Shown: piece by piece, positions 1 through 64,000 of the stretch
How the letters are laid out: the number at the start of each line of letters is the position of its first letter
How positions within the stretch are numbered: position 1 is the stretch's first letter
Assembly: GCA_018699935.1 (NCBI GenBank)
Contig: JABISF010000037.1
Span: forward strand, 1-64,000
Source: Flavobacteriaceae bacterium
Lineage (GTDB): Bacteria; Bacteroidota; Bacteroidia; Flavobacteriales; Flavobacteriaceae
Direction: 5' to 3'
Length of the DNA: 64,000 bases
Position numbers and translations under genes: made by a program
The notes under the pieces: model-generated
Told to the model about the DNA's origin: nothing
Seen by the model: only the letters and a program-made list of their open reading frames with translations
Database searches by the model: none

Positions 1-379
1 CTAAATACATTTCAAAAAATATCTCCCTATTTGTATTATCAAATTTCTCAACAACCCCTCTCCTCATATATGATTTAACCAATTCAGTAGTTGGTATCAT
101 ATCGTTTTTCTTAATTTCAAAAATCACATCTTTGATTTCCTTCCACCTTTGAAATATTAAAATGTTCTTTGTGTTGGAATCTTTATCGGTATGAAGGATA
201 GGTTCTTTCTTTCTTTTACTTCTCCAATCCTCATCCCAATCATTTATCTTAACCTCTACATTGGTTGTAAAGGATACTCTTTTTTTACTGAAATAATACA
301 CTATTTGAACCACAAGAGAATCCTCTCTTGAATACAATTCCTTCTTTTTTAGATAGTTTAATTTGTAAAATATACTCAT
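1..379 (-). CDS. Tyrosine recombinase (integrase), N-terminal part, cut by the window edge
   Basis: From an ATG at 379 the minus strand stays open for 126 codons to the window edge, so the gene is partial here and not necessarily broken. It begins MSIFYKLNYLKK, followed by a beta-rich stretch (VQIVYYFSKKRVSF, then INDWDEDW) and a lysine-rich helical stretch. This order is typical of the arm-type DNA-binding domain at the N-terminus of Bacteroidota phage-type integrases. The core-binding and catalytic R-H-R-Y parts would lie outside the window. The gene starts 137 bp beyond the 3' end of tRNA-Phe and points away from it, the usual layout of an element integrated in a tRNA gene. The call rests on the N-terminal domain and on this context. 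Repeated TTGTTCTT motifs lie directly upstream. Confidence 0.72.
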   Translation of the reverse strand, partial: MSIFYKLNYLKKKELYSREDSLVVQIVYYFSKKRVSFTTNVEVKINDWDEDWRSKRKKEPILHTDKDSNTKNILIFQRWKEIKDVIFEIKKNDMIPTTELVKSYMRRGVVEKFDNTNREIFFEMYL

Positions 380-383
380 TTGG

Positions 384-465
384 TTGTTCTTAATAACACC
401 CTACAAATATAGTAAATGAACCAGTAAGTTGTTCTTTATCTTGTTCTTTTTTGAAATAAGAACAA
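384..465. repeat. Repeated octamer TTGTTCTT upstream of the integrase
   Basis: TTGTTCTT occurs at 384-391, 429-436 and 441-448, and its inverse AAGAACAA at 458-465, all between the integrase start and the tRNA terminator. Iterated short motifs beside an integrase gene often serve as arm-type recombinase sites or as operators. The repeats are directly visible; the role is inferred. Confidence 0.5.
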
Positions 466-507
466 AAAAAACTCTCTAACCTGTTGATTAACAACGTGTT
501 AAAGAGT
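463..507 (-). terminator. Rho-independent terminator after tRNA-Phe
   Basis: On the minus strand a 10-bp stem (ACTCTTTAAC pairing with GTTAGAGAGT, one G-U pair) encloses a second small GTTG/CAAC hairpin and is followed by a run of eight T. It lies 8 bp past the tRNA 3' end and separates tRNA-Phe from the integrase. Confidence 0.75.
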
Positions 508-515
508 AATTTATG

Positions 516-588
516 TGGTACCTCCAGGAATCGAACCAGGGACACAAGGATTTTCAGTCCTTTGCTCTACCAACTGAGCTAAGGTACC
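516..588 (-). tRNA. tRNA-Phe (GAA)
   Basis: The 73-nt minus-strand gene folds as a complete cloverleaf. The acceptor stem is GGTACCT/AGGTACC with discriminator A, there is a TAGCTCAGTTGGTAGAGC D-arm, and the anticodon stem AAGGA/TCCTT carries loop CTGAAAA, giving anticodon GAA. The T-arm contains GGTTCGATTCC. CCA is not encoded. The 3' end faces the integrase gene, so this end is the probable attachment site of the element to the left. Confidence 0.96.
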
Positions 589-605
589 CCGCTTTTAAGC
601 AGTTG

Positions 606-636
606 CAAATATAATTGCCTTTTTGGATAGCACAAA
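606..636 (-). promoter_or_regulatory. Promoter of tRNA-Phe
   Basis: The minus strand carries TTTG (636-633), a 19-nt spacer and TATATTTG (613-606). This matches the Bacteroidota -33/-7 consensus TTTG-N17-23-TAnnTTTG exactly and lies 17 nt before the mature tRNA 5' end. Confidence 0.8.
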
Positions 637-658
637 TCATTTCTCGAAATTTCTTTTG

Positions 659-666
659 TAATTTTG
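659..666 (+). promoter_or_regulatory. -7 element of the coaX operon promoter
   Basis: TAATTTTG matches TAnnTTTG perfectly and ends 19 nt before the coaX ATG at 685. It overlaps a possible upstream TTG start at 664, so transcripts from it would begin after 664. This supports the ATG at 685. No clear -33 TTTG is seen. Confidence 0.65.
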
Positions 667-684
667 ACGTTTAATCAAAAACTG

Positions 685-1419
685 ATGCGGTTAGTCATAG
701 ATTTTGGGAATACCTTGGTTAAATATTATGTTTTCGACCGAAGTAAAATAGTAGACGCAACCAGCACCAAATCAGAAGATTGGCAAAAAACCTTAGTTGC
801 CTTTCGGACGAAACATCCCGATTTAGAAGGGGGTATATTGTCCGACGTACAAGGGGTTCACACCGAGGCACTTTTGGAGGCACTTTCGCCTCTTCCGATG
901 CAAATTTGCGGCATGCATTTGGATTTACCCTTTCAAACGCGCTATCAGAGCCCCCAACAGTTGGGTGCCGATCGCATCGCTTTGGCCGCTGCTGCCTGTG
1001 TTCATTTTCCAAATCAGCACCGGCTAGTGATCGACCTAGGAAGCTGCATCACCTCCGATTTTATAGATAAAAATAACGACCATTGGGGAGGAACTATCAG
1101 TCCTGGGTTTGGAATGCGCTACAAAAGCCTTCATCAGTTTTCCGGCAAGCTTCCTTTGCTGGATTTTCAAGCTCCAAAAAATCCAATCGGCAACAGTACC
1201 GCTGAAGCCATTTATAGCGGTGTATACTATGGCATTATAAACGAAGTTGAAGGTCAAATTGCTCGTTATCAGCAAGATTTTAAGGATTTAACGCTTATTT
1301 TAACAGGTGGAGATGCTGAAAGGTTGCCAAAACCATTAAAAAATAGCATATTTGCCCATTCAAATTTTTTAGCAACAGGTTTGAATTATATCTTAGATTT
1401 GAATACACCCGGATGGTAA
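685..1419 (+). CDS. coaX: Type III pantothenate kinase
   Basis: Phosphorylates pantothenate, the first step of coenzyme A synthesis, in the cytoplasm. The 244-residue protein has the family's ATP-binding motif DFGNT at residues 6-10, the pantothenate-binding LGADR near residues 93-97 and the second ASKHA phosphate loop as IDLGSCITSDF near residues 118-128. Length matches CoaX (about 240-260). The ATG at 685 is preferred over an in-frame TTG at 664 because homologues begin just before the DxGNT strand and because the -7 element covers 664. It is the first gene of a tight operon and overlaps the next start by 7 nt. The linkage to envelope genes is common in flavobacteria and says little about function. 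Confidence 0.94.
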   Translation: MRLVIDFGNTLVKYYVFDRSKIVDATSTKSEDWQKTLVAFRTKHPDLEGGILSDVQGVHTEALLEALSPLPMQICGMHLDLPFQTRYQSPQQLGADRIALAAAACVHFPNQHRLVIDLGSCITSDFIDKNNDHWGGTISPGFGMRYKSLHQFSGKLPLLDFQAPKNPIGNSTAEAIYSGVYYGIINEVEGQIARYQQDFKDLTLILTGGDAERLPKPLKNSIFAHSNFLATGLNYILDLNTPGW

Positions 1420-2672
1420 AAAAATATGTAGTAAGTTTCTTTTTATTGACATCGTTGATTGTTTCCGCACAATCAGGATCGGTGTCGCCTTATTCCTTTT
1501 CGGGATTGGGGGAGGTCAATTTTAGAGGAACCCATGCCAACCGCACCATGGGTGGGGTAGAGGTTTTTACGGATTCGATTCATTTGAATTTGCTCAATCC
1601 CGGTAGTTATGGCGATTTAAAATTCACCACCTATTCCCTAGGTGTTAATTATAAACTTAATAATTTTGCAGCTACCGATGTTTCCAATGCTCGCGCTACG
1701 GCAAATTTGGATTATTTGGCTATTGGGGTTCCCGCAGGAATTTTTGGTTTTGGCTTTGGAGTTGTTCCCTATTCTTCGGTGGGTTATCGTGTCGAAACAA
1801 GAGCACTGACCGATGCGGGAGTAAATTCCATCAATCGTTTTGAAGGTGAGGGAGGCTTGAATCAAGCGTTCGTTTCTGTAGGAATACCCTTTCTGAAATA
1901 TTTCAATGTGGGTGCTACGATCAATTATGGCTTTGGGAATGTGTTAAATCAAACCGCTCAAATTATTGAAGGAATAACCAATGGTTCCTACCTCAGTAAT
2001 CAATCCAGTATTTCGGGCTTGAGCTACAACCTATCTGCCAATGTGAATATTCCCCTTTTCAAAAAATATTATTTTAAGGGAATGTATGCCCTACAGCCGG
2101 AAGCAGGATTAACCTCGAGAAACTTACAAACGTTCTTTACCCAATCCATTGACGGGGGAAGCTTGGTTGATTTTGAAGAAATCAATTTGGCGGCTACAGG
2201 GGATGACATCACTTCCATCAATCTAACAAAAACCAACCGTATTGGAATAGGTTTTGGTCAAAGTAGCAAGTGGTTTCTTGGCGCGCAATTGAATTATATA
2301 AACTCCAGTAACTTCAAGAATGAATTTTTTCAGCAAAAAAATATTAGTTACCAAGATGCACGTCAAATCTCTGTTGGAGGGTTTTATATTCCACAGTATA
2401 ACTCTTTTTCTAGTTATTGGAAACGGGTGGTTTATCGCTTTGGACTCCGGTCGGAAAAATCTTCTTTAGTCATAAATAACATTCCTTTAACAGAAAATGG
2501 CATATCTTTTGGGATGGGTTTACCCATGAGGGGGCTTTCCAATGCCAATGTCGGAATAGAAATTGGCCAAAGAGGTGAAAAAAGTTCCCAACAATTTAAA
2601 GAATCGTATTTTTCACTGAGAATAGGACTCTCTTTAAATGATAAATGGTTTATAAAAAGAAAGTTTAATTAA
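1413..2672 (+). CDS. Predicted outer-membrane beta-barrel protein of unknown function
   Basis: The 419-residue protein starts with a clear signal peptide (basic KK, hydrophobic FFLLTSLIV, cleavage after SAQ near residue 20). The rest is a series of amphipathic beta strands with many aromatic and Gly/Asn/Ser turn residues, and it ends in a strand finishing with WFIKRKFN. This pattern fits an outer-membrane barrel of the kind found next to coaX and LptC in flavobacteria. I do not recognise a named family or substrate. It overlaps coaX by 7 nt and lies 1 nt before the next gene, so it is co-transcribed and probably translationally coupled. A role linked to LPS or lipid traffic is only an inference from LptC three genes on. 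Confidence 0.75.
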   Translation: MVKKYVVSFFLLTSLIVSAQSGSVSPYSFSGLGEVNFRGTHANRTMGGVEVFTDSIHLNLLNPGSYGDLKFTTYSLGVNYKLNNFAATDVSNARATANLDYLAIGVPAGIFGFGFGVVPYSSVGYRVETRALTDAGVNSINRFEGEGGLNQAFVSVGIPFLKYFNVGATINYGFGNVLNQTAQIIEGITNGSYLSNQSSISGLSYNLSANVNIPLFKKYYFKGMYALQPEAGLTSRNLQTFFTQSIDGGSLVDFEEINLAATGDDITSINLTKTNRIGIGFGQSSKWFLGAQLNYINSSNFKNEFFQQKNISYQDARQISVGGFYIPQYNSFSSYWKRVVYRFGLRSEKSSLVINNIPLTENGISFGMGLPMRGLSNANVGIEIGQRGEKSSQQFKESYFSLRIGLSLNDKWFIKRKFN

Positions 2673-2673
2673 T

Positions 2674-4077
2674 ATGAATACCAAAATGAAAAATGTAAAA
2701 GCAATAAGTGTCGTTTTATTTTTGTTCTTTTTTACGACAAACATAGTTGCACAAGACAATCAAGAGTGCATTCAAAATTTATCCATTTTTGCGGAATTTG
2801 CAAAAGTTAAAAACTACGATGCCGCCTACGAACCCTGGATGGCCGTCAGAAAGGAATGCCCCTCACTAAATACTGCAATCTATACCTATGGAGAGCGAAT
2901 TTTGGAAGATCGAGTCGAAAAATTGACGGGGGCTGATCAAGATGCAGCAAAAAAAGATTTAATCAGCCTGTATGATGAATGGGCGCAGAATTTTCCTACA
3001 AAAAAGAATGTCTCAGCCGTAGGGGATATATTGAGTTCCAAGGCACAAGCCATGTTGGATTTCAATACCGCGGATTTGAAAACCGTATACAACACTTTTG
3101 ATGATGCCTATAAAAAGGACGCCGCCTCTTTTACCAACCCAAAGCATCTCTACAACTACTTTAAAACTTTTTACGATTTATATAAAGCCAACGATGCCAG
3201 TGTAACTATGGAATCCTTGTTCAACAAATACGAAGAGGTTTCTGAAAAGTTTGAATTGGAATCTACAGAACTTGCCAAAAAGTTAGATGTAATTTTGAAT
3301 AAAGAAGAATCAGGCACTGCATTAACAAGTAGAGAAACCAGAAGGAAGCGAGTCTATGAAGTCAATTCCAATGCAATTGGAACCTTTCTTTCCAATTTGG
3401 ACGCCATCATTGCAAAAGAAGCTACATGTGAAAATTTAATTCCTCTCTATCAACGCAACTTTGAGGCCAACAAAACCGATGTGGTATGGCTCAAACGCGC
3501 CGCCAGTAGAATGGATAGCAAAGACTGTTCTGATGATCCGTTGTTTGTTACTTTGGTAGAAGCCTTACACAACATCGATCCCTCTGCGGATTCGGCCTAC
3601 TATTTAGGGCTGTTGAATGACAAACGCGGAGACAGCAATGAAGCTTTAAAATACTATGAAGAATCCATTGCTTTAGAAACAGATAATTATAAAAAGGCAA
3701 AAATTCTTATGAAAATTGCCAATAAATTTAAGGCTGCCGGAAGACGTTCTTCTGCACGTAGCTATGCCAACAAGGCATTGAGTTTTCAACCTTCTTTGGG
3801 AAGAGCCTATTTGCTAATCTCTGGATTGTATGCCGATAGTGCCAACGAATGTGGAGACACTCAATTCAACAAAAGAGCAGTTTATTGGCTTGCTGCCAAC
3901 ACCGCTTTGAAAGCCGGAAATGTCGATGCTTCTTTAAGAAGTTTTGCGCAGAAATCTGCAGAGAGCTACAATGGTAGAGCTCCTAGTAAAACCGACATTT
4001 TTACCGAAGGAAATGAGGGAGCCACCATCAAATTTGATTGTTGGATCAACAGCAGTGTCAAGGTGCCTTCTTTATAA
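2674..4077 (+). CDS. Exported tetratricopeptide-repeat protein
   Basis: The 467-residue protein has a signal peptide (VISVVLFLFFFTTNIVAQ type) with two candidate starts, Met1 and Met5. The mature part is helical throughout. TPR units are clearest around residues 305-410, for example YYLGLLNDKRGDSNEALKYY followed by ALSFQPSLGRAYL. Several cysteines are present (for example ECIQN, KECPS, SKDCSD, NECGD). TPR repeats mediate protein-protein contact, so this is probably a periplasmic or outer-membrane-associated scaffold. It ends immediately before the lptC start (TAA then ATG) and sits between the barrel protein and LptC. No enzyme motif is seen. The biological role is not known to me. Confidence 0.8.
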   Translation: MNTKMKNVKAISVVLFLFFFTTNIVAQDNQECIQNLSIFAEFAKVKNYDAAYEPWMAVRKECPSLNTAIYTYGERILEDRVEKLTGADQDAAKKDLISLYDEWAQNFPTKKNVSAVGDILSSKAQAMLDFNTADLKTVYNTFDDAYKKDAASFTNPKHLYNYFKTFYDLYKANDASVTMESLFNKYEEVSEKFELESTELAKKLDVILNKEESGTALTSRETRRKRVYEVNSNAIGTFLSNLDAIIAKEATCENLIPLYQRNFEANKTDVVWLKRAASRMDSKDCSDDPLFVTLVEALHNIDPSADSAYYLGLLNDKRGDSNEALKYYEESIALETDNYKKAKILMKIANKFKAAGRRSSARSYANKALSFQPSLGRAYLLISGLYADSANECGDTQFNKRAVYWLAANTALKAGNVDASLRSFAQKSAESYNGRAPSKTDIFTEGNEGATIKFDCWINSSVKVPSL

Positions 4078-4653
4078 ATGAAACTTCTTTTTAAATTATT
4101 TTTTAATGGAATCATTGCAGTTGCAATGATTCCATTTTTTTCTTGTGAAGACAATACCCAAGCACTGAAAGATTTGACTGCGGATTTACAAGACCCCTTG
4201 GGAACGGCCTATAACATTCGAATGGTCTATACCGATTCGGCAGCAGTCAAAGCCATATTAACGGCACCCAAGCATGTGGATTATACCAATTTAAGTTTTC
4301 AATACTCTGAATTTCCTGAGGGATTAAAAGTGCTCTTTTTTGACGATCAAGGAAATGAAAATCAAGTCATTGCCGATTACGGCATACTCTACAACGACAG
4401 TAAGCTCATCGATCTGAAAGGGCATGTGCAATTGCTTTCTCACGAAGGAGCTAAATTGACTACGCAACAACTCTATTGGGACTCCAAAAGCGAATGGTTG
4501 TTCACCGAACAGCCGTTTACCTTTGAAGATAAGGAGTATAATTTTAACGCAGTTCGGTTGGATTCCAATCGTGATTTTACTAAATTTCAAACAGGAAACT
4601 TAATTGGCACCGTTGCCGTTTCAGAACCAATAGACTCATTAGAAACACCATGA
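4078..4653 (+). CDS. lptC: LPS export periplasmic protein LptC
   Basis: Part of the Lpt bridge that carries lipopolysaccharide from the inner to the outer membrane. The 191-residue protein has a hydrophobic N-terminus ending FFSC, a possible lipobox with Cys23. A beta-jellyroll region follows, typical of LptC (VDYTNLSFQYSEFP, GILYNDSKLIDLKGHVQLLS, LTTQQLYWDSKSEWLFT). Length fits the YrbK/LptC family (about 190). In E. coli LptC is anchored by a transmembrane helix; a lipoprotein form is common in Bacteroidota. It starts directly after the TPR gene and overlaps the next gene by 4 nt (ATGA). Odd feature: the signal-peptide codons contain a perfect 14-bp inverted repeat followed by a T run. LptE of the same pathway is encoded at 37.7 kb. 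Confidence 0.88.
   Translation: MKLLFKLFFNGIIAVAMIPFFSCEDNTQALKDLTADLQDPLGTAYNIRMVYTDSAAVKAILTAPKHVDYTNLSFQYSEFPEGLKVLFFDDQGNENQVIADYGILYNDSKLIDLKGHVQLLSHEGAKLTTQQLYWDSKSEWLFTEQPFTFEDKEYNFNAVRLDSNRDFTKFQTGNLIGTVAVSEPIDSLETP
4106..4141 (+). terminator. Terminator-like hairpin inside the lptC signal-peptide codons
   Basis: Positions 4106-4119 (ATGGAATCATTGCA) and 4122-4135 are perfect inverse complements separated by only GT, and a run of seven T spans 4135-4141. A stem plus U tract is the form of an intrinsic terminator, but it lies 28 nt inside an open reading frame. It could attenuate transcription of the downstream part of the operon or be a folding element in the mRNA. Confidence 0.5.
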
Positions 4654-4847
4654 AAGCATATCGTATCTCAGAAATCGCCTACGCGCTAATCGCTCTTATC
4701 GCCTCCTATGAGGCCTTTTCGCTTTGGAATATCAACCCCAGTAAAGCACAAATGTTTGTGGGTTTTGCAGTGCTTTCCGTTTTTATGTTCTTTTTCAGAA
4801 GACATTATCGCAAAAAATTTAGTAATCGATCCAAAGATTCTCAATGA
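4650..4847 (+). CDS. Small two-helix membrane protein, unknown function
   Basis: The 65-residue protein has two predicted membrane segments, about residues 8-26 and 36-50, and a strongly basic C-terminus (RRHYRKKFSNRSKD) that should face the cytoplasm. It overlaps lptC by ATGA at its start and the CNNM gene by ATGA at its end, so its expression is coupled to both. Its place between lptC and a CNNM protein is conserved in flavobacterial genomes as I know them. No functional motif is visible. Confidence 0.8.
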   Translation: MKAYRISEIAYALIALIASYEAFSLWNINPSKAQMFVGFAVLSVFMFFFRRHYRKKFSNRSKDSQ

Positions 4848-6118
4848 TAACAACGGACTTGGTCATTATCTTGGGCTTAATCCTTTCCGCATTTTTCTCG
4901 GGGATGGAAATTGCCTTTGTTTCTTCCAACCGAATTTTTTTGGAAATTGAAAAATTGCAGGACGGTATTTCATCCCGTGTATTGCAGAATGTCACCAAAA
5001 ATCCTTCGCGTTTTATTGCGACCATGCTTTTGGGCAACAATATTACTTTGGTCATTTATGGGATTTTTATGGGAGATCGTATTCTACAGCTTTTTTTCCC
5101 CGAAACCTTGCTGCACGGTGATCCCGACTTATTGGTAGTTTTTGTTCAAACCCTTATTTCTACGGGTATTATTTTGATGACCGCGGAGTTCCTTCCCAAA
5201 GTTTTTTTCCAACTCTACGCCAACACCTTCATTACTATTTTCGCACTGCCGGTAGCCTTTTTTTATTATTTGTTATATCCACTGACCTATTTTATTTTAA
5301 AACTTACCGATTTTGTTTTAATCCGATATTTTAAAACCCCGGCGGATGAAGTGCAACTTACCTTTTCAAAAATTGAATTGGGAAATTATATAGAAGAACA
5401 ATTGGAGTCTTCTCAGAACAAAGAAAATATGGATGCGGAAATTCAAATTTTCCAAAATGCCCTTGAATTTTCCGAGGTGAAAACCCGCGAGGCCATGGTG
5501 CCTCGTGCTGAGCTAATCGCTGTAGAAAAAAACACTTCGGTGGAAAAAGTCAAAGCATTGTTTATGGAGACGGGTCTTTCCAAGCTTCCGGTTTATAACG
5601 AAACCATAGACGATGTTATGGGGTATATTCATACTTTTGAAATGTTTAAAAACCCCCAATCCATTGAAAAAATAGTACTGCCTGTAGCTTTTGTGCCTGA
5701 GACCATGCCTATTAGTGAAGTATTAAAAATGCTTACGCGTCAACGCAAAAGTATCGCTGTTGTCATCGATGAATACGGTGGAACCTCCGGTATTGTTACC
5801 GTGGAGGACATCGTGGAGGAGCTTTTTGGTGAAATTGAAGATGAGCACGACACAATTGAACATTTTGAAAATAAAATAAGTGCCACTGAATTTGAGTTTT
5901 CTGCCCGCCTGGAAGTGGATTATCTCAACAAGACCTATAATCTGCATTTACCCGAAAGTGAATTTTATGAAACCTTGGGCGGATTGGTTGCCTATCATAC
6001 CGGAGAAATCCCCGAAAAAGAAGAAATTGTAAGACTTCCCAATTACGAATTGATCATCAAAAAAGTTTCTTCTACCAAAATCGACAGGATACTCCTTCGA
6101 ATTGTTAATGAGGATTAA
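4844..6118 (+). CDS. CNNM/CBS-domain membrane protein (hemolysin C/CorC family, GldE-like)
   Basis: The 424-residue protein has the full family order. A CNNM transmembrane domain covers about residues 1-190 with several hydrophobic segments. A pair of CBS domains follows, about 210-335, including the typical DEYGGTSGIVTVEDIVEELFG stretch in its second half, and a C-terminal CorC_HlyC domain ends the protein. Members are linked to Mg2+ or Co2+ efflux. GldE of Flavobacterium, needed for gliding, belongs to the same family, but paralogues are frequent, so the gldE name is not assigned. It overlaps the previous gene by 4 nt and is the last gene of the coaX operon. A 99-nt gap with a new weak promoter follows. 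Confidence 0.9.
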   Translation: MITTDLVIILGLILSAFFSGMEIAFVSSNRIFLEIEKLQDGISSRVLQNVTKNPSRFIATMLLGNNITLVIYGIFMGDRILQLFFPETLLHGDPDLLVVFVQTLISTGIILMTAEFLPKVFFQLYANTFITIFALPVAFFYYLLYPLTYFILKLTDFVLIRYFKTPADEVQLTFSKIELGNYIEEQLESSQNKENMDAEIQIFQNALEFSEVKTREAMVPRAELIAVEKNTSVEKVKALFMETGLSKLPVYNETIDDVMGYIHTFEMFKNPQSIEKIVLPVAFVPETMPISEVLKMLTRQRKSIAVVIDEYGGTSGIVTVEDIVEELFGEIEDEHDTIEHFENKISATEFEFSARLEVDYLNKTYNLHLPESEFYETLGGLVAYHTGEIPEKEEIVRLPNYELIIKKVSSTKIDRILLRIVNED

Positions 6119-6217
6119 CTTTTATCAAAATTTAATCCCAACGTTTTCAGCTATAGTCCTTTATTTATTCAAAGGAATATCTTAATTTCGCAGCCTATCT
6201 AAAAAAGATACAGCATT

Positions 6218-8338
6218 ATGGCAGTTTTAGGAAAAATTAGACAAAAATCCATCTTCTTGATATTGGTCATTGGGATGGCTTTGTTTGCATTTGTTATTTC
6301 CGGTGTTTTTGGCAGCAATTCTTCCAATGGAGGACCCTCAGACCCCATCGGTGTTATTAATGACGACGAAATCAATGTCAATACCTTTCGTCAATTGGTA
6401 GAGCAAACCGAACGTTCATATAACTACTCCACCCTTCAATCTGTAAATTTGGTGTGGAATCAGTTGGTTCAAAACACCGTGTTTACGCAACAATTTGATC
6501 AATTGGGAATTGATGCAGGAAAAGAGCAAATAGAGCAAATCTTGTCCTCCGATGATGCACTTGTCAATAACCCCAATTTTCAAAACGAAGCCGGATTTTT
6601 TGACTTCGGTTTATTTACAGATTATATCGCTCAGTTGAAAGATGGAAATCCAGTCGCCTATGAAAACTGGAAAATGCAAGAGCAAAGCCTGATCGGCATG
6701 GCAAAACAAAATATTTATTTTGATTTAATCAAAGCCTCTGAAGGACTTACCGAAGCCGAAGCCAAAAGAAAATTCCATTTGGAAAACGATAATATTAACA
6801 TTCAATATATTCAAATTCCCTTTGATGTCATTGACGATAGTTTGGTCAATGTTACTGATGCAAACATCAATGCTTACATCAAAGACCGCAAAACGCAATA
6901 TAAAAAAGAGGCGTCTAGGAATCTCCAATATGTAATTTTTGAAGAAGACCCCACAGAAGACGATATCGCAGCAATAAGATATCGCCTAGAGTCCTTAAAA
7001 GAGGATCAAATAGCATATAATGATGTGTCTAAACTTACAGACACGATTATTGGATTTAAAAACACCAAAAGCATTGCCGATTTTGTGGATGAATATTCCG
7101 AAATAGGTTTTGATTCCATCTACAAACCCAAAGGAGCGTTCAATAACTCCTATGCCGATATTCTTTTTGAATTAACTCCGGGAGATGTTTTTGGACCCTA
7201 CAGAGATGGTAAAAGCTTTAAAATATCACGTTTTATTGATAAGAAAGAAGACGCTTCTATCCGAGCGAGTCATATTTTAATTTCCTATGCCGGAGCCACA
7301 AGAGCTGCAGAACAAATCACCAGAACCAAGGAGGAAGCCCAAGCGGAAGCCAATCGTGTGTTACGTGCTGCCCGTCAAAAAAATGCTGACTTTGCCAGCC
7401 TAGCCCGTCAAAATTCTGACGGTCCCACAGCAGGAAATGGGGGAGATTTAGGGTTCTTTCAAGAAGGTGAAATGGCCACTGAGTTTTTCAATTTTTGTGA
7501 CCAAGCTAGAGTGGATCAAATTGGATTGGTGGAAACCGAGTTTGGCTTTCATGTGATTAAGGTAACCGATAAAGACGACCTTGCATTGATCGCAGACGTA
7601 ACTGCACCTGCAGTTCCTTCGGACAAAACAGCCAACGAAATCTTTAGAGCAGCCACTCAATTTGAAATAGATGCGCTAGAAAATAAAGACTTTTTAGCTA
7701 CAGCAGAACAAAACAATTTAGAAGTGCGTCCGGTCAAACAAGTAACGGCTTTGGAAGAAAACCTTCCCGGATTGGCACGTCAACGGAATATTGTGACTTG
7801 GGCTTTTGACGAAGAAACTGCCATCGGCAGCGTTCGTAGATTTAGCTTGAGCAGCGGTGGATATGTAGTGGTACAATTGACGGCTAAAATAAAAGAAGGT
7901 GTTGCAACCGCCTCCGATGAGGAAGGAGCAGCTGTACGTAAAATCCTAATCGCAAATCAAAAAGCAGCCCTAATCAAAAAACAATTCGGATCTGTTGCTG
8001 ACATAGACGCTTTAGCAGAAGCCAATGAATGGACTGTTGAGACAGCTTCGGCGTTGAATCAGAAAAATCCTACTTTACCGGGTGCGGGTTATGAGCCTTT
8101 TGTTGTGGGTGTCGCTTTTGGACTTAATGAGGGAGTTACCTCTGATCTAATTCAGGGAACCAAAGGCGTTTATAAAGTAAAATTATTGAAGAAAAATACG
8201 GCGACGGTCCCAGGAGGTAGTTATGCCGATTATGCAGCGAGTATTACGCCTCCTACAAATGCAGAAATTGGACAAAACATAGCAGATGCCCTACGTGAAG
8301 TGGCTCAAATTGAGGACAATCGTTCTTTGTATTACTAA
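6218..8338 (+). CDS. PpiD-like periplasmic peptidylprolyl isomerase/chaperone
   Basis: Probably an inner-membrane-anchored periplasmic chaperone that helps exported proteins fold, combining a SurA-like N-domain with a parvulin domain. The 706-residue protein has one membrane helix near residues 12-33 after a basic start (GKIRQKS). A SurA_N-like helical region follows, and a parvulin (PpiC) domain spans about residues 347-452 (IRASHILISY, FASLARQNSDGP, GGDLGFFQEGEM, ETEFGFHVIKV). Length is somewhat above E. coli PpiD (623) and normal for Bacteroidota. An imperfect -7 element, TAATTTCG at 6183-6190, precedes it. A strong terminator follows at 8364-8396, so this is probably a single-gene unit or the end of the coaX operon. 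Confidence 0.93.
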   Translation: MAVLGKIRQKSIFLILVIGMALFAFVISGVFGSNSSNGGPSDPIGVINDDEINVNTFRQLVEQTERSYNYSTLQSVNLVWNQLVQNTVFTQQFDQLGIDAGKEQIEQILSSDDALVNNPNFQNEAGFFDFGLFTDYIAQLKDGNPVAYENWKMQEQSLIGMAKQNIYFDLIKASEGLTEAEAKRKFHLENDNINIQYIQIPFDVIDDSLVNVTDANINAYIKDRKTQYKKEASRNLQYVIFEEDPTEDDIAAIRYRLESLKEDQIAYNDVSKLTDTIIGFKNTKSIADFVDEYSEIGFDSIYKPKGAFNNSYADILFELTPGDVFGPYRDGKSFKISRFIDKKEDASIRASHILISYAGATRAAEQITRTKEEAQAEANRVLRAARQKNADFASLARQNSDGPTAGNGGDLGFFQEGEMATEFFNFCDQARVDQIGLVETEFGFHVIKVTDKDDLALIADVTAPAVPSDKTANEIFRAATQFEIDALENKDFLATAEQNNLEVRPVKQVTALEENLPGLARQRNIVTWAFDEETAIGSVRRFSLSSGGYVVVQLTAKIKEGVATASDEEGAAVRKILIANQKAALIKKQFGSVADIDALAEANEWTVETASALNQKNPTLPGAGYEPFVVGVAFGLNEGVTSDLIQGTKGVYKVKLLKKNTATVPGGSYADYAASITPPTNAEIGQNIADALREVAQIEDNRSLYY

Positions 8339-8363
8339 TTGGGTACTCCATATATAGTTTATC

Positions 8364-8396
8364 AAAAACTCCTTATTTATTAAGGAGTTTTTTTTT
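8364..8396 (+). terminator. Rho-independent terminator after the PpiD-like gene
   Basis: ACTCCTTA (8368-8375) pairs with TAAGGAGT (8381-8388) across loop TTTAT. Flanking A and T runs extend the stem, and nine T follow to 8396. It lies 26 nt after the stop codon. Confidence 0.88.
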
Positions 8397-8412
8397 GGCA
8401 CGATTTTAGTTA
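8395..8412 (+). promoter_or_regulatory. Candidate sigma-54-type promoter, -24 box TTGGCACG
   Basis: TTGGCACG at 8395-8402 is a perfect -24 half. After GG and exactly 10 nt comes GT at 8409-8410 where GC is expected. The ATG at 8444 lies about 33 nt on. It directly follows a terminator T run, so the TT may be coincidental. Confidence 0.3.
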
Positions 8413-8443
8413 ATTAAATGGAAAGTCAATAAAAACGACTGCT

Positions 8444-8779
8444 ATGAACCTTTTTTCAACCCAATCGCGTTTATTCAAAACCATTCGATTAACGAACACT
8501 ACTTGGCGTTGTACCTCCAATATTGATAAGGAGGCGGTATATTACCAATTGGTGTTTGAAACTTCCGATCAAGTGAAAGGTTATGTCCAATACAAGAATC
8601 AGGAGGAACTAACCCATGTTTTTTCAGCAACGTTTAGAGTCAATGAAAATTCCATTTATTTTAAAAATGGAGAAGATCGTTTTAAAGCATTGTATTGCAA
8701 AAAAGTATTACATGCTGTAATTGATGGAGAAATTTATGATTTTAAAAGATTGTCCAACAAAAAATACTTTCTTTTTTAA
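8444..8779 (+). CDS. Conserved-type hypothetical protein, 111 residues
   Basis: I do not recognise the family. The protein is basic, has no signal peptide or membrane segment, and looks like a small beta-rich cytoplasmic domain (ITLTNTTWRC-like start, then VYYQLVFETSDQVKGYVQY, VFSATFRVNENSIYFKNG, LHAVIDGEIYDFKRL). Two cysteines are present. It lies alone between a terminator and a convergent neighbour, with which it shares its stop codon (TTAA at 8776-8779). Codon use resembles its neighbours, so it is probably a real native gene. A possible sigma-54-like promoter lies just upstream. Confidence 0.7.
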   Translation: MNLFSTQSRLFKTIRLTNTTWRCTSNIDKEAVYYQLVFETSDQVKGYVQYKNQEELTHVFSATFRVNENSIYFKNGEDRFKALYCKKVLHAVIDGEIYDFKRLSNKKYFLF

Positions 8780-9681
8780 ACCAACACTAGGGTTTCATAT
8801 TTGAAAATCGTCGTAAAACCTTGCTGTCTAAAATAAGTTGCAACGTCCCCCTCGCCGGATGCCAAAACAAAATCTCCACCCCAGGCTCCTAGACTTTTTA
8901 CGCTTCCATTAAAATCGCTAAATAGAACTTGCTGTACCGGCTTTTTTTGTAATAAGGCACCCATAAAATCTTCGTGTTCCGTCACCAGGGCATTCCAAGT
9001 TTCTAGATTTTCAGCTCGAATTGCGGCTGCAGTAAGCGCATTCATCTGCTCGATCGTTTTTGAGGAAGTAGCAATATTTTTAAAAGCATTTACTTCCTTT
9101 TGACTATTTTGTTTTTGGTTCAAATACACCAAATACAATTGATGCACAAAAGGCGGATTAAAATCTATGCCTTCAATCTTAGGATTAACTCCAGATCGTT
9201 GGAAGCAAACCGCCGAAGTGGCTGTAGCACACGCAAGATCATATCCACTGCCGCCAAAACTTTTTTCTAGAAGTGCATAAGGATTGATGGATGACCAGCG
9301 CGCCACACTAGAAATCAAACAAGAAGAAGATCCCAATCCCCATTCCCGATCAAATTCCAATTGCATCGTTACCGTTCCACTCATTTGAATTTTAAAGATC
9401 GGATTTAAGGCAATTACACTTTGAAGCAACTGTTGCAAACGGCGGGCAATGTCACTATTTGAAGACGAAATCACGTTAAGATCTGCTGTAGAAAAAATTG
9501 CGGTAAACCAAGGTTTTTGGGAACGATCCAAAGCGATCCAATGCAGTTCTTTTATTTCATGGGCTTCAAATTCAAACGTTTGTCCCAGGCGGGTGGGCAC
9601 GGCAAGGGCTTTTGCTCCACGAAGCACCATATACTCTCCGGTAATCAATAGTTTTCCATGGCTGTAGTACGAGGCACTCAT
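8776..9681 (-). CDS. GHMP kinase of the GYDIA type (mevalonate-pathway kinase-like)
   Basis: A 301-residue GHMP-superfamily small-molecule kinase. The N-terminal HGKLLITGEYMVL region is typical of mevalonate and phosphomevalonate kinases. The ATP-binding loop is GLGSSS at residues 115-120, and the GGSGYDLA stretch near 142-150 corresponds to the GYDIA signature of the flavobacterial family. The exact substrate is uncertain; mevalonate, phosphomevalonate or mevalonate diphosphate are the likely choices. It overlaps the HMG-CoA reductase gene upstream by ATGA (9678-9681), so the two are co-translated, which supports a role in isoprenoid precursor synthesis. Confidence 0.85.
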   Translation of the reverse strand: MSASYYSHGKLLITGEYMVLRGAKALAVPTRLGQTFEFEAHEIKELHWIALDRSQKPWFTAIFSTADLNVISSSNSDIARRLQQLLQSVIALNPIFKIQMSGTVTMQLEFDREWGLGSSSCLISSVARWSSINPYALLEKSFGGSGYDLACATATSAVCFQRSGVNPKIEGIDFNPPFVHQLYLVYLNQKQNSQKEVNAFKNIATSSKTIEQMNALTAAAIRAENLETWNALVTEHEDFMGALLQKKPVQQVLFSDFNGSVKSLGAWGGDFVLASGEGDVATYFRQQGFTTIFKYETLVLV

Positions 9682-10997
9682 TTATTTTTATGTTCGTCTA
9701 AAAAGGCTGTAACCGCTTGAACGCTGACCGGACGATTTTTAAAGTGGGACAAAGCCTTTTCTTTTTGCATTTTGGTTGCTTGTGCCTGATTGAGAATGTT
9801 GACCAAATGCATTTTCATATGCCCCTTTTGAATTCCGGAGGTCACCAAGGATTGTAAGGCGGCAAAATTTTGGGCAAGACCTGCTACAGCGGTAATTTGC
9901 ATCAGTGTTTTGGCATCTGGATTTCCGAGTAATTCATGACACCAACCCACCATGGGGTGTAAGCCGGTAAGCCCTCCTACGGTTCCCAAAGCAAGAGGAA
10001 TTTGGAGCTCCATAGAAAATTGTTCTTCTTCGATCCAAGCCGAGCTTAAACTTTTGTACTTGCCTGAACGTGCTGCATAGGCATGCACTCCAGCCTCTAT
10101 GGCTCTAAAATCATTTCCTGTTGCAATGACTAAGGCATCTACGCCATTCATGATCCCTTTGTTGTGGGTCACTGCACGAAAAGGTTCTTCTTGAGCAATA
10201 GTAACCGCTTGAACTAATTTTTCTGCAAATTCATGTGCATTCCATGGCTTTTGCGCACCCAGTGCCTCAATAGGACAACTCACTTTTGCCGTAACCAAAC
10301 AATTGGGCACATAATTAGACAAAATACACATGACGATTTCTAACTGTTTTTCGAGAGTTGAAAAAACAGCGTATTGCGAAGCCAAATTTTTGAGATGGAC
10401 AGCGATTTCCTCTAAACAAGAATTGATAAAGTTGGCACCCATCGCATCCCCGGTTTCAAAAGTCAAATGCAATTGAAAATAATGGGGCATAAGGCTGCGT
10501 TGATCGTTTAACTCAAGCGCTGTAATCCCTCCTCCACGAGCTCGCATGTTTTTGGTCAAATGACGGGTGGAATCGATCAATTGGGTCTGATGCAATTGGA
10601 TAAAGTCCTTGAGTTTTTTCTCATCTCCTTGATACAAAAAATGGATTTGCCCCACCTTTTCAGTAGCCACCACCCTTGTCTGAAACCCCCCGCGATGCAT
10701 CCAAAACTTTGCGGCTTTGCAAGCGGCTGCTACTACGGAGCTTTCTTCAATCACCATGGGTAGGGTATACCACTGCTCATTAATCAAAAAGTTGGGAGCC
10801 ACGCCCAAGGGTAAATAAAAATTACTAACCGTATTTTCAGTAAATTCCTCATGACGCTGTTGAAGCATTGCATCCAGATTCCAATAGGAATGCAATAATG
10901 CAGCTGCAAGAGTCGGATTTTTAAAATGGGTTTGCGAAATCCAATCGATTTTTTCTTCTTGGGTAAGCTTTGAAAACCCTTCAATCCTTTTTGGCAT
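9678..10997 (-). CDS. Hydroxymethylglutaryl-CoA reductase, class II
   Basis: Reduces HMG-CoA to mevalonate, the committed step of the mevalonate pathway, in the cytoplasm. The 439-residue protein has the size of bacterial class II enzymes and no membrane anchor. Visible motifs are FYLPLGVAPNF and MVIEESSVVAAA in the substrate domain, GDAMGANFIN near residue 180, HNKGIMNGVDALVIATGNDFRA with the catalytic lysine and aspartate region, GTVGGLTGLHPMV, and the catalytic histidine in QKGHMKMH at about residue 393. It is the first gene of a two-gene unit with the GHMP kinase. The family is sometimes annotated as degradative, but in flavobacteria it serves isoprenoid synthesis. Confidence 0.93.
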   Translation of the reverse strand: MPKRIEGFSKLTQEEKIDWISQTHFKNPTLAAALLHSYWNLDAMLQQRHEEFTENTVSNFYLPLGVAPNFLINEQWYTLPMVIEESSVVAAACKAAKFWMHRGGFQTRVVATEKVGQIHFLYQGDEKKLKDFIQLHQTQLIDSTRHLTKNMRARGGGITALELNDQRSLMPHYFQLHLTFETGDAMGANFINSCLEEIAVHLKNLASQYAVFSTLEKQLEIVMCILSNYVPNCLVTAKVSCPIEALGAQKPWNAHEFAEKLVQAVTIAQEEPFRAVTHNKGIMNGVDALVIATGNDFRAIEAGVHAYAARSGKYKSLSSAWIEEEQFSMELQIPLALGTVGGLTGLHPMVGWCHELLGNPDAKTLMQITAVAGLAQNFAALQSLVTSGIQKGHMKMHLVNILNQAQATKMQKEKALSHFKNRPVSVQAVTAFLDEHKNK

Positions 10998-11042
10998 TTA
11001 TTTTTTTTATAAAGATACATTTTTTGCACCCTTTCTAAAATT

Positions 11043-11071
11043 TTTGGTTTCGCAAGATTTTCCTAAATTGA
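11043..11071 (+). promoter_or_regulatory. Weak candidate promoter of the DPP-IV-type peptidase gene
   Basis: TTTG at 11043-11046 is followed after 17 nt by TAAATTGA (11064-11071), which matches TAnnTTTG at six of eight positions. It ends 20 nt before the ATG at 11091, the spacing seen at other genes of the window. Confidence 0.4.
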
Positions 11072-11090
11072 GCAAATTTCAAGATAACAA

Positions 11091-13247
11091 ATGAAAAAAT
11101 TTGCCCTTTTATTTTTGTGCTTTGCTTCTGTTTCAGCGCAAAATACCCAATTTTCTTTAGACTCACTGTGGAAGAATGCCTACGCACCCAAACGCTTAGA
11201 ATCCATTCATTCTATGAATAACGGTAAGCAGTATACCGTTTTGGAAAAAGACTTTAAAACGAGATCTTCAAAAATTGTTTTGCACGATTTTTTAAAACCA
11301 GAAAATGAAGAAGTCATCGTTGCAACAGACAATAAGCAACAAATTCCTTTTTTCGAGAGCTATGCGTTCTCTAAAAATGAAGAAAAAATCCTTTTGGCTA
11401 CAGAGGTAGACCCCATTTATCGACGTTCCGAAGAATCCATTTATTGGGTTTTTGATCGCACCACAGGAAAAGCCACGCAACTGTTTGACCAAAAGATTCA
11501 AGAACCTTTATTATCGCCAGATGCCACTCAAGTGGCATTTGTTTATCGAAGAAATTTGTTTTTAAAAGACCTCAACACGGGGAATCTATCACAACTTACT
11601 GAAGATGGCGATTTTCAAACCCTCAACGGAATCACCGATTGGGTGTATGAGGAAGAATTTGGTTTTGTGCGCGCCTTCGATTGGAGTCCAGACAGCAAAC
11701 AAATCGTCTATATGCGCTTTGACGAATCAGAAGTTCCCATTTTTTCGATGGACATTTTCGGCAAGGAACTTTATCCCTATCCTTATATGTTTCGTTATCC
11801 CAAGGCGGGGGAACCCAATTCAAAAGTAGAGCTATGGTTATACGACCTTCCTTCTAAAGGAAAAAAACGCTTGGATTTTGGTGCAGAAACACCGTATTAT
11901 ATTCCGCGAATTAAATTCGCTGGGGGAGCCCATAGCCTGATTATTCAGACCTTAAATCGACATCAAAATAATTTAAAAGTTTGGCGATGGAACACCGCCT
12001 CCAATGCCTTGAATGTTATGTTTGAAGAAAATGACGCAGCCTATGTCAGCATTCACGACGATATGAATTTTCTGGACGATGGAACTTTTCTTTGGACGAG
12101 TGAACGCGACGGCTACAATCATATTTATCATTATGATGGCCAAGGAAAATTGTTGAGCCAAGTCACCCAAGGACCGTGGGAAGTGACGGCATTACATACC
12201 TATAATCCCAAAACCAAAGAAATTTTTTATCAATCCGTAGAGGGCAGTAGTACCGATCGAGGACTTTATGCAATTCAATTAAATGGTAAGGGGAAACGGA
12301 CACTTCACCCTACTCGTGGATTTAACGGAGCCACTTTTAGCAAGGGAGGGATGTATTATATTCATTCCTATTCGGATGAAACCACTCCTCCAAAATACAG
12401 TTTGTATTTATCCAAAAACAACAAACGCGTAAGAGCGCTTTTAAATAATGATGCACTCATTGAAAAAACGGATTCCTTTGGCTTTTCTAACAAAGAATTT
12501 TCCACGCTTGAAGTCAATGGGGAACAATTAAACATGTGGATGATAAAACCAACGGATTTTGATCCTGCCAAAAAATATCCTTTGCTGATGTTTCAATACT
12601 CCGGACCCGGCTCTCAACAAGTGGCCAATCGCTGGGGGTCTGGTCAGGATTGGTGGCATAAATCGATAGCCGACAGGGGCTATATCATAGCCTGTGTCGA
12701 TGGAAGAGGCACCGGATTAAAAGGCGCAGCCTTTAAGAAAGTCACCTACTTGAATTTGGTGAAATACGAAGCTCAAGATCAAATTGAAGCGGCCAAAAAA
12801 CTGGGCGCTTTGTCCTATGTAGATGAAAGCCGAATAGGCATTTGGGGATGGAGTTTTGGAGGGCATATGGCGTCACATTGTTTGCTGACTGGAAACGATG
12901 TTTTTTCCATGGCCATAGCCGTTGCTCCGGTCACCAATTGGCGTTTTTACGACACTATTTATACCGAACGCTTTATGCGAACTCCGCAGGAAAACCCCGA
13001 CGGTTATGATCTGAACTCTCCCATCAATTATGCCGATCAACTCAAAGGAAAATTTTTAATCATTCACGGATCTGGAGATGACAATGTCCATGTTCAAAAC
13101 ACCCTTCGAATGGTGGAGGCCTTGATTCAAGCCGACAAACAATTTGAATGGATGATTTATCCAGATAAAAATCACGGCATCTACGGTGGCAATACGCGAA
13201 ATCACCTCTATTCTAAAATGACTAACTTTATCTTTGAAAATTTATAG
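11091..13247 (+). CDS. Prolyl dipeptidyl peptidase IV-type S9 peptidase
   Basis: Removes X-Pro or X-Ala dipeptides from peptides, probably in the periplasm. The 718-residue protein has a short signal peptide (FALLFLCFASVSAQ). An N-terminal beta-propeller follows, with the DPP-IV motif DWVYEEEF around residue 183, whose two glutamates bind the substrate N-terminus. The C-terminal alpha/beta hydrolase carries the triad Ser588 (GWSFGG), Asp663 (GSGDDNVH) and His695 (DKNHGIYGG). The spacing fits human DPP-IV. A POT peptide transporter starts 3 nt after its stop, so the pair likely works in di- and tripeptide use. Confidence 0.94.
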   Translation: MKKFALLFLCFASVSAQNTQFSLDSLWKNAYAPKRLESIHSMNNGKQYTVLEKDFKTRSSKIVLHDFLKPENEEVIVATDNKQQIPFFESYAFSKNEEKILLATEVDPIYRRSEESIYWVFDRTTGKATQLFDQKIQEPLLSPDATQVAFVYRRNLFLKDLNTGNLSQLTEDGDFQTLNGITDWVYEEEFGFVRAFDWSPDSKQIVYMRFDESEVPIFSMDIFGKELYPYPYMFRYPKAGEPNSKVELWLYDLPSKGKKRLDFGAETPYYIPRIKFAGGAHSLIIQTLNRHQNNLKVWRWNTASNALNVMFEENDAAYVSIHDDMNFLDDGTFLWTSERDGYNHIYHYDGQGKLLSQVTQGPWEVTALHTYNPKTKEIFYQSVEGSSTDRGLYAIQLNGKGKRTLHPTRGFNGATFSKGGMYYIHSYSDETTPPKYSLYLSKNNKRVRALLNNDALIEKTDSFGFSNKEFSTLEVNGEQLNMWMIKPTDFDPAKKYPLLMFQYSGPGSQQVANRWGSGQDWWHKSIADRGYIIACVDGRGTGLKGAAFKKVTYLNLVKYEAQDQIEAAKKLGALSYVDESRIGIWGWSFGGHMASHCLLTGNDVFSMAIAVAPVTNWRFYDTIYTERFMRTPQENPDGYDLNSPINYADQLKGKFLIIHGSGDDNVHVQNTLRMVEALIQADKQFEWMIYPDKNHGIYGGNTRNHLYSKMTNFIFENL

Positions 13248-13250
13248 AAT

Positions 13251-14789
13251 ATGGCTGCTCTAGAAACTGTTGATCAACCCCATAACGAAACTCTTTTTGG
13301 GCATCCCAAAGGCTTGTTTTATCTTTTCTTTGCTGAGCTGTGGGAACGCTTTAGTTTTTATGGAATGAGAGCCTTGTTGACCCTTTACATGGTTAACGTC
13401 ATTTTTCAAGAATTGGTTGAACGGGACTTTGCAGCCGCTGCTGTCTATGCTTCTTATGGCTCCTTGGTCTACGCCTCAACGGTAATTGGAGGGAGGATAT
13501 CCGATTCCATACTCGGATTCAGAAAATCCATTTTTTTAGGCGGTTTTTTGATGGCTTTAGGACATTTTGTTTTAGCGATAGAAAATGACTACACTTTTTT
13601 TCTAGCCCTTGGATTCATAGTGGTCGGAAATGGATTTTTTAAACCAAATATTTCCACCTTTGTGGGTTCTTTGTACGCCGATAAAGACCCGCGAAAAGAT
13701 TCGGGTTTCACCATTTTTTATATGGGAATTAATATCGGAGGTTGGGTGGCTCCTTTGCTTTGCGGTTGGCTTGGAAGTGCTTATGGTTGGCACTATGGCT
13801 TTGGATTAGCAGGTTTTGGAATGTTAACGGGCTTGTTGTTTTTCTGGAGCGGAATTAAGGCAAAAGTTTTTGGCAACGAAGGTTTGGCGCCATCGGAGGA
13901 ACGTCTTTCTGAAAAAATCTTTGGATTAAAACGCGTCAACATGATATCCCTATTGGCGTTTCTTTCGGCTCCGTTGATAGCGGTTCTTTTAGCGAGTTAC
14001 AAAGCAGTGGGGAGTAGTGATGGATTTTTGGGAAGCCAAAATATTGTCAATATAATTTTTAAAGTAGTGGGTGTTTTCATCCTCGGCTATCTTGCTTACA
14101 TTTTGTTGAAAGTGAGTTTAGAAGAACGCAAAAAACTTTTTGTGGCCATTGCCATTACTTTTTTCATGACCTTGTTTTGGGGATTTCATGAGCTTTCGGG
14201 CAGTGTCATCACCCTTTTTGCTTCTCGGAATGTTACGCTGACATTTTTAGACGCTGCCCAAACCAATTCACTGAATTCGATGTTTATCATCATCCTTGCG
14301 CTCCCTATTTCTTGGATGTGGACATTTTTAAACAAACGAAAAATCAACCCTCGAACGCCTTATAAATTTGGTTTTGGCTTACTTATTGCTGGAATCAGTT
14401 TTTTTGTACTATCCATTAGTGGCAATGCGGCTAATGAGGAAGGAATGGTTCCTTTTAGTTATTTGTTATTAATGTATTTTTTAATTTCAATTGGAGAGTT
14501 ATTTATGTCGCCTGTAGGTCTTTCAAAAATTACGGATTTATCCCCCCAACGCATTGTTGCATTTATGATGGGAGTTTGGTTTTTATCCTCTGCTTATGCT
14601 TTTCAATTGGTTGGATTTATTGGAAAAAAATTGGCTATCGAAAGTACCGACATCAACGTTGGTGGTTTGGACACTTTGAGTACATATATTGGCGGTTTTG
14701 ATTTAATTTCCAAATACGCCATTGGAGCAGGAATTATCGTTTTATTAACAGCACCCCTACTTAAAAAACTGATGGGTAATATTCATTAA
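13251..14789 (+). CDS. POT/PTR family proton-coupled di-/tripeptide transporter
   Basis: Imports small peptides across the inner membrane with protons. The 512-residue protein has about 12-14 hydrophobic segments and the family signatures: an N-terminal ELWERFSFYGMRALLTLY helix containing the ExxER-type motif, FYMGINIGGWVAPLLCGWLG in helix 5, and the later SIGELFMSPVGLSKITDLSP stretch. It lies 3 nt after the DPP-IV gene and 11 nt before a thioredoxin gene, all on the plus strand. Co-transcription with the peptidase suggests that it takes up the dipeptides that enzyme releases. Confidence 0.93.
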   Translation: MAALETVDQPHNETLFGHPKGLFYLFFAELWERFSFYGMRALLTLYMVNVIFQELVERDFAAAAVYASYGSLVYASTVIGGRISDSILGFRKSIFLGGFLMALGHFVLAIENDYTFFLALGFIVVGNGFFKPNISTFVGSLYADKDPRKDSGFTIFYMGINIGGWVAPLLCGWLGSAYGWHYGFGLAGFGMLTGLLFFWSGIKAKVFGNEGLAPSEERLSEKIFGLKRVNMISLLAFLSAPLIAVLLASYKAVGSSDGFLGSQNIVNIIFKVVGVFILGYLAYILLKVSLEERKKLFVAIAITFFMTLFWGFHELSGSVITLFASRNVTLTFLDAAQTNSLNSMFIIILALPISWMWTFLNKRKINPRTPYKFGFGLLIAGISFFVLSISGNAANEEGMVPFSYLLLMYFLISIGELFMSPVGLSKITDLSPQRIVAFMMGVWFLSSAYAFQLVGFIGKKLAIESTDINVGGLDTLSTYIGGFDLISKYAIGAGIIVLLTAPLLKKLMGNIH

Positions 14790-14800
14790 AATCTTTGACG

Positions 14801-15340
14801 ATGAAAATAAAATTTGTTTTAGTATCCCTTTTTATGGTCGCTTCTATCAGTGCCCAAGAAATTCAATGGATGACCTTGGCCGAGGCTGTTGAGGCGCAAA
14901 AGACAACCCCTAAAAAAATATTTATGGATGTCTATACCGATTGGTGTGGCCCTTGTAAGTTGCTGGACAAAAACACCTTTCAAAATCCCGATGTATCTCG
15001 TTATATTAGTGAGCATTATTATGCCGTAAAATTCAATGCCGAAGGGCAGGAGGAGATTAACTTTTTTGATCAAACCTTCACCAATCCCAATTTCGATGCC
15101 AACCGCAAAGGGCGCAATGCTACGCATCAGTTCACTCAATTTTTAGGTGTGAAAGGATATCCTACCATGGTGTTTTTTAGTGAAAATGGCGATCCCATCA
15201 TGCCGCTTGTGGGATATCAGAAGCCGCAACAATTGGAGTTGTATTTAAAAATGATCAAGCAAGGAGACTATCAGGTTTTTTCCAAACCCGAGGACTTTGA
15301 AAACTATCGAAAACATTTCATCCCCAAGTTTAGGGGGTAA
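14801..15340 (+). CDS. Exported thioredoxin-fold protein with CGPC
   Basis: A periplasmic thiol-disulfide protein of 179 residues. The signal peptide is MKIKFVLVSLFMVASISAQ. A thioredoxin-like domain follows with VYTDWCGPCKLLDK (Cys49 and Cys52), and the cis-proline region is KGYPTMVFF. Between them is an insertion containing FFDQTFTNPNFDANRKG, as in the DUF255/thioredoxin_7 type. An in-frame TTG lies at 14795, but the ATG at 14801 gives the better signal peptide. It is the last gene after the peptidase and POT transporter and overlaps the convergent comEC-like gene by 11 nt. The substrate is unknown. Confidence 0.87.
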   Translation: MKIKFVLVSLFMVASISAQEIQWMTLAEAVEAQKTTPKKIFMDVYTDWCGPCKLLDKNTFQNPDVSRYISEHYYAVKFNAEGQEEINFFDQTFTNPNFDANRKGRNATHQFTQFLGVKGYPTMVFFSENGDPIMPLVGYQKPQQLELYLKMIKQGDYQVFSKPEDFENYRKHFIPKFRG

Positions 15341-17351
15341 TTTGAAGTGCACCTAAACTTTGGGTGCTGTGAAATCTGAGCTTATGCTTTTCGCAGTCAG
15401 TTTTCCAGCGAGCTACTTCCCATGGAGGATTACTTCCATCTGCGATAATCATTTGGGGTCGGTAGTAAGTGAGCAGTCGATCCATATTGATACGTGCCTG
15501 ATTCCGAATCAAAATATGTGTGGGCTGAAAGTCGGTAATTTCAAAAAAGGAATCGGAATCTATAATAAGCAATCTGATATTTTTTATCCCAATAAAATTA
15601 TTCAAATCATGTGGGATCTGTTTCAAGGGAAAGGAATTGTTGATGAAATCTTGAAATCCAGCAAGGGAATCGGGACGCTTTTCGGAACTCCAATAATGCA
15701 ATCGATCTCCTTCTTTGAATACCAGCAGGCTACTTCGGGATTGATGTAAAATCCAAAAATCTTCTTTTCCAAGCCAGACTTCCTTTTCATAGCCATAATA
15801 CCCTAAAAGCAACAGTACAGAACAACAGAGTGCAAGTAAACTTTGGCGATTCCGATAGTGTAATCCCAAAATAACAACCACCAGAAGTACGTAAAGCAAC
15901 AACAACAGGGGGAGTGACAAATGAAGTTGTTTCCAAATGAAACCTTCTTGCTGAGCGATCCACCCCACGGTCTTGTTGATCAAAGCAACGATTTGGTCAA
16001 AGCCAGAAGCCCACTCCTCGGGCAAATCAAATCCTTGAATCCAAAGAGTGATTAGAAAACAAGCCCCCAAAAAAAGGCTAAAAAAAGGGAGTATAATCCA
16101 ATTGCTGATCAGAAACAGCCCGGGAAATTGATGAAAATAATAAATGCTTAAAGGAGCCACTAGGGCTTGGGCGGCCAAAGAAATGGTAGTGATTTCCCAA
16201 AAACGCTTAAGGATAATATTTTTAGGTTTCCAAAAACCTTGTAATTGGGGATGAAGCAATAGAATCCCAAAAACAGCTAAATAGCTCATTTGAAAACCAA
16301 GTTGACGTAAATAAGGGGGATGGCAAATCAGCAATACTAAAAAGGAAAGTACTAAGACATGAAGGCTTGACGATCTACTATTTCCTCGAAGTTGTCCGAG
16401 TAGGAGGGCAGTAAACATCGTCACAGCCCGAACCACTGAAGGGTGCATCCCTACCCAAAACGCATACAACCAAAGACATAGTGCAACGACCATATTGCGA
16501 ACACCCTTCCATCGTTTTGGGAATAAAGGCTGAAAAAGAAGTAATAAAAATCCGGTAAGAATTCCTATGTGCAAACCGGAAACAGCCAGCAGATGCATCA
16601 TCCCCGCCTTTTGATAGGAAACCAACAAGGCCTCCGAAAGCACATCTCGATTCCCCAGTACGAGCGCAATCACTAATGCCTTTGAAGCAGCAGACAACGG
16701 ACTTTGCAAGAGTTGATGCTTTACTTTGCCATGATGCGTTTTAATTTTTTGTGCCAGTGTTTTTTGCTGCGTTTGCACCACTCGATAATAATTTGATTTT
16801 AAATCGATTTGAGCACTGATTCCTAGATTTTCCAAATACCTCTTATAATTAAAACTCCCCGGATTTTTTGGAGGCTGGAGGTCTTCTAGCAGTTGTTGGG
16901 TATATATCAGGTTTCCGGGGAGGAGTCTTGTAGTCAGGGAGTCCTTGGCTTGATGAACCAAAACCTTTCCTATGGCTGGAGTACTGTCCAGTTGTATCAT
17001 TTTTCCAAAATAGGTATTAGAAAAATCATTCTCATTGACGTCTTCTAGAATTTCTAACACTTTAAAACCTTCCTTAAAACTAGCGGCTCTATTTTGAAAA
17101 TGCTCAGGAGACCATTCGTAGTAGTTTTTGTAAACCACGACACCTAAAGGAATAAACAACCCATAGAGGAATATTGTTTTATAGTTTTTAAAATGAAGCT
17201 TTAGGATTGAAATCACCAAAAAACTCAAGAGCATTAAGCCTCCAAAACACCCCATCCAGCTGCTAGCTGAATGGGGGATCGAGGGAGCCATGAGGGTTCC
17301 GAGCGTAAAGCAAAAAGTAATGGGATAAAGGGGTGTTTTGGGGAGTTTCAT
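15330..17351 (-). CDS. ComEC/Rec2-family membrane protein (DNA uptake channel type)
   Basis: ComEC forms the inner-membrane channel for single-stranded DNA in natural transformation. The 673-residue protein starts with hydrophobic helices, then a soluble OB-like region (about residues 80-210), then the competence domain with many helices (about 215-505). The competence signature lies around LLAVSGLHIGILTGFLLLLF and GMHPSVVRAVTMF. The C-terminal part (about 520-673) is soluble but shows no HxHxDH motif, so the metallo-beta-lactamase-like domain of some homologues is absent, as is usual in flavobacteria. It overlaps the thioredoxin gene end by 11 nt. Whether the organism is transformable cannot be said from this gene alone. 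Confidence 0.88.
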   Translation of the reverse strand: MKLPKTPLYPITFCFTLGTLMAPSIPHSASSWMGCFGGLMLLSFLVISILKLHFKNYKTIFLYGLFIPLGVVVYKNYYEWSPEHFQNRAASFKEGFKVLEILEDVNENDFSNTYFGKMIQLDSTPAIGKVLVHQAKDSLTTRLLPGNLIYTQQLLEDLQPPKNPGSFNYKRYLENLGISAQIDLKSNYYRVVQTQQKTLAQKIKTHHGKVKHQLLQSPLSAASKALVIALVLGNRDVLSEALLVSYQKAGMMHLLAVSGLHIGILTGFLLLLFQPLFPKRWKGVRNMVVALCLWLYAFWVGMHPSVVRAVTMFTALLLGQLRGNSRSSSLHVLVLSFLVLLICHPPYLRQLGFQMSYLAVFGILLLHPQLQGFWKPKNIILKRFWEITTISLAAQALVAPLSIYYFHQFPGLFLISNWIILPFFSLFLGACFLITLWIQGFDLPEEWASGFDQIVALINKTVGWIAQQEGFIWKQLHLSLPLLLLLYVLLVVVILGLHYRNRQSLLALCCSVLLLLGYYGYEKEVWLGKEDFWILHQSRSSLLVFKEGDRLHYWSSEKRPDSLAGFQDFINNSFPLKQIPHDLNNFIGIKNIRLLIIDSDSFFEITDFQPTHILIRNQARINMDRLLTYYRPQMIIADGSNPPWEVARWKTDCEKHKLRFHSTQSLGALQITP

Positions 17352-17396
17352 CCCCTTAAAAATAATTTTTTTAAATAAAATTTCAAAAAAAGGCTC

Positions 17397-18515
17397 TTAT
17401 CCTTTTTGCTGAATCGCGTGATAAATCAGCGCAGCAGTGGTTGCGCTGGCATTTTTTTCAGAAAGCAGTGCTTGCAAATGTTTATAGGCTTCCAATTGTT
17501 CTGCCCGATGTTTCAGATCTAGTAAAAGTGGAAGTTGTTTTTGGATGGATTCCGCAGTGCATTCGTGTTGAATCAGTTCTTTTACACATTCCCGATCCAA
17601 GATTAAGTTCACCAATGAAATGAATTTTAATGTGATTATACGTTTCCCAATCCAATAGCTGATGGCACTGCTTTTATAGCACACTATTTGAGGGACTTTG
17701 AACAAGGCCGTTTCCAAAGTAGCTGTTCCACTGGTGACCAATGCAGCATGGGCATGTTGCAACAAATCATAGGTTTGGTTGTTCACCCACTTCAGGGGAC
17801 TATTCTCCAAAAAGGGGCGGTACCAATCAAAGTCGCTGCCCGGAGCACCGGCCACCACAAATTGCAGCTTGGGAAATGCTTTTGCAACCTCCAAAAAAAC
17901 CGGAAGCATGGATTGAATTTCTTGTTTTCTACTGCCCGGTAGTATGGCAATAACTTCTTGCCGAGCCTTGAGTTGGTGCTTCTGTAAAAAAGTTGGGTTG
18001 TGGGGGTGATCAGGAATCCGTTCCATTAATGGATGCCCCACATAATGTACCGGAAATTGATGTTTTTCTTCAAAAAAAGGTTTTTCAAAAGGAAGGATGG
18101 TGTACAGGGCATCCAAATATTTTTTCATTCCAATCACCCTTTTTTCTTTCCATGCCCACACTTGCGGACTGATGTAGTAATGATTTTTAAACCCTTGTTG
18201 TTTTGCCCATTTTGCAATACGCAAATTAAAGCCAGGATAGTCGATATAGATAATAACATCGGGTTGGTAGGACAAGAGGTCTTTTTTACAAAATGCGATA
18301 TTTTTAAAAATAGTAGGCAAATGACGAATAACCTCCCAAAACCCCATAAAAGCCAGGGTTTTATAGTGTTTGACTAAAGTTGCGTTTTCGGCTTGCATCA
18401 AATCGCCTCCCCAGCAGCGAAATTCCGCTTTGGCATCTTGTTTTTGAAGGGCTTTGATGAGCAAGGCGCCATGCATATCTCCTGAAGCCTCCCCGGAAAT
18501 GAGGTAATATTTCAA
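17397..18515 (-). CDS. lpxB: Lipid-A-disaccharide synthase
   Basis: Joins UDP-diacylglucosamine and lipid X into the disaccharide core of lipid A at the inner membrane. The 372-residue protein has the family N-terminus YYLISGEASGDMHG, then IYIDYPGFNLRIAKWAKQQG, YYISPQVWAWKEKR, LPFEKPFFE, VGHPLMERIP, ILPGSRKQEI and the donor-site TSGTATLETALFKVPQIVCYK. Length fits (about 370-380). The start is a TTG at 18515. The frame is closed by a stop 12 nt upstream with no ATG between, and homologues begin exactly here, so the TTG start is well supported. It lies 9 nt after the 97-residue membrane protein and is the last gene of the surE operon. Confidence 0.95.
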   Translation of the reverse strand: MKYYLISGEASGDMHGALLIKALQKQDAKAEFRCWGGDLMQAENATLVKHYKTLAFMGFWEVIRHLPTIFKNIAFCKKDLLSYQPDVIIYIDYPGFNLRIAKWAKQQGFKNHYYISPQVWAWKEKRVIGMKKYLDALYTILPFEKPFFEEKHQFPVHYVGHPLMERIPDHPHNPTFLQKHQLKARQEVIAILPGSRKQEIQSMLPVFLEVAKAFPKLQFVVAGAPGSDFDWYRPFLENSPLKWVNNQTYDLLQHAHAALVTSGTATLETALFKVPQIVCYKSSAISYWIGKRIITLKFISLVNLILDRECVKELIQHECTAESIQKQLPLLLDLKHRAEQLEAYKHLQALLSEKNASATTAALIYHAIQQKG

Positions 18516-18524
18516 TGCTGTAGC

Positions 18525-18818
18525 TTAAGCGTTTATTTTTAAAAATGCGATGACGAGAACCAGAACTAAGGAAATTCCAACGATTCCACTGGCAAAAGCA
18601 TATTTGTTTTTACGCAGCGCCAAGAAAAAGATGGGAAGATTCACCAATGCCGCAATGGAGATGAGCCCACTCAATCGGTTTTGAAGATAAAACTCATACA
18701 AGCTTTCCTCTATGCTGTAATCCGAAAGGAAAAAGGTCATCAAAATCAAAGTTGCTCCCGCCCATAAAAGTCCGGAAAGCATTCCAATGAAGAATGATTT
18801 ATTTCTTATAAGTTCCAT
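18525..18818 (-). CDS. Small membrane protein between surE and lpxB, unknown function
   Basis: A 97-residue protein with three hydrophobic segments (about residues 10-30, 50-67 and 74-94) and a short acidic loop (SDYSIEESLYEF) between the first two. It overlaps the end of surE by 13 nt and lies 9 nt before lpxB, so it is expressed with them. I recognise the position as common in flavobacteria but not a functional family. Codon use matches its neighbours. Confidence 0.78.
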   Translation of the reverse strand: MELIRNKSFFIGMLSGLLWAGATLILMTFFLSDYSIEESLYEFYLQNRLSGLISIAALVNLPIFFLALRKNKYAFASGIVGISLVLVLVIAFLKINA

Positions 18819-19576
18819 GTGTTCAATTGTTGTATGCTATGATGCGCTGTTAGATCAAACTGGACGGGAACGACAGAAACATAACCATTTTCCAAGGCCC
18901 ATTCATCGGTGTCTTCTCCTTTGTCTTGATTGATAAAAGTTCCCGTTAACCAATAATATTCCCTACCCAAAGGATTGGTTCTTTTGTCAAACTCTTCTAC
19001 CCAATTGGCTTTTGCTTGACGGCAAATTTTGATGCCCTTAATGTCTTGTTGAGCGAGCTTGGGGAAATTCACGTTTAAAACCACGTTTTTGGGAATTCCT
19101 TGCTCCAAGGCTTCGAGTGTAATTTTTTTAACAAACGTTTCTATGGCATTAAAATCAGCATCCCATTGAAAATCCAAGAGCGAAAAGCCAATGGCGGGAA
19201 TCCCCTCTATACCGGCCTCTACGGCAGCACTCATGGTTCCGGAATAAATAACATTGATGGACGAGTTGGATCCATGGTTGATGCCTGAAACACATAAATC
19301 GGGTTTACGATCCAACAATTCATTGACGGCCAATTTGACACAATCCGCTGGAGTTCCGGAACAACTGTATTCCATTTGAGGCCCCTCCACATTCTTGATT
19401 TTGTGACAATACAGCGTAGAATTGATAGTTATGGCATGTCCCATTCCCGATTGTGGGCTGTCGGGAGCAACCACCACCACCTCCCCGATGGTATTCATTA
19501 TTTTAATCAAACTACGAATGCCCGGGGCTGTAATCCCATCATCATTGGTAATTAATATTAAGGGTTTTTCTTTCAT
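18806..19576 (-). CDS. surE: 5'/3'-nucleotidase SurE
   Basis: Metal-dependent phosphatase acting on nucleoside monophosphates. The 256-residue protein shows the SurE metal site and signature: ITNDDGITAPGI at residues 8-19 (two aspartates), VAPDSPQSGMGHAIT, CSGTPADCVKLAV, and the SGINHGSNSSINVIYSGTMSAA stretch with the metal-binding Asn. Length fits. A -7-like element TACCTTAG (19602-19595) ends 19 nt before the ATG. It heads an operon with the small membrane protein and lpxB, with a 13-nt overlap. Confidence 0.95.
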   Translation of the reverse strand: MKEKPLILITNDDGITAPGIRSLIKIMNTIGEVVVVAPDSPQSGMGHAITINSTLYCHKIKNVEGPQMEYSCSGTPADCVKLAVNELLDRKPDLCVSGINHGSNSSINVIYSGTMSAAVEAGIEGIPAIGFSLLDFQWDADFNAIETFVKKITLEALEQGIPKNVVLNVNFPKLAQQDIKGIKICRQAKANWVEEFDKRTNPLGREYYWLTGTFINQDKGEDTDEWALENGYVSVVPVQFDLTAHHSIQQLNTWNL

Positions 19577-19594
19577 TTTATGGAAATCAACGTG

Positions 19595-19602
19595 CTAAGG
19601 TA
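19595..19602 (-). promoter_or_regulatory. Candidate -7 element of surE
   Basis: On the minus strand TACCTTAG matches TAnnTTTG with one mismatch and ends 19 nt before the surE ATG, the same spacing as perfect elements elsewhere in the window. Confidence 0.42.
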
Positions 19603-19842
19603 AGAAATCTTTAGCCCCTATGGCGTTTAATAAAAAACGATGGATGTACAATGTTTGATGCGTTTTTTAATCTTTTTAGTATATTGTAATTAGAAATTTA
19701 TTGAATGCCTCATTTTTTAATCATTAACTGCATTATAATTTTTTTCAAAAACCAATCATACCCTAGTGCAGTTGGTTGGGAATGCTTTCTTTATAACAAA
19801 ATTAACAATGCTTTTTTTATATAATCAGTATATTTACCTGTT

Positions 19843-21990
19843 ATGAAAAATCGAAAAATGAAAATCATGTTACGTTCTATAGCTTGGATAGTTGGATGTC
19901 TGTTAATCAGCGGATTAGTTTTTGGAATAACGTCTAAAAGCCCAAACCCTGACAAGGACAAATTACTTATTGAGATCATAACCTATGTGCTAGAAAAAGG
20001 GCATTACGATCCCAAAAACATGGATGACTCCTTTTCAGAAAAGGTCTACAAGGACTTTCTAGACAATTTGGATGGCGAGCATCGATTTTTTTTAGCCGCT
20101 GACATTAAAAGTTTTGAGTATTATAAAAATAAAATAGACGATCAAATTAAAAATTCTGAAGTGCAATTTTTCAACTTGGTCTATGAACGCTTTATGGAGC
20201 GTTTGCAGGATGTCAGAGGTTTCTACAAGGAATTATTGGAAACTCCTTTTGATTTCAATGTAGAGGAAACCATTAGTTTAGATTATGATGATTTACCCTA
20301 TCCTGCATCAATGGCGGAAATGAAAAAGAGATGGAGAAAACGCTTCAAGCTTGCAGCCTTAAGTCGATTTACAGACAAAAAAGAAGAGGAGTTAAAAAAG
20401 TTGGAAAAGGACAGCAGCTATGTAATACAAACAGATGTTGAAATTGAAGCCGAAACACGCGAGCTTTTATTGGAGAACAACAACTCATTTTTTGAAAGCA
20501 ATGACGACTTGGAGCGGAAAGATTGGTTTTCTCTTTATGTAAATACCATCACAGAATTATACGATCCACACACCGTTTATTTTGCACCGAATGACAAGGA
20601 TCGTTTCGATATGAATATTTCCGGACAATTTGAAGGAATTGGAGCACGCCTTCAAAAGCGCAATCAAGAAGTGCGGATTGTAGAGGTCATTTCCGGAGGC
20701 CCCGTTTGGCGTGACAAACTTTTGGAAGTGGGAGACATCATTCTGACGGTTTCGCAAAAAGATGAAGCTCCAGTGGATATTTCTGGAATGCGTTTGGATG
20801 ATGCAGTAAAACTCATCAAAGGACCCAAAGGGACTCAGGTATTTCTATCTGTCAAAAGAGTGGATGGTACCATTGAGGAAGTCATAGTGACAAGGGATAT
20901 TATTGAAATTGAAGAAACTTTTGCAAAATCCTCTTTAATTAAAAGTGGCGATAAAAATTATGGGTTAATCAATTTGCCTAAATTTTATGTCAATTTTGAA
21001 GACTTTACCGATCGCAATTCTGCTACTGATGTAAAAAATGAAATTGAACAGCTTAAATCCAAAAACGTTGACGGAATTATTTTAGACCTTCGCAATAATG
21101 GAGGGGGTTCGCTGAAAACCGCGGTGGACATGACGGGCTATTTTATCGATGAAGGCCCAGTAGTTCAAGTGAAAAGCACCGGAGGTAAAAAAGAAGTACT
21201 TAGTGATACCGATCCTGAAATCGTTTGGGAGGGTCCTTTGGTCATTTTGGTTAATGAGTTTTCCGCTTCCTCCTCTGAGATTTTAGCGGCGGCACTTCAA
21301 GATTACAAACGAGCAATTATTGTGGGAAGCAAACAAACCTATGGCAAAGGAACGGTGCAAAATCTAGTAGATTTAAATCGTATCATGTCCAGCAATACCT
21401 ACGGAGACTTGGGAGCTTTAAAGATCACCACCGACAAGTTTTACCGAGTCAACGGACGTTCCACCCAGTTGGAAGGGGTGAAGAGTGATATTTTGGTTAT
21501 CGATCGTTATGCCTATGTTGATATGGGTGAAAAAGATCAGGATAATCCGCTCTCTTGGGATCGAATTACTCCCGCAGCCTACCGTCCATGGGGTCAAATG
21601 TTGAATTACGATTATGCCATCGCCAACAGTAGAGAGCGTTTGGCACAAAACGGTTATTTGAAATTAATTGATGAACAAGCGCAATGGATCAAATCTCAGC
21701 AAAACGATTTGGAATACCCATTGAGCTACGACAAATACAAAGCGGAAAGAGATCATGATCAAGCCTATGTGAAACGCTTTGATAAATTAGATGAATTTGA
21801 GTCCGAATACGAATTTCAATGGCTGCCCGAAGCAGGGCAACAAATACCTACTGAGGACATCGTTGAAAAAAGAGAACGTTGGCAAGAACAACTCAAAAAA
21901 GACATCTATATTTCTGAAGCGGTAAAGGTTTTAGAAGATTTAGGAACTACCATTAAAACTCTTAAGGTAGCTCAGCTTATCAACGAATAA
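19843..21990 (+). CDS. C-terminal (tail-specific) processing peptidase, S41 family
   Basis: Periplasmic serine protease that degrades or trims proteins from the C-terminus. The 715-residue protein has an N-terminal membrane segment (about residues 10-28), a long Prc-type N-domain with LDGEHRFFLAADI, a PDZ domain (about 245-330; GQFEGIGARLQ, IKGPKGTQVFLSVKR) and the S41 domain. The catalytic pair is Ser476 (NEFSASSSEI) and Lys502 (TYGKGTVQ), aligned with Ser430 and Lys455 of E. coli Prc. Length is slightly above Prc. Upstream, 266 nt of AT-rich DNA hold only a weak TATATTTA element. Inner ATGs at codons 6 and 9 are alternative starts. The ABC permease gene starts 5 nt after the stop. Confidence 0.94.
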   Translation: MKNRKMKIMLRSIAWIVGCLLISGLVFGITSKSPNPDKDKLLIEIITYVLEKGHYDPKNMDDSFSEKVYKDFLDNLDGEHRFFLAADIKSFEYYKNKIDDQIKNSEVQFFNLVYERFMERLQDVRGFYKELLETPFDFNVEETISLDYDDLPYPASMAEMKKRWRKRFKLAALSRFTDKKEEELKKLEKDSSYVIQTDVEIEAETRELLLENNNSFFESNDDLERKDWFSLYVNTITELYDPHTVYFAPNDKDRFDMNISGQFEGIGARLQKRNQEVRIVEVISGGPVWRDKLLEVGDIILTVSQKDEAPVDISGMRLDDAVKLIKGPKGTQVFLSVKRVDGTIEEVIVTRDIIEIEETFAKSSLIKSGDKNYGLINLPKFYVNFEDFTDRNSATDVKNEIEQLKSKNVDGIILDLRNNGGGSLKTAVDMTGYFIDEGPVVQVKSTGGKKEVLSDTDPEIVWEGPLVILVNEFSASSSEILAAALQDYKRAIIVGSKQTYGKGTVQNLVDLNRIMSSNTYGDLGALKITTDKFYRVNGRSTQLEGVKSDILVIDRYAYVDMGEKDQDNPLSWDRITPAAYRPWGQMLNYDYAIANSRERLAQNGYLKLIDEQAQWIKSQQNDLEYPLSYDKYKAERDHDQAYVKRFDKLDEFESEYEFQWLPEAGQQIPTEDIVEKRERWQEQLKKDIYISEAVKVLEDLGTTIKTLKVAQLINE

Positions 21991-21995
21991 AGCGT

Positions 21996-23081
21996 TTGGA
22001 ATTTCGTAGGGCATTATTCAAACTCAAAAAAGATACTTGGGCAGTCGTCTGTACCAGCTTTATACTAGCGATTGGTTTAATGGCTATTTTCGCCTATTTT
22101 ATTGCACCCGATGCCAGCCGAAATGCCAATCAAATGCATCTTTCCATCCATTCACAACCTCCCGGGTTTAGTACACAAATGTTGACACTTCCCCAAAAAC
22201 AAGAAGAATCCTTGGGAATTTTGGAACGCCGCTTTTTGGGAGACCCCAATATAAAAGAAGAAATCCCAATACTCGAGTTTCAAATTTCTGACACTGAAAT
22301 TCTATACAGACGATTTGGAAAAGAAGCAGGGTATTTTGAAAAATTTAAGCTGCCCGATGGTTTTATCGGTTGGGAAGCAAAGCAAATTTCGGAAGCTTTG
22401 ATCGCCAAAAGAATCTTTCTTTTGGGAACAGATAAATACGGCAGAGACTTGTTGAGTCGCTTGTTGATTGGTTCCAGGATTTCAATTGGTATTGGGTTTG
22501 TAGCTGTGTTTATCTCTTTAGTGATTGGGATATTTTTTGGAGCCATTGCCGGATACTTTGGAGGGCGCTATGACCAATTTATAATGTGGCTGGTCAATGT
22601 GGTTTGGTCCATCCCCACCTTGTTTATGGTCATCGCCATCACCTTGGCTTTGGGCAGGGGTTTTTGGCAAGTATTTGTGGCTGTGGGACTCACCATGTGG
22701 GTCGAAGTGGCACGGGTGGTAAGAGGGCAAGTCATGTCCGTTAAACAGCAAGTTTTTGTTCAAGCAGCGCATGCCTTAGGATTTTCACATTTTCGAATTT
22801 TGATAAAACACATACTTCCCTTATTGATTGCCCCCCTTATTGTTATTTCAGCAGCCAATTTTGCCAGTGCCATTTTGATGGAAAGCGGGCTCAGTTTTTT
22901 AGGGATTGGCGCTCAGCCCCCTATGCCCAGTTGGGGGGGTATGGTCAAAGATCATTTTCGTTATTTGTTGTTGGGGAAAGCCTACTTGGCCATACTCCCT
23001 GGGATTGCCATCATGAGTTTGGTTTTGTGTTTTATGACTTTGGGAAATCGCTTGCGCGACGCCTTTGATGTGCGGGCTTAA
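21996..23081 (+). CDS. ABC transporter permease, DppC/OppC type, without visible partners
   Basis: Membrane component of a peptide/nickel-type ABC importer. The 361-residue protein has one N-terminal helix (about residues 18-40), a soluble segment of about 100 residues containing GTDKYGRDLLSRLLIG, and the BPD_transp_1 domain with the EAA-type loop AHALGFSHFRILIKHILP. The C-terminus LCFMTLGNRLRDAFDVR is typical of DppC. It starts with TTG at 21996, 5 nt after the S41 gene; the next in-frame ATG would remove the first helix. No DppB, ATPase or binding protein gene lies nearby, so its partners must be elsewhere. It shares its stop with the convergent rodA (TTAA). Confidence 0.88.
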   Translation: MEFRRALFKLKKDTWAVVCTSFILAIGLMAIFAYFIAPDASRNANQMHLSIHSQPPGFSTQMLTLPQKQEESLGILERRFLGDPNIKEEIPILEFQISDTEILYRRFGKEAGYFEKFKLPDGFIGWEAKQISEALIAKRIFLLGTDKYGRDLLSRLLIGSRISIGIGFVAVFISLVIGIFFGAIAGYFGGRYDQFIMWLVNVVWSIPTLFMVIAITLALGRGFWQVFVAVGLTMWVEVARVVRGQVMSVKQQVFVQAAHALGFSHFRILIKHILPLLIAPLIVISAANFASAILMESGLSFLGIGAQPPMPSWGGMVKDHFRYLLLGKAYLAILPGIAIMSLVLCFMTLGNRLRDAFDVRA

Positions 23082-24334
23082 ATACTCAACCGATTGGCGT
23101 CGAGGTTGATATAAATAAAAAACATCATACTGAACGCCAACAAACTCGACCCTCCGTAACTGATAAAAGGAAGTGGAATTCCTACCGTGGGAACCAAGCC
23201 TAAGGTCATGCCAATGTTCACCGAAAAATGGATAAACAAAATACAGGCAAAACCGTACGCATAAATTCTTCTAAATGCATGTGTTTGTTTTTCAGCCCTA
23301 AGCATCATTCGAATAATCAGTATAGCAAAACTTATAATCAATAAACTACTTCCTAAGAAACCCCATTCCTCGCCAACTGTACTAAAGATATAATCGGTAT
23401 GTTGTTCGGGTACAAATCCGCCTTTCGTTTGGGTACCGTTCAAAAATCCTTTTCCGATCCATCCTCCAGACCCAATCGCAATTTTTGATTGATTGATGTT
23501 GTATCCAATGCCCTTGGAGTCGGTTTCTAAGCCCAAAACAATATTAAATCGATCACGGTGACGCTGTTCAAAAACATTTTCAAAAACAAAAGAAACTGAG
23601 AAAGAAAAGAGGCCGGCAACGAACACTGAGGCTAGAAATGGCCAAGCCTTTAGTTTTTGATACCTTCTTTTTAAAAAAGTATAGATAACTCCTGCTGCAA
23701 AAGTAAAAATCAAGATGACAATACTTGTTCCTAGCAGCAAGGTAAGGATAAACACAAGTAAAATTCCAAATCCTAAAAGCAAAAAAGTAAGACTCAGCCC
23801 CTCTCTAAAAAGCACAAATACGAGTCCGAAAAAAACCAATGCCGAACCCGCATCAGGCTGAAGGAGTATGAGCAGTGCCGGAACCGAAAGGATGCCAAAG
23901 GCGCGAGCGATTGTTTTGGGTTTTTTTAAATCACTTTGAAATTTACTGAGATTATTGGCCAACAAAAGCACTGTGGCCATTTTTGCAAATTCCGACGGTT
24001 GAAGACTTATTCCTCCCAACAAATACCAAGAAGTGGCTCCCGATATATTGGTCCCAAAAACAAAAAGCCCAATCAAGGCAAAGAGAGCCAACACATATAA
24101 AATTAAAGCAAAGCGATCAAAGAAGTTGGGGTTGACAAAAAGAATCGGTAGCCAACAAATAAAACATAAGACAAAGAAAAGCACTTGTTTCCCGACGGCT
24201 GTTGAAGGATTAAAAAGTTCCAAAGGAGTATTGTCAAAGGTGGTGGAATAGATATTGGTAATGCCAAAAATTACCAACCCCAGATAGAGTAACATCGAGA
24301 TCCAATCGATACGGGAAAACAAACTTTTATTCAT
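23078..24334 (-). CDS. rodA: Rod-shape-determining peptidoglycan polymerase RodA
   Basis: SEDS-family glycosyltransferase that polymerises peptidoglycan for cell elongation together with PBP2. The 418-residue protein has about ten membrane helices and SEDS signatures: GGISLQPSEFAKMATVLLLAN, LLQPDAGSALVF, and near the C-terminus VPTVGIPLPFISYGGSSLLAF. The ATG at 24334 (MNKSLFSRIDW) is preferred over an in-frame start at 24376. It overlaps the mrdA stop by 8 nt as ATGAATAA, an arrangement that couples translation. It is the last gene of the mreB-mreC-mreD-mrdA-rodA operon. Confidence 0.95.
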   Translation of the reverse strand: MNKSLFSRIDWISMLLYLGLVIFGITNIYSTTFDNTPLELFNPSTAVGKQVLFFVLCFICWLPILFVNPNFFDRFALILYVLALFALIGLFVFGTNISGATSWYLLGGISLQPSEFAKMATVLLLANNLSKFQSDLKKPKTIARAFGILSVPALLILLQPDAGSALVFFGLVFVLFREGLSLTFLLLGFGILLVFILTLLLGTSIVILIFTFAAGVIYTFLKRRYQKLKAWPFLASVFVAGLFSFSVSFVFENVFEQRHRDRFNIVLGLETDSKGIGYNINQSKIAIGSGGWIGKGFLNGTQTKGGFVPEQHTDYIFSTVGEEWGFLGSSLLIISFAILIIRMMLRAEKQTHAFRRIYAYGFACILFIHFSVNIGMTLGLVPTVGIPLPFISYGGSSLLAFSMMFFIYINLDANRLSI

Positions 24335-26189
24335 TGATCGAAAAGGGTTTTCCCAGCAAGGGTTTTTCGTATTCATTCAGGAGGCTACCTTCCAGCATTC
24401 GCGTTTCTAGCCACTTGCGTTCCACGGCTCCAGTCAAGTACTTTTCAATCATCAAACTAGCAATGGGAGCGGCCCATCGACTTCCCCAATATCCATTTTC
24501 GACAAAGACTGCAAGAGCGATTTGAGGATCTTCTTTGGGAGCAAAGGCAATAAACATGGAATGATCGGTAAGTTGTTGTTTTTGACCATTTAAACGAATA
24601 AAATTCTCAACTGTTCCAGTTTTTCCACAAACTTCAATATTTTTTATTCGAGCAATACGAGCTGTTCCATTTTCTACTACTTGATGCATCCCTTCAATGA
24701 CCGTATCAAAATGTTCCGGCAAAATATTTATTTTATTTTTCTGATATAGGGAATCCATTTCCTGAGGATTATTAGGTCGGACAAAATGGGGCTTGATATA
24801 ATATCCTCGATTGGCAATGGCAGCCGTAAAGTTGGCCATTTGAATGGGGGTGGTTAAGACCTCTCCTTGCCCAATGCTATTTGAAATAATGGTGTTGGCA
24901 TTCCAACTTCCAGGGGGATACCACCGATTGTAGTACTTTGAATCAGGAATAAAACCTGGGCGTCCAATAGGCAAATCATAACCTAAATAATTTCCTAAGC
25001 CAAATTCTGCTAAATAGGCTTTCCAACGATCCAATCCTTGCTCTGGATTCTCTCCGTTACTAATAATCGCTTTATAGGTCTTGGCAAAATAGGTGTTACA
25101 TGAGCGATATATTCCCGACATCAGAGCATTGTAGGTTCCTTCAGCACAATGACATTTCATAAAAGCCCCTCTTGCGTAAAAATGGCCTCCATTACAAACA
25201 AAGCGGGTGTTTTCATCGATGACACCCTCTTGTAAACCAATCAGGGCATTAAGAATTTTAAAGGGCGATCCAGGGGCATATTCGGCTTGTAATCCGCGGT
25301 CGTATAGAGGTTTGCTCAGCGTATCACCCATCAAGCGATTAAACTGTTCGGAACGTTGTCTTCCAATCAAAATATTGGGATCATAACTGGGTGCCGTAAT
25401 GAGCGCCAAAACTTCTCCGGTTTTGGGTTCAATAGCGACCACCCCCCCTCTTTTGTTGATGAAAAGGGATTCGCCATAGGCTTGCAGTTCGGCATTAATA
25501 CTCAGCACTAAATCTTGTGCAGCGATTGGAGGGGCATCAAATTGCCCATTTTTGTAAGGTCCTAAAATACGATTGAATCGATCTTTTTGAAAAAGTTGTT
25601 TCCCTTTTACACCTCTTAAAACATTTTCATAGGTTTTTTCAATCCCCTGCCGTCCGATTAATTCTCCCAAATTATAATAGGGATTGGATTGAATTTCAAA
25701 ACTATTGACTTCACTGGAATAGCCAACCACATTGGCAGCGATTGGAATTTTATAGTCTCTTACCGTCTTTTTCTGTAAATAAAAACCGGGATACTTCCAC
25801 ATTTTTTCCTGAAGGATGGCGTTTTGCTCTTTAGAAATTTGCCGTGCCACAACCGAAGGAAGTTTTCGGGAGTAGGTAAACGCTTTTTTTAGGATGCTGT
25901 TTAACTCAGATTTAGAAATATTTAAAATAGTTTCAATTTCCAAAGTGTCAAAGGCATTCAAATTTTCAGGGATGACCATCAGGTCATAGGCGGGCTGATT
26001 GGCAACCATTAAAAGCCCATTTCGGTCGTAAATAAGCCCTCTTTCAGGATAGATGGGAAGCTCTTCTACAGCATTATTGAGCGATAAGGTCTGATAGTCG
26101 GAGCTGATGAGTTGAAGATTGATCAGTTGAATAAGAAACAATAAGGTAATTCCCGAGGTTAAGCCCACAAGAATATAGTTTCGTATCAT
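24327..26189 (-). CDS. mrdA: Penicillin-binding protein 2 (elongasome transpeptidase)
   Basis: Crosslinks peptidoglycan for lateral wall growth; partner of RodA. The 620-residue protein has one N-terminal membrane helix (about residues 5-25), a PBP dimerisation domain and the transpeptidase domain. The active-site motifs are S308-PFK (SxxK), S363-CN (SxN) and KTG in VCGKTGTVENF. Length fits class B PBP2. The start overlaps the mreD stop by ATGA and the end overlaps rodA by 8 nt, so the whole rod operon is tightly packed. Confidence 0.95.
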   Translation of the reverse strand: MIRNYILVGLTSGITLLFLIQLINLQLISSDYQTLSLNNAVEELPIYPERGLIYDRNGLLMVANQPAYDLMVIPENLNAFDTLEIETILNISKSELNSILKKAFTYSRKLPSVVARQISKEQNAILQEKMWKYPGFYLQKKTVRDYKIPIAANVVGYSSEVNSFEIQSNPYYNLGELIGRQGIEKTYENVLRGVKGKQLFQKDRFNRILGPYKNGQFDAPPIAAQDLVLSINAELQAYGESLFINKRGGVVAIEPKTGEVLALITAPSYDPNILIGRQRSEQFNRLMGDTLSKPLYDRGLQAEYAPGSPFKILNALIGLQEGVIDENTRFVCNGGHFYARGAFMKCHCAEGTYNALMSGIYRSCNTYFAKTYKAIISNGENPEQGLDRWKAYLAEFGLGNYLGYDLPIGRPGFIPDSKYYNRWYPPGSWNANTIISNSIGQGEVLTTPIQMANFTAAIANRGYYIKPHFVRPNNPQEMDSLYQKNKINILPEHFDTVIEGMHQVVENGTARIARIKNIEVCGKTGTVENFIRLNGQKQQLTDHSMFIAFAPKEDPQIALAVFVENGYWGSRWAAPIASLMIEKYLTGAVERKWLETRMLEGSLLNEYEKPLLGKPFSINE

Positions 26190-26689
26190 CGTTTGGTAGG
26201 GTAAAAATTAATCAATAATGCTATTAAAATGAGGCTCATAAAAAAAGTATTGAAGCTATTTTTCAAAATACTGAAAATATGAGTAATATCCCAAAATACC
26301 ACAGTGAAATAAATGAAATGGTGGATCAGAATTAATTCAACGATCAATAACCATCGATTGAGCATCCTTGGATCTTCTTGTAAATAGGGAGGAATTTCAA
26401 TATTAGATCCAAAAGCTTGGCGGATAACAAACGGGCGAACAAATGCAACCGTCAACGCCCCCAGAGTGTGCGCTCCCGAGCCTTGCGAAAGAAAATCAAT
26501 AAAAAAACCTAATAAAAAGGCTGCGGTGATAAAACCCGTTTGCGATCGATCCGTTGGATAATGGATAAAAAACAACAGATAAACCATCGGATTTAAGTCC
26601 CCAAAAGCATTGATTTTATTGAACAAAAGCATTTGCGCCAAAAGGAGAATAATAAAGTTGATGCCAAGATTAATATTTTCGCGAATCAT
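26186..26689 (-). CDS. mreD: Rod-shape-determining protein MreD
   Basis: Small integral membrane component of the Rod complex. The 167-residue protein has five to six hydrophobic segments and the weakly conserved MreD pattern (FNKINAFGDLNPMVYLLF near the start, LLGFFIDFLSQGSGAHTLGALTVAFVRP in the middle). Position between mreC and mrdA, with ATGA overlaps on both sides, makes the assignment firm even though sequence conservation is low. Confidence 0.92.
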   Translation of the reverse strand: MIRENINLGINFIILLLAQMLLFNKINAFGDLNPMVYLLFFIHYPTDRSQTGFITAAFLLGFFIDFLSQGSGAHTLGALTVAFVRPFVIRQAFGSNIEIPPYLQEDPRMLNRWLLIVELILIHHFIYFTVVFWDITHIFSILKNSFNTFFMSLILIALLINFYPTKR

Positions 26690-27507
26690 TCTTGGGGTTG
26701 GTTTTCGAGTGATTTAATTTCGTCAAAGTCCATATTGTTGAGCAAATAGACATATTTGTATTGGAGCGGGTTGTCAAATAATGTTACATCAATCTGATAA
26801 TATCCTTCACTTTGGGGTCGATCCACTTGGGTAATGACCCCAAGAGGAATCCCCATAGGAAAATAAGAAGATCGTCCACCAGTCACGATGGTGTCTCCCA
26901 ATTGTACGGGATTGGTAGTAACGATGTCTTGCAGTTGAAAAGCTTTTGGCAAAGTACCTTTCCAACTGAGCGATCCAAAAACTTCAGTATTTTTAATTTG
27001 GGCATTGATTTTCAAATCTAAATGAAGAATGGATATGATGCTACTAAAATGCGTTGTAACCTGATCGACGATACCGACAATGCCTGAAGCTCCAATCACA
27101 CCCATTTCGGATTGTACTCCATCCACGTGTCCCTTGTTTATAAGTACGAAATTGCGCTGTTTTTGAAGATCGGTTTTAATAATTCGGGCAGTTTGTAATT
27201 CGAAAGGAAAGGGCTCCTTGGCATGATAATATTGGTCATATAAAGGAAAAGCATTGGCTTTTAGCGCAAGTTTTTTTAACGCTAAATTTTCCATCAGCAA
27301 AATTTCATTTTGTCGATTTAAATCAAAATAATCGCTGATTGCTGTACTTTTCAAATGCAGCCAAGCGGAAAGGGACAAACGTGTTTTGTCAAATTGAGAG
27401 GCGTGATAAAAGCTACGATTATTGAGCAGCAGTAGTGCTACAGCAGCAAAAAAAAGATAAACGATGAAACTGCGAAATCGAACAAGCGTAGAAAGAATTC
27501 GCTGCAT
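26686..27507 (-). CDS. mreC: Rod-shape-determining protein MreC
   Basis: Periplasmic scaffold of the elongasome, which activates PBP2. The 273-residue protein has one N-terminal membrane helix (about residues 13-30), a helical coiled region (QNEILLMENLALKKLALKAN) and the double beta-barrel domain of MreC (INKGHVDGVQSEMGVIGASGIVGIV, then IVTGGRSSYFPMGIPLGVI). It starts 7 nt after mreB and overlaps mreD by ATGA. Confidence 0.95.
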   Translation of the reverse strand: MQRILSTLVRFRSFIVYLFFAAVALLLLNNRSFYHASQFDKTRLSLSAWLHLKSTAISDYFDLNRQNEILLMENLALKKLALKANAFPLYDQYYHAKEPFPFELQTARIIKTDLQKQRNFVLINKGHVDGVQSEMGVIGASGIVGIVDQVTTHFSSIISILHLDLKINAQIKNTEVFGSLSWKGTLPKAFQLQDIVTTNPVQLGDTIVTGGRSSYFPMGIPLGVITQVDRPQSEGYYQIDVTLFDNPLQYKYVYLLNNMDFDEIKSLENQPQE

Positions 27508-27514
27508 TTTTCAT

Positions 27515-28534
27515 TTATTTAATAAGTACTGTTTTAAAACGCTCGATATTTTTTAAGGCAATTCCGGTTCCTCGAACAACTGCCTGAAGTGGATCTTCAG
27601 CCACATAGATGGGCAAATCGGTTTTTTGAGAAATACGTTTGTCCAAACCGCGCAACAAGGCTCCGCCTCCGGCAAGATAGATACCGGTATTATAGATGTC
27701 TGCTGCAAGCTCCGGAGGGGTTTGGGACAAGGCCTCCATAATGGCATCTTCTATTCGAATAATGGATTTGTCAAGAGCTCTGGCAATTTCAGAATGAGAA
27801 ATAACGACTTGCTTGGGTTTGCCCGAAAGCAAATCACGCCCTTGTACTGAAATATCATCTGGCGGATTGTCCAATTCTTCCAAAACACTACCCACCAAAA
27901 TCTTTATTTTTTCAGCCGTACGATCTCCCACAAACAAATTGTGTTTGCTGCGCATATAGTTGATGATGTCATTGGTAAATACATCTCCAGCAATTTTAAT
28001 GGACTTATCACAAACGATCCCGGAAAGCGCAATGATGGCGATTTCGGTAGTTCCTCCACCGATATCAACAATCATATTGCCTTTGGGCTGTTTGATGTCA
28101 ATCCCAATTCCTATGGCGGCAGCCATGGGTTCGTGGATCAAATACACTTCTTTTCCGTTGACCCGTTCGGCAGATTCTTTTACTGCACGCATTTCTACTT
28201 CGGTAATTCCAGAAGGAATACAGATGACCATACGCAAAGAGGGAGAAAAAAAACGACGGTTCAGTGCAGGAATACTTTTGATCAAAAGATTGATCATCTG
28301 CTCAGAAGCATTAAAGTCTGCAATCACGCCATCCTTTAATGGTCGGATAGTTCGAATGTTTTCATGGGTCTTTCCTTGCATCATTTTTGCCTCCTCACCA
28401 ATGGCAATCACTTTTCCAGAGGATCGATCGATGGCAACTATGGAAGGGCAATTGATAATCACCTTATCGTTATGTATGATCAAGGTGTTTGCTGTACCCA
28501 AATCAATCGCTATTTCTTCTGTAAAAAACCCCAT
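27515..28534 (-). CDS. mreB: Cell-shape actin homologue MreB
   Basis: Actin-like filament protein under the inner membrane that organises rod-shaped growth. The 339-residue protein has the MreB start AIDLGTANTLI (phosphate 1), VDIGGGTTEIAIIALSG (phosphate 2) and GIYLAGGGALLRGLDKR (adenosine motif). It heads the rod operon. A perfect -7 element (TAATTTTG, minus strand 28560-28553) lies 19 nt before the ATG, in the short gap after purH, so the operon has its own promoter. Confidence 0.97.
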   Translation of the reverse strand: MGFFTEEIAIDLGTANTLIIHNDKVIINCPSIVAIDRSSGKVIAIGEEAKMMQGKTHENIRTIRPLKDGVIADFNASEQMINLLIKSIPALNRRFFSPSLRMVICIPSGITEVEMRAVKESAERVNGKEVYLIHEPMAAAIGIGIDIKQPKGNMIVDIGGGTTEIAIIALSGIVCDKSIKIAGDVFTNDIINYMRSKHNLFVGDRTAEKIKILVGSVLEELDNPPDDISVQGRDLLSGKPKQVVISHSEIARALDKSIIRIEDAIMEALSQTPPELAADIYNTGIYLAGGGALLRGLDKRISQKTDLPIYVAEDPLQAVVRGTGIALKNIERFKTVLIK

Positions 28535-28552
28535 ATTAATGATCTAGAATTG

Positions 28553-28560
28553 CAAAATTA
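28553..28560 (-). promoter_or_regulatory. -7 element of the mreB operon promoter
   Basis: TAATTTTG on the minus strand matches TAnnTTTG perfectly, in the gap between purH and mreB and 19 nt before the mreB ATG. Any -33 box would lie in the purH end; no TTTG is clear there. Confidence 0.65.
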
Positions 28561-28564
28561 TGAA

Positions 28565-30088
28565 TTAATGTTTAAAGTGGCGTGTTCCTGTGAAAAGCAT
28601 TGCGATTTCGTGTTGATCACAATAGTCGATGGACGCTTGATCTTTGATGGATCCGCCCGGTTGAATAACGGCATTGATTCCAGCATTACCCGCAATTTCA
28701 ACACAATCCGGAAAAGGGAAAAATGCATCACTGGCCATCACCGCCCCGTTTAAATCAAAGTTGAAAGATTGTGCTTTGTGGATGGCTTGTTGAAGGGCAT
28801 CTACACGCGACGTTTGTCCAGTTCCGGAAGCTAATAATTGCTGGTTTTTCACCAACACTATAGTGTTGGACTTGGTGTGCTTGCATATTTTAGAAGCAAA
28901 AATCAAATCCTCAATTTGGCTTTGGTCAGCCGCTTTTTTGGTCATTAAGGTCAATTCCGCTGCGCTGTCTGTCTTATCGTCTTTTTCTTGCACCAAGAAT
29001 CCATTCAAACAAGAACGAACACTCAGTTTGGGGAGGTCGGCGTCTTTGAGAAGTAATAAAACACGATTTTTCTTTTCTTTTAAAAGGGATAAAGCTTCTG
29101 GTTCAAAAGAAGGAGCAATTACCACTTCACAAAAAAGGGAATGAATGGCCGTTGCAGTGGTCAAATCGATCGGGCGATTGGCAATCAGGACGCCTCCAAA
29201 AGCAGAAATTGGATCACCGGCCAAAGCGTCTTGATAGGCTCTATCAAGCCGTTCTCGAACCGCAAAGCCACAGGCGTTGTTGTGCTTTAAAATGGCAAAT
29301 GCTGGGGCACCATCATAAAACTCTTTAATCAATAAAACGGCTGCATCGATGTCCAGCAAATTGTTATACGAAATGGATTTTCCATGAATTTGTTCCAACA
29401 ACGCTTCCAAGGGTCCAAAAAAAGCACCTTGCTGATGCGGATTTTCGCCATACCGCAGGGGAGTGCGTTCGCTGGTGCTGATTTTCAAACGATCGTGATC
29501 GGTGTCAAAATGATTAAAAATAGCGGTGTCATAATGCGAGGAGGTGTTGAAGGCTTTTACCGCAAATCGTTTTCGATCTTCAAGACGAGTTGTGCCCTCT
29601 TGTGTTTCGAGCAACTGCAATAATTCGGCATAGTCGTTTTTATCAGACACGCAAAGTACATCCTTAAAATTTTTGGCTGCAGCACGAATCAAGGCAATCC
29701 CTCCGATATCAATTTTTTCAATGATTTCTTGTTCACTTGCATGGGACGCCACTGTTTTTTCAAAGGGATATAAATCTACTATGATCAAGTCCAATGAAGG
29801 AATTTCATAACGATCTAATTCCTCTTGATCCGATGTAACATCGGAACGATTTAAGATACCGCCAAACACTTTTGGGTGCAGGGTTTTTACACGTCCTCCC
29901 AAAATGGACGGGTATCCGGTTATAGCTTCCACGGCAATTACGTCATGACCCAAATCACGAATAAATGTTTCGGTGCCTCCCGTAGAGTAGAGGGTTACTC
30001 CTTGGGCGATCAAATTTTCGATGATGGGAGCCAGTCCTGTTTTGTCAAAAACAGAAATTAATGCGGATGTAATTTTTTTGTTATTCAT
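28565..30088 (-). CDS. purH: Bifunctional AICAR formyltransferase/IMP cyclohydrolase
   Basis: Catalyses the last two steps of IMP synthesis. The 507-residue protein has the MGS-like IMP cyclohydrolase domain first (ALISVFDKTGL, TGGTETFIRDLG, GRVKTLHPKVFGGIL), then the AICAR transformylase domain with RYGENPHQQGAFF, the KHNNACG motif carrying the catalytic histidine, DPISAFGGVLIANRP and the DAFFPFPDCVE region near the end. The ATG at 30088 (MNNKKITSALIS) is chosen over an in-frame start at 30121. It overlaps the upstream gene stop by 8 nt as ATGAATAA, the same junction seen at mrdA/rodA. Confidence 0.96.
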   Translation of the reverse strand: MNNKKITSALISVFDKTGLAPIIENLIAQGVTLYSTGGTETFIRDLGHDVIAVEAITGYPSILGGRVKTLHPKVFGGILNRSDVTSDQEELDRYEIPSLDLIIVDLYPFEKTVASHASEQEIIEKIDIGGIALIRAAAKNFKDVLCVSDKNDYAELLQLLETQEGTTRLEDRKRFAVKAFNTSSHYDTAIFNHFDTDHDRLKISTSERTPLRYGENPHQQGAFFGPLEALLEQIHGKSISYNNLLDIDAAVLLIKEFYDGAPAFAILKHNNACGFAVRERLDRAYQDALAGDPISAFGGVLIANRPIDLTTATAIHSLFCEVVIAPSFEPEALSLLKEKKNRVLLLLKDADLPKLSVRSCLNGFLVQEKDDKTDSAAELTLMTKKAADQSQIEDLIFASKICKHTKSNTIVLVKNQQLLASGTGQTSRVDALQQAIHKAQSFNFDLNGAVMASDAFFPFPDCVEIAGNAGINAVIQPGGSIKDQASIDYCDQHEIAMLFTGTRHFKH

Positions 30089-30557
30089 TAACCTTATAGT
30101 TGCTTGCATAGGCTGTTCCAATGAGGGAACAAAGTTGTTCTAAAAATTTTTCGTCGGCTTTGTCAAAGGCATTGAGGGTGTGGGAATCGATATCGATTTG
30201 TCCAATATTTTTTCCATCTGCAAAAATGGGAATTACAATTTCTGATTGTACGTCCAAACTACAGGCGATATAATTGCTTTGCGCATGTACATCAGGCACT
30301 AAAAAATTTTGATTGGAAACGGCAACTTGACCACAAATGCCTTTTCCAAAAGGAATTTCTGTATGCTCGGTAGGTGCCCCGGAATAGGCTTTGAGATGTA
30401 GTTTTTTGTTTTCGAAATCGGCAAAATAAAAACCTACCCAATCAAAATAATCCACTGCATTTTGGAGCATTTCACAAATCTGAGAAAGTTGCGCCTCAAA
30501 GGGCAATTCTTTTTGTTGTAAAAGCTGTTCAAAGTCGATTAAAAAGGAGGGCGTCAT
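30081..30557 (-). CDS. GAF-domain free methionine-(R)-sulfoxide reductase-like protein
   Basis: Probably reduces free methionine-R-sulfoxide in the cytoplasm. The protein is a single GAF domain of 158 residues. It keeps the fRMsr cysteine pattern: GKGICGQVAVSNQ, then YIACSLDVQSEIVIPIF, then IGQIDIDSH. The start at 30557 (MTPSFLIDF) is chosen because a perfect -7 element ends 20 nt upstream of it. Longer in-frame starts (30569, 30620) would begin at or before the likely transcription start. It overlaps purH by 8 nt and is co-transcribed with it. Confidence 0.87.
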   Translation of the reverse strand: MTPSFLIDFEQLLQQKELPFEAQLSQICEMLQNAVDYFDWVGFYFADFENKKLHLKAYSGAPTEHTEIPFGKGICGQVAVSNQNFLVPDVHAQSNYIACSLDVQSEIVIPIFADGKNIGQIDIDSHTLNAFDKADEKFLEQLCSLIGTAYASNYKVNE

Positions 30558-30576
30558 TGCTCGTGCCATATGCTTG

Positions 30577-30584
30577 CAAAAATA
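30577..30584 (-). promoter_or_regulatory. -7 element of the GAF protein-purH unit
   Basis: TATTTTTG on the minus strand is a perfect TAnnTTTG. It ends 20 nt before the ATG at 30557 and argues against the longer starts. Confidence 0.6.
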
Positions 30585-30652
30585 AGTAATTAGCGAGGGA
30601 TTTACATTAGAATTTAACAATAGTTTTAACCAAAAGCGAGATGGTTTTTTGC

Positions 30653-30660
30653 TAATTTTG
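30653..30660 (+). promoter_or_regulatory. -7 element of the metal-cluster promoter
   Basis: TAATTTTG is a perfect TAnnTTTG. Unlike other genes of the window it is followed by a leader of about 90 nt before the ATG at 30753, with two GAGTA repeats (30698-30718 area), so a regulatory leader is possible. Confidence 0.55.
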
Positions 30661-30752
30661 TAAGGCCGAGAAAAACAGCTGAATTTAGGCAGTAATGGGA
30701 GTACAGATTTGAGTATGTCGCTTCAAATTTTATTCTTAAAAAATTAAATCAA

Positions 30753-31463
30753 ATGAACAAACAATACACCATTTCAGGAATGACTTGCGAAAAGTGCAAG
30801 CAATCCGTAGCAGAGCAATTGATTGCTATCGCTGAGGTTGATTCGGTGATTGTCAACTTAAAAGAGGGAACGGCCGATCTTCAATCGAAGAAAAAAATTA
30901 GCATTGAAAAACTTCAAGCGGGATTGGGAAAATCGTATCAAATTAGCGACCCTTTAGAGGGTTCAGGCAACTTCCCCCAAGTTTCCAAATGGAAACAATT
31001 AAAGCCCTTATTTTTAATTTTTGGGTATTTGATTGCTGCCACTTTGTATTTGCAACCTTCCGAGGGTGATATCGCCATGTTTATGCGTCATTTTATGGGT
31101 TTATTTTTTATCATTTTTAGTTTCTTCAAATTTTTGGACTACAAAGGATTTCCCGACTCTTTTGCCCGCTATGACCCCTTGGCAAAGAAAAGTAGAGCAT
31201 ATGCCTTTGCTTATCCTTTTATAGAAACGCTTTTGGGGATCGCTTTTCTGATGGAGTGGAGACTCCTCCAAAGTTTGATAGCCACGATTGTCATTTTATC
31301 ATTTACCACCTACGGAGTCATCAATGCTTTGATTCGCAAATCAAATATTGAATGCGCTTGTTTGGGAACCGCATTAAAACTTCCTATGACGGAAGCCACA
31401 TTGATCGAAAATAGTATTATGATTGTTATGGCAATCAGTATGTTGGCGGGTTATTTTATTTAA
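30753..31463 (+). CDS. HMA metal-binding domain fused to a MauE/DoxX-like membrane domain
   Basis: The 236-residue protein has a heavy-metal-associated domain at residues 1-65 with GMTCEKC (Cys12 and Cys15), the usual Cu(I)/Hg(II)-binding pair. A membrane part of four to five helices follows (about residues 85-235), resembling MauE-type redox-associated proteins, with a CACLG motif near residue 199. It is not a P-type ATPase: there is no DKTGT. It may pass metal or electrons across the inner membrane, but no activity can be assigned. It is the first gene of a four-gene cluster with a HYC_CC_PP protein, a TonB-dependent receptor and an exported HMA protein. Confidence 0.82.
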   Translation: MNKQYTISGMTCEKCKQSVAEQLIAIAEVDSVIVNLKEGTADLQSKKKISIEKLQAGLGKSYQISDPLEGSGNFPQVSKWKQLKPLFLIFGYLIAATLYLQPSEGDIAMFMRHFMGLFFIIFSFFKFLDYKGFPDSFARYDPLAKKSRAYAFAYPFIETLLGIAFLMEWRLLQSLIATIVILSFTTYGVINALIRKSNIECACLGTALKLPMTEATLIENSIMIVMAISMLAGYFI

Positions 31464-31481
31464 TAAACGTATCTTTGTAAA

Positions 31482-31904
31482 ATGAAAAGAAATTCTTTTA
31501 TCGCGCTCTTTCTCGCTTTTTTGTTCTTAGGGACAAAAATTGGAGTGGCTTTAAATGCTCATTTTTGCGGGGCGACGCTTGCTGAGATTTCTTTTGCACA
31601 CCATCCCAAAAAATGTGATATGGAGAACGATGCGATGGATCATTTGCCCAATGATCAGATGGAAGTCGTTCAAAAATCCTGTTGTTCAGACACGGTTCTT
31701 TTACTGCAAAATCAAGAGCCGCAAAAAGATTTTAAAGTTCCTACTTACACTACGAATATCGCTGCACTCGCAGTATTTATCCCCACGGACAAGAACAACA
31801 TAGGGGTAGGAAATCTTAATGTTGACTTCACACGGTGGATTCCCCCACCTCCAAAGAAACAATCCAATTACCTCCTTTACCATCAATTTATATTTTACGG
31901 TTAA
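31482..31904 (+). CDS. HYC_CC_PP-family small exported protein
   Basis: A 140-residue protein with an N-terminal hydrophobic segment (FIALFLAFLFLGTKIGVAL). It shows the three landmarks that name the family: a histidine-aromatic-cysteine motif (AHFCG, residues 26-30), a double cysteine (KSCCSD, near 65) and a proline run (WIPPPPKK, near 119). Histidine and methionine are frequent between them (HHPKKCDMENDAMDHL), which suggests soft-metal binding in the periplasm. A perfect -7-type TATCTTTG (31470-31477) ends only 5 nt before the ATG, so an internal, nearly leaderless transcript is possible. It lies 18 nt after the HMA-MauE gene. Confidence 0.82.
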   Translation: MKRNSFIALFLAFLFLGTKIGVALNAHFCGATLAEISFAHHPKKCDMENDAMDHLPNDQMEVVQKSCCSDTVLLLQNQEPQKDFKVPTYTTNIAALAVFIPTDKNNIGVGNLNVDFTRWIPPPPKKQSNYLLYHQFIFYG

Positions 31905-31952
31905 TACTGTTGCTTTCCCCTTAAAAGTAACATTAACCTTAATTTATAAATC

Positions 31953-34181
31953 ATGAAAAAATATATACTTTGCCTTTTATGGCCATGGGCTTCACTAGTT
32001 GCTCAAGAATCCATTCAAGGTATTATTCTTCTTCAAGAAGGCAGTGCTTCGGTGGCTGTTGAAGGCGCCAATGTCTATTGGGAAGGCACCGATGTGGGAA
32101 CCACTACCGATGCCACGGGCGCATTTCGAATAAATAAAACAAATAAAACCAATCAGCTAATTATTCGTTATTTGGGATTTATCACCGACACCCTCACCGT
32201 TGCTTCTGATGCAAAAATTACGCATTTTCTTACACCCGACTTAGGTTCAAATTTGGACGAAGTTACTGTGGTTCAAAGACGTAAAGCCATTCAAAAATCA
32301 TTTTTAAAAGCACAAAATATCTATACAGTCAACAGTACAGAATTGCTCAAAGCGGCTTGTTGTAATCTCTCTGAAAGTTTTGAAACCAATCCTTCCATAG
32401 ATGTCAACTTTTCCGATGCTATCACAGGCACCAAGCAAATCCGAATGTTGGGTTTGACCAGTCCCTATTTGATGATAACAGAGGAGAACATCCCGATGAT
32501 CCGTGGGGCTTCACAAGCCTATGGGTTGACCTTTATTCCGGGTACTTGGATAGAAAGCATTCAAATTACCAAAGGTGCAGGTAGTGTCGTAAATGGTTAT
32601 GAAAGTATTTCTGGACAGATCAATGCCGAATTGAAAAAACCTTTTTCCGATGTCCCCTTTTTTGCGAATCTATTTTCCAGTGTAAATGGAAGAAACGAAG
32701 TCAATCTCCATGGGAATGTTAAACTTTCTGACAAATGGAGCACGGGAATCTACGTTCACGGCAATCAGCGGACTCAGCGTTTCGATAAAAATCAAGACAA
32801 TTTTCTGGATCTTCCCCTGTCAAAGCAGTTGAACTTTTTTAATCGCTGGCAGTATACGAATCCTGAAAAAGGTTGGGTTAGTTTTTTGAGTTTCCGATGG
32901 ATGGAAGACCAAAAGCAATTAGGGATGATGGACTATCGCCCGGAACTCCACCGAAACAAACAGTCCGTTTGGGGCAGTGAAATCGACACCCAGCGTTTTG
33001 ATAGTTCGCTCAAAATCGGCTATGTATTTCCAGAGTTATCCTATCAAAGTTTTGGACTGCAAATGGCCTTTAGTCGCCACGATCAAAAGGCGTATTACGG
33101 CTATCGAAACTACAATATTGAACAGCAAAGCTTTTTTGCCAATTTGCTTTTCAACTCCATTATTGGAAATACGAAAAACAAATTTAAGTCCGGCATAAAC
33201 GTCACCCACGACCGCTATATTGAACAAGTCGATCAGTTGGATTTTAATCGCGTGGATTATGCCGTTGGAGGTTTCTTTGAATACAGTTATGACAGTTTAG
33301 AAGATTTTAGTTTAGTAACTGGACTTCGCCTGGATCATCACAATCGTTTGGGCACTTTTCTAACTCCACGGGTCCATTTGCGTTATTTGCCTGTTGAAAA
33401 AACCGTCGTTCGGGCTTCCTTAGGAAGTGGTCGAAAAAGTGCCAATCTCTTTGCTGAAAATCAAACGCTTTTTGGAACCAATCGCGAACTCGTGATTCGT
33501 CAAAACGGTGGGAGCATTTATGGCTTACGCCCAGAAAAAGCGTGGAATTATGGATTGAGTGTGCGCAGAACATTTTCTTTGGGATCACAGGAATTCGATT
33601 TTACCGCCGATTATTATGTCACCCGTTTTACAGACCGTGTTGTTGTTGATTGGGAAAAAGAAAGTCAAATTGCTTTTTATAATTTGGAGGGAAAAAGTCA
33701 AGCCAACAGCTTGCAATTGGAATTGGATTATAACCCTTCAAAAAATTGGAGTTTTCGTTTTGCCTATAAAAACGAGCAAGTAAAAACCGATTATGACCGC
33801 GGATATTTTCAAAATCCGCTGACGCCCAAACATCGTTTTTTTGGGAATATGGGATGGGAAAATGAACGCAATGAAAAAGGTGCTCAATGGCGATGGGATC
33901 TAACTTTTCACCAATTGGGCAAACAGCGACTGGTCGCTACTACCCGAGACCCACAGGGCAGTTTTGCACCTGCTTATGGCCTTTGGAATACTCAGTGGAC
34001 ACGCGCCTTTAATAAGCAATTGGAAGTTTATTCTGGGCTTGAAAACATTGGGAATTATAGACAAAATCGACCTATTATCGGTGCTGAAGACCCGTTTGGA
34101 ACCATTTTTGATGCCGCTCAAGTCTATGCCCCCATCTTTGGTAGAATGATTTATATGGGATTACGTTGGAACTTAAATTAA
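31953..34181 (+). CDS. TonB-dependent outer-membrane receptor of the metal cluster
   Basis: Energy-dependent outer-membrane importer. The 742-residue protein has a signal peptide (YILCLLWPWASLVAQ), a carboxypeptidase-regulatory-like domain (about residues 20-95, GTTTDATGAFRI), a plug domain (about 115-215) and a beta-barrel ending in MIYMGLRWNLN. The plug starts with a distinctive LLKAACCNLSESFETNPS segment carrying two adjacent cysteines, and later IPMIRGASQAYGLTFIPGTW and SGQINAELKKP. No SusD partner is adjacent, so a polysaccharide substrate is unlikely. The neighbours point to a metal ion or metal complex; which metal cannot be told. Confidence 0.92.
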   Translation: MKKYILCLLWPWASLVAQESIQGIILLQEGSASVAVEGANVYWEGTDVGTTTDATGAFRINKTNKTNQLIIRYLGFITDTLTVASDAKITHFLTPDLGSNLDEVTVVQRRKAIQKSFLKAQNIYTVNSTELLKAACCNLSESFETNPSIDVNFSDAITGTKQIRMLGLTSPYLMITEENIPMIRGASQAYGLTFIPGTWIESIQITKGAGSVVNGYESISGQINAELKKPFSDVPFFANLFSSVNGRNEVNLHGNVKLSDKWSTGIYVHGNQRTQRFDKNQDNFLDLPLSKQLNFFNRWQYTNPEKGWVSFLSFRWMEDQKQLGMMDYRPELHRNKQSVWGSEIDTQRFDSSLKIGYVFPELSYQSFGLQMAFSRHDQKAYYGYRNYNIEQQSFFANLLFNSIIGNTKNKFKSGINVTHDRYIEQVDQLDFNRVDYAVGGFFEYSYDSLEDFSLVTGLRLDHHNRLGTFLTPRVHLRYLPVEKTVVRASLGSGRKSANLFAENQTLFGTNRELVIRQNGGSIYGLRPEKAWNYGLSVRRTFSLGSQEFDFTADYYVTRFTDRVVVDWEKESQIAFYNLEGKSQANSLQLELDYNPSKNWSFRFAYKNEQVKTDYDRGYFQNPLTPKHRFFGNMGWENERNEKGAQWRWDLTFHQLGKQRLVATTRDPQGSFAPAYGLWNTQWTRAFNKQLEVYSGLENIGNYRQNRPIIGAEDPFGTIFDAAQVYAPIFGRMIYMGLRWNLN

Positions 34182-34192
34182 AATTACAAACT

Positions 34193-34543
34193 ATGAAAAA
34201 TTATTTTTATCTATTACTGCTTTGCCTTCCTATGGCATTGACCGCTCAAAAACAAAGTAAAGCGACCTCGGTGAGTTTTGAAGTCAACGGAAATTGTGAA
34301 CAATGCAAACATCGTATTGAAAAAGCGGGACTAGCGCTTAAAGGAGTGAAAATGATTCGATGGGAAATCCCAACGCATCAACTTTCTTTGATTTATGATC
34401 CCAACAAAGTGGAGCTTGATAAAATTCATAAGGCCATTGCGGCAATGGGTCATGACACCGATAGGTTTAAAGCCAAGGATTCGATATACAACAGCTTGCC
34501 CATGTGTTGTTTATACGATCGCTCCGAATCGGAGCTGCAGTAA
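34193..34543 (+). CDS. Exported heavy-metal-associated (HMA) domain protein
   Basis: A 116-residue periplasmic protein: signal peptide MKNYFYLLLLCLPMALTAQ, then one HMA fold with NGNCEQCKHRIEKA (CxxC) and the expected second half SLIYDPNKVELDKIHKAIAAMGHDTDRF. Two further cysteines follow in LPMCCLYD. It probably carries a soft metal in the periplasm between the receptor and the inner-membrane HMA-MauE protein. The ATG at 34193 is preferred to an in-frame start at 34166, which would overlap the receptor gene and spoil the signal peptide. A strong terminator follows directly. Confidence 0.9.
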   Translation: MKNYFYLLLLCLPMALTAQKQSKATSVSFEVNGNCEQCKHRIEKAGLALKGVKMIRWEIPTHQLSLIYDPNKVELDKIHKAIAAMGHDTDRFKAKDSIYNSLPMCCLYDRSESELQ

Positions 34544-34547
34544 AAAC

Positions 34548-34576
34548 AAAAACCCCGCCTAGGCGGGGTTTTTTTA
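34548..34576. terminator. Bidirectional terminator between the metal cluster and groEL
   Basis: AAAACCCCGCCT is followed directly by its inverse complement AGGCGGGGTTTT, with A and T runs on the two sides. The GC-rich stem can stop the plus-strand metal cluster (ends 34543) and the minus-strand groEL (ends 34596). Confidence 0.92.
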
Positions 34577-34595
34577 TGAATAGCTATTCACTATT

Positions 34596-36236
<1,641 letters not shown>

Positions 36237-36241
36237 TTAAA

Positions 36242-36520
36242 TTAAACAATTGCGAGCACGTCGCTTTCTTTCATGATCAAATAATCTACACCATCGTGAT
36301 GTAGTTCGGTTCCGGCATATTTTCCATAAAGGACATGATCACCCACACTCAATGTGATGGGGTTGTCTTTAGTTCCTTTGCCAACGGCTACGACAGTTCC
36401 TTTTTGAGGTTTCTCTTTCGCAGTGTCGGGAATGATGATTCCTGACGAGGTTTTTGTTTCAGCAGCTGCAGGTTCAATAAGAACACGGTCTGCTAGGGGT
36501 TGAATACTTATTTTACTCAT
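36242..36520 (-). CDS. groES: Co-chaperonin GroES
   Basis: Lid of the GroEL chamber. The 92-residue protein has the GroES landmarks IQPLADRVLIEP at the start, the mobile loop SSGIIIPDTAKEKPQKG and the VLYGKYAGTELHHDGVDYLI stretch. It heads the groES-groEL operon. Upstream is a perfect AGTGGCA/TGCCACT palindrome, and the secG terminator lies just beyond it, so the operon must have its own promoter in this 126-nt gap. Confidence 0.97.
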   Translation of the reverse strand: MSKISIQPLADRVLIEPAAAETKTSSGIIIPDTAKEKPQKGTVVAVGKGTKDNPITLSVGDHVLYGKYAGTELHHDGVDYLIMKESDVLAIV

Positions 36521-36548
36521 GATTAAATTTTTTTAATTTTGATGAGGG

Positions 36549-36569
36549 AGTGGCATAAATAGTGCCACT
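36549..36569 (-). promoter_or_regulatory. Palindrome upstream of groES with sigma-54-like spacing
   Basis: AGTGGCA-N7-TGCCACT is a perfect 7-bp inverted repeat 29 nt before groES. On the minus strand it contains TGGCAC with GG followed after exactly 10 nt by GC, the invariant spacing of -24/-12 promoters. It is not a CIRCE element (TTAGCACTC-N9-GAGTGCTAA). It may be a repressor operator, a sigma-54 promoter, or both. Confidence 0.45.
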
Positions 36570-36591
36570 GCTATATTTCATGACAGTTTGT

Positions 36592-36628
36592 AAAAAAAAA
36601 TGCCAGCACACTGACAGGCTGACATTTT
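36592..36628 (-). terminator. Rho-independent terminator after secG
   Basis: On the minus strand AAAATGTCAGC pairs with GCTGGCATTTT (one G-U pair) across a 10-nt loop, followed by nine T. It ends the miaB-to-secG operon and isolates groES. Confidence 0.87.
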
Positions 36629-36646
36629 TTGGAAGTTTTTGAAGTC

Positions 36647-37021
36647 TTATTCCGCTTCAGGAATTGGAATTTCGGGAATTTCTGGAATTGCTTCAGGGGT
36701 TGTTGTTTCGTTGGGTAATGCTTCTGGAATGGTCAATTCTGTGGGTGTTTCACCATTCAACAGCTTAGAATCACCAGCGGCTTGTCCATCGGACAAAGTC
36801 ACATTGGAAATGAGAATCAACGCAAGGAGTAAAGTAGCCAATACCCAAGTGCTGCGATCCAAAAAATCGGTTGTTTTTTGGACTCCTCCCACTTGTTGAG
36901 AACCGCCCCCTCCAAACGAAGAAGAGAGTCCTCCACCTTTGGGATTTTGAACCATTACTACGAGAATTAGCAAAAAGCATACAAGGATGATCAATGCTGT
37001 AAAAATTGTAAATGTACTCAT
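36647..37021 (-). CDS. secG: Preprotein translocase subunit SecG
   Basis: Small membrane subunit of the SecYEG channel. The 124-residue protein has two helices (about residues 4-23 and 55-75) around the SecG core VMVQNPKGGGLSSSFGGGG and QVGGVQKTTDFLDRSTWVLA. The C-terminal tail is acidic and rich in Pro, Glu and Thr (PEIPEIPIPEAE), longer than in E. coli but usual in Bacteroidota. It is the last gene of the miaB operon, 4 nt after the TPR-like gene, and is followed by a terminator. Confidence 0.95.
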   Translation of the reverse strand: MSTFTIFTALIILVCFLLILVVMVQNPKGGGLSSSFGGGGSQQVGGVQKTTDFLDRSTWVLATLLLALILISNVTLSDGQAAGDSKLLNGETPTELTIPEALPNETTTPEAIPEIPEIPIPEAE

Positions 37022-37025
37022 TAGG

Positions 37026-37742
37026 CTAATCTTTCAGTTTTTGTAAACGTTTGATTTCTTTGATTTGGACTGCAAATAAACTATTTTTTTCCGGATATTT
37101 CAAACATAAAATTTTATATGCTTGCAAGGCTTTCCCGTATTTTTTTTGTTTTACCAATACTTTGGCCAGTGTTTCGGTCATTAATTCATCGGTGGAAGTC
37201 CAACTTTCTGAGCTCAAGTCAACCCCTTTGGAGACATTTTTATCTGGAACAATTTTGGGTTGCTTATTTAAAAAATCATCAATAAGATCGAATTTATCTT
37301 TTAAGTCAGGCACCCGCTCCTCCACATTTTTTTGAGCATTTAAAAAGCGCGCCCATTCTGAAAAGCCCATCTTTTCTTTTTCCAACAATTGCGAAATGGA
37401 CTGTTGCTGGGAAACTTCTACTTTTAATTCAGGTGTTTCCGGGACAGCCATTGGAGTTTCAGTAGCTAATGGAATAGGTTTTTCGATTTTAGGGACTTCA
37501 ATTTCTTTAGCAATCCATTGATACAACAATTTCCGATTGTAGGTCGCCAGGGCGGTTTTGGAAAGTGTTTTTTCAAATTTTTCCGGCTGTTGCTGGTGAA
37601 TGTATTTTAAATGATAAAAACGCAGCCACAAAAAATAAGGATAACGTTGGATGGCATCCTCTATAAGTGCCAATGTAGCCGAATCTTGGGGGTCGAAAAA
37701 CCGGAGCTTTTCTACAATTGATGCGGCTTCTGAATTTACCAT
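37026..37742 (-). CDS. Hypothetical TPR-like protein between lptE and secG
   Basis: The 238-residue protein has no signal peptide and no membrane helix. Helical repeat-like parts lie at both ends (DSATLALIEDAIQRYPYFLW near 20-40; VLVKQKKYGKALQAYKILCLKYPEKN near 195-220, which resembles one TPR). A Pro/Glu-rich linker lies around residues 95-125. It overlaps lptE by 7 nt and sits 4 nt before secG. The gene order is common in flavobacteria, but the role is not known to me. A cytoplasmic adaptor is the simplest reading. Confidence 0.78.
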   Translation of the reverse strand: MVNSEAASIVEKLRFFDPQDSATLALIEDAIQRYPYFLWLRFYHLKYIHQQQPEKFEKTLSKTALATYNRKLLYQWIAKEIEVPKIEKPIPLATETPMAVPETPELKVEVSQQQSISQLLEKEKMGFSEWARFLNAQKNVEERVPDLKDKFDLIDDFLNKQPKIVPDKNVSKGVDLSSESWTSTDELMTETLAKVLVKQKKYGKALQAYKILCLKYPEKNSLFAVQIKEIKRLQKLKD

Positions 37743-38266
37743 TTTGCGAGCGTATCGTTAAAAATATCTTGTGTAATTCGATCAAAAATGTCTTTGTGGG
37801 CAGCATCTTTAACATCGTACACCTGGAGTTCGGCAGGGAAGTCATAATAAAAGGAATAGCTTTTTTTGAAATCATCTTCCTCTTTTTTGGTATTCACAAA
37901 TCGAAAAGCAATCGTCATTTTCAAACGGTTTTGTGCGGCGGTGATTTCTGCGGTGGCCGACATGGGTGTTACACTGTATTCGATAATTTCACCTTCATAA
38001 ATCAAATCTCCATTTTCATTGACCAAATCCAAATTGGTTTGGTTCAACAATAAATCTTGTAAGGCAATGGTGAAATCATTGTCTAAGCCAGGTTCTACAG
38101 TAGAGCCGGGGCGGTTTCCTGCCAAGTTTTCAAAATAATTAACCTGAAAGGTTTTTGTTCCCGGCGGAATGGAAGCCCCCGTAAACGAATAGATTCCACA
38201 ACCCCATTGCAGCAATAAAGCAACGATTGCTATAGGCCACCAAATTTTAGTCTGTTGTGATATCAT
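37736..38266 (-). CDS. lptE: LPS-assembly lipoprotein LptE
   Basis: Outer-membrane lipoprotein that plugs and helps assemble LptD, the LPS exit channel. The 176-residue protein has a hydrophobic start ending in the lipobox LQWGCG (Cys23), then the Bacteroidota LptE pattern YSFTGASIPPGTKTFQVNYF, FTIALQDLLLNQTNLDLV and YEGEIIEYSVTPMSATAE. Its start overlaps the activator gene by 20 nt and its end overlaps the next gene by 7 nt. LptC of the same pathway lies at 4.1 kb; LptD is not in the window. Confidence 0.9.
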   Translation of the reverse strand: MISQQTKIWWPIAIVALLLQWGCGIYSFTGASIPPGTKTFQVNYFENLAGNRPGSTVEPGLDNDFTIALQDLLLNQTNLDLVNENGDLIYEGEIIEYSVTPMSATAEITAAQNRLKMTIAFRFVNTKKEEDDFKKSYSFYYDFPAELQVYDVKDAAHKDIFDRITQDIFNDTLAKW

Positions 38267-39524
38267 TTAAATCGTATTGTTTGATTTTACGATAGAGGGT
38301 GCGTTCTGAAATCCCCAATTCTTTTGCTGCTAATTTACGTTTTCCTTTACTACGGATCAACGCACGCCGGATCATTTCAATTTCTTTATCCAAAAGTGAT
38401 AAAGTTTCCTCTTCTTCGATGGTTTCGGCGTACTGATATTTATCAATTTGAGATGAAGTGGAAACTTCTGAAGGATTCATGTTGACGGGGACAACATCAT
38501 AGGATTCCTCAGTCGGTAGTTCTTCCAAAGCATCATCTTCTCCATATATTTTCTTAATCAAACCTTGATTCTTCTCCTGAATTGATTTGCTATTGTCATT
38601 TTTGATGAGATCCAAAGTAAGTTTTTTCAAATCATTCAAATCACTTTTCATATCGAACAGCACTTTATAGAGAATTTCTCGCTCGGATGAAAAATCGCTT
38701 TCTTTGGAGGTATTTCCCACCAAAGCAGGAACCTGTCGCCCCATGTCGGGCAAATACGGACGGATTAAAGAGGCACTAATATCCCTTTCTTTTTCTAAAA
38801 CCGAAAGTTGCTCGGCCACGTTACGGAGTTGACGAATATTTCCCGGCCAACGATACTGCATCAACAGATTTTGTGCGTGTTGATCCAAGCGAAGCGAGGG
38901 CATGTGGTATTTTTGTGCAAAATCCGAAGCAAATTTCCGAAACAGTAAAGGAATATCATCTTTGCGATCTCTCAAAGGAGGAAGCGTAATTTCCACAGTG
39001 CTTAGGCGATAATACAAGTCTTCTCTGAACTTTCCTTTTTCAATAGCCTGTTGCATATTGACATTGGTGGCGGCAACGATGCGGGCATTGGTTTTTTGTT
39101 CTTTGGAGGATCCCACCTTCATGAATTCGCCAGTTTCCAAAACCCGAAGCAAGCGCACTTGCGTGGGAAGGGGCAATTCGCCCACTTCATCCAAAAAAAT
39201 GGTACCTCCATCGGCGACTTCAAAATAGCCCAAACGGGTCTGAGAGGCTCCGGTAAAAGACCCTTTTTCGTGCCCAAACAATTCGCTGTCAATAGTACCT
39301 TCGGGAATGGCTCCACAGTTTACGGCGATGTATTTGGAGTGCTTACGATGGGAAAATTGATGAATAATTTTTGGAATATTTTCTTTTCCAACCCCACTTT
39401 CACCAATGACTAGGACAGAAATATCCGTGGAAGCCACACGCAAGGATTTTTCCAAGGCACGGTTCAAACCGATGTGGTTTCCAATGATTCCAAAACGTTG
39501 TTTTACGGCTTGTAAAGATTCCAT
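38247..39524 (-). CDS. Sigma-54-interacting transcriptional activator without receiver domain
   Basis: AAA+ enhancer-binding protein of 425 residues. The ATPase domain starts almost at the N-terminus: Walker A GESGVGKE at 41-48, the sigma-54 contact loop GSFTGA at 88-93 (usual GAFTGA, Ala to Ser), and Walker B GGTIFLDEVGEL. A Fis-type helix-turn-helix lies at the C-terminus (KGKRKLAAKELGISERTLYRKI). A linker of about 110 residues rich in charged residues separates them. There is no response-regulator, GAF or PAS domain, so its signal input is not evident. It starts 1 nt after miaB and overlaps lptE by 20 nt, so it is expressed inside an LPS/secretion operon. Confidence 0.93.
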   Translation of the reverse strand: MESLQAVKQRFGIIGNHIGLNRALEKSLRVASTDISVLVIGESGVGKENIPKIIHQFSHRKHSKYIAVNCGAIPEGTIDSELFGHEKGSFTGASQTRLGYFEVADGGTIFLDEVGELPLPTQVRLLRVLETGEFMKVGSSKEQKTNARIVAATNVNMQQAIEKGKFREDLYYRLSTVEITLPPLRDRKDDIPLLFRKFASDFAQKYHMPSLRLDQHAQNLLMQYRWPGNIRQLRNVAEQLSVLEKERDISASLIRPYLPDMGRQVPALVGNTSKESDFSSEREILYKVLFDMKSDLNDLKKLTLDLIKNDNSKSIQEKNQGLIKKIYGEDDALEELPTEESYDVVPVNMNPSEVSTSSQIDKYQYAETIEEEETLSLLDKEIEMIRRALIRSKGKRKLAAKELGISERTLYRKIKQYDLNDITTD

Positions 39525-39525
39525 A

Positions 39526-41055
39526 TTAGATTGATTTTGAATAATCCACAGCGGTTCCTATTAGGGTGGCTGAGGTACAATCATTAATTTTCACATCGAC
39601 AAAATCGCCTACTTGATAGTGTTCTTTAGGAAAGACGGCAACTGTATTTTGGGTGGTTCTTCCGCTCCAAAAAGCGTCAGATTTCTTAGAGGTTTTTTCG
39701 ATAAGAACACTCACCGTTTTGCCCAAAAACGTTTGCGTACGATACAAACTGTGTTTTTGTTGTAGATCAATGATTTCGTTCAATCGTCTTTTTTTGATTT
39801 CTTGAGGGACATCATCTGCTATTTTACGAGCGGCCAAAGTTCCCGGACGTTCGGAATAAGCAAACATAAATCCAAAATCATATTTTACGTATTCCATTAG
39901 GGAAAGCGTGTCTTGATGATCGGCTTCGGTTTCAGTAGGAAAACCCGTGATGATATCATGAGAAATCCCGCAATCCGGCAAAATTGCTCGAACATTGTCG
40001 ATGAGTGCAAAATATTCTTCTCGTGTGTGCAAACGATTCATTTTTTGAAGAATCTGATCACTTCCCGATTGTACAGGAAGATGGATGTATTTGCAAATAT
40101 TGGGGTGCTTTGCCATGGTTTCTAACACTTCCACCGACATGTCTTGCGGATTGGAAGTTGAAAAGCGAATCCGCATTTTGGGCTGTTGTTGAGCAACCAA
40201 ATCTAATAAATGATGAAAACGAACGGCTGTTTTTTGTTGTAATTCGGTGGCTTTTTCAAAATCTTTTTTTAATCCTCCTCCATACCACAAATAACTGTCC
40301 ACATTTTGTCCTAACAAAGTTATTTCCTTATATCCTTGATGGGCCAATTCTTGAACTTCCTCCAAGATGCTTTTCGGATCCCTACTGCGTTCGCGACCTC
40401 GCGTAAAAGGCACTACGCAAAACGTGCACATATTATCACAGCCTCTTGTAATAGAAACAAAGGCACTCACCCCATTGGAATTTAAACGAACGGGAGCAAT
40501 ATCTCCATAAGTTTCATCCCGAGAGAGGAGTACATTTACGGCTTCGCGATCGGCTTCTGCTTCTTGCAATAGATTCGGCAAATCCTTGTAAGCGTCGGGT
40601 CCTACAACAAGGTCAACAATTTTTTCTTCTTCCAGAAATTTGTGTTTGAGACGTTCGGCCATACAACCCAAGACTCCCACCTTGAGATGGCGTTTATTCT
40701 TTTTTAAACCCGTAAAATGCTCTAAACGTTTACGCACCGTTTGTTCTGCCTTTTCTCGGATGGAACAAGTATTGAGCAAAATGAGTGAAGCTTCTTTTAA
40801 GTCCGAAGTGATGCGATAGCCCTCTTTTTTAAGAATGGATGCAACCACTTCGCTGTCGGCAAAATTCATTTGGCAGCCATAGCTTTCAATAAACGCACTT
40901 TTACCATTCAAAGGGTTTGTATTCGAGACAGACGCTTCCATGGCCGCTCCGTTATATAAATTTGGATTTTTGGGTACTGTCGTTGTCTCCCTATCTGCAG
41001 AAGAAGAATTTTTATTCTGGACGTCCAATAATTTATTTTTTATTTGAATCCCCAT
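39526..41055 (-). CDS. miaB: tRNA-2-methylthio-N6-dimethylallyladenosine synthase
   Basis: Radical-SAM enzyme that adds the methylthio group to i6A37 of tRNAs reading UNN codons. The 509-residue protein has the UPF0004 domain with cysteines in [21 protein letters not shown] and VLGCMAERL. The radical-SAM cluster motif is [19 protein letters not shown], and a TRAM domain ends the protein. The first 38 residues are an Asn/Ser/Thr-rich extension. A second start at 40941 (MEASVSNTN) would fit the length of relatives better, so the start is uncertain. A perfect -7 element lies 80 nt upstream of the first ATG, leaving a leader that holds a 12-codon reading frame. miaB heads the operon ending with secG. 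Confidence 0.95.
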
Positions 41056-41070
41056 ACGGGTAAAAGGTTT

Positions 41071-41109
41071 TTAGCTTTTGATGAAACAAACATCACGGTA
41101 GAAAAACAT
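41071..41109 (-). other. Twelve-codon reading frame in the miaB leader
   Basis: Between the -7 element and miaB the minus strand reads MFFYRDVCFIKS and stop, in the same frame as miaB and 15 nt before its ATG. Five of eleven codons after the start begin with U (TTT, TTC, TAC, TGT, TTC). Short frames arise often by chance, so translation is unproven. Confidence 0.25.
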
Positions 41110-41134
41110 TTTCTTAGGTGTTGTTTCAATCGTG

Positions 41135-41142
41135 CAAATATA
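41135..41142 (-). promoter_or_regulatory. -7 element of the miaB operon promoter
   Basis: TATATTTG on the minus strand is a perfect TAnnTTTG. It ends 26 nt before the leader reading frame and 80 nt before the annotated miaB ATG. Confidence 0.62.
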
Positions 41143-41234
41143 CAACCTAAATTGAAAATGGGACATTTTGTCAGTCTTCCATTTAAAAGGATAAATCAAA
41201 AGGAAGCGTCAAAAGCTGGACTACAAATTTAAAA

Positions 41235-41292
41235 CTCACTAAAACAAAAGGACGGATTGTCAAATGGTTAAAACCGTTCCAACATTAGTGAG
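41235..41292 (-). terminator. Possible terminator hairpin spanning the YeeE/YedE gene stop
   Basis: CTCACTAA, which includes the stop codon of the minus-strand gene, can pair with TTAGTGAG 42 nt further on, followed by TTTTAAATTT. The loop holds a small GGTT/AACC hairpin. The long loop makes this weak. Confidence 0.3.
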
Positions 41293-41698
41293 GCAAACGA
41301 TTTTGAAGACGTCCGTAACTCCAAGTTCCCAATACAGCGAAAAAGATGACCACCAAAATGGGAAAAAATCCGGCCCCCAAAAGCGTGAACATGGGTCCGG
41401 GACAAGCACCAGAGAGTGCCCAGCCCAAGCCGAAAATGACACCTCCATAAGCGTAGCGTTTGAAGCTTTTCTCTTTGTCTGCAATGATGATGGGTTCTCC
41501 AAAGATGGATTTCAATTGGAAACGTTTAATGAGTTGAATGATAATAACTCCAAAAACCAAAGCTGAACCAATGATACCATACATGTGAAAGGATTGAAAT
41601 TGAAACATTTCATAGATCCGAAACCAAGACGCCGCTTCCGATTTAAACATTGTAATTCCGAAAACAATACCAATAATAAAATATATAAGCGTTTGCAT
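41285..41698 (-). CDS. YeeE/YedE-family transporter, C-terminal half protein (DUF6691 type)
   Basis: A 137-residue membrane protein with four hydrophobic segments. The family signature GLGWALSGACPGPMFTLLGAG holds a conserved cysteine (near residue 99) that in the YeeE/TsuA family passes thiosulfate or sulfide through the pore. Alone it is half the usual transporter. The other half is the adjacent upstream gene, 3 nt away, so the two probably form one split transporter. The substrate is likely a reduced sulfur compound, by family only. Confidence 0.88.
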   Translation of the reverse strand: MQTLIYFIIGIVFGITMFKSEAASWFRIYEMFQFQSFHMYGIIGSALVFGVIIIQLIKRFQLKSIFGEPIIIADKEKSFKRYAYGGVIFGLGWALSGACPGPMFTLLGAGFFPILVVIFFAVLGTWSYGRLQNRLPH

Positions 41699-41701
41699 AA
41701 T

Positions 41702-42259
41702 CTATAGAAAATAAGGTAATAAGAAATGATTCATTAACAAGCCTCCAACAAAAAATCCGATCACGGCATAGAGGGAGACCAACTGTAAATTGCTCAGACC
41801 CGAAATCGCATGTCCTGAAGTACAACCCCCGGCATAGCGTGCTCCAAAGCCTACTAAAAACCCTCCCAAAGCAAGGGACAGCAGTACTAGGGGATTTTGA
41901 AGGGCTTCCATTGCAAAGAGTTCCTCCGGTAAGTAACTGTTTCCGGCACTTTGAATTCCAAGCCCTTGTAATTTTGTAATTGTTTTTTCACTGATCGTTA
42001 CGGCGGTAGTATTGGAAAGTAAATGACTGCCGAGCCAACCACCAACAACAGCTCCTAAAACAACAATAAGATTCCAACGTTGCGATTTCCAATCGTAATT
42101 AAAAAAAGAGGTGGATTTACCAGCACCGCAAATGGCACAAATCGTCCTTAAATTGGAGGACATTCCAAAAGATTTTCCAACAAAAAGCAATGCCATCAGC
42201 ACAAATGCGATCATGGGGCCACCAATATACCAGGGCCAAGGTTCAAATATCCAATTCAT
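41702..42259 (-). CDS. YeeE/YedE-family transporter, N-terminal half protein
   Basis: A 185-residue membrane protein with four to five hydrophobic segments and the signature GFGARYAGGCTSGHAISGLSNL with one conserved cysteine. Another cysteine pair lies in LRTICAICGAGKSTSFFNYDW (not a Walker motif). It pairs with the following gene as the two halves of a sulfur-compound transporter. A perfect -7 element (42314-42307) lies 48 nt upstream. Confidence 0.88.
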   Translation of the reverse strand: MNWIFEPWPWYIGGPMIAFVLMALLFVGKSFGMSSNLRTICAICGAGKSTSFFNYDWKSQRWNLIVVLGAVVGGWLGSHLLSNTTAVTISEKTITKLQGLGIQSAGNSYLPEELFAMEALQNPLVLLSLALGGFLVGFGARYAGGCTSGHAISGLSNLQLVSLYAVIGFFVGGLLMNHFLLPYFL

Positions 42260-42306
42260 AATAGTTTCAATAATGATTCGTCTATGATTATTAATCTTGT
42301 GTTACG

Positions 42307-42314
42307 CAAAGATA
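42307..42314 (-). promoter_or_regulatory. -7 element of the YeeE/YedE gene pair
   Basis: TATCTTTG on the minus strand is a perfect TAnnTTTG, 48 nt before the ATG at 42259. Confidence 0.58.
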
Positions 42315-42353
42315 GTGGGTTGTTTCTAATTTCTTAATGCTTTACAGTAGGAA

Positions 42354-42416
42354 ATGAAAAATTCTGTTTGCCCTTCATGTTCAAAAGCATTCGAATTAAA
42401 ATTCCGTTTTTATTGA
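42354..42416 (+). CDS. Very short reading frame with a zinc-ribbon-like start (doubtful)
   Basis: Twenty codons from ATG 42354 to TGA 42416 encode a peptide with VCPSCSKAFELK, the look of the first knuckle of a zinc ribbon. A -7-like TAATTTCT ends 20 nt upstream. No second CxxC follows in any frame. It may be a remnant of a decayed gene, a small protein, or chance. Confidence 0.22.
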   Translation: MKNSVCPSCSKAFELKFRFY

Positions 42417-42552
42417 TTAAAAGAAAACTTTACAAGAATTCATCGTCTTAAAAACAAAAGATTAAAGGGTTCAAGGTTACATTTTTATCTAAAAAATCCT
42501 CCATAAAATTGTCGGATACAAGGGTGTAATTTGGTAGGTCTGTGATTTAAAA

Positions 42553-42585
42553 TTTGATAGTTCCAAAAAAACTTACCTACTTTTG
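42553..42585 (+). promoter_or_regulatory. Promoter of topA
   Basis: TTTG at 42553-42556, a 21-nt spacer and TACTTTTG at 42578-42585 match the Bacteroidota -33/-7 consensus exactly. The ATG at 42605 follows 20 nt after the -7 element. Confidence 0.8.
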
Positions 42586-42604
42586 CTCCAAAAATATTAT
42601 CCTT

Positions 42605-45067
42605 ATGTCCAAAAATTTAGTCATTGTTGAGTCACCTGCAAAAGCAAAAACCATTGAAAAATTTTTGGGAAAAGATTTTAAAGTTGCTTCCAGCTTTGGT
42701 CATATCGCAGATTTACCTTCGAAAGAATTGGGGGTTAATGTAGATGGTGATTTTACTCCCAAATACATCGTCAATGACGACAAGAAAAAAGTTGTAAATG
42801 AGTTAAAAAAGTTAGCAAAAAACGCTGATTATGTTTGGTTGGCCAGTGATGAAGATCGAGAGGGAGAAGCCATTGCCTGGCATTTGGCGAATAATTTAAA
42901 ACTTACTTCGAAAAACTCCAAGCGTATTGTTTTCTCAGAAATTACTAAAAACGCCATACTCAGAGCTATAGATCAGCCTCGCGATATTGATTACAATCTT
43001 GTGAACGCCCAACAAGCCCGTCGGGTTTTGGATCGTTTGGTAGGCTATGAGTTATCTCCGGTTCTTTGGAAAAAGGTCAAAGGGGGGCTATCTGCAGGTC
43101 GTGTTCAATCCGTTGCAGTTCGTTTGATTGTCGAGCAAGAAAGAGCCATTCGGGATTTTATCCCTCAGGAATCGTTCAAAACACAAGCCAGTTTTTTGTC
43201 GACTTCTCAAAAACTAATTCCTGCGCAACTCAATCAAAATTTTGAGAGTGAAGCAGAAGCAGAAAAATTTCTTGCCTCCAATCCAGGTGCCGTTTATACG
43301 GTGGATGACGTTCAGAAAAAACCAGCAAAGAAAAGTCCGGCAGCACCTTTTACAACGTCTACCTTACAGCAAGAGGCTTCCCGAAAATTGTATTTTTCGG
43401 TGAGTAAGACAATGACTTTGGCGCAACGTCTGTATGAAGCTGGTCATATTACCTATATGCGAACCGATAGTGTAAATTTATCCAAAGAGGCGCAAAATAA
43501 TATCGGAAATTATATCGATGCGCAATATGGGGAGGCCTACAAACAATTGCGTTCTTTCAAAACAAAAAACAAAGGTGCACAAGAGGCACACGAAGCGATA
43601 CGGCCTACAAATTTCAATGCCAATCAACTGTCATTAGAATACGATCAGGTCCGATTGTATGAATTGATTTGGAAACGTACCTTGGCATCGCAAATGAGTG
43701 ACGCTAAGTTGGAACGAACTCAAATTAGCATTAATGCAGACCAGTATAAACCTCAATTTATAGCCAAGGGAGAAGTCATTGTTTTTGATGGTTTTTTGAA
43801 AGTGTACATGGAGGGAGTGGATGAAGAAGATGAAGAAACCCAGGGGATGTTACCCAAAGTGAAGGTAGGAGAGCAATTAAGTCTTCAAAACATAAAAAGT
43901 GTTCAGCGTTTTACGCGCCCCCCGTATCGTTTTTCGGAAGCCGCTTTAGTTAAAAAAATGGAGGAATTGGGAATTGGAAGACCTTCTACCTATGCGCCCA
44001 CCATTTCGACCATACAGAACAGAAATTATATTCAAAAAGGAACTTCAGAAGGGGAAGAAAGAAAGTATATGGAACTCACTTTGGTCGATGACCAAGTTTC
44101 CAAACAACTACTGACGGAAATGGTAGGTGCAGATAAGGGTAAGTTAATTCCTACAGATATTGGCACCATCGTAAACGATTTTTTGGTCGAAAATTTTGAA
44201 TCCATCTTGGATTTCAACTTTACAGCCCAAGTGGAACAAAGCTTTGATGACATTGCTAGTGGAACAGAGGATTGGACCGCTATGCTAAAAAACTTTTATA
44301 CGAGTTTCCACGAAACCGTAGAAAGTGTCAATGAAAATGCCCAAAGAGAATCTGGCGAACGAATTTTAGGAGTAGATCCGAAATCGGGAAGAGCCGTAAA
44401 AGTACGCTTGGGAAAATTTGGTCCGATGGCGCAAATTGGAGAACAAGAGGATGAGCAAAAACCGGTTTATGCCAGTTTGGGCAGTACGCAACAATTGGAA
44501 ACCATTACTTTTGAAGAGGTGATGACCTTGTTTGAATTGCCCAAAACTATTGGGGACTATCAAGGTGAAGAAGTAATTGTCAACAACGGTCGCTTTGGTC
44601 CTTATGTAAAATTTAAAGACAAGTTTATCTCCCTTCCCAAGGGTATGGAGCCCATGGAGGTAGATATGGAATTTGCAAAGGACTTGATTGAGGAAAAATT
44701 GAAAGCGGATGCTCCGATTTTTGAATACAATAATTTACCCGTCACCAAAGGAGTAGGGCGTTTTGGTCCTTTCATCAAATGGAGTGGGTTGTTTATCAAC
44801 GTTAATAAATCCTATGATTTTGACAATCTTTCTGATGCAGATATCGTCCAACTGATAGAAGATAAAATTCAAAAAGAAAAAGAAAAAGTACTCCACCACT
44901 GGGAGGAGGAAGGTATTCGAGTAGAGAAAGCACGTTGGGGTAGATCCGTCATCATAAAAGGCAAACAAAAAGTTGAATTGAACAAAGATGTGGACGCCAC
45001 CAAGCTCACATTGGAGCAGGTGCAAACCTTGTTGGGAAAGAGTAAAAAACGAGCCAAAAAGAAATAA
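42605..45067 (+). CDS. topA: DNA topoisomerase I
   Basis: Type IA enzyme that relaxes negative supercoils. The 820-residue protein has the Toprim domain at the start (VIVESPAKAKTIEKFLG; ASDEDREGEAIAWHLA with the acidic triad) and the catalytic tyrosine in GHITYMRTDSVNLS. Instead of C4 zinc fingers the C-terminus has Topo_C repeats (VRLGKFGPMAQIG, VNNGRFGPYVKF, GVGRFGPFIKW) and a basic KKRAKKK tail. The ATG at 42605 is chosen over an in-frame start at 42554 that lies within the promoter. The stop overlaps the next ATG by one base (TAATG). Confidence 0.97.
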   Translation: MSKNLVIVESPAKAKTIEKFLGKDFKVASSFGHIADLPSKELGVNVDGDFTPKYIVNDDKKKVVNELKKLAKNADYVWLASDEDREGEAIAWHLANNLKLTSKNSKRIVFSEITKNAILRAIDQPRDIDYNLVNAQQARRVLDRLVGYELSPVLWKKVKGGLSAGRVQSVAVRLIVEQERAIRDFIPQESFKTQASFLSTSQKLIPAQLNQNFESEAEAEKFLASNPGAVYTVDDVQKKPAKKSPAAPFTTSTLQQEASRKLYFSVSKTMTLAQRLYEAGHITYMRTDSVNLSKEAQNNIGNYIDAQYGEAYKQLRSFKTKNKGAQEAHEAIRPTNFNANQLSLEYDQVRLYELIWKRTLASQMSDAKLERTQISINADQYKPQFIAKGEVIVFDGFLKVYMEGVDEEDEETQGMLPKVKVGEQLSLQNIKSVQRFTRPPYRFSEAALVKKMEELGIGRPSTYAPTISTIQNRNYIQKGTSEGEERKYMELTLVDDQVSKQLLTEMVGADKGKLIPTDIGTIVNDFLVENFESILDFNFTAQVEQSFDDIASGTEDWTAMLKNFYTSFHETVESVNENAQRESGERILGVDPKSGRAVKVRLGKFGPMAQIGEQEDEQKPVYASLGSTQQLETITFEEVMTLFELPKTIGDYQGEEVIVNNGRFGPYVKFKDKFISLPKGMEPMEVDMEFAKDLIEEKLKADAPIFEYNNLPVTKGVGRFGPFIKWSGLFINVNKSYDFDNLSDADIVQLIEDKIQKEKEKVLHHWEEEGIRVEKARWGRSVIIKGKQKVELNKDVDATKLTLEQVQTLLGKSKKRAKKK

Positions 45068-46215
45068 TGAGCGTATCCCTTTTAAATCCAATTGAAGAGG
45101 AAGAGTTGATCGGGTTTTCATTGCTTCCAAAACAGATTCTTGGAAAAAATATTTTTAGACATACGCATGCCTCTGGTTTACCGGATTTAAAAGACATTGA
45201 TATTGCAATTATTGGCTTGAATGAACAACGCAATAGTTTTTATGCCAATACGTCTTATGATTTAACAAAATTCAGAGCCCAATTCTATGAGTTGTATCCC
45301 GGGAATTGGAATTTGAAAATCGCTGATTTGGGAGATTTACCCAACGGTGAAACGGTGGAAGACAGCTATTTTGCGATCAAAGAAATCGCTATCGAGCTCA
45401 AGCAGTGGAATGTGATCCCAATTTTTATTGGTGGAAGTCACGATATCATCTATGCGCTCTATCAGTCCTATCAAACGCTCAAACAATTTGTCAACATTGT
45501 ATCGGTGGATCGTTCTTTGGACTTTTCACAGGAGGAAGAACTCATTTCTGGTCGTTCCTATATGAGTAAAATCATCTTGGAGCAACCCAATGTTTTGCGC
45601 AATTATACCAACTTGGGTTTTCAGAGTTATTATTGTGCCCAAGAGGAAAAAGATTTGATGGAGAAGTTGTTTTTCGATGGGCTTCGGTTGGGAACAGTCT
45701 TATCCCACCCGGAACTCACTGAACCCTATCTTCGAGATGCCGATATTGTTGGTATTGATATGAAATCGTTATCCTGGCAAGCGGTGGCTGATCCATTGAA
45801 AGGCTCACCCAATGGGATTGACTCTAGAACGATTTGTTCTTTGGCGCGTTATGCCGGAATTAGCGATAGAGTGGCTTATTTTGGACTTTTTGATCTTCCG
45901 ACCACTCCCGTATTTCATCAGCTTTTAGCACAAATGGTTTGGTATTTTATTGAAGGTGTTCATCTGCGTTTCGGAGAATATCCTTTAAGTTTGGGTGAAG
46001 GGTTTGTAAAGTATACTGTTGCCTTGTCCGATCAAAGTATCATTTTTTACAAGAGTGAATTGAGTCAGCGTTGGTGGATGGAAATTACAAATGAATCTGC
46101 TATAAATAATAAAATGAAATCTTCAACGTTATTACCTTGCACACAACAAGATTACAACGATGCTATGCAAGATAAAATCCCCGAAAGGTGGTACAATGCG
46201 ATTAAAAGAATGTAA
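45067..46215 (+). CDS. Arginase/formimidoylglutamase-fold protein with degenerate metal site
   Basis: The 382-residue protein has the arginase-family fold pattern but has lost key metal ligands. The GGDHS motif is GGSHD at 122-126, the DAHxD motif is DRSLD at 148-152 (His replaced) and the SxDxDxxDP motif is GIDMKSLSW near 229-237. It may thus be a non-catalytic relative. It starts in the topA stop (TAATG) and lies 132 nt upstream of gldK; relatives in flavobacteria are also found beside gldK. A structural or regulatory link to the type IX secretion machinery is plausible but unproven. Confidence 0.82.
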   Translation: MSVSLLNPIEEEELIGFSLLPKQILGKNIFRHTHASGLPDLKDIDIAIIGLNEQRNSFYANTSYDLTKFRAQFYELYPGNWNLKIADLGDLPNGETVEDSYFAIKEIAIELKQWNVIPIFIGGSHDIIYALYQSYQTLKQFVNIVSVDRSLDFSQEEELISGRSYMSKIILEQPNVLRNYTNLGFQSYYCAQEEKDLMEKLFFDGLRLGTVLSHPELTEPYLRDADIVGIDMKSLSWQAVADPLKGSPNGIDSRTICSLARYAGISDRVAYFGLFDLPTTPVFHQLLAQMVWYFIEGVHLRFGEYPLSLGEGFVKYTVALSDQSIIFYKSELSQRWWMEITNESAINNKMKSSTLLPCTQQDYNDAMQDKIPERWYNAIKRM

Positions 46216-46278
46216 TAGCAACAATAAAAATAATTAAGTGCCGTTAAAAAAAATGATCGAAAGTTCGAATAATAGTAT

Positions 46279-46323
46279 AACTATAGTTAAAAAATAATTA
46301 GATTTATGCCCAAAGAGGCATAT
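46279..46323 (+). promoter_or_regulatory. Palindromes and possible -7 element upstream of gldK
   Basis: TAACTATAGTTA at 46279-46290 is a perfect 12-bp palindrome. TAGATTTA at 46300-46307 matches TAnnTTTG with one mismatch. A 6-bp hairpin TATGCC-CAAAGA-GGCATA (46306-46323) follows. Together they look like the control region of gldKLMN. Confidence 0.4.
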
Positions 46324-46347
46324 AGCTAAAGTACAATTGGTATATTC

Positions 46348-47724
46348 ATGAAAAAACTTCTTGTTTTTGTTATCTTAACTTCATTCCTCCTTTCCTGCGG
46401 AAGTAAAAATCGCGGGGAACTCATTGGGGTGAAGCAAAAGAAATGGTATGGCGAAAAACCCTTTGGAATGACCCTTATTGAAGGCGGTGCCTACATTATG
46501 GGAAAAGCCGATGAGGATGTCGCCCAACTTCAAAATGCGCCAGCAAGAACCGTAACGGTTCCCGACTTTTATATGGACGAAACCGAAATCACTAACAGTG
46601 AGTATCGTCAATTTGTATACTGGGTTAAGGATTCCATCGCTCTAGCCATGTTGGCTCGTAAGGCCGATGAATTAGAGTTGGGAGAAGACAACAAAGACGG
46701 TATCGGTGAGTTTTCTTTTCAAGATGCGGATACTTCCAAACTCTCGGAGTTTCAAAAATACATGCGTGAAAACTATTACGATGTCAACGAAGACCTTTAT
46801 GCGGGACGTGCACTCAACTGGGATGCCGATTTGACTTGGAACACGGAGGACTATGTGGATCAGAACTACGCCGAGATTATGGATTCGCTGTATTTGCCTC
46901 CCGAGTATTGGTATGATGGACAAATCAAATTGGACGTTGAAAAGTTGGTCTATAAGTACACTTGGTTTGACGCAGAAGGTGCAGCGGCCGAATCGAAAAG
47001 AACACGAAAGCAATTTATTGATCGTAAACCTTTTATAAAACAGAAACAAATTCAAATCTATCCGGATACTACAGTATGGATCAAGGATTTTACCTACTCC
47101 TATAATGAACCCATGCACAACGATTATTTCTCCCATCCGGCCTATCAGGATTATCCAGTAGTTGGGGTTTCTTGGCAGCAGGCGGTGGCATTTTGTAATT
47201 GGAGAACGAAGTATAAAAATTCTTATCAAAGAAATAAAGGAAAGCCTAATGTAAGTAGATTCAGACTGCCCAACGAGGCGGAGTGGGAATATGCAGCCAG
47301 AGGTGGAATTCCTTCGGGAACCTATCCTTGGGGAGCACCCTATCTGTTGAACGACCGGGCTTGCTTCCTTGCGAACTTTAAACCTTTGCGGGGGGACTAT
47401 GCTTCTGATCAAGCCGTCTATACGGTTGAAGCGAAATCCTATTTGCCTAACGATTATAACCTCTATAATATGGCTGGTAATGTGGCCGAATGGACAAATT
47501 CCTCTTATGAAACCGGTGCTTATGATTATGTAGCCAGTCTTAATCCAAATATGTCTTTTGATTATGAAAAGCGTAAAGTAGTTCGTGGCGGATCCTGGAA
47601 AGATGTAGCCTATTTTCTAAGAGTAAGCTCAAGGGATTACGAATATGCCGATACAGCACGAAGTTATATTGGTTTCAGAACCGTTCAAGACTATTTAGGT
47701 TCGCAAAAAGTCAAAATCAAATAG
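46348..47724 (+). CDS. gldK: Gliding motility / type IX secretion lipoprotein GldK
   Basis: Outer-membrane lipoprotein that forms the periplasmic ring of the T9SS with GldN (PorK/PorN in Porphyromonas). The 458-residue protein has a signal ending in lipobox LLSCGS (Cys17) and an FGE-sulfatase-type fold: IEGGAYIMGKADED, YMDETEITNSEYRQFVYW, VGVSWQQAVAFCNWRT, RLPNEAEWEYAARGG and MAGNVAEWTNSSY, then VVRGGSWKD. The catalytic cysteines of true formylglycine enzymes are not needed here. It heads the gldKLMN operon, 49 nt before gldL. Confidence 0.97.
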   Translation: MKKLLVFVILTSFLLSCGSKNRGELIGVKQKKWYGEKPFGMTLIEGGAYIMGKADEDVAQLQNAPARTVTVPDFYMDETEITNSEYRQFVYWVKDSIALAMLARKADELELGEDNKDGIGEFSFQDADTSKLSEFQKYMRENYYDVNEDLYAGRALNWDADLTWNTEDYVDQNYAEIMDSLYLPPEYWYDGQIKLDVEKLVYKYTWFDAEGAAAESKRTRKQFIDRKPFIKQKQIQIYPDTTVWIKDFTYSYNEPMHNDYFSHPAYQDYPVVGVSWQQAVAFCNWRTKYKNSYQRNKGKPNVSRFRLPNEAEWEYAARGGIPSGTYPWGAPYLLNDRACFLANFKPLRGDYASDQAVYTVEAKSYLPNDYNLYNMAGNVAEWTNSSYETGAYDYVASLNPNMSFDYEKRKVVRGGSWKDVAYFLRVSSRDYEYADTARSYIGFRTVQDYLGSQKVKIK

Positions 47725-47773
47725 TTTTAAACTTTTATTCCTATTTTTATAACAAAACTTAAATTATTTTAAA

Positions 47774-48421
47774 ATGAATGACAAAGCTTTAAACAAAAGA
47801 CTAAGAAGTAAGGTTGCGATGCATATGCTTTTTGGACTCGGGGGTGCAGTAGTAATTATTGGAGCACTTTTTAAAATTCTTCACTTGGAAATAGGTCCCA
47901 TCACAGGAGGATTGGTCCTTGGATTAGGATTAGGAACAGAGGCATTAATCTTTACTGTATCTGCCTTAAATACGGGTGAAATTAAAGAAGAACACACGGA
48001 CTACGTAAAAAAAATAAAAGGGGGAGAAAAGAAGCCTGCAGCGGCAGCTGGGGACGGCGGTCTTTCTTCCAAAATTGATGCTTTGATGCAGGAGGCCAAG
48101 TTGGATGTCAACTTGATGAACGGCTTAACAAAAAGCATCAAAGACTTAGAAAATACAGCAAAGGCATTAACCCCTGCTTCCGAAGCAGCCTCGGCCTCAC
48201 AAAACTATTCCAGTGAATTGGCTAAAGCAGCGGCGCAATTGGAACAGTTGAATGCCAACTATCAAAAGCAAATACAGGATGCACAAGGAAAAACAGACGT
48301 CAATGATAAAATTCATCAGAACGCTGAACTTCTTCAATCACAAATGGCATCGCTTTCAGCAAACCTAGCAGAACTCAACAGTGTCTACGGAGGTATGCTT
48401 TCTGCAATGAACAAAAAATAA
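47774..48421 (+). CDS. gldL: Type IX secretion / gliding motor protein GldL
   Basis: Inner-membrane half of the GldLM proton-driven motor. The 215-residue protein has two helices (about residues 18-36 and 42-64); GTEALIF contains Glu56, which by position probably matches the motor glutamate described for GldL. The cytoplasmic part is helical and coiled-coil-like (LAKAAAQLEQLNANYQKQIQ). It lies 49 nt after gldK and 3 nt before gldM. Confidence 0.97.
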   Translation: MNDKALNKRLRSKVAMHMLFGLGGAVVIIGALFKILHLEIGPITGGLVLGLGLGTEALIFTVSALNTGEIKEEHTDYVKKIKGGEKKPAAAAGDGGLSSKIDALMQEAKLDVNLMNGLTKSIKDLENTAKALTPASEAASASQNYSSELAKAAAQLEQLNANYQKQIQDAQGKTDVNDKIHQNAELLQSQMASLSANLAELNSVYGGMLSAMNKK

Positions 48422-48424
48422 ATT

Positions 48425-50002
48425 ATGGCAGGCGCAAAAGAAACCCCCAGGCAGAAACTTATAAGTTTGATGTACCTGGTTTTTATTACCATGCTTGCAC
48501 TCAACGTGAGTAAAGAGGTTTTGGATGGTTTTGGACAGATGTTTGTCAAAATATCCGATGCCAATACACGCATTGCGGATGGAAATAGTAATTTATACGA
48601 AAATATCGAAGTTAACTCCCAAGAAAAAGGAGGCAAATGGGTAGGTCACGACCGGACGGCCAAACAAATCAAAAAGAGTTCTGATTTGTTCTTCAACAAA
48701 ATTGAAGATATCAAGACAACCATTACGGAAAAGCAAAGAATCAAAGATCCGAATCTTGAAAAATATGCCGAAATGGACAAGGGGGATGCCTTGGATGTTG
48801 TATGGTTTAAAGAAGGAGCCGGTGACAAAGCCGATGAATTCATCGGTATGATTCAAGATTATAAAATGGAAGTCATCCAAGTGTTTGGGAGTCAGTATCC
48901 GGAATATATCGAATTGGTAGAAGCTCGTTTCTTTACAGGAGATCAAAACAACAACATCAAGAACAAAGACAATTTGGATGAACGTTGGATCGAAGCCAAC
49001 TTTAAAGGTTTTCCGCTCGTTTCTTCTTTAGCAAAGTTGACCATGATGCAAAACGATATCCGCCAAACTGAGCACGATGTATTGACCACCCTCATGGGGA
49101 AAGAGTTAAAAATGTCTTCAACTGTTAATTCTTCGAATTACACCAGTCTTTTGCTCACCGAAAAAGGAGCTTACTATCAAGGAGAAACCTTTGATGGGAG
49201 TGTCATTTTAGGAAGAAAAGGAGGCGCACAAAACCCGAATGGTGTGGAATTGACACTGGATGGTCGACCTTTGACAGCGAATGATTATGAACTTATTGCT
49301 GGAGGGATAAAACTAAACATCAATGCGGGTAATCCTGGCGATCATAACATTGCTGGAGATTTGATTTTCCTCAGTGAGGGTTTAGAATCTAGAATTAAAG
49401 TGGATCAAACCTATTCGGTAATTTCTAAACCTAATTCTGCAGTAATTTCGGCAGACAAGATGAATGTAGTGTATCGCGGTGTACAAAACCCGATCACGAT
49501 TTCCATTCCCGGAATTCAAGACAGCAAAATTAACGCCTCTGCACCTGGTTTAAAACGTGTTAAAGGAAGTCAATACATGCTATCACCGCAATCGGGTAGA
49601 GAAGTAAAAATCAACGTTTCTGGGACTTTACCCGATGGAAATAAAGTAGCTTCTGTATCTACCTTCAGAATTAAAGATATTCCCAAGCCTGCGGGTTATT
49701 TCCGAGGGCAATCGGGTTCTTTTACGATTCCTAAATCAAGTTTAGAAAAAGGCACTGTGGAAGCGCGTTTGGAGGACTTTGATTTCGATTTACCACTGCG
49801 TACCAAATCCTTCCGCTTCCGAGCACCGGGTCAACCCAGTATGGTCATTCAAGGCAATCGTTTGGATAGTAAGGCGGTGGGGATGTTAGCGCGAATTAAG
49901 AACGGTCAGACCATCATTATTTCTGATATTGAAGTAGAAATACCTTCTAATCCTTCTTATAAACTCAAACAAACTTCACCGATTTCAATCACTGTGAATT
50001 AA
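48425..50002 (+). CDS. gldM: Type IX secretion / gliding motor protein GldM
   Basis: Couples the inner-membrane GldL motor to the outer-membrane ring. The 525-residue protein has one N-terminal helix (LISLMYLVFITMLALNV, about residues 12-30) and a long periplasmic part made of four domains in known structures. The GldM start MAGAKETPRQKLI and the C-terminal ISDIEVEIPSN stretch are typical. Length fits (about 510-525). Confidence 0.97.
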   Translation: MAGAKETPRQKLISLMYLVFITMLALNVSKEVLDGFGQMFVKISDANTRIADGNSNLYENIEVNSQEKGGKWVGHDRTAKQIKKSSDLFFNKIEDIKTTITEKQRIKDPNLEKYAEMDKGDALDVVWFKEGAGDKADEFIGMIQDYKMEVIQVFGSQYPEYIELVEARFFTGDQNNNIKNKDNLDERWIEANFKGFPLVSSLAKLTMMQNDIRQTEHDVLTTLMGKELKMSSTVNSSNYTSLLLTEKGAYYQGETFDGSVILGRKGGAQNPNGVELTLDGRPLTANDYELIAGGIKLNINAGNPGDHNIAGDLIFLSEGLESRIKVDQTYSVISKPNSAVISADKMNVVYRGVQNPITISIPGIQDSKINASAPGLKRVKGSQYMLSPQSGREVKINVSGTLPDGNKVASVSTFRIKDIPKPAGYFRGQSGSFTIPKSSLEKGTVEARLEDFDFDLPLRTKSFRFRAPGQPSMVIQGNRLDSKAVGMLARIKNGQTIIISDIEVEIPSNPSYKLKQTSPISITVN

Positions 50003-50013
50003 TTGTTCAACAA

Positions 50014-50919
50014 ATGAAAAAGTATTTTTTTATTGGATTAACTGTTTTTTATCTAGGGTACAACAATCTTAGTGCCCAAGCAAATTTGTTAAATGCAAAG
50101 GTGCCTCAAGAAATTGGTGTACTGAACGAACAACAAATTGAGGCTAATGATAATTCCCCGGTAGCCTATGGTTATGTGGACGATAGAGACATACTTTGGT
50201 CAAAAACCATCTGGGAGATCATTGATTTGGATGAGCGTATTAATTTCCCTTATTATTACCCAACCATAGACAATGGATTTTTATCCAAGAATCGTCAATC
50301 TTTGTTTAGAATTTTGATTGACAACATCAAGGCGGGGAATATAACAGAGGTGTACAATACGGATTATTTTAAGGAGAAAATCTCTTTTGAAGACATGCAA
50401 GATCGCTTGGCTTTAAGACGTCTTTCAACCATTGGTATAGAAAAGCAAAATGCTGGTGAACAAGTGACCGAAGACGATTACGATGTATTTGAGGTCACTT
50501 CCGACAAGATTGTCCAATATCGTATCAAAGGGACTTGGTATGTGGACAAACGCTTGGGCGAACTCAAGTATCGTTTGTTGGGGATTGCTCCCTATGCTCC
50601 CGATGTTTCTACCTTAGATCAAGGTGCGGCTGCATTTGAATCGGAGCCCGTTCCCTTATTTTGGGTTTGGTTTCCCGATGCGCGTGAAGCTTTGAACAAC
50701 AACAAAGTTTTTAATACCAGAAATTCTTCGCAACCAATTACGTTTGACAATATGTTGAATTCAAGACGCTTTAATGCAACGGTTTATAAAGAAGAAAACG
50801 TATATGAAGACCGTCAAGTAAAGGAGTACATCTATGAAGATGCTTTGCGACAGTTGTTAGAGTCTGAGCGTATCAAATCTGTTATTCGAGATTTTGAACA
50901 AGACTTGTGGAATAATTAA
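50014..50919 (+). CDS. gldN: Type IX secretion / gliding protein GldN
   Basis: Periplasmic partner of GldK in the T9SS ring. The 301-residue protein has a signal peptide (YFFIGLTVFYLGYNNLSAQ) and the family pattern DDRDILWSKTIWEIIDLDERINFPYYYP, then YRIKGTWYVDKRLGELKYRLLGI and FWVWFPDAREAL. It starts 11 nt after gldM and ends the operon, with a strong terminator 18 nt later. Confidence 0.97.
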   Translation: MKKYFFIGLTVFYLGYNNLSAQANLLNAKVPQEIGVLNEQQIEANDNSPVAYGYVDDRDILWSKTIWEIIDLDERINFPYYYPTIDNGFLSKNRQSLFRILIDNIKAGNITEVYNTDYFKEKISFEDMQDRLALRRLSTIGIEKQNAGEQVTEDDYDVFEVTSDKIVQYRIKGTWYVDKRLGELKYRLLGIAPYAPDVSTLDQGAAAFESEPVPLFWVWFPDAREALNNNKVFNTRNSSQPITFDNMLNSRRFNATVYKEENVYEDRQVKEYIYEDALRQLLESERIKSVIRDFEQDLWNN

Positions 50920-50937
50920 TATTCCCATAGATATTCA

Positions 50938-50970
50938 AAAATGCAGTAAGTTTCTTACTGCATTTTTTTT
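50938..50970 (+). terminator. Rho-independent terminator of the gldKLMN operon
   Basis: AAAATGCAGTAAG and CTTACTGCATTTT form a perfect 13-bp stem across loop TTT, followed by T to 50970. Confidence 0.93.
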
Positions 50971-51017
50971 GTTCTAATTTTAAGAATTCACGCTCTTTAG
51001 AGGTATCGCTGGATGAG

Positions 51018-52061
51018 ATGATAGAAATTAAGAAACATACGATTATAGTGGGCTACGGCTTGGCAGGTTTTTGCTATGCCTATCAATTGCATCGTAAGGG
51101 ACTTTCTTTTTGTATCATAGATCAGCCCCTTCACAGTGCGACGCGGCAAGCGGCGGGAGTTTGTAACCCTACCCAATTAAAACGTTATAGTTTGGCTTGG
51201 GAAGCCCCAAGATTTTTAGCTTATGCAGCTCGTTTTTATGCGTTTTTTGAAAAGGAATATAGTTGTTCGGTTTTCCAAAAAACACCAATTCATCGCTATT
51301 TTCATCAGGTTTCGGAGCAAAATCTTTGGGGCGAAGCCAGTTATTCTCATCTATTAGCAGCTTTTCTTGAGGCGGATATCATTCCTCAAGGAGATCCCAA
51401 TATTCGTCTCCAAAACGGTTATGGCATAGTGAAACAAGCCGCTCGACTAAATACCGTTGAAACGCTAGAAACCTTTAGCTCCCTATTGGATTCTTCTGCA
51501 TTCAGAAAAGAAAGGTTTGACTATGAGGCACTCCAGCTTCAAAATTCAGGGATTCAATACAAAAATATTGAAGCGCAACAAATTGTTTTTTGTGAAGGAT
51601 TTGGCATCCACAGCAATCCTTTTTTTAAACAATTGCCGGTCATTGGTGCCAAAGGCGAAAGTTTACTGATTAGGGCTCCCGAACTCGCCACTTCTGCAAC
51701 CATTAAATCCGGTATTTTTATTGTTCCCATGGAAGCCGATATTTTTTGGATAGGAGCAACCTTCGATCATCACGATAAAACCAATCAACCAACGGAACAA
51801 GGAAAGTTGTGGTTGCTCAACAAGCTCAATAGGTTGCTGGACACGCCCTTTGAATTATTGGCCCACCAAGCTGCAGTCCGGCCCACCGTCATTGATCGTC
51901 GTCCGATTTTGGGAAAACACGCCACCCATCCCTCTATGGCGGTTTTTAATGGTTTAGGAACTCGCGGAGCGATGATGGCACCCCTTTTGTCCGAATGGCT
52001 TTTCCAACATCTCAATGAAGGAAAAGCATTGCCTGTAGAAGTTGCCTTGGATCGTTTTTAA
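51018..52061 (+). CDS. FAD-dependent amino-acid-oxidase-type oxidoreductase
   Basis: A 347-residue DAO-superfamily flavoprotein. The N-terminal Rossmann motif is VGYGLAGFCYAYQL (GxGxxG variant), followed by the acidic end of strand 2 (CIIDQPL). The C-terminal GLGTRGAMMAPLLSEWL is typical of this family's FAD contact, and ATRQAAGVCNPTQLKRYSLAW lies near the flavin. The substrate is unknown. It stands between the gldN terminator and an ABC-F gene that has its own promoter inside the end of this gene. A one-mismatch -7 element (TAATTTTA, 50975-50982) lies 36 nt upstream. Confidence 0.86.
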   Translation: MIEIKKHTIIVGYGLAGFCYAYQLHRKGLSFCIIDQPLHSATRQAAGVCNPTQLKRYSLAWEAPRFLAYAARFYAFFEKEYSCSVFQKTPIHRYFHQVSEQNLWGEASYSHLLAAFLEADIIPQGDPNIRLQNGYGIVKQAARLNTVETLETFSSLLDSSAFRKERFDYEALQLQNSGIQYKNIEAQQIVFCEGFGIHSNPFFKQLPVIGAKGESLLIRAPELATSATIKSGIFIVPMEADIFWIGATFDHHDKTNQPTEQGKLWLLNKLNRLLDTPFELLAHQAAVRPTVIDRRPILGKHATHPSMAVFNGLGTRGAMMAPLLSEWLFQHLNEGKALPVEVALDRF

Positions 52062-52065
52062 ATCC

Positions 52066-52073
52066 TATTTTTG
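52066..52073 (+). promoter_or_regulatory. -7 element of the ABC-F gene
   Basis: TATTTTTG is a perfect TAnnTTTG. It follows a TTG (52042-52044) by 21 nt and ends 18 nt before the ATG at 52091. Confidence 0.62.
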
Positions 52074-52090
52074 CAACTTGATAAAAAAAC

Positions 52091-53989
52091 ATGTTCAACG
52101 CGCATAATATTACCGTTAGTTTTGGAGGCGAATCTCTTTTTGAAGAAATCTCTTTTCGTTTAGGGAAAGGAGATCGCGTTGGACTCATTGGAAAAAACGG
52201 TGCGGGAAAGTCTTCCCTTTTAAAATTAATGGCCAAGCAAAGCCTTCCCACTTCGGGGACTTTTGCGTTGGAGAAGCATGTTCGTATTGGCTATCTCCCC
52301 CAAGACTTGGATTTTGAAAAAGGGCGTTCTGTATTGGAAGAAGCCTATTTGGCCTTTGAAGAAATAATTAAGATCGAACACCGGCTGCAAAAGATTCATC
52401 AGGTTTTAGAGACTGCCACCGATTATGAAAGCGATTCCTATTTGGAAATGCTGAACGAAATGCAGGATTTGAACACCCAATACGAGATGATTGGGGGCTA
52501 CACCTATCAGGCCAAAACCGAGAAAATCTTGTTGGGATTGGGTTTTAGTACCGCTCATTTCAATGCACCCACCGACACCTTTTCAGGGGGGTGGCGGATG
52601 CGGATCGAATTGGCTAAATTATTATTACAAGAAAACGACATCCTGCTATTGGATGAGCCGACCAACCACTTGGATATAGAATCCATCATTTGGTTGGAAG
52701 GATTTTTAAAGAAATACAAAGGTGCCATTATGCTGGTGTCTCATGACCGGATGTTTTTGGATCAAGTGACCAATCGTACCATCGAGATTATTCAGCATCG
52801 AATTTTTGATTTTAAAAAGCCCTATTCCGAATATATGGTTCTTCGTGCTGAAGTACGCGATCAGCAGCAGGCTGCACAAAAAAATCAAGAAAAGCAAATA
52901 CAACAAACCGAAAAGCTGATCGAGCGTTTTCGAGCCAAGGCATCAAAAGCAAGCATGGCACAGTCGCTGATTAAAAAGCTCGATAAAATTGAGCGCATTG
53001 AGATTGATCCCGAAGAAAATAAAAAAATAAAATTTGAATTTCCAATTTCGCAACAACCCGGAAAAATAATTTTAGAAACCCATAATATTGCAAAATCCTA
53101 TGGAGATAAGAATGTTTTGGCTGCCGTGGATTTACTCGTTGAAAGAGGAGAAAAAATTGCTTTTGTAGGTCAGAACGGTCAAGGAAAATCAACTTTGGCA
53201 AAGATCCTGGTGGGAGAATTGGACTATACCGGAAAACTCAAATTGGGACACAATGTTCAAGTCGGTTATTTTGCCCAAAACCAATCGACCTATCTCGATG
53301 GAAGTAAAACAGTTTTGGAAGCTGCCGAAGATTCTGCAACGGCGGAAAACAGATCCAAAGTCAGAGACTTATTGGGGTCGTTTCTTTTTCAGGGAGATGC
53401 GGTTGAAAAAAAAGTACACGTTTTGTCAGGGGGAGAACGAAACCGCTTGGCATTGTGTAAGCTATTGCTACAGCCCTTCAATGTGCTTATTATGGATGAG
53501 CCTACCAACCATTTGGACATGGCCTCCAAAAACGTTCTTAAAGAAGCTTTAATTAAATTTAAAGGAACCCTTATTTTGGTTTCTCACGACCGGGATTTTG
53601 TCCAAGAATTGTGTGAAAAAGTAGTCGTCTTTAAAGATCAGGAAGTAAAGGTGTTTTTGGGAGATATCAATGCCTATTTGGAACATCAAAAACTTTCTTC
53701 GATCAAAGAGTTGGAGAAAGTGACCAAGGTTGAAAAAACAAAAACAAATCCCTCCTCCAACGAAAATATTTACGAAGCTCAAAAAAGCGATCGAGCGGCA
53801 CAGCAAGAAATTTTGAAAGTCGAAAAGAAAATTGAGCAATTGGAAAAAGAAATTAAAGCCATCGACCTTGCGTTGGAAATCAATTATGAAGTTACCATTG
53901 CACAGCCCGATTTTTTTGATCAATATCAAGCAAAGAAAAAAAAGCTAGAGGACTTATTGGCGACTTGGGAGTCACTGCAATTATCTTAA
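52091..53989 (+). CDS. ABC-F family ATPase
   Basis: Soluble twin-ATPase; family members act on the ribosome as translation factors or antibiotic-protection proteins. The 632-residue protein has two ABC cassettes. Walker A motifs are GKNGAGKSS (about residue 36) and GQNGQGKST (about 360), signatures FSGGWRMR and LSGGERNR, and Walker B-H-loop stretches LLLDEPTNHLD and LIMDEPTNHLD. An interdomain linker (about residues 245-315) and a C-terminal coiled coil (about 570-630; LKVEKKIEQLEKEIKAI) are present as in Uup-like members. It shares its stop with the convergent trxB (TTAA). Confidence 0.94.
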   Translation: MFNAHNITVSFGGESLFEEISFRLGKGDRVGLIGKNGAGKSSLLKLMAKQSLPTSGTFALEKHVRIGYLPQDLDFEKGRSVLEEAYLAFEEIIKIEHRLQKIHQVLETATDYESDSYLEMLNEMQDLNTQYEMIGGYTYQAKTEKILLGLGFSTAHFNAPTDTFSGGWRMRIELAKLLLQENDILLLDEPTNHLDIESIIWLEGFLKKYKGAIMLVSHDRMFLDQVTNRTIEIIQHRIFDFKKPYSEYMVLRAEVRDQQQAAQKNQEKQIQQTEKLIERFRAKASKASMAQSLIKKLDKIERIEIDPEENKKIKFEFPISQQPGKIILETHNIAKSYGDKNVLAAVDLLVERGEKIAFVGQNGQGKSTLAKILVGELDYTGKLKLGHNVQVGYFAQNQSTYLDGSKTVLEAAEDSATAENRSKVRDLLGSFLFQGDAVEKKVHVLSGGERNRLALCKLLLQPFNVLIMDEPTNHLDMASKNVLKEALIKFKGTLILVSHDRDFVQELCEKVVVFKDQEVKVFLGDINAYLEHQKLSSIKELEKVTKVEKTKTNPSSNENIYEAQKSDRAAQQEILKVEKKIEQLEKEIKAIDLALEINYEVTIAQPDFFDQYQAKKKKLEDLLATWESLQLS

Positions 53990-54924
53990 TCCTCAATTTC
54001 TTGTAAATAGCGTTCTGCATCAAGGGCGGCCATACAGCCGGTTCCAGCAGCTGTAACCGCCTGACGGTATTCTTTATCTTGAACATCTCCCGAAGCAAAA
54101 ACCCCGGGTAAATTGGTCGCCGTAGATTTTCCTTTGGTGATTAAATATCCGGCATCATCCATATCTAATTGTCCTTTGAAAATTTCCGTATTGGGTTGGT
54201 GTCCAATGGCAATAAAAAGTCCGGTAATGGAAATTTCCTCAAGGGCTCCGGTTTGATTATTTCGCATCCGCAGTCCTTCCACCACTTGATCTCCCAAAAC
54301 CTCGTCAATTTCGGTATTGTAGCGTAAGTCAATATTTGAAGTATTATTCACCCGATGCTGCATGGCTTTGGAGGCCCGCATTTGATCTTTGCGCACCAAC
54401 ATGGTGACTTTGGAACATATTTTCGCCAAATAGGTTGCTTCTTCGGCAGCAGTATCTCCACCCCCAACGATGGCCACCTCTTGTCCTTTATAGAAAAAAC
54501 CATCGCATACAGCACATGCAGAAACGCCTCCGCCGCGCAAGCGTTGTTCACTGGGCAAACCTAAATACCGAGCAGTTGCTCCCGTACTAATAATCACAGT
54601 TTCGGCTTCCAAGGCTGCTCCACCTTCCACAAATGCTTTGTGAATACCGCCCTTTTCGGTGGCAAATTTAACTTTATTGATCATTCCAATTCGGACTTGT
54701 GTTCCAAAGCGTTCGGCTTGTTGTTGTAATTGGACCATCATGGTGGGACCGTCGATACCTTCGGGATAGCCTGGAAAATTATCTACTTCGGTCGTGGTGG
54801 TCAGCTGTCCTCCGGGTTCCATACCGGTATAAAGGACCGGTTTTAGATCCGCTCTTGCGGCATAAATTGCTGCGGTATAGCCGGCTGGGCCGCTTCCAAT
54901 AATCAATGTTTTAATCCGTTCCAT
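53986..54924 (-). CDS. trxB: Thioredoxin-disulfide reductase
   Basis: NADPH-dependent flavoenzyme that reduces thioredoxin. The 312-residue protein has FAD motif IIGSGPAGYTAAIYAARA, the redox pair CAVC at 137-140 followed by DGFFYKG, the NADPH motif VGGGDTAAEEATYLA and the C-terminal GVFASGDVQDKEYRQAVTAAGTGCMAA. A one-mismatch -7 element (TATTTTTA, minus 54949-54942) ends 18 nt before the ATG. Confidence 0.97.
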   Translation of the reverse strand: MERIKTLIIGSGPAGYTAAIYAARADLKPVLYTGMEPGGQLTTTTEVDNFPGYPEGIDGPTMMVQLQQQAERFGTQVRIGMINKVKFATEKGGIHKAFVEGGAALEAETVIISTGATARYLGLPSEQRLRGGGVSACAVCDGFFYKGQEVAIVGGGDTAAEEATYLAKICSKVTMLVRKDQMRASKAMQHRVNNTSNIDLRYNTEIDEVLGDQVVEGLRMRNNQTGALEEISITGLFIAIGHQPNTEIFKGQLDMDDAGYLITKGKSTATNLPGVFASGDVQDKEYRQAVTAAGTGCMAALDAERYLQEIED

Positions 54925-54941
54925 GTGTCCAATAATTTTTT

Positions 54942-54949
54942 TAAAAATA
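54942..54949 (-). promoter_or_regulatory. Candidate -7 element of trxB
   Basis: TATTTTTA on the minus strand differs from TAnnTTTG at the last base only and ends 18 nt before the trxB ATG, matching the spacing at other genes. Confidence 0.45.
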
Positions 54950-55013
54950 GGATTAATATTATATCGTATCTTCGTTTTCTATCAGTTTTATCAATAAACT
55001 TATAAACGTAACT

Positions 55014-55748
55014 ATGGTGTATAGATTTGCGCTCCTATTTCTTTTTTTTACTAACTGTTCAGTTCCCAGCAGCACTCAGGCAGATCGTATTATTCAAAAC
55101 AGCATTCGTTTTTATCAAACGGATCGTTTGCAAAATAATACCGTTCAATTTCAGTTTAGACAACACCACTACCAATTGGATCGAAATTTAAACGGAGTGG
55201 TCATGTATCGTATATTGGAACAAGAAACGGGTCGGCTTGTCGATAAAGTGGAAAATTTCAAAACCTTCTCCCGAACCCTAAACAATGTTCAAGAGGTCGT
55301 ATCAGACAGTATGAGTAGAGTGTATACGAACTCTATTAATTCGGTCTTCTATTTTTTTCAATTACCACTAACCCTTTTAGATCCAGCAGCCATAAAAAGT
55401 TGGGAGGGCTCCGAAATCATTCAAGGAAAACCCTATGATCGGATTAAAGTTGTTTTTAAGGAAGAGGGGGGTGGAGATGACTTTTCTGATGAATATCGCT
55501 ACTGGATCCATCAAAAGCTTTATCGTATGGATTTTTTGGCATACAATTATCAAACGGACGGTGGAGGAACCCGCTTTCGCAAAGCCATTGACCAAAGACG
55601 TGTAGATGGGGTTTTATTTCAAGATTATGAAAACTATAAACCGCAAAAACGTTTTGTGGCTTTAGACAGTTTGCCCTTCCTCTTTGCACAGGGTCAACTG
55701 CTAAAGGTCTCCGAAATTAAGAATGAAAACATTCGTTTTATTCCATAA
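55014..55748 (+). CDS. Exported lipoprotein, probably DUF6503-like
   Basis: The 244-residue protein has a short signal with lipobox FTNCS (Cys15), so it is probably an outer- or inner-membrane lipoprotein. The rest is beta-rich (VQFQFRQHHYQLDRNLNGVVMY, YDRIKVVFKEEGGGDDFSDEY, YRMDFLAYNYQTDGGGTRFR) and resembles the DUF6503/LolA-like proteins of flavobacteria. I place it there with only moderate trust. A TATCTTCG element (54967-54974) lies 40 nt upstream. The gene stands alone between divergent trxB and a hairpin. Confidence 0.75.
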   Translation: MVYRFALLFLFFTNCSVPSSTQADRIIQNSIRFYQTDRLQNNTVQFQFRQHHYQLDRNLNGVVMYRILEQETGRLVDKVENFKTFSRTLNNVQEVVSDSMSRVYTNSINSVFYFFQLPLTLLDPAAIKSWEGSEIIQGKPYDRIKVVFKEEGGGDDFSDEYRYWIHQKLYRMDFLAYNYQTDGGGTRFRKAIDQRRVDGVLFQDYENYKPQKRFVALDSLPFLFAQGQLLKVSEIKNENIRFIP

Positions 55749-55774
55749 AAAAACCCCACTAAATAGAGGGGTTT
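55747..55774 (-). terminator. Terminator for the minus-strand sulP transcript (weak on plus)
   Basis: AAACCCC (55751-55757) pairs with GGGGTTT (55768-55774). On the minus strand the stem is followed by seven T; on the plus strand only three. It overlaps the stop region of the plus-strand lipoprotein gene. Confidence 0.72.
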
Positions 55775-55913
55775 CCATCGTACCGATTTTAAAAATATAA
55801 ATTTTTGAGGAAGTGATCCATGGATCAAGTGCTTGCTCTCAACACAGTTGCTTGAAGTCCCACCACAAGAAGTAGGACCCCAAACAATTTGTTCTAAAAG
55901 CTTTTTAGGGGTG
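55775..55913 (-). ncRNA. Candidate structured RNA downstream of sulP (or its 3' UTR)
   Basis: The gap after sulP holds several hairpins on the minus strand ahead of the terminator. They are GTCCTAC/GTGGGAC (55857-55878, 8-nt loop), CAAC/GTTG (55840-55850) and the perfect palindrome TGATCCATGGATCA (55814-55827). No reading frame of note is present. It may be a sulP-derived 3' UTR RNA or a separate small RNA; no promoter is clear. Confidence 0.3.
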
Positions 55914-55926
55914 TAAAATTAATTTT

Positions 55927-57759
55927 TTACAACGTTCCATTTTGTTGGATCACCCATTGTTGTGCTTCTTTAAAAGTATCGAAAACTTGTTCAGCAGGAA
56001 CAAGGGTGTTGACAATCCCAATACTTTTCATCAAGTACAAGGGTTGTGATTGCACACCCACCACGAGGGTTTTGATGCCTTTTTGACTTAATTCCATAAT
56101 AACATCCTCCAACGCAAACAATCCCGATTGATCGATATACGGTACTTTAGACATTCTCAAAATGGCCACGGAGGCAGAATCCGGAATTTGTTTGGATAGA
56201 CTTAGGAAAGCCGAAGTAAAGCCAAAAAATAAAGGACCATTCAAATGTTTGATAAACACTTTTTCTAAAAAGTCGGATTTCAATCCTTTTTCGTCTTGCC
56301 AAGCTTCTTCTTTCTTGACATTGGAAACCACGGATTGCTCTTTGGAAATGTCTCCCATTTTTTTCATAAAAAACAAGGAGGCCAAAACCAGTCCAATTCC
56401 CACGGCAAATACCAAATTCCAGAAGACGGATAACAAAAGGACCGTAAACATAATCATGACTTCTGTTCTTGGAATTTTGGGTAAGGCGCGTAAACCTTTA
56501 TAATCCATCACTCCAATTCCAACGGTGACCAATATCCCTGCCAATACGGCTGCTGGAATTTGAGAAGCCACAGGACCCAAGCCCAAAAGAATGATCAACA
56601 AGACACAGGAGGAGATGATCCCTGAAAGTTTAGTTTTTCCTCCCGCTTGGATATTCACCACGGTGCGTATGGTAGCTCCGGCACCCGGAAGTCCACCAAA
56701 TAATGCCCCAATACTATTTCCAATTCCTTGACCAATCAGTTCGCGATTGGGTTCGTGTTTGGTTTTAGTTAAATTATCAGCGACTACCGAAGTCAACAAG
56801 GAATCGATACCACCTAGAACAGCGAGTGTGAGTGCGCTTAATACGTAAGGAAGCATTTGTTCCAAGCTAAAAGAGGAGAAAATTCCCAAATTGAGTTGCG
56901 GAAAACCGGAGGGAATGGACTGGATGGGAAGATAATTGACATTCAATAGAAGTGCAGCTCCAGAAACCACCACCAAAGCCACCAATGTACTGGGTATGGC
57001 TGTGGTAATCCGTTTAAATCCATAAATGATAAAAATCGTACTAAACGCCAAGATCATTTCAATCCAATTGATATTAAAAATAGCTCTTGGTAGCGTTCTC
57101 AATGTTCCGATAACACCCGAGGCACTTCCTTTGGCAAGATTTTTAGCTTCCGTATAAATTTGAGCTTCGGTCACATTTTTTGCCCGTCGGATAGTTTCTT
57201 CAAAATCTTCTAAAACCAAAAGCCCTTCTTGGGATTCATCGACAAGAATCTTCTCTAGCAAATGCTCTTCTGCCAAAGGCACAAATTGTGCAACATATTC
57301 TTTGTCATTGGTAACATCATATCCCATTACGGCAAGACATTGCGTGATGAGAATAATCACTCCAATGGCAGTCATAAAACCAGAGATTACAGGGTAGGGG
57401 ATGTATTTTATGGCACTTCCTATACCGAGGAAACCCATGCCAATTTGCAGCAGTCCACTGAGTAGGAAAACCATTAAAATATAAGGCAATGCTAGTCCTA
57501 AATCACCATTATTGGCAGCTACTATACCAGCAATAACCACCATACTGACCGCTGTCATGGGTGCGGTGGGACCCGAAATTTGGGTGGGAGTACCTCCAAA
57601 TAAGGCAGCAAAAAAACTAAGAAAAATGGCGCCATAAAGTCCGGCACTGGGCCCCATGCCCGAACTGACACCAAAAGCGAGTGCTAAAGGAAGTGCCACA
57701 ATTCCTGCGGTTATTCCTCCTAATGCATCTCCTTTGAAATGTTTAAATAAAGATTTCAT
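55927..57759 (-). CDS. SulP-family inorganic anion transporter
   Basis: Probably imports sulfate, bicarbonate or another anion across the inner membrane. The 610-residue protein has the SulP transmembrane domain (about residues 1-465) with GIVALPLALAFGVSSGMGP at the start, FGGTPTQISGPTAPMTAV and LFGGLPGAGATIRTVVNIQAGGKTKLSG. A C-terminal STAS domain follows (about 500-600; SVAILRMSKVPYIDQSGLFALEDVI). An insertion of about 70 residues between membrane segments (around residues 150-215) is longer than in many relatives. The anion cannot be told from sequence; no sulfate-assimilation or carbonic-anhydrase gene is adjacent. Confidence 0.93.
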   Translation of the reverse strand: MKSLFKHFKGDALGGITAGIVALPLALAFGVSSGMGPSAGLYGAIFLSFFAALFGGTPTQISGPTAPMTAVSMVVIAGIVAANNGDLGLALPYILMVFLLSGLLQIGMGFLGIGSAIKYIPYPVISGFMTAIGVIILITQCLAVMGYDVTNDKEYVAQFVPLAEEHLLEKILVDESQEGLLVLEDFEETIRRAKNVTEAQIYTEAKNLAKGSASGVIGTLRTLPRAIFNINWIEMILAFSTIFIIYGFKRITTAIPSTLVALVVVSGAALLLNVNYLPIQSIPSGFPQLNLGIFSSFSLEQMLPYVLSALTLAVLGGIDSLLTSVVADNLTKTKHEPNRELIGQGIGNSIGALFGGLPGAGATIRTVVNIQAGGKTKLSGIISSCVLLIILLGLGPVASQIPAAVLAGILVTVGIGVMDYKGLRALPKIPRTEVMIMFTVLLLSVFWNLVFAVGIGLVLASLFFMKKMGDISKEQSVVSNVKKEEAWQDEKGLKSDFLEKVFIKHLNGPLFFGFTSAFLSLSKQIPDSASVAILRMSKVPYIDQSGLFALEDVIMELSQKGIKTLVVGVQSQPLYLMKSIGIVNTLVPAEQVFDTFKEAQQWVIQQNGTL

Positions 57760-57829
57760 ATATTCAATTTTTGACCCTAAAGGATCGGTTAAAAAATTTT
57801 TTTTAAAAAATTAGACTTTGAAAACGAAT

Positions 57830-58114
57830 CTAAATTTTTGGAGGAGGGTAGTTGAGATCTAAAGGGATAGATTGATAAAGACAGTTGGGGGCAATAATTT
57901 TGGATGTAAAAATGATTTCAGATGTAAAATTTTCAAAAATAATGGAAGAATTAATTTTTTGATTCTTTACGTTTTCTTCCCCTTCAGTGTCTTTTTCTGA
58001 CAGTATAACAAGGGTTTCAATATTTTGATCAAACAGAAATTGTAGCGCAGGAGCAGCCAGCTCTAAAAAGATAAAGCTTAATAAAAATCCCACAATGACA
58101 TTTCTGACGTTCAT
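57830..58114 (-). CDS. Small exported protein with PPPKI C-terminus, unknown function
   Basis: A 94-residue protein with an N-terminal hydrophobic segment (VIVGFLLSFIFLELAAPAL) followed by a polar part with one cysteine (IIAPNCLYQ) and the ending NYPPPKI. Start ATG 58114; a GTG directly before it is also possible. A perfect -7 element (TAGATTTG, minus 58133-58126) lies 12 nt upstream. The layout (short exported protein, cysteine, terminal proline run) recalls HYC_CC_PP proteins, but the other landmarks are missing. Confidence 0.62.
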   Translation of the reverse strand: MNVRNVIVGFLLSFIFLELAAPALQFLFDQNIETLVILSEKDTEGEENVKNQKINSSIIFENFTSEIIFTSKIIAPNCLYQSIPLDLNYPPPKI

Positions 58115-58125
58115 CACATTTTTTG

Positions 58126-58133
58126 CAAATCTA
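58126..58133 (-). promoter_or_regulatory. -7 element of the small PPPKI protein gene
   Basis: TAGATTTG on the minus strand is a perfect TAnnTTTG located 12 nt before the ATG at 58114. Confidence 0.55.
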
Positions 58134-58212
58134 AGAAATCTCCTTCCATATTTTTATTCCTAATTAAAAATATTATTCGGGCATAATTTTTTTTCACCTA
58201 ATTTTAAATTTC

Positions 58213-58220
58213 TAATTTTG
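58213..58220 (+). promoter_or_regulatory. -7 element of the nagB-lmbE fusion gene
   Basis: TAATTTTG is a perfect TAnnTTTG that ends 18 nt before the ATG at 58238. Confidence 0.62.
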
Positions 58221-58237
58221 AAGCTTACACACTACTT

Positions 58238-60166
58238 ATGGAAATCAACGAACAAATTTCTTTGGACTACAAAGCACCGGGTAGTTTCGAGGAAACACGC
58301 TATGAAAAATTACACAATGTAATTTTTGAAAATTCAAATCAAGGGTCAAAGGCAGTAGCACAAAAGATAGCGGATTTGATTCGCGACAAGCAAAGCAAAG
58401 CCGAAGCTTGTGTCTTAGGCTTGGCTACTGGGTCTACTCCTTTAAGCGTTTACCGTGAATTGGTAAAGCTGCATCAAAAGGAAGGCTTGAGTTTTCGCAA
58501 TGTGATCACCTTCAATTTGGACGAGTATTACCCCATTTCCAAAGAGGATTTGCAAAGCTACCACCACTTTATGCACATCAATTTATTTGATCATATTGAT
58601 ATTGACAAACAAAATATAAATATCCCCAGTGGCGAAACGGATCCCGAGCAAGTGCGAAATGAATGTATTGCTTATGAGCAAAAAATAAAGGCTGTGGGAG
58701 GAATAGACTTACAAATCTTGGGTATCGGTCGCACCGGACACATTGGTTTTAATGAGCCGGGTTCGCATCAAAATTCTCAAACCCGAACCATCACCCTCGA
58801 CCATCTCACCCGCTTTGATGCGGCTCATGCTTTTCAAGGGATTGATAATGTGCCACGGAAGGCGATTACCATGGGAATACAAAGTATCCTCAACGCTAAA
58901 AGTATTATTTTGATGGCATGGGGAACCAACAAAGCGGAAATCATCCATAAAGCCATTGAAGGAAAGGTTTCTTCTAAAATTCCCACCACTTATCTCCAAT
59001 ATCACAAAAACACAGTTCTGGTTTTGGACAACGAAGCCGCTGCAGAACTCACTCGAATTAAAACCCCATGGTTGGTGGGAAGTTGCGAATGGTCTTCTGA
59101 AATGCGTTCCAAAGCCATTTCATGGTTGTGTGCAACTACGGGAAAATCTATTTTAAAGCTTACCGACGAAGATTATAATCAAAACGGGATGTCCGATCTT
59201 TTGGCACAGTCGGGGACTGCCTACGATTTGAATATTGAAATGTTTAATAAGTTGCAAAATTCCATCACTGGTTGGCCGGGAGGAAAACCCAATGCCGATG
59301 ATAAAAAACGTCCCGAACGTGCAGACCCACATTCCAAACGCGTGATTATTTTCAGTCCACATCCTGATGATGATGTCATTTCTATGGGCGGAACTTTTGA
59401 TCGTTTGGTATCCCAAGGACACGAAGTACATGTGGCTTATCAAACCTCGGGAAATATTGCTGTTTCTGACGAAGATGCAATCAAATATTTGGAGGTCACG
59501 GCAGATGTTTTCGACGGGGTTTCGAAATCAGAGGTAACTCAGTTGTACAATGATCTAAAAGCAGGGAATGCCCACGGGCCTTCCTCATTGGCCGTACGAC
59601 AGCTCAAGGGAGCTATTCGAAAAAGAGAATCGTTGGCGGCGACCCGTTATATGGGAATACCCGATGAACAGGTTCATTTTTTAAACTTACCTTTTTATGA
59701 AACCGGCTTGATTTCAAAAAATCCAGTCTCTGAAAAAGATTTTGCTTTGACAGAAGCATTAATTCAAAATATTCAACCGCATCAAATCTATGCAGCTGGA
59801 GATTTGGCCGATCCGCACGGAACGCATCGTGTATGTTTGGACATTATTTTTGAGTCTTTAGCGCGTTTGAAAAGCGAATCTTATATGAAGGATTGCTGGG
59901 TGTGGCTCTACCGAGGTGCTTGGCACGAATGGGATATCAGCGAAATTGAAATGGCTGTTCCGATGAGTCCAGATCAAGTTTTACGCAAGCGAAAAGCAAT
60001 TTTTTATCACCAATCTCAAAAAGATGGAGTGATGTTTCAGGGAGGCGATCATCGCGAATTTTGGATTAGAGCAGAAGAACGCAATGCAGCCACTGCCAAA
60101 AAATATCACGCTATGGGACTTGCCGAATACGCTGCAATTGAAGCCTTTAAGCGTTATTTTTTCTAA
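58238..60166 (+). CDS. nagB: Glucosamine-6-phosphate deaminase fused to a PIG-L (LmbE) deacetylase domain
   Basis: The N-terminal half (about residues 30-300) is NagB, which turns glucosamine-6-phosphate into fructose-6-phosphate and ammonia. Visible are GLATGSTPLSVYRELV, FNLDEYYPI with the catalytic Asp, and GIGRTGHIGFNEPGS with catalytic His. The C-terminal half (about 365-640) is a PIG-L/LmbE zinc deacetylase-like domain with FSPHPDDDVISMGG and DPHGTHRVCLDI. The 642-residue double-domain form is known from other Bacteroidota. It could deacetylate an amino-sugar before deamination, but the substrate of the second half is not known. Its stop overlaps the next start (TAATG). Confidence 0.92.
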   Translation: MEINEQISLDYKAPGSFEETRYEKLHNVIFENSNQGSKAVAQKIADLIRDKQSKAEACVLGLATGSTPLSVYRELVKLHQKEGLSFRNVITFNLDEYYPISKEDLQSYHHFMHINLFDHIDIDKQNINIPSGETDPEQVRNECIAYEQKIKAVGGIDLQILGIGRTGHIGFNEPGSHQNSQTRTITLDHLTRFDAAHAFQGIDNVPRKAITMGIQSILNAKSIILMAWGTNKAEIIHKAIEGKVSSKIPTTYLQYHKNTVLVLDNEAAAELTRIKTPWLVGSCEWSSEMRSKAISWLCATTGKSILKLTDEDYNQNGMSDLLAQSGTAYDLNIEMFNKLQNSITGWPGGKPNADDKKRPERADPHSKRVIIFSPHPDDDVISMGGTFDRLVSQGHEVHVAYQTSGNIAVSDEDAIKYLEVTADVFDGVSKSEVTQLYNDLKAGNAHGPSSLAVRQLKGAIRKRESLAATRYMGIPDEQVHFLNLPFYETGLISKNPVSEKDFALTEALIQNIQPHQIYAAGDLADPHGTHRVCLDIIFESLARLKSESYMKDCWVWLYRGAWHEWDISEIEMAVPMSPDQVLRKRKAIFYHQSQKDGVMFQGGDHREFWIRAEERNAATAKKYHAMGLAEYAAIEAFKRYFF

Positions 60167-60642
60167 TGCGTGTCCTTCATTACAAACGGTTGCCATTGAA
60201 AACTTTTTGCTTCTCAGTTTTTTTTCTCCTGTTGACGCTCACTGTTGTGGCGCAAAAAAAGGTGTCCATCGCAGATTCTCTGGCAATTACAAAAGTGCTT
60301 TTTGAGCAACAGGCCGACTGGAATAGGGGAGCCATTGATGCGTTTATGGACGGCTATTTTAAATCAGAGCAATTGGTTTTTTCCGGAGCTTCGGGACCCA
60401 TTTACGGTTGGGAAGCCACACGACAACGGTATCATAATACCTATTCTAATCGGACACTCATGGGAACCCTTGAATTTAAAGTTTTAGACCTTTTGGCATT
60501 GAGTCCAAAAGTGATTCAAATGCAAGGGAGCTATCATTTGACGAGAACCATAGGGGATAGCGCGGGTTATTTTACTTTAATTTGGCTGAAGGTAAAAAAA
60601 CAGTGGCGGATCATTTCTGATCATACTTCTGCCCTACCTTAG
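60166..60642 (+). CDS. Exported NTF2-like (DUF4440/SnoaL-type) protein
   Basis: The 158-residue protein has a signal peptide (FCFSVFFLLLTLTVVAQ) and then one NTF2-like domain. It shows ILFEQQADWNRGAIDAFMDGY-type first helix, GWEATRQRYHNTYSN in the middle and FTLIWLKVKKQWRIISDHTS at the end, typical for DUF4440. Such domains bind small molecules or act in hydrolysis; no catalytic residue is evident. It overlaps the nagB fusion gene by one base and lies 4 nt before the DASS transporter, so the three are probably one transcript. Confidence 0.85.
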   Translation: MRVLHYKRLPLKTFCFSVFFLLLTLTVVAQKKVSIADSLAITKVLFEQQADWNRGAIDAFMDGYFKSEQLVFSGASGPIYGWEATRQRYHNTYSNRTLMGTLEFKVLDLLALSPKVIQMQGSYHLTRTIGDSAGYFTLIWLKVKKQWRIISDHTSALP

Positions 60643-60646
60643 TAGC

Positions 60647-62119
60647 ATGCAAAAAAAAGTTGGTTTATTCCTCGGGCCCTTATTGTTTTTTATCATTAAT
60701 GGACTCACCCCGTTTGAAGGCCTGAGCGTTGCTGGACATGCCGTATTGGCAACCACCGCTTGGGTTGCGATTTGGTGGATTACAGAAGCTCTCCCGATTG
60801 CTGCCACCGCCTTGTTGCCCATCGTTTTATTTCCGCTGTCCGGGGGGTTGGCTTTGGCAACCACTACTGCGGCCTATGGGCATAAATATGTTTTTTTATA
60901 CATGGGGGGATTCATTATCGCCATTGCCATTGAACGCTGGAATTTACATCGTCGCATTGCCATCAACATCATTGCTTTTATAGGATCGGACATTCGAAAA
61001 ATTATTTTAGGGTTTATGGTCGCCACAGCTTTCTTGTCCATGTGGATTTCCAACACCGCCACCTCGGTGATGATGCTTCCCATAGGAATAGCCATTATCA
61101 AACAACTGAAAGATAATCCGGAAACAGCTGCCGATGAAAATCTGATTTTTGGAAAAGCCTTGATGCTCGCCATTGCCTACAGCGCCTCCATTGGTGGGAT
61201 AGCAACGCTGATCGGCACTCCTCCCAACTTGGTTTTGGCAGGGGTCATTTTGGAAACCTATCAATATGAAATATCATTTCTACAATGGTTCCTCTTTGGC
61301 TTTCCTATCGCTCTTTTGCTGCTTTATCTTTGTTGGGTGTATCTCACCCGTTATGCCTTTCGTTTTGAACAAAAAGAATTCCCTGGAGGACGTACAGAAA
61401 TTGCACGTTTAAAAAATGGATTAGGAAAACTCTCCTATGAAGAACGTATGGTGGCGTTGGTGTTTGCGCTCACTGCCTTTTGTTGGATCAGTCGATCCTT
61501 TTTGTTGCAATTGTTCCTTCCCCAATTGGACGACACCATCATTGCAATTGTTTTTTCTTTGGTATTGTTTGTCATTCCCACCAAAGATCGGAAAGGAATG
61601 TTGATGACATGGGAAAGTGCAGTTCAATTACCCTGGGGAATCATCTTGTTGTTTGGAGGAGGAATGGCTTTAGCCAAAGCTTTTGACACCAGTGGATTAG
61701 CCGTTTGGTTGGGACAGCAAATGACCGCTTTTGGAAATTTGCCCCTCTTTGTATTGCTCCTTCTGTTGGTGGCAGCAGTTAATTTTTTAACTGAAATCAC
61801 CTCAAATTTAGCCACCACTGCTATGATGCTTCCCGTACTGGCACCTTTGGCACTCGAAGTGGGCGTGCATCCTTTTGGATTGATGGTGGGTGCTGCAGTT
61901 GCGGCTTCTTGTGCCTATATGCTTCCCGTGGCAACGCCACCCAATGCTGTTGTTTTTGGTTCAGGGTATTTGCGAATTCCGGATATGGTAAGCAAAGGGT
62001 TTGTAATGAATTTAGTTTCGATTTTGATCATCAGCATTTTCATTTATCTGCTCCTTCCTTTGCTTTGGAATATCGATTTAACAGCTTTTCCAAAGGAATT
62101 AATCACCGCCCGAGATTAG
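60647..62119 (+). CDS. DASS/SLC13-family sodium-coupled transporter
   Basis: Imports dicarboxylates, sulfate or similar anions with sodium across the inner membrane. The 490-residue protein has about 12 hydrophobic segments and both family SNT-type motifs: MWISNTATSVMMLP in the first half and TEITSNLATTAMMLPVLAPLA in the second. AYSASIGGIATLIGTPPNLVLAG and the terminal PVATPPNAVVFGSGY also fit. It is the third gene after the nagB fusion and shares its stop with the convergent dipeptidase (TTAG at 62116-62119). Confidence 0.93.
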   Translation: MQKKVGLFLGPLLFFIINGLTPFEGLSVAGHAVLATTAWVAIWWITEALPIAATALLPIVLFPLSGGLALATTTAAYGHKYVFLYMGGFIIAIAIERWNLHRRIAINIIAFIGSDIRKIILGFMVATAFLSMWISNTATSVMMLPIGIAIIKQLKDNPETAADENLIFGKALMLAIAYSASIGGIATLIGTPPNLVLAGVILETYQYEISFLQWFLFGFPIALLLLYLCWVYLTRYAFRFEQKEFPGGRTEIARLKNGLGKLSYEERMVALVFALTAFCWISRSFLLQLFLPQLDDTIIAIVFSLVLFVIPTKDRKGMLMTWESAVQLPWGIILLFGGGMALAKAFDTSGLAVWLGQQMTAFGNLPLFVLLLLLVAAVNFLTEITSNLATTAMMLPVLAPLALEVGVHPFGLMVGAAVAASCAYMLPVATPPNAVVFGSGYLRIPDMVSKGFVMNLVSILIISIFIYLLLPLLWNIDLTAFPKELITARD

Positions 62120-62805
62120 TTGGGAATAAAATCGAAATAGGTGTCCGGATAAGGCTCTTCGATGAGTGTAAAATGCCACCATTCTTTGGAATAGGGTTTA
62201 AAACCGTTGGCTAGCATCAAGTCTCTTAACAACTTTCGATGCGCTTTTTGTTCCACTGTGATTCCTTCAAAGGCGTACCACGAACGCACTCCAAAAAAGT
62301 CCCATTCGCCGCCCATATCTAAAGGAATTCCGTCTTGTGAAACTATGCTAAGATCTACGGTGCTTCCCCGAGAATGCCCGCTTTTGGAAGCAATATATCC
62401 GGCGCGAAAAAGGGTGTCTTTTTTAATGGAAGGATAGTATGTTCTCTTTTTAAGTGTATCGGAGGGAATCCTCGACCAGCGGATAAAATCATTAACGGCG
62501 CGTTGGGGTCGGTAAGCATCGTAAATTTTTAATGCGAGCCCTCTTTTTTCTAGTGCTTTTTGGACTTTGGTTAGGGCTTGCATCAAAGCCGTCGTTCCAT
62601 ATAATTTTTTGGTTTCATAGCCTGTAATGGTGCGACCTGTAAAATTTTCCTCGCTAGCATAACGCAATTCAACCACCAAACCCGGAATGGTTTTTTGTAA
62701 ATCTACAAAGTCTTGGGGGGGATGTAATTGGGGCTCTTGAGCAAAAATTACCAGAGTGGAGCAAAGCCCAATGACTACCGTAAAATTAATACTGAATAAG
62801 CGCAT
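62116..62805 (-). CDS. Exported D-alanyl-D-alanine dipeptidase, VanX/DdpX type (M15D)
   Basis: Zinc dipeptidase that cleaves D-Ala-D-Ala. The 229-residue protein has a signal peptide (FTVVIGLCSTLVIFAQ) and the M15D residues in order: YRPQRA (Arg about 99), SGHSRGSTVDLSIV with zinc ligands His144 and Asp151, and KEWWHF with catalytic Glu208 and ligand His211. In a Gram-negative with no van genes nearby it more likely recycles wall peptides than confers glycopeptide resistance. Its start overlaps the upstream serine hydrolase gene by 20 nt, so both are expressed together. Confidence 0.92.
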   Translation of the reverse strand: MRLFSINFTVVIGLCSTLVIFAQEPQLHPPQDFVDLQKTIPGLVVELRYASEENFTGRTITGYETKKLYGTTALMQALTKVQKALEKRGLALKIYDAYRPQRAVNDFIRWSRIPSDTLKKRTYYPSIKKDTLFRAGYIASKSGHSRGSTVDLSIVSQDGIPLDMGGEWDFFGVRSWYAFEGITVEQKAHRKLLRDLMLANGFKPYSKEWWHFTLIEEPYPDTYFDFIPN

Positions 62806-64000
62806 CTAATAAATTTCCACGAATATTTAAGTCATAAAGTGCTTGTTGGGATCGCGAGGGGTAAACCCGATTGCTCAAAAAGATGATAAAACATTCCTCT
62901 CGCGGATCCACCCAAATAAAAGTACCTGTAAATCCGGTGTGGCCATAGCTTTCTCTACTTGCAAGTGTGGCAGGATAAGTAGCCGTTCCGGAATCTGAAA
63001 AAATGGGTTTGTCGAAACCTAGCCCTCTTCTGTTTTCGGAAGCCGGGTAAGCTGGCGAAGTAAAAAGCGTGACGGTTTCCTCTTTCAATAAAGTTTTATT
63101 GTTGAGTGTTCCTTTTTTTAAAAGCATTTCCAAAAGTGGCGCCAAGGAGCGTGCATTGGCAAACAAGCCTGCATTTCCTGAAACCCCTCCCATCAAAGCA
63201 GCGGCTTCGTCATGCACCCAACCGTGTACCAGTTCTTTTCTGAAAAGGGAATCTTTTTCGGTAGGAACAATTTCCTCCAATGAAAACCTTTGTCGAGGTA
63301 AGAAACCAATACGCTCCAATTCCAAGGGGCGATAGAAATGTTGATTTAAGAACGTTGGAAAATCCATGCCACTGATTTTTTCTACCATTTCTGGGAGCAA
63401 AAAAAACCACAAGCCCGAATACACATATTTTGATACAGGGTCTAAATCCGTTTTTTTAATTCGCCGGGCAATCCGTTTTGGATAGCTTCGATGTACATAT
63501 AAATTCCCGTTTAAGGAAAGCGGATATCTTTTGCTTTTTTGATAAGAAAGGGTTCGAGCCTTAGCCCTCCCTTTTTTATTATACACCGTATTTTGATGGG
63601 TCAAATAAGGCTTCCATCCTGCACTGTGCGTAAGAATTTGTCGGAATGTACTGTTTTTTTTGTTGCTGTTTTTTAACAGCGGAATGTAGTCGGAGGCGCG
63701 AGCATCTATAGGGATGTTATACAATTCATATAACTTCATAAACGCCAGTGTACTGGCCATAACTTTGGTAACAGATGCCAAGTCGTAAAGTTGATTGTTG
63801 TTTACTGGAACCAAAGAATCGTAGGTGTGAAAGCCATAGGATTTTTCCAACAAGATTTCCCCTTTTTTATACAAAAGTACTTGAGCACCAGGGTAGGCCT
63901 GTTGCTGAATTCCATAAGAAACGATGCTGTCAATTTTTGCCGTAAAGGCAAGCAATGAGGCTGGTTTTCCAGTCTGCGACCAAGTCCAAAGCGAAAGGAG
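62786..64000 (-). CDS. Serine hydrolase (class C beta-lactamase fold), C-terminal part, continues beyond the window
   Basis: The frame is open to the right edge, so the N-terminus is missing. The visible 404 residues hold a class C beta-lactamase/DD-peptidase-type domain: YPGAQVLLYKKGEILLEKSYG, the nucleophile motif SVTK in LYDLASVTKVMAS, a YSG in VYSGLWFF at the second motif position, and GHTGFTGTFIWVDP as third motif. In flavobacteria such a domain is often fused behind a GH3 beta-N-acetylglucosaminidase; the bases to 64000 continue the frame upstream without a start, which agrees with a larger protein. A wall-recycling role with the VanX-type dipeptidase is inferred. Confidence 0.88.
   Translation of the reverse strand, partial: LLSLWTWSQTGKPASLLAFTAKIDSIVSYGIQQQAYPGAQVLLYKKGEILLEKSYGFHTYDSLVPVNNNQLYDLASVTKVMASTLAFMKLYELYNIPIDARASDYIPLLKNSNKKNSTFRQILTHSAGWKPYLTHQNTVYNKKGRAKARTLSYQKSKRYPLSLNGNLYVHRSYPKRIARRIKKTDLDPVSKYVYSGLWFFLLPEMVEKISGMDFPTFLNQHFYRPLELERIGFLPRQRFSLEEIVPTEKDSLFRKELVHGWVHDEAAALMGGVSGNAGLFANARSLAPLLEMLLKKGTLNNKTLLKEETVTLFTSPAYPASENRRGLGFDKPIFSDSGTATYPATLASRESYGHTGFTGTFIWVDPREECFIIFLSNRVYPSRSQQALYDLNIRGNLLDALIQY

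Follow-up and report, generated by a model that had tools for sequence, protein, structure and literature searches.

Within the window, by which we mean the whole 64,000 nucleotide stretch of Flavobacteriaceae DNA that was analysed, four open reading frames follow one another on the + strand between positions 30753 and 34543, as the first-pass annotation had described. The first (30753..31463, from the ORF list and Pfam matches) encodes an N-terminal HMA domain (33.1 bits) joined to a MauE membrane domain (PF07291, 73.8 bits, cut-off 27 bits), both over their cut-offs, with five predicted transmembrane segments and the motifs MTCxxC (here MTCEKC) and CACLG. The second (31482..31904) scored 59.1 bits against a cut-off of 28 with the NCBIfam family HYC_CC_PP (NF047658); it has a signal-like N-terminus, conserved Cys and His residues in an HxC motif (HFC) and a CC pair at residues 67-68, and a C-terminal PP. 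No Pfam family matched this protein at E ≤ 1, DUF2946 (PF11162) included. The third (31953..34181) is a TonB-dependent receptor (TBDR) with a carboxypeptidase-like N-terminal domain (CarbopepD_reg_2, 48.8 bits) and a Plug domain (32.5 bits), both over their Pfam cut-offs, a DEV-type TonB-box-like stretch, LDEVTVV, ahead of the plug, and the plug motif KAACCNLSESFETN with CC at residues 136-137. The fourth (34193..34543) encodes a periplasmic HMA protein (Pfam HMA, 31.4 bits, over cut-off) with CEQC and a C-terminal CC at residues 105-106; the ORF list started this gene at a TTG at 34166, and a start at the ATG at 34193 yields an N-terminus that resembles a signal peptide. Reading of the four sequences thus bore out the earlier statement that every protein carries paired cysteines. 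The cluster does end at a terminator, a hairpin at 34548..34573 which is common to a convergent groEL-like gene and which was called on the - strand and is flanked by T-runs at either end.

The claim that a single promoter serves all four genes was not supported: a Bacteroidota-type promoter box, TATCTTTG (31470..31477, +), lies 12 bases 5' of the HYC start, where the HYC family keeps its own box, and HMA-MauE has only a separate, weak candidate -7 box, TAATTTTG (30653..30660, +), found by pattern match 100 bases 5' of its start. A scan of the window for sigma-70-type promoters was uninformative (20 sites, compared with 19.6 in shuffles). No palindromic operator common to the upstream regions of the HYC family was found.

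The AF2 model of HMA-MauE had a mean pLDDT of 88.1, with the CACLG loop below 50, and an alignment of 31 sequences contained invariant methionines at M111, M115, M212, M223 and M226. NACHO/TMEM35A was the best solved match of the MauE part (Z 10.5 over 114 residues) and was discarded, since for a helical bundle so low a score says little. In the model of the receptor, a protein with the plug and 22-strand barrel of TonB-dependent receptors, the barrel was well modelled and the plug had pLDDT below 50, and no location in three dimensions was obtained for the plug CC. Foldseek matched this model to PfeA, Cir, BtuB and OprC.

Conservation of the cluster and its optional partner

The check proposed by the first-pass annotation, co-occurrence of the genes across genomes, was run; they do co-occur, and their conservation together is more than chance. 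The conserved core is three genes and not the four originally proposed: HYC_CC_PP, a TBDR whose plug CC is invariant, and the gene for a periplasmic HMA protein. Loci with a named source include those of Zobellia, Maribacter, Polaribacter and Formosa. HYC was found upstream of the receptor in 119/140 loci and was absent at the threshold used in 15/140 loci where 4.9 kb or more of sequence was available upstream. An HMA gene lay 3' of the receptor in 137/140 loci, the misses being contig ends. Residues C136 and C137 of the plug were invariant in 25/25 aligned receptors, and KAACCNLSESFETN was kept in 137/139 further receptors, the remaining two being one variant that retained CC and one truncated gene. 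H269 of the receptor is invariant too. In the HMA protein C35, C38, C105 and C106 were invariant in 28/28. Three of 40 genomes from other families carried the HMA domain fused to the N-terminus of the receptor, double in two of them (L311, L312) and single with a His-rich linker in the third (L313). All five receptors fetched from one related family (f37) were without the CC motif and without a HYC or HMA neighbour; in those fetched from the remaining families CC was present in 35/35.

HMA-MauE is an optional partner of this core. Among 199 family genomes the receptor was present in 123, HMA-MauE in 88 and both in 67, and the two were adjacent in 52. Linkage to the receptor required 10 changes on the HMA-MauE tree, in which 33/71 inner branches were weak, and two of these changes were forced by well supported branches. 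The absence of any P-type ATPase stated in the first-pass annotation holds for the cluster itself, for the assembled 88% of the genome and for a 98%-complete congener, but it does not extend to the versions found in relatives. A copper P-type ATPase model matched in 161/199 family genomes (114 above the model cut-off), and such an ATPase lay upstream of the receptor in 7/80 and 10/60 loci; in some relatives it occupies the HMA-MauE slot. No locus had both HMA-MauE and the ATPase upstream of the receptor, and among the matches listed nine of ten genomes with a receptor-adjacent ATPase were without HMA-MauE. Mutual exclusion of the two is suggestive only.

The HYC reading frame and its junction with the next gene

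Across the family the box TAnnTTTG was found at -10..-20 in 75/133 HYC genes, compared with 2.0 in shuffles, and at the same position in only 5/138 TBDR, 1/146 HMA and 0/69 HMA-MauE genes. Allowing any start within the first 25 codons, it was found for 152/216 HYC genes versus 91/2632 other genes; beyond the family it was rare (5/21). The position of TATCTTTG at the start codon implies a leaderless HYC mRNA. HYC proteins had a mean pairwise identity of 27%, despite which the spacing from CC to PP was 54-56 residues in 139/192 and that from PP to the end 17-18 residues in 144/192. TGA was the stop codon in 146/216 HYC genes, compared with 259/2476. The next gene was on the same strand in 204/207 cases; by a crude upstream-gap test HYC was first in its operon in only 105/207, and in the window HMA-MauE lies upstream of it.

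A predicted RNA hairpin at 31881..31955 (+) joins the end of the HYC frame, its final codons and its stop codon, to the start codon of the TBDR gene (MFE -19.2 kcal/mol, z -5.61), and 0/200 shuffles folded as well. A stop-to-start stem of at least 8 pairs was predicted at 163/196 HYC junctions versus 39/150 control pairs. Stem arms paired better within than across species (-12.3 versus -7.6 kcal/mol, n=76, matched by 0/1000 permutations); the control pairs in this arm swap also beat 1000/1000 permutations, though by a much narrower margin (-8.1 versus -6.9). The start-codon region itself was paired no more often than in controls (47/68 versus 105/150). RNAalifold found no consensus structure on a divergent alignment of 20 junctions. 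Rfam gave no match up to E 1 at the window HYC junction, its weak matches falling solely at the terminator, and in nine related loci nothing but tRNAs reached the gathering threshold. An intrinsic terminator after HYC was rejected as a T-rich tail was present in only 10/81 junctions. A C>G bubble, a sign of Rho sites, was found at 88% of HYC ends versus 32% of controls; we discounted it as evidence of such sites since it lay mostly at codon positions 1 and 2 and follows for the most part from the amino acids of the HYC 3' end, the excess at the third position being small (0.053 versus 0.003).

Likely metal and comparison with known copper systems

The metal of the operon is most likely copper, a reading drawn from gene neighbourhoods, because HYC also precedes CusA-type efflux genes. 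Within 8 kb in the fetched loci, HYC neighbours included a CC-type receptor cluster (27) and an RND cluster (21). Representatives of these neighbours matched CusA/CzcA (753.8 bits) and copper P-type ATPase (629.6 bits) over cut-off, and MbnP-like, MbnH-like and CopA-type multicopper oxidase models below cut-off. The HMA-MauE family likewise has copper-gene neighbours, including Cus-type efflux loci, and the genome encodes a heme-copper oxidase and three SCO1-type matches.

In Proteobacteria the leader ORFs CruR and CutF, which sense copper, have the layout seen here for HYC, with homology undetectable. In the CruR-CrtA-CrpH operon of Bordetella pertussis, as described, a DUF2946 leader ORF precedes a copper TonB-dependent transporter and a PepSY_TM protein, and CruR-type leader families are reported at the head of further copper operons; CruR shares with HYC its small size, Cys residues, C-terminal Pro-Pro and position before a TonB-dependent transporter (PMC9426467, PMC12914433). 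CruR has CxxC where HYC has CC, ends in RAPP three residues from its terminus whereas HYC has neither RAPP nor RGPP and its PP lies 17-18 residues from the end, and is followed by a 162-base gap with Rho termination rather than by a short gap and a stem. The DUF2946 profile, that of the CruR/CutF family, matched 0/199 family genomes. In CrtA neither Cys nor Met is conserved, and its partner is the PepSY_TM protein; the window-type receptor, with its invariant CC and HMA partner, is not of the CrtA type. CutF of Rhodobacter capsulatus is described as a leader that is exported, bears a copper motif and is rich in Pro at its C-terminus, and a stem-loop between it and cutO must open (PMC9973294); HYC is similar, as a putative exported leader with a candidate copper motif, a C-terminal PP and a predicted stem before the next gene. 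No sequence homology was found between them, the HYC stem takes in the leader's own stop codon, and the gene after HYC is a receptor, an RND pump or another copper gene. The CxxC/CxxxC copper motif and the Pro-rich arrest motif at the extreme C-terminus that mark CruR and CutF were not found in HYC, which is similar to them in kind only.

OprC, the copper receptor of Pseudomonas aeruginosa, is reported to use CxxxM-HxM (PMC11213822). It shares the receptor fold, with iron and B12 receptors scoring equally well or better in Foldseek, but the corresponding residues here would be the CC in the first plug segment and H269. The pairing of a periplasmic HMA protein with a small membrane protein that bears an HMA domain of its own recalls MerP and MerT, and both HMA-MauE and the HMA protein weakly matched MerTP; the membrane part here is MauE and not MerT, and the NCBIfam MerTP score was 30.9 bits against a cut-off of 180. 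In the open-access journal literature that we searched, no paper named HYC_CC_PP and none was found on this receptor-HMA operon.

Proposed function and alternatives

We lean, a little beyond an even chance, towards a copper acquisition operon in which HYC would be a copper-sensing leader switch; the gene set is spread across Bacteroidota and probably brings copper into the cell. The TBDR would take copper, free or chelated, through the outer membrane, and the HMA protein, judging from the fusions and adjacency, would receive it at the periplasmic side. Copper could then feed the heme-copper oxidase or pass to an inner-membrane partner, HMA-MauE here and a copper P-type ATPase elsewhere. HMA-MauE may transport copper inwards or outwards, or may hold the cysteines in their reduced state. 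HYC, as a leaderless ORF, may be exported during its synthesis so that HxC and CC on the nascent chain sense copper; ribosome behaviour at its conserved tail, with PP 17-18 residues from the stop, would decide whether the stem between the HYC stop codon and the start of the next gene opens, and this opening would set operon expression. The explanation rests on gene order, conservation, fusions, motif spacing, promoter position and predicted RNA stems, from which we infer the metal, the arrest, the copper sensing and the direction of control. What the first-pass annotation called an uptake or relay route for a soft metal, possibly copper, is thus upheld by gene conservation, HMA-receptor fusions and copper neighbours, with the role of HYC revised: it is laid out like a regulatory leader ORF and is probably more than a mere relay component of the periplasm.

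It is possible, if rather doubtful, that HYC is an ordinary exported copper-binding protein and that the stem does no more than adjust mRNA stability or dampen translation of the gene that follows, with no sensing involved. The signal-like N-terminus, the conserved Cys and His and the company of copper genes would all fit; however, HYC precedes import and efflux genes alike, and a periplasmic role alone would hardly account for its PP-to-stop spacing, its use of TGA or its stop-to-start stem. An operon for another soft metal (Ag, Hg, Zn, Cd), or for several, seems improbable: neither HMA nor CC motifs are copper-specific and the weak MerTP matches point that way, but the linked genes, which are of the CusA/CzcA-type RND, copper-type P-ATPase and multicopper-oxidase-like kinds, argue for copper, and Ag and Hg are no nutrients.

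TonB-dependent receptors are importers, and the window protein has its TonB-box-like LDEVTVV, both of which speak against envelope copper defence, in which the proteins would buffer periplasmic copper instead of taking it up. The presence of the HYC and HMA-MauE families in Cus-type efflux loci too would favour such a defence; we give it as little weight as another metal. Slightly less probable again is import of an organic thiol or peptide, with redox-active cysteines and MauE in the thiol redox part that it plays when methylamine dehydrogenase matures. The MauE family is indeed linked to that process and to disulfide formation, and all four proteins have paired cysteines, but such a substrate does not fit with receptors that carry a fused HMA domain, nor with copper ATPases standing in the place of HMA-MauE.

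The copper acquisition reading can be taken further, tentatively and at somewhat below an even chance. HYC_CC_PP proteins would be Bacteroidota-wide nascent-chain copper sensors, leaderless and unrelated in sequence to CruR and CutF, whose translation end state switches a stop-to-start stem for import, efflux and copper enzymes alike, and HMA-MauE would be a new kind of inner-membrane copper carrier that needs no ATP, bears a CTR1-like MxxxM motif and, in small marine genomes, stands in for the copper P-type ATPase. The CrtA paper (PMC12914433) calls copper acquisition by Gram-negative bacteria poorly understood, and a survey of RAPP/RGPP leader peptides describes the copper-related ones as missing from Bacteroidota while calling TonB-class leaders universal in Gram-negatives (PMC12992588). 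HYC has so far been filed as a protein of unknown role; if it is the missing sensor, the family name would come to mark regulation and let copper control be predicted in thousands of operons, while the import module would, if real, offer a direct and testable handle on how marine Bacteroidota supply their heme-copper oxidases.

The conserved unit and its metal

The four genes were found where the first-pass annotation had placed them, all on the + strand: HMA-MauE (30753-31463), HYC_CC_PP, referred to here as HYC (31482-31904), the TonB-dependent receptor (31953-34181) and, last, the gene for a secreted HMA protein (34193-34543). A strong hairpin terminator lies 3' of the HMA protein gene. An Rfam search with this hairpin (34541-34600) returned only weak, sub-threshold matches to amino-acid leaders and sRNAs, which are almost certainly due to chance. 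The closest named relatives of the receptor among the matches listed were from marine Flavobacteriaceae MAGs (68% identity).

A receptor-family profile search of genome contigs gave more than 587 relatives; the best 80 were retained, and these were all closely related. All 80 were examined together with 60 further loci from family genomes (56 with a receptor in a genome without HMA-MauE and four with HMA-MauE elsewhere in the genome). HYC was present within 6 kb upstream of the receptor in 71/80 and 48/60 of these loci respectively and an HMA gene was located downstream in 78/80 and 59/60. The three loci without an HMA gene had 49, 0 and 162 bases of contig remaining, while the 21 loci without HYC had less than 3 kb of upstream sequence in six cases and at least 4.9 kb in 15. 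The plug motif A[A/S]CC[N/D] was present in 137 of 139 receptors; of the other two, one had ACC-N in an altered context and one was truncated before the motif.

The receptor family was found in 84/296 genomes of the phylum sample (E 1e-100), and 40 of the 61 loci from outside the own family were fetched. Receptors of the related family f37, the lowest-scoring group, had no CC and neither HYC nor HMA adjoining (5/5 for each), while in the remaining 35 outside loci the CC was always present, an HMA gene adjoined the receptor in 19, was fused to it in three, and a HYC-like ORF, in some cases weak, was observed in 26. The three fusions carried one (L313) or two (L311, L312) HMA units N-terminal to the plug, on the periplasmic side, every unit retaining CxxC and the terminal CC. 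Because HMA units are fused ahead of the receptor plug, the HMA protein probably acts directly with the receptor, and the fusions are the best evidence for this. At two loci where the HMA gene was absent (L336:6211-6555 and L344:6241-6642) a small Cys-rich protein, possibly similar to a YHS domain, adjoined the CC receptor.

In the fetched loci the genes that HYC-family members precede or adjoin within 8 kb included CC-type receptors (27), a CusA/CzcA RND cluster (21), MbnP-like proteins (6) and CopA-oxidase-like proteins (6). Of the representatives scanned, those from the RND and ATPase clusters exceeded their curated cut-offs, and the MbnP-, MbnH- and oxidase-like ones fell below theirs. Copper is the reading which fits all HYC-family neighbours; the Cus route is also used by silver. 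An AraC-type regulator of approximately 195 aa, recurrent near copper genes (L041:14539-15138), was matched by its HTH part alone, and its N-terminus appeared HMA-like by eye. The cluster had been put forward as an incompletely described soft-metal system; these results show the copper-type uptake module to be real and widely conserved, and that description holds for it. Its core, however, is not the proposed four genes but HYC, receptor and HMA.

HMA-MauE and copper P-type ATPases

Among 199 family genomes, HMA-MauE was found in 88, the receptor in 123 and the two together in 67 (odds ratio 3.1, Fisher p 2.3e-4, uncorrected for kinship), with receptor scoring confined to the top five candidates of each genome. 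Of the 67 genomes with both, 52 had the two genes within 5 kb of each other and always on the same strand. The position of HMA-MauE varied in the best 80 loci: five upstream of HYC, as in the window, 14 between HYC and receptor, eight downstream of the HMA gene and two beside a receptor without HYC. In 7/80 and 10/60 loci an HMA-domain copper P-type ATPase was located upstream of the receptor in its stead. Unlinked HMA-MauE genes either stood alone or belonged to CusA/TolC/CusB-type loci or to HYC - barrel-like - HMA - NHL modules.

Invariant residues in 31 aligned HMA-MauE proteins were MTCxxC, CACLG, M111, M115, M212, M223 and M226, and M111-x3-M115 presumably recalls the CTR1 motif. Charge distribution and a model suggest five helices with the HMA domain and CACLG inside.

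The copper P-type ATPase model had no match in the own genome (85 contigs totalling 2.17 Mb, completeness 87.9%) nor in a 98%-complete congener, in which HMA-MauE is away from the receptor; a putative ATPase-free copper route, whether inward or outward, is therefore plausible in both. Matches in the own genome numbered one for heme-copper oxidase, three of SCO1 type and one, a strong one, for RND. The genus, as represented by the own genome and G250, is without a match to the ATPase model, yet heme-copper oxidase is present, and small genomes (1.3-2.2 Mb) are frequent among the family genomes listed as having no ATPase match. A second module, in which HYC is accompanied by a barrel-like protein, an HMA protein of 120-216 aa, an NHL-repeat protein and HMA-MauE, was observed in five loci (L176, L177, L184, L188, L189), and in L058 a copper ATPase stood in place of HMA-MauE. 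In another five (L182, L200, L202, L204, L206) a lone HMA-MauE lay beside groEL/groES-like genes, apparently, as judged by gene sizes, in the window's slot.

HYC as a candidate leader gene

HYC had been assigned a relay role. Its place in the conserved module stands, while the relay role requires correction, as five independent, leader-like features (promoter box, motif spacing, TGA stops, junction folding and arm pairing) speak against its being no more than a relay protein. The junction between the HYC stop codon and the next gene folded with a mean z of -2.65 ahead of receptors (60 of 81 sampled) and -3.88 ahead of RND genes (25 of 29), whereas junctions between receptor and HMA gene (40 of 111) averaged +0.35 and those of other pairs (70 of 359) -0.94; the window junction had a z of -5.61. 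A stop-to-start stem of at least 8 pairs was predicted in 163/196 HYC junctions versus 39/150 control pairs; for a further 19 HYC genes there was no following gene within range. By next gene the counts were receptor 85/101, RND 28/29, HMA-MauE 10/15, ATPase 3/3, HMA 18/24 and other 19/24.

Arms paired more strongly with their own partner than with that of another species: energies were -12.3 versus -7.6 kcal/mol (n = 76) and -14.1 versus -8.5 (n = 29), and 0/1000 arm-swap permutations were as low as observed; control pairs, with real terminators among them, gave -8.1 versus -6.9. The arms inspected were widely divergent in sequence with complementarity kept. As the arm windows were picked beside stop and start, the position of the stem there is partly by design; start-region pairing as such at HYC junctions was not above controls, and RNAalifold detected nothing on a poor junction alignment. 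At four HYC-RND junctions (L040, L042, L210, L212) the predicted stem carried two inner hairpins, forming a three-way junction with conserved loops and no Rfam match, which might be an independent structured RNA.

A single promoter for all four genes had also been claimed and needs correction, since a TAnnTTTG box sits 10 to 20 bases upstream of the start in 75/133 HYC genes (2.0 in shuffles), compared with 5/138 receptors, 1/146 HMA genes and 0/69 HMA-MauE genes. When any start in the first 25 codons was allowed the box preceded 152/216 HYC genes versus 91/2632 other genes; in the phylum set it preceded HYC in only 5/21. Mean pairwise identity of HYC was 27% versus 46-54% for its partners. 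Despite this divergence, the CC-to-PP distance was 54-56 residues in 139/192 and the PP-to-end distance 17-18 residues in 144/192; among 215 HYC proteins CC was absent in three and PP near the end in 20. The tail consensus was Y-x-PP ... L-x-Q-x-FLI, the window's clade terminating in FYG. A TGA stop was used by 146/216 HYC genes versus 259/2476 other genes.

The layout resembles that of two known copper-sensing leader ORFs. In the published accounts, Bordetella CruR is a DUF2946 protein with CxxC and RAPP near its end, encoded first in the CrtA receptor operon (PMC9426467), Rhodobacter CutF has a copper motif, a Pro-rich end and a stem-loop ahead of cutO (PMC9973294), and for both copper controls the next gene via translation of the leader (PMC9426467, PMC9973294). 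Although the layout is alike, no homology was detected. HYC is outside the CruR/CutF family, because it had no Pfam match and DUF2946 was found in 0/199 family genomes. With moderate confidence, and by analogy, HYC may function as CruR and CutF do; a start-region control and a first-gene test each failed to support a switch. The most interesting claim, and a specific one, is our proposal that HYC would be a copper switch acting through the nascent chain and representing a new family of sequences.
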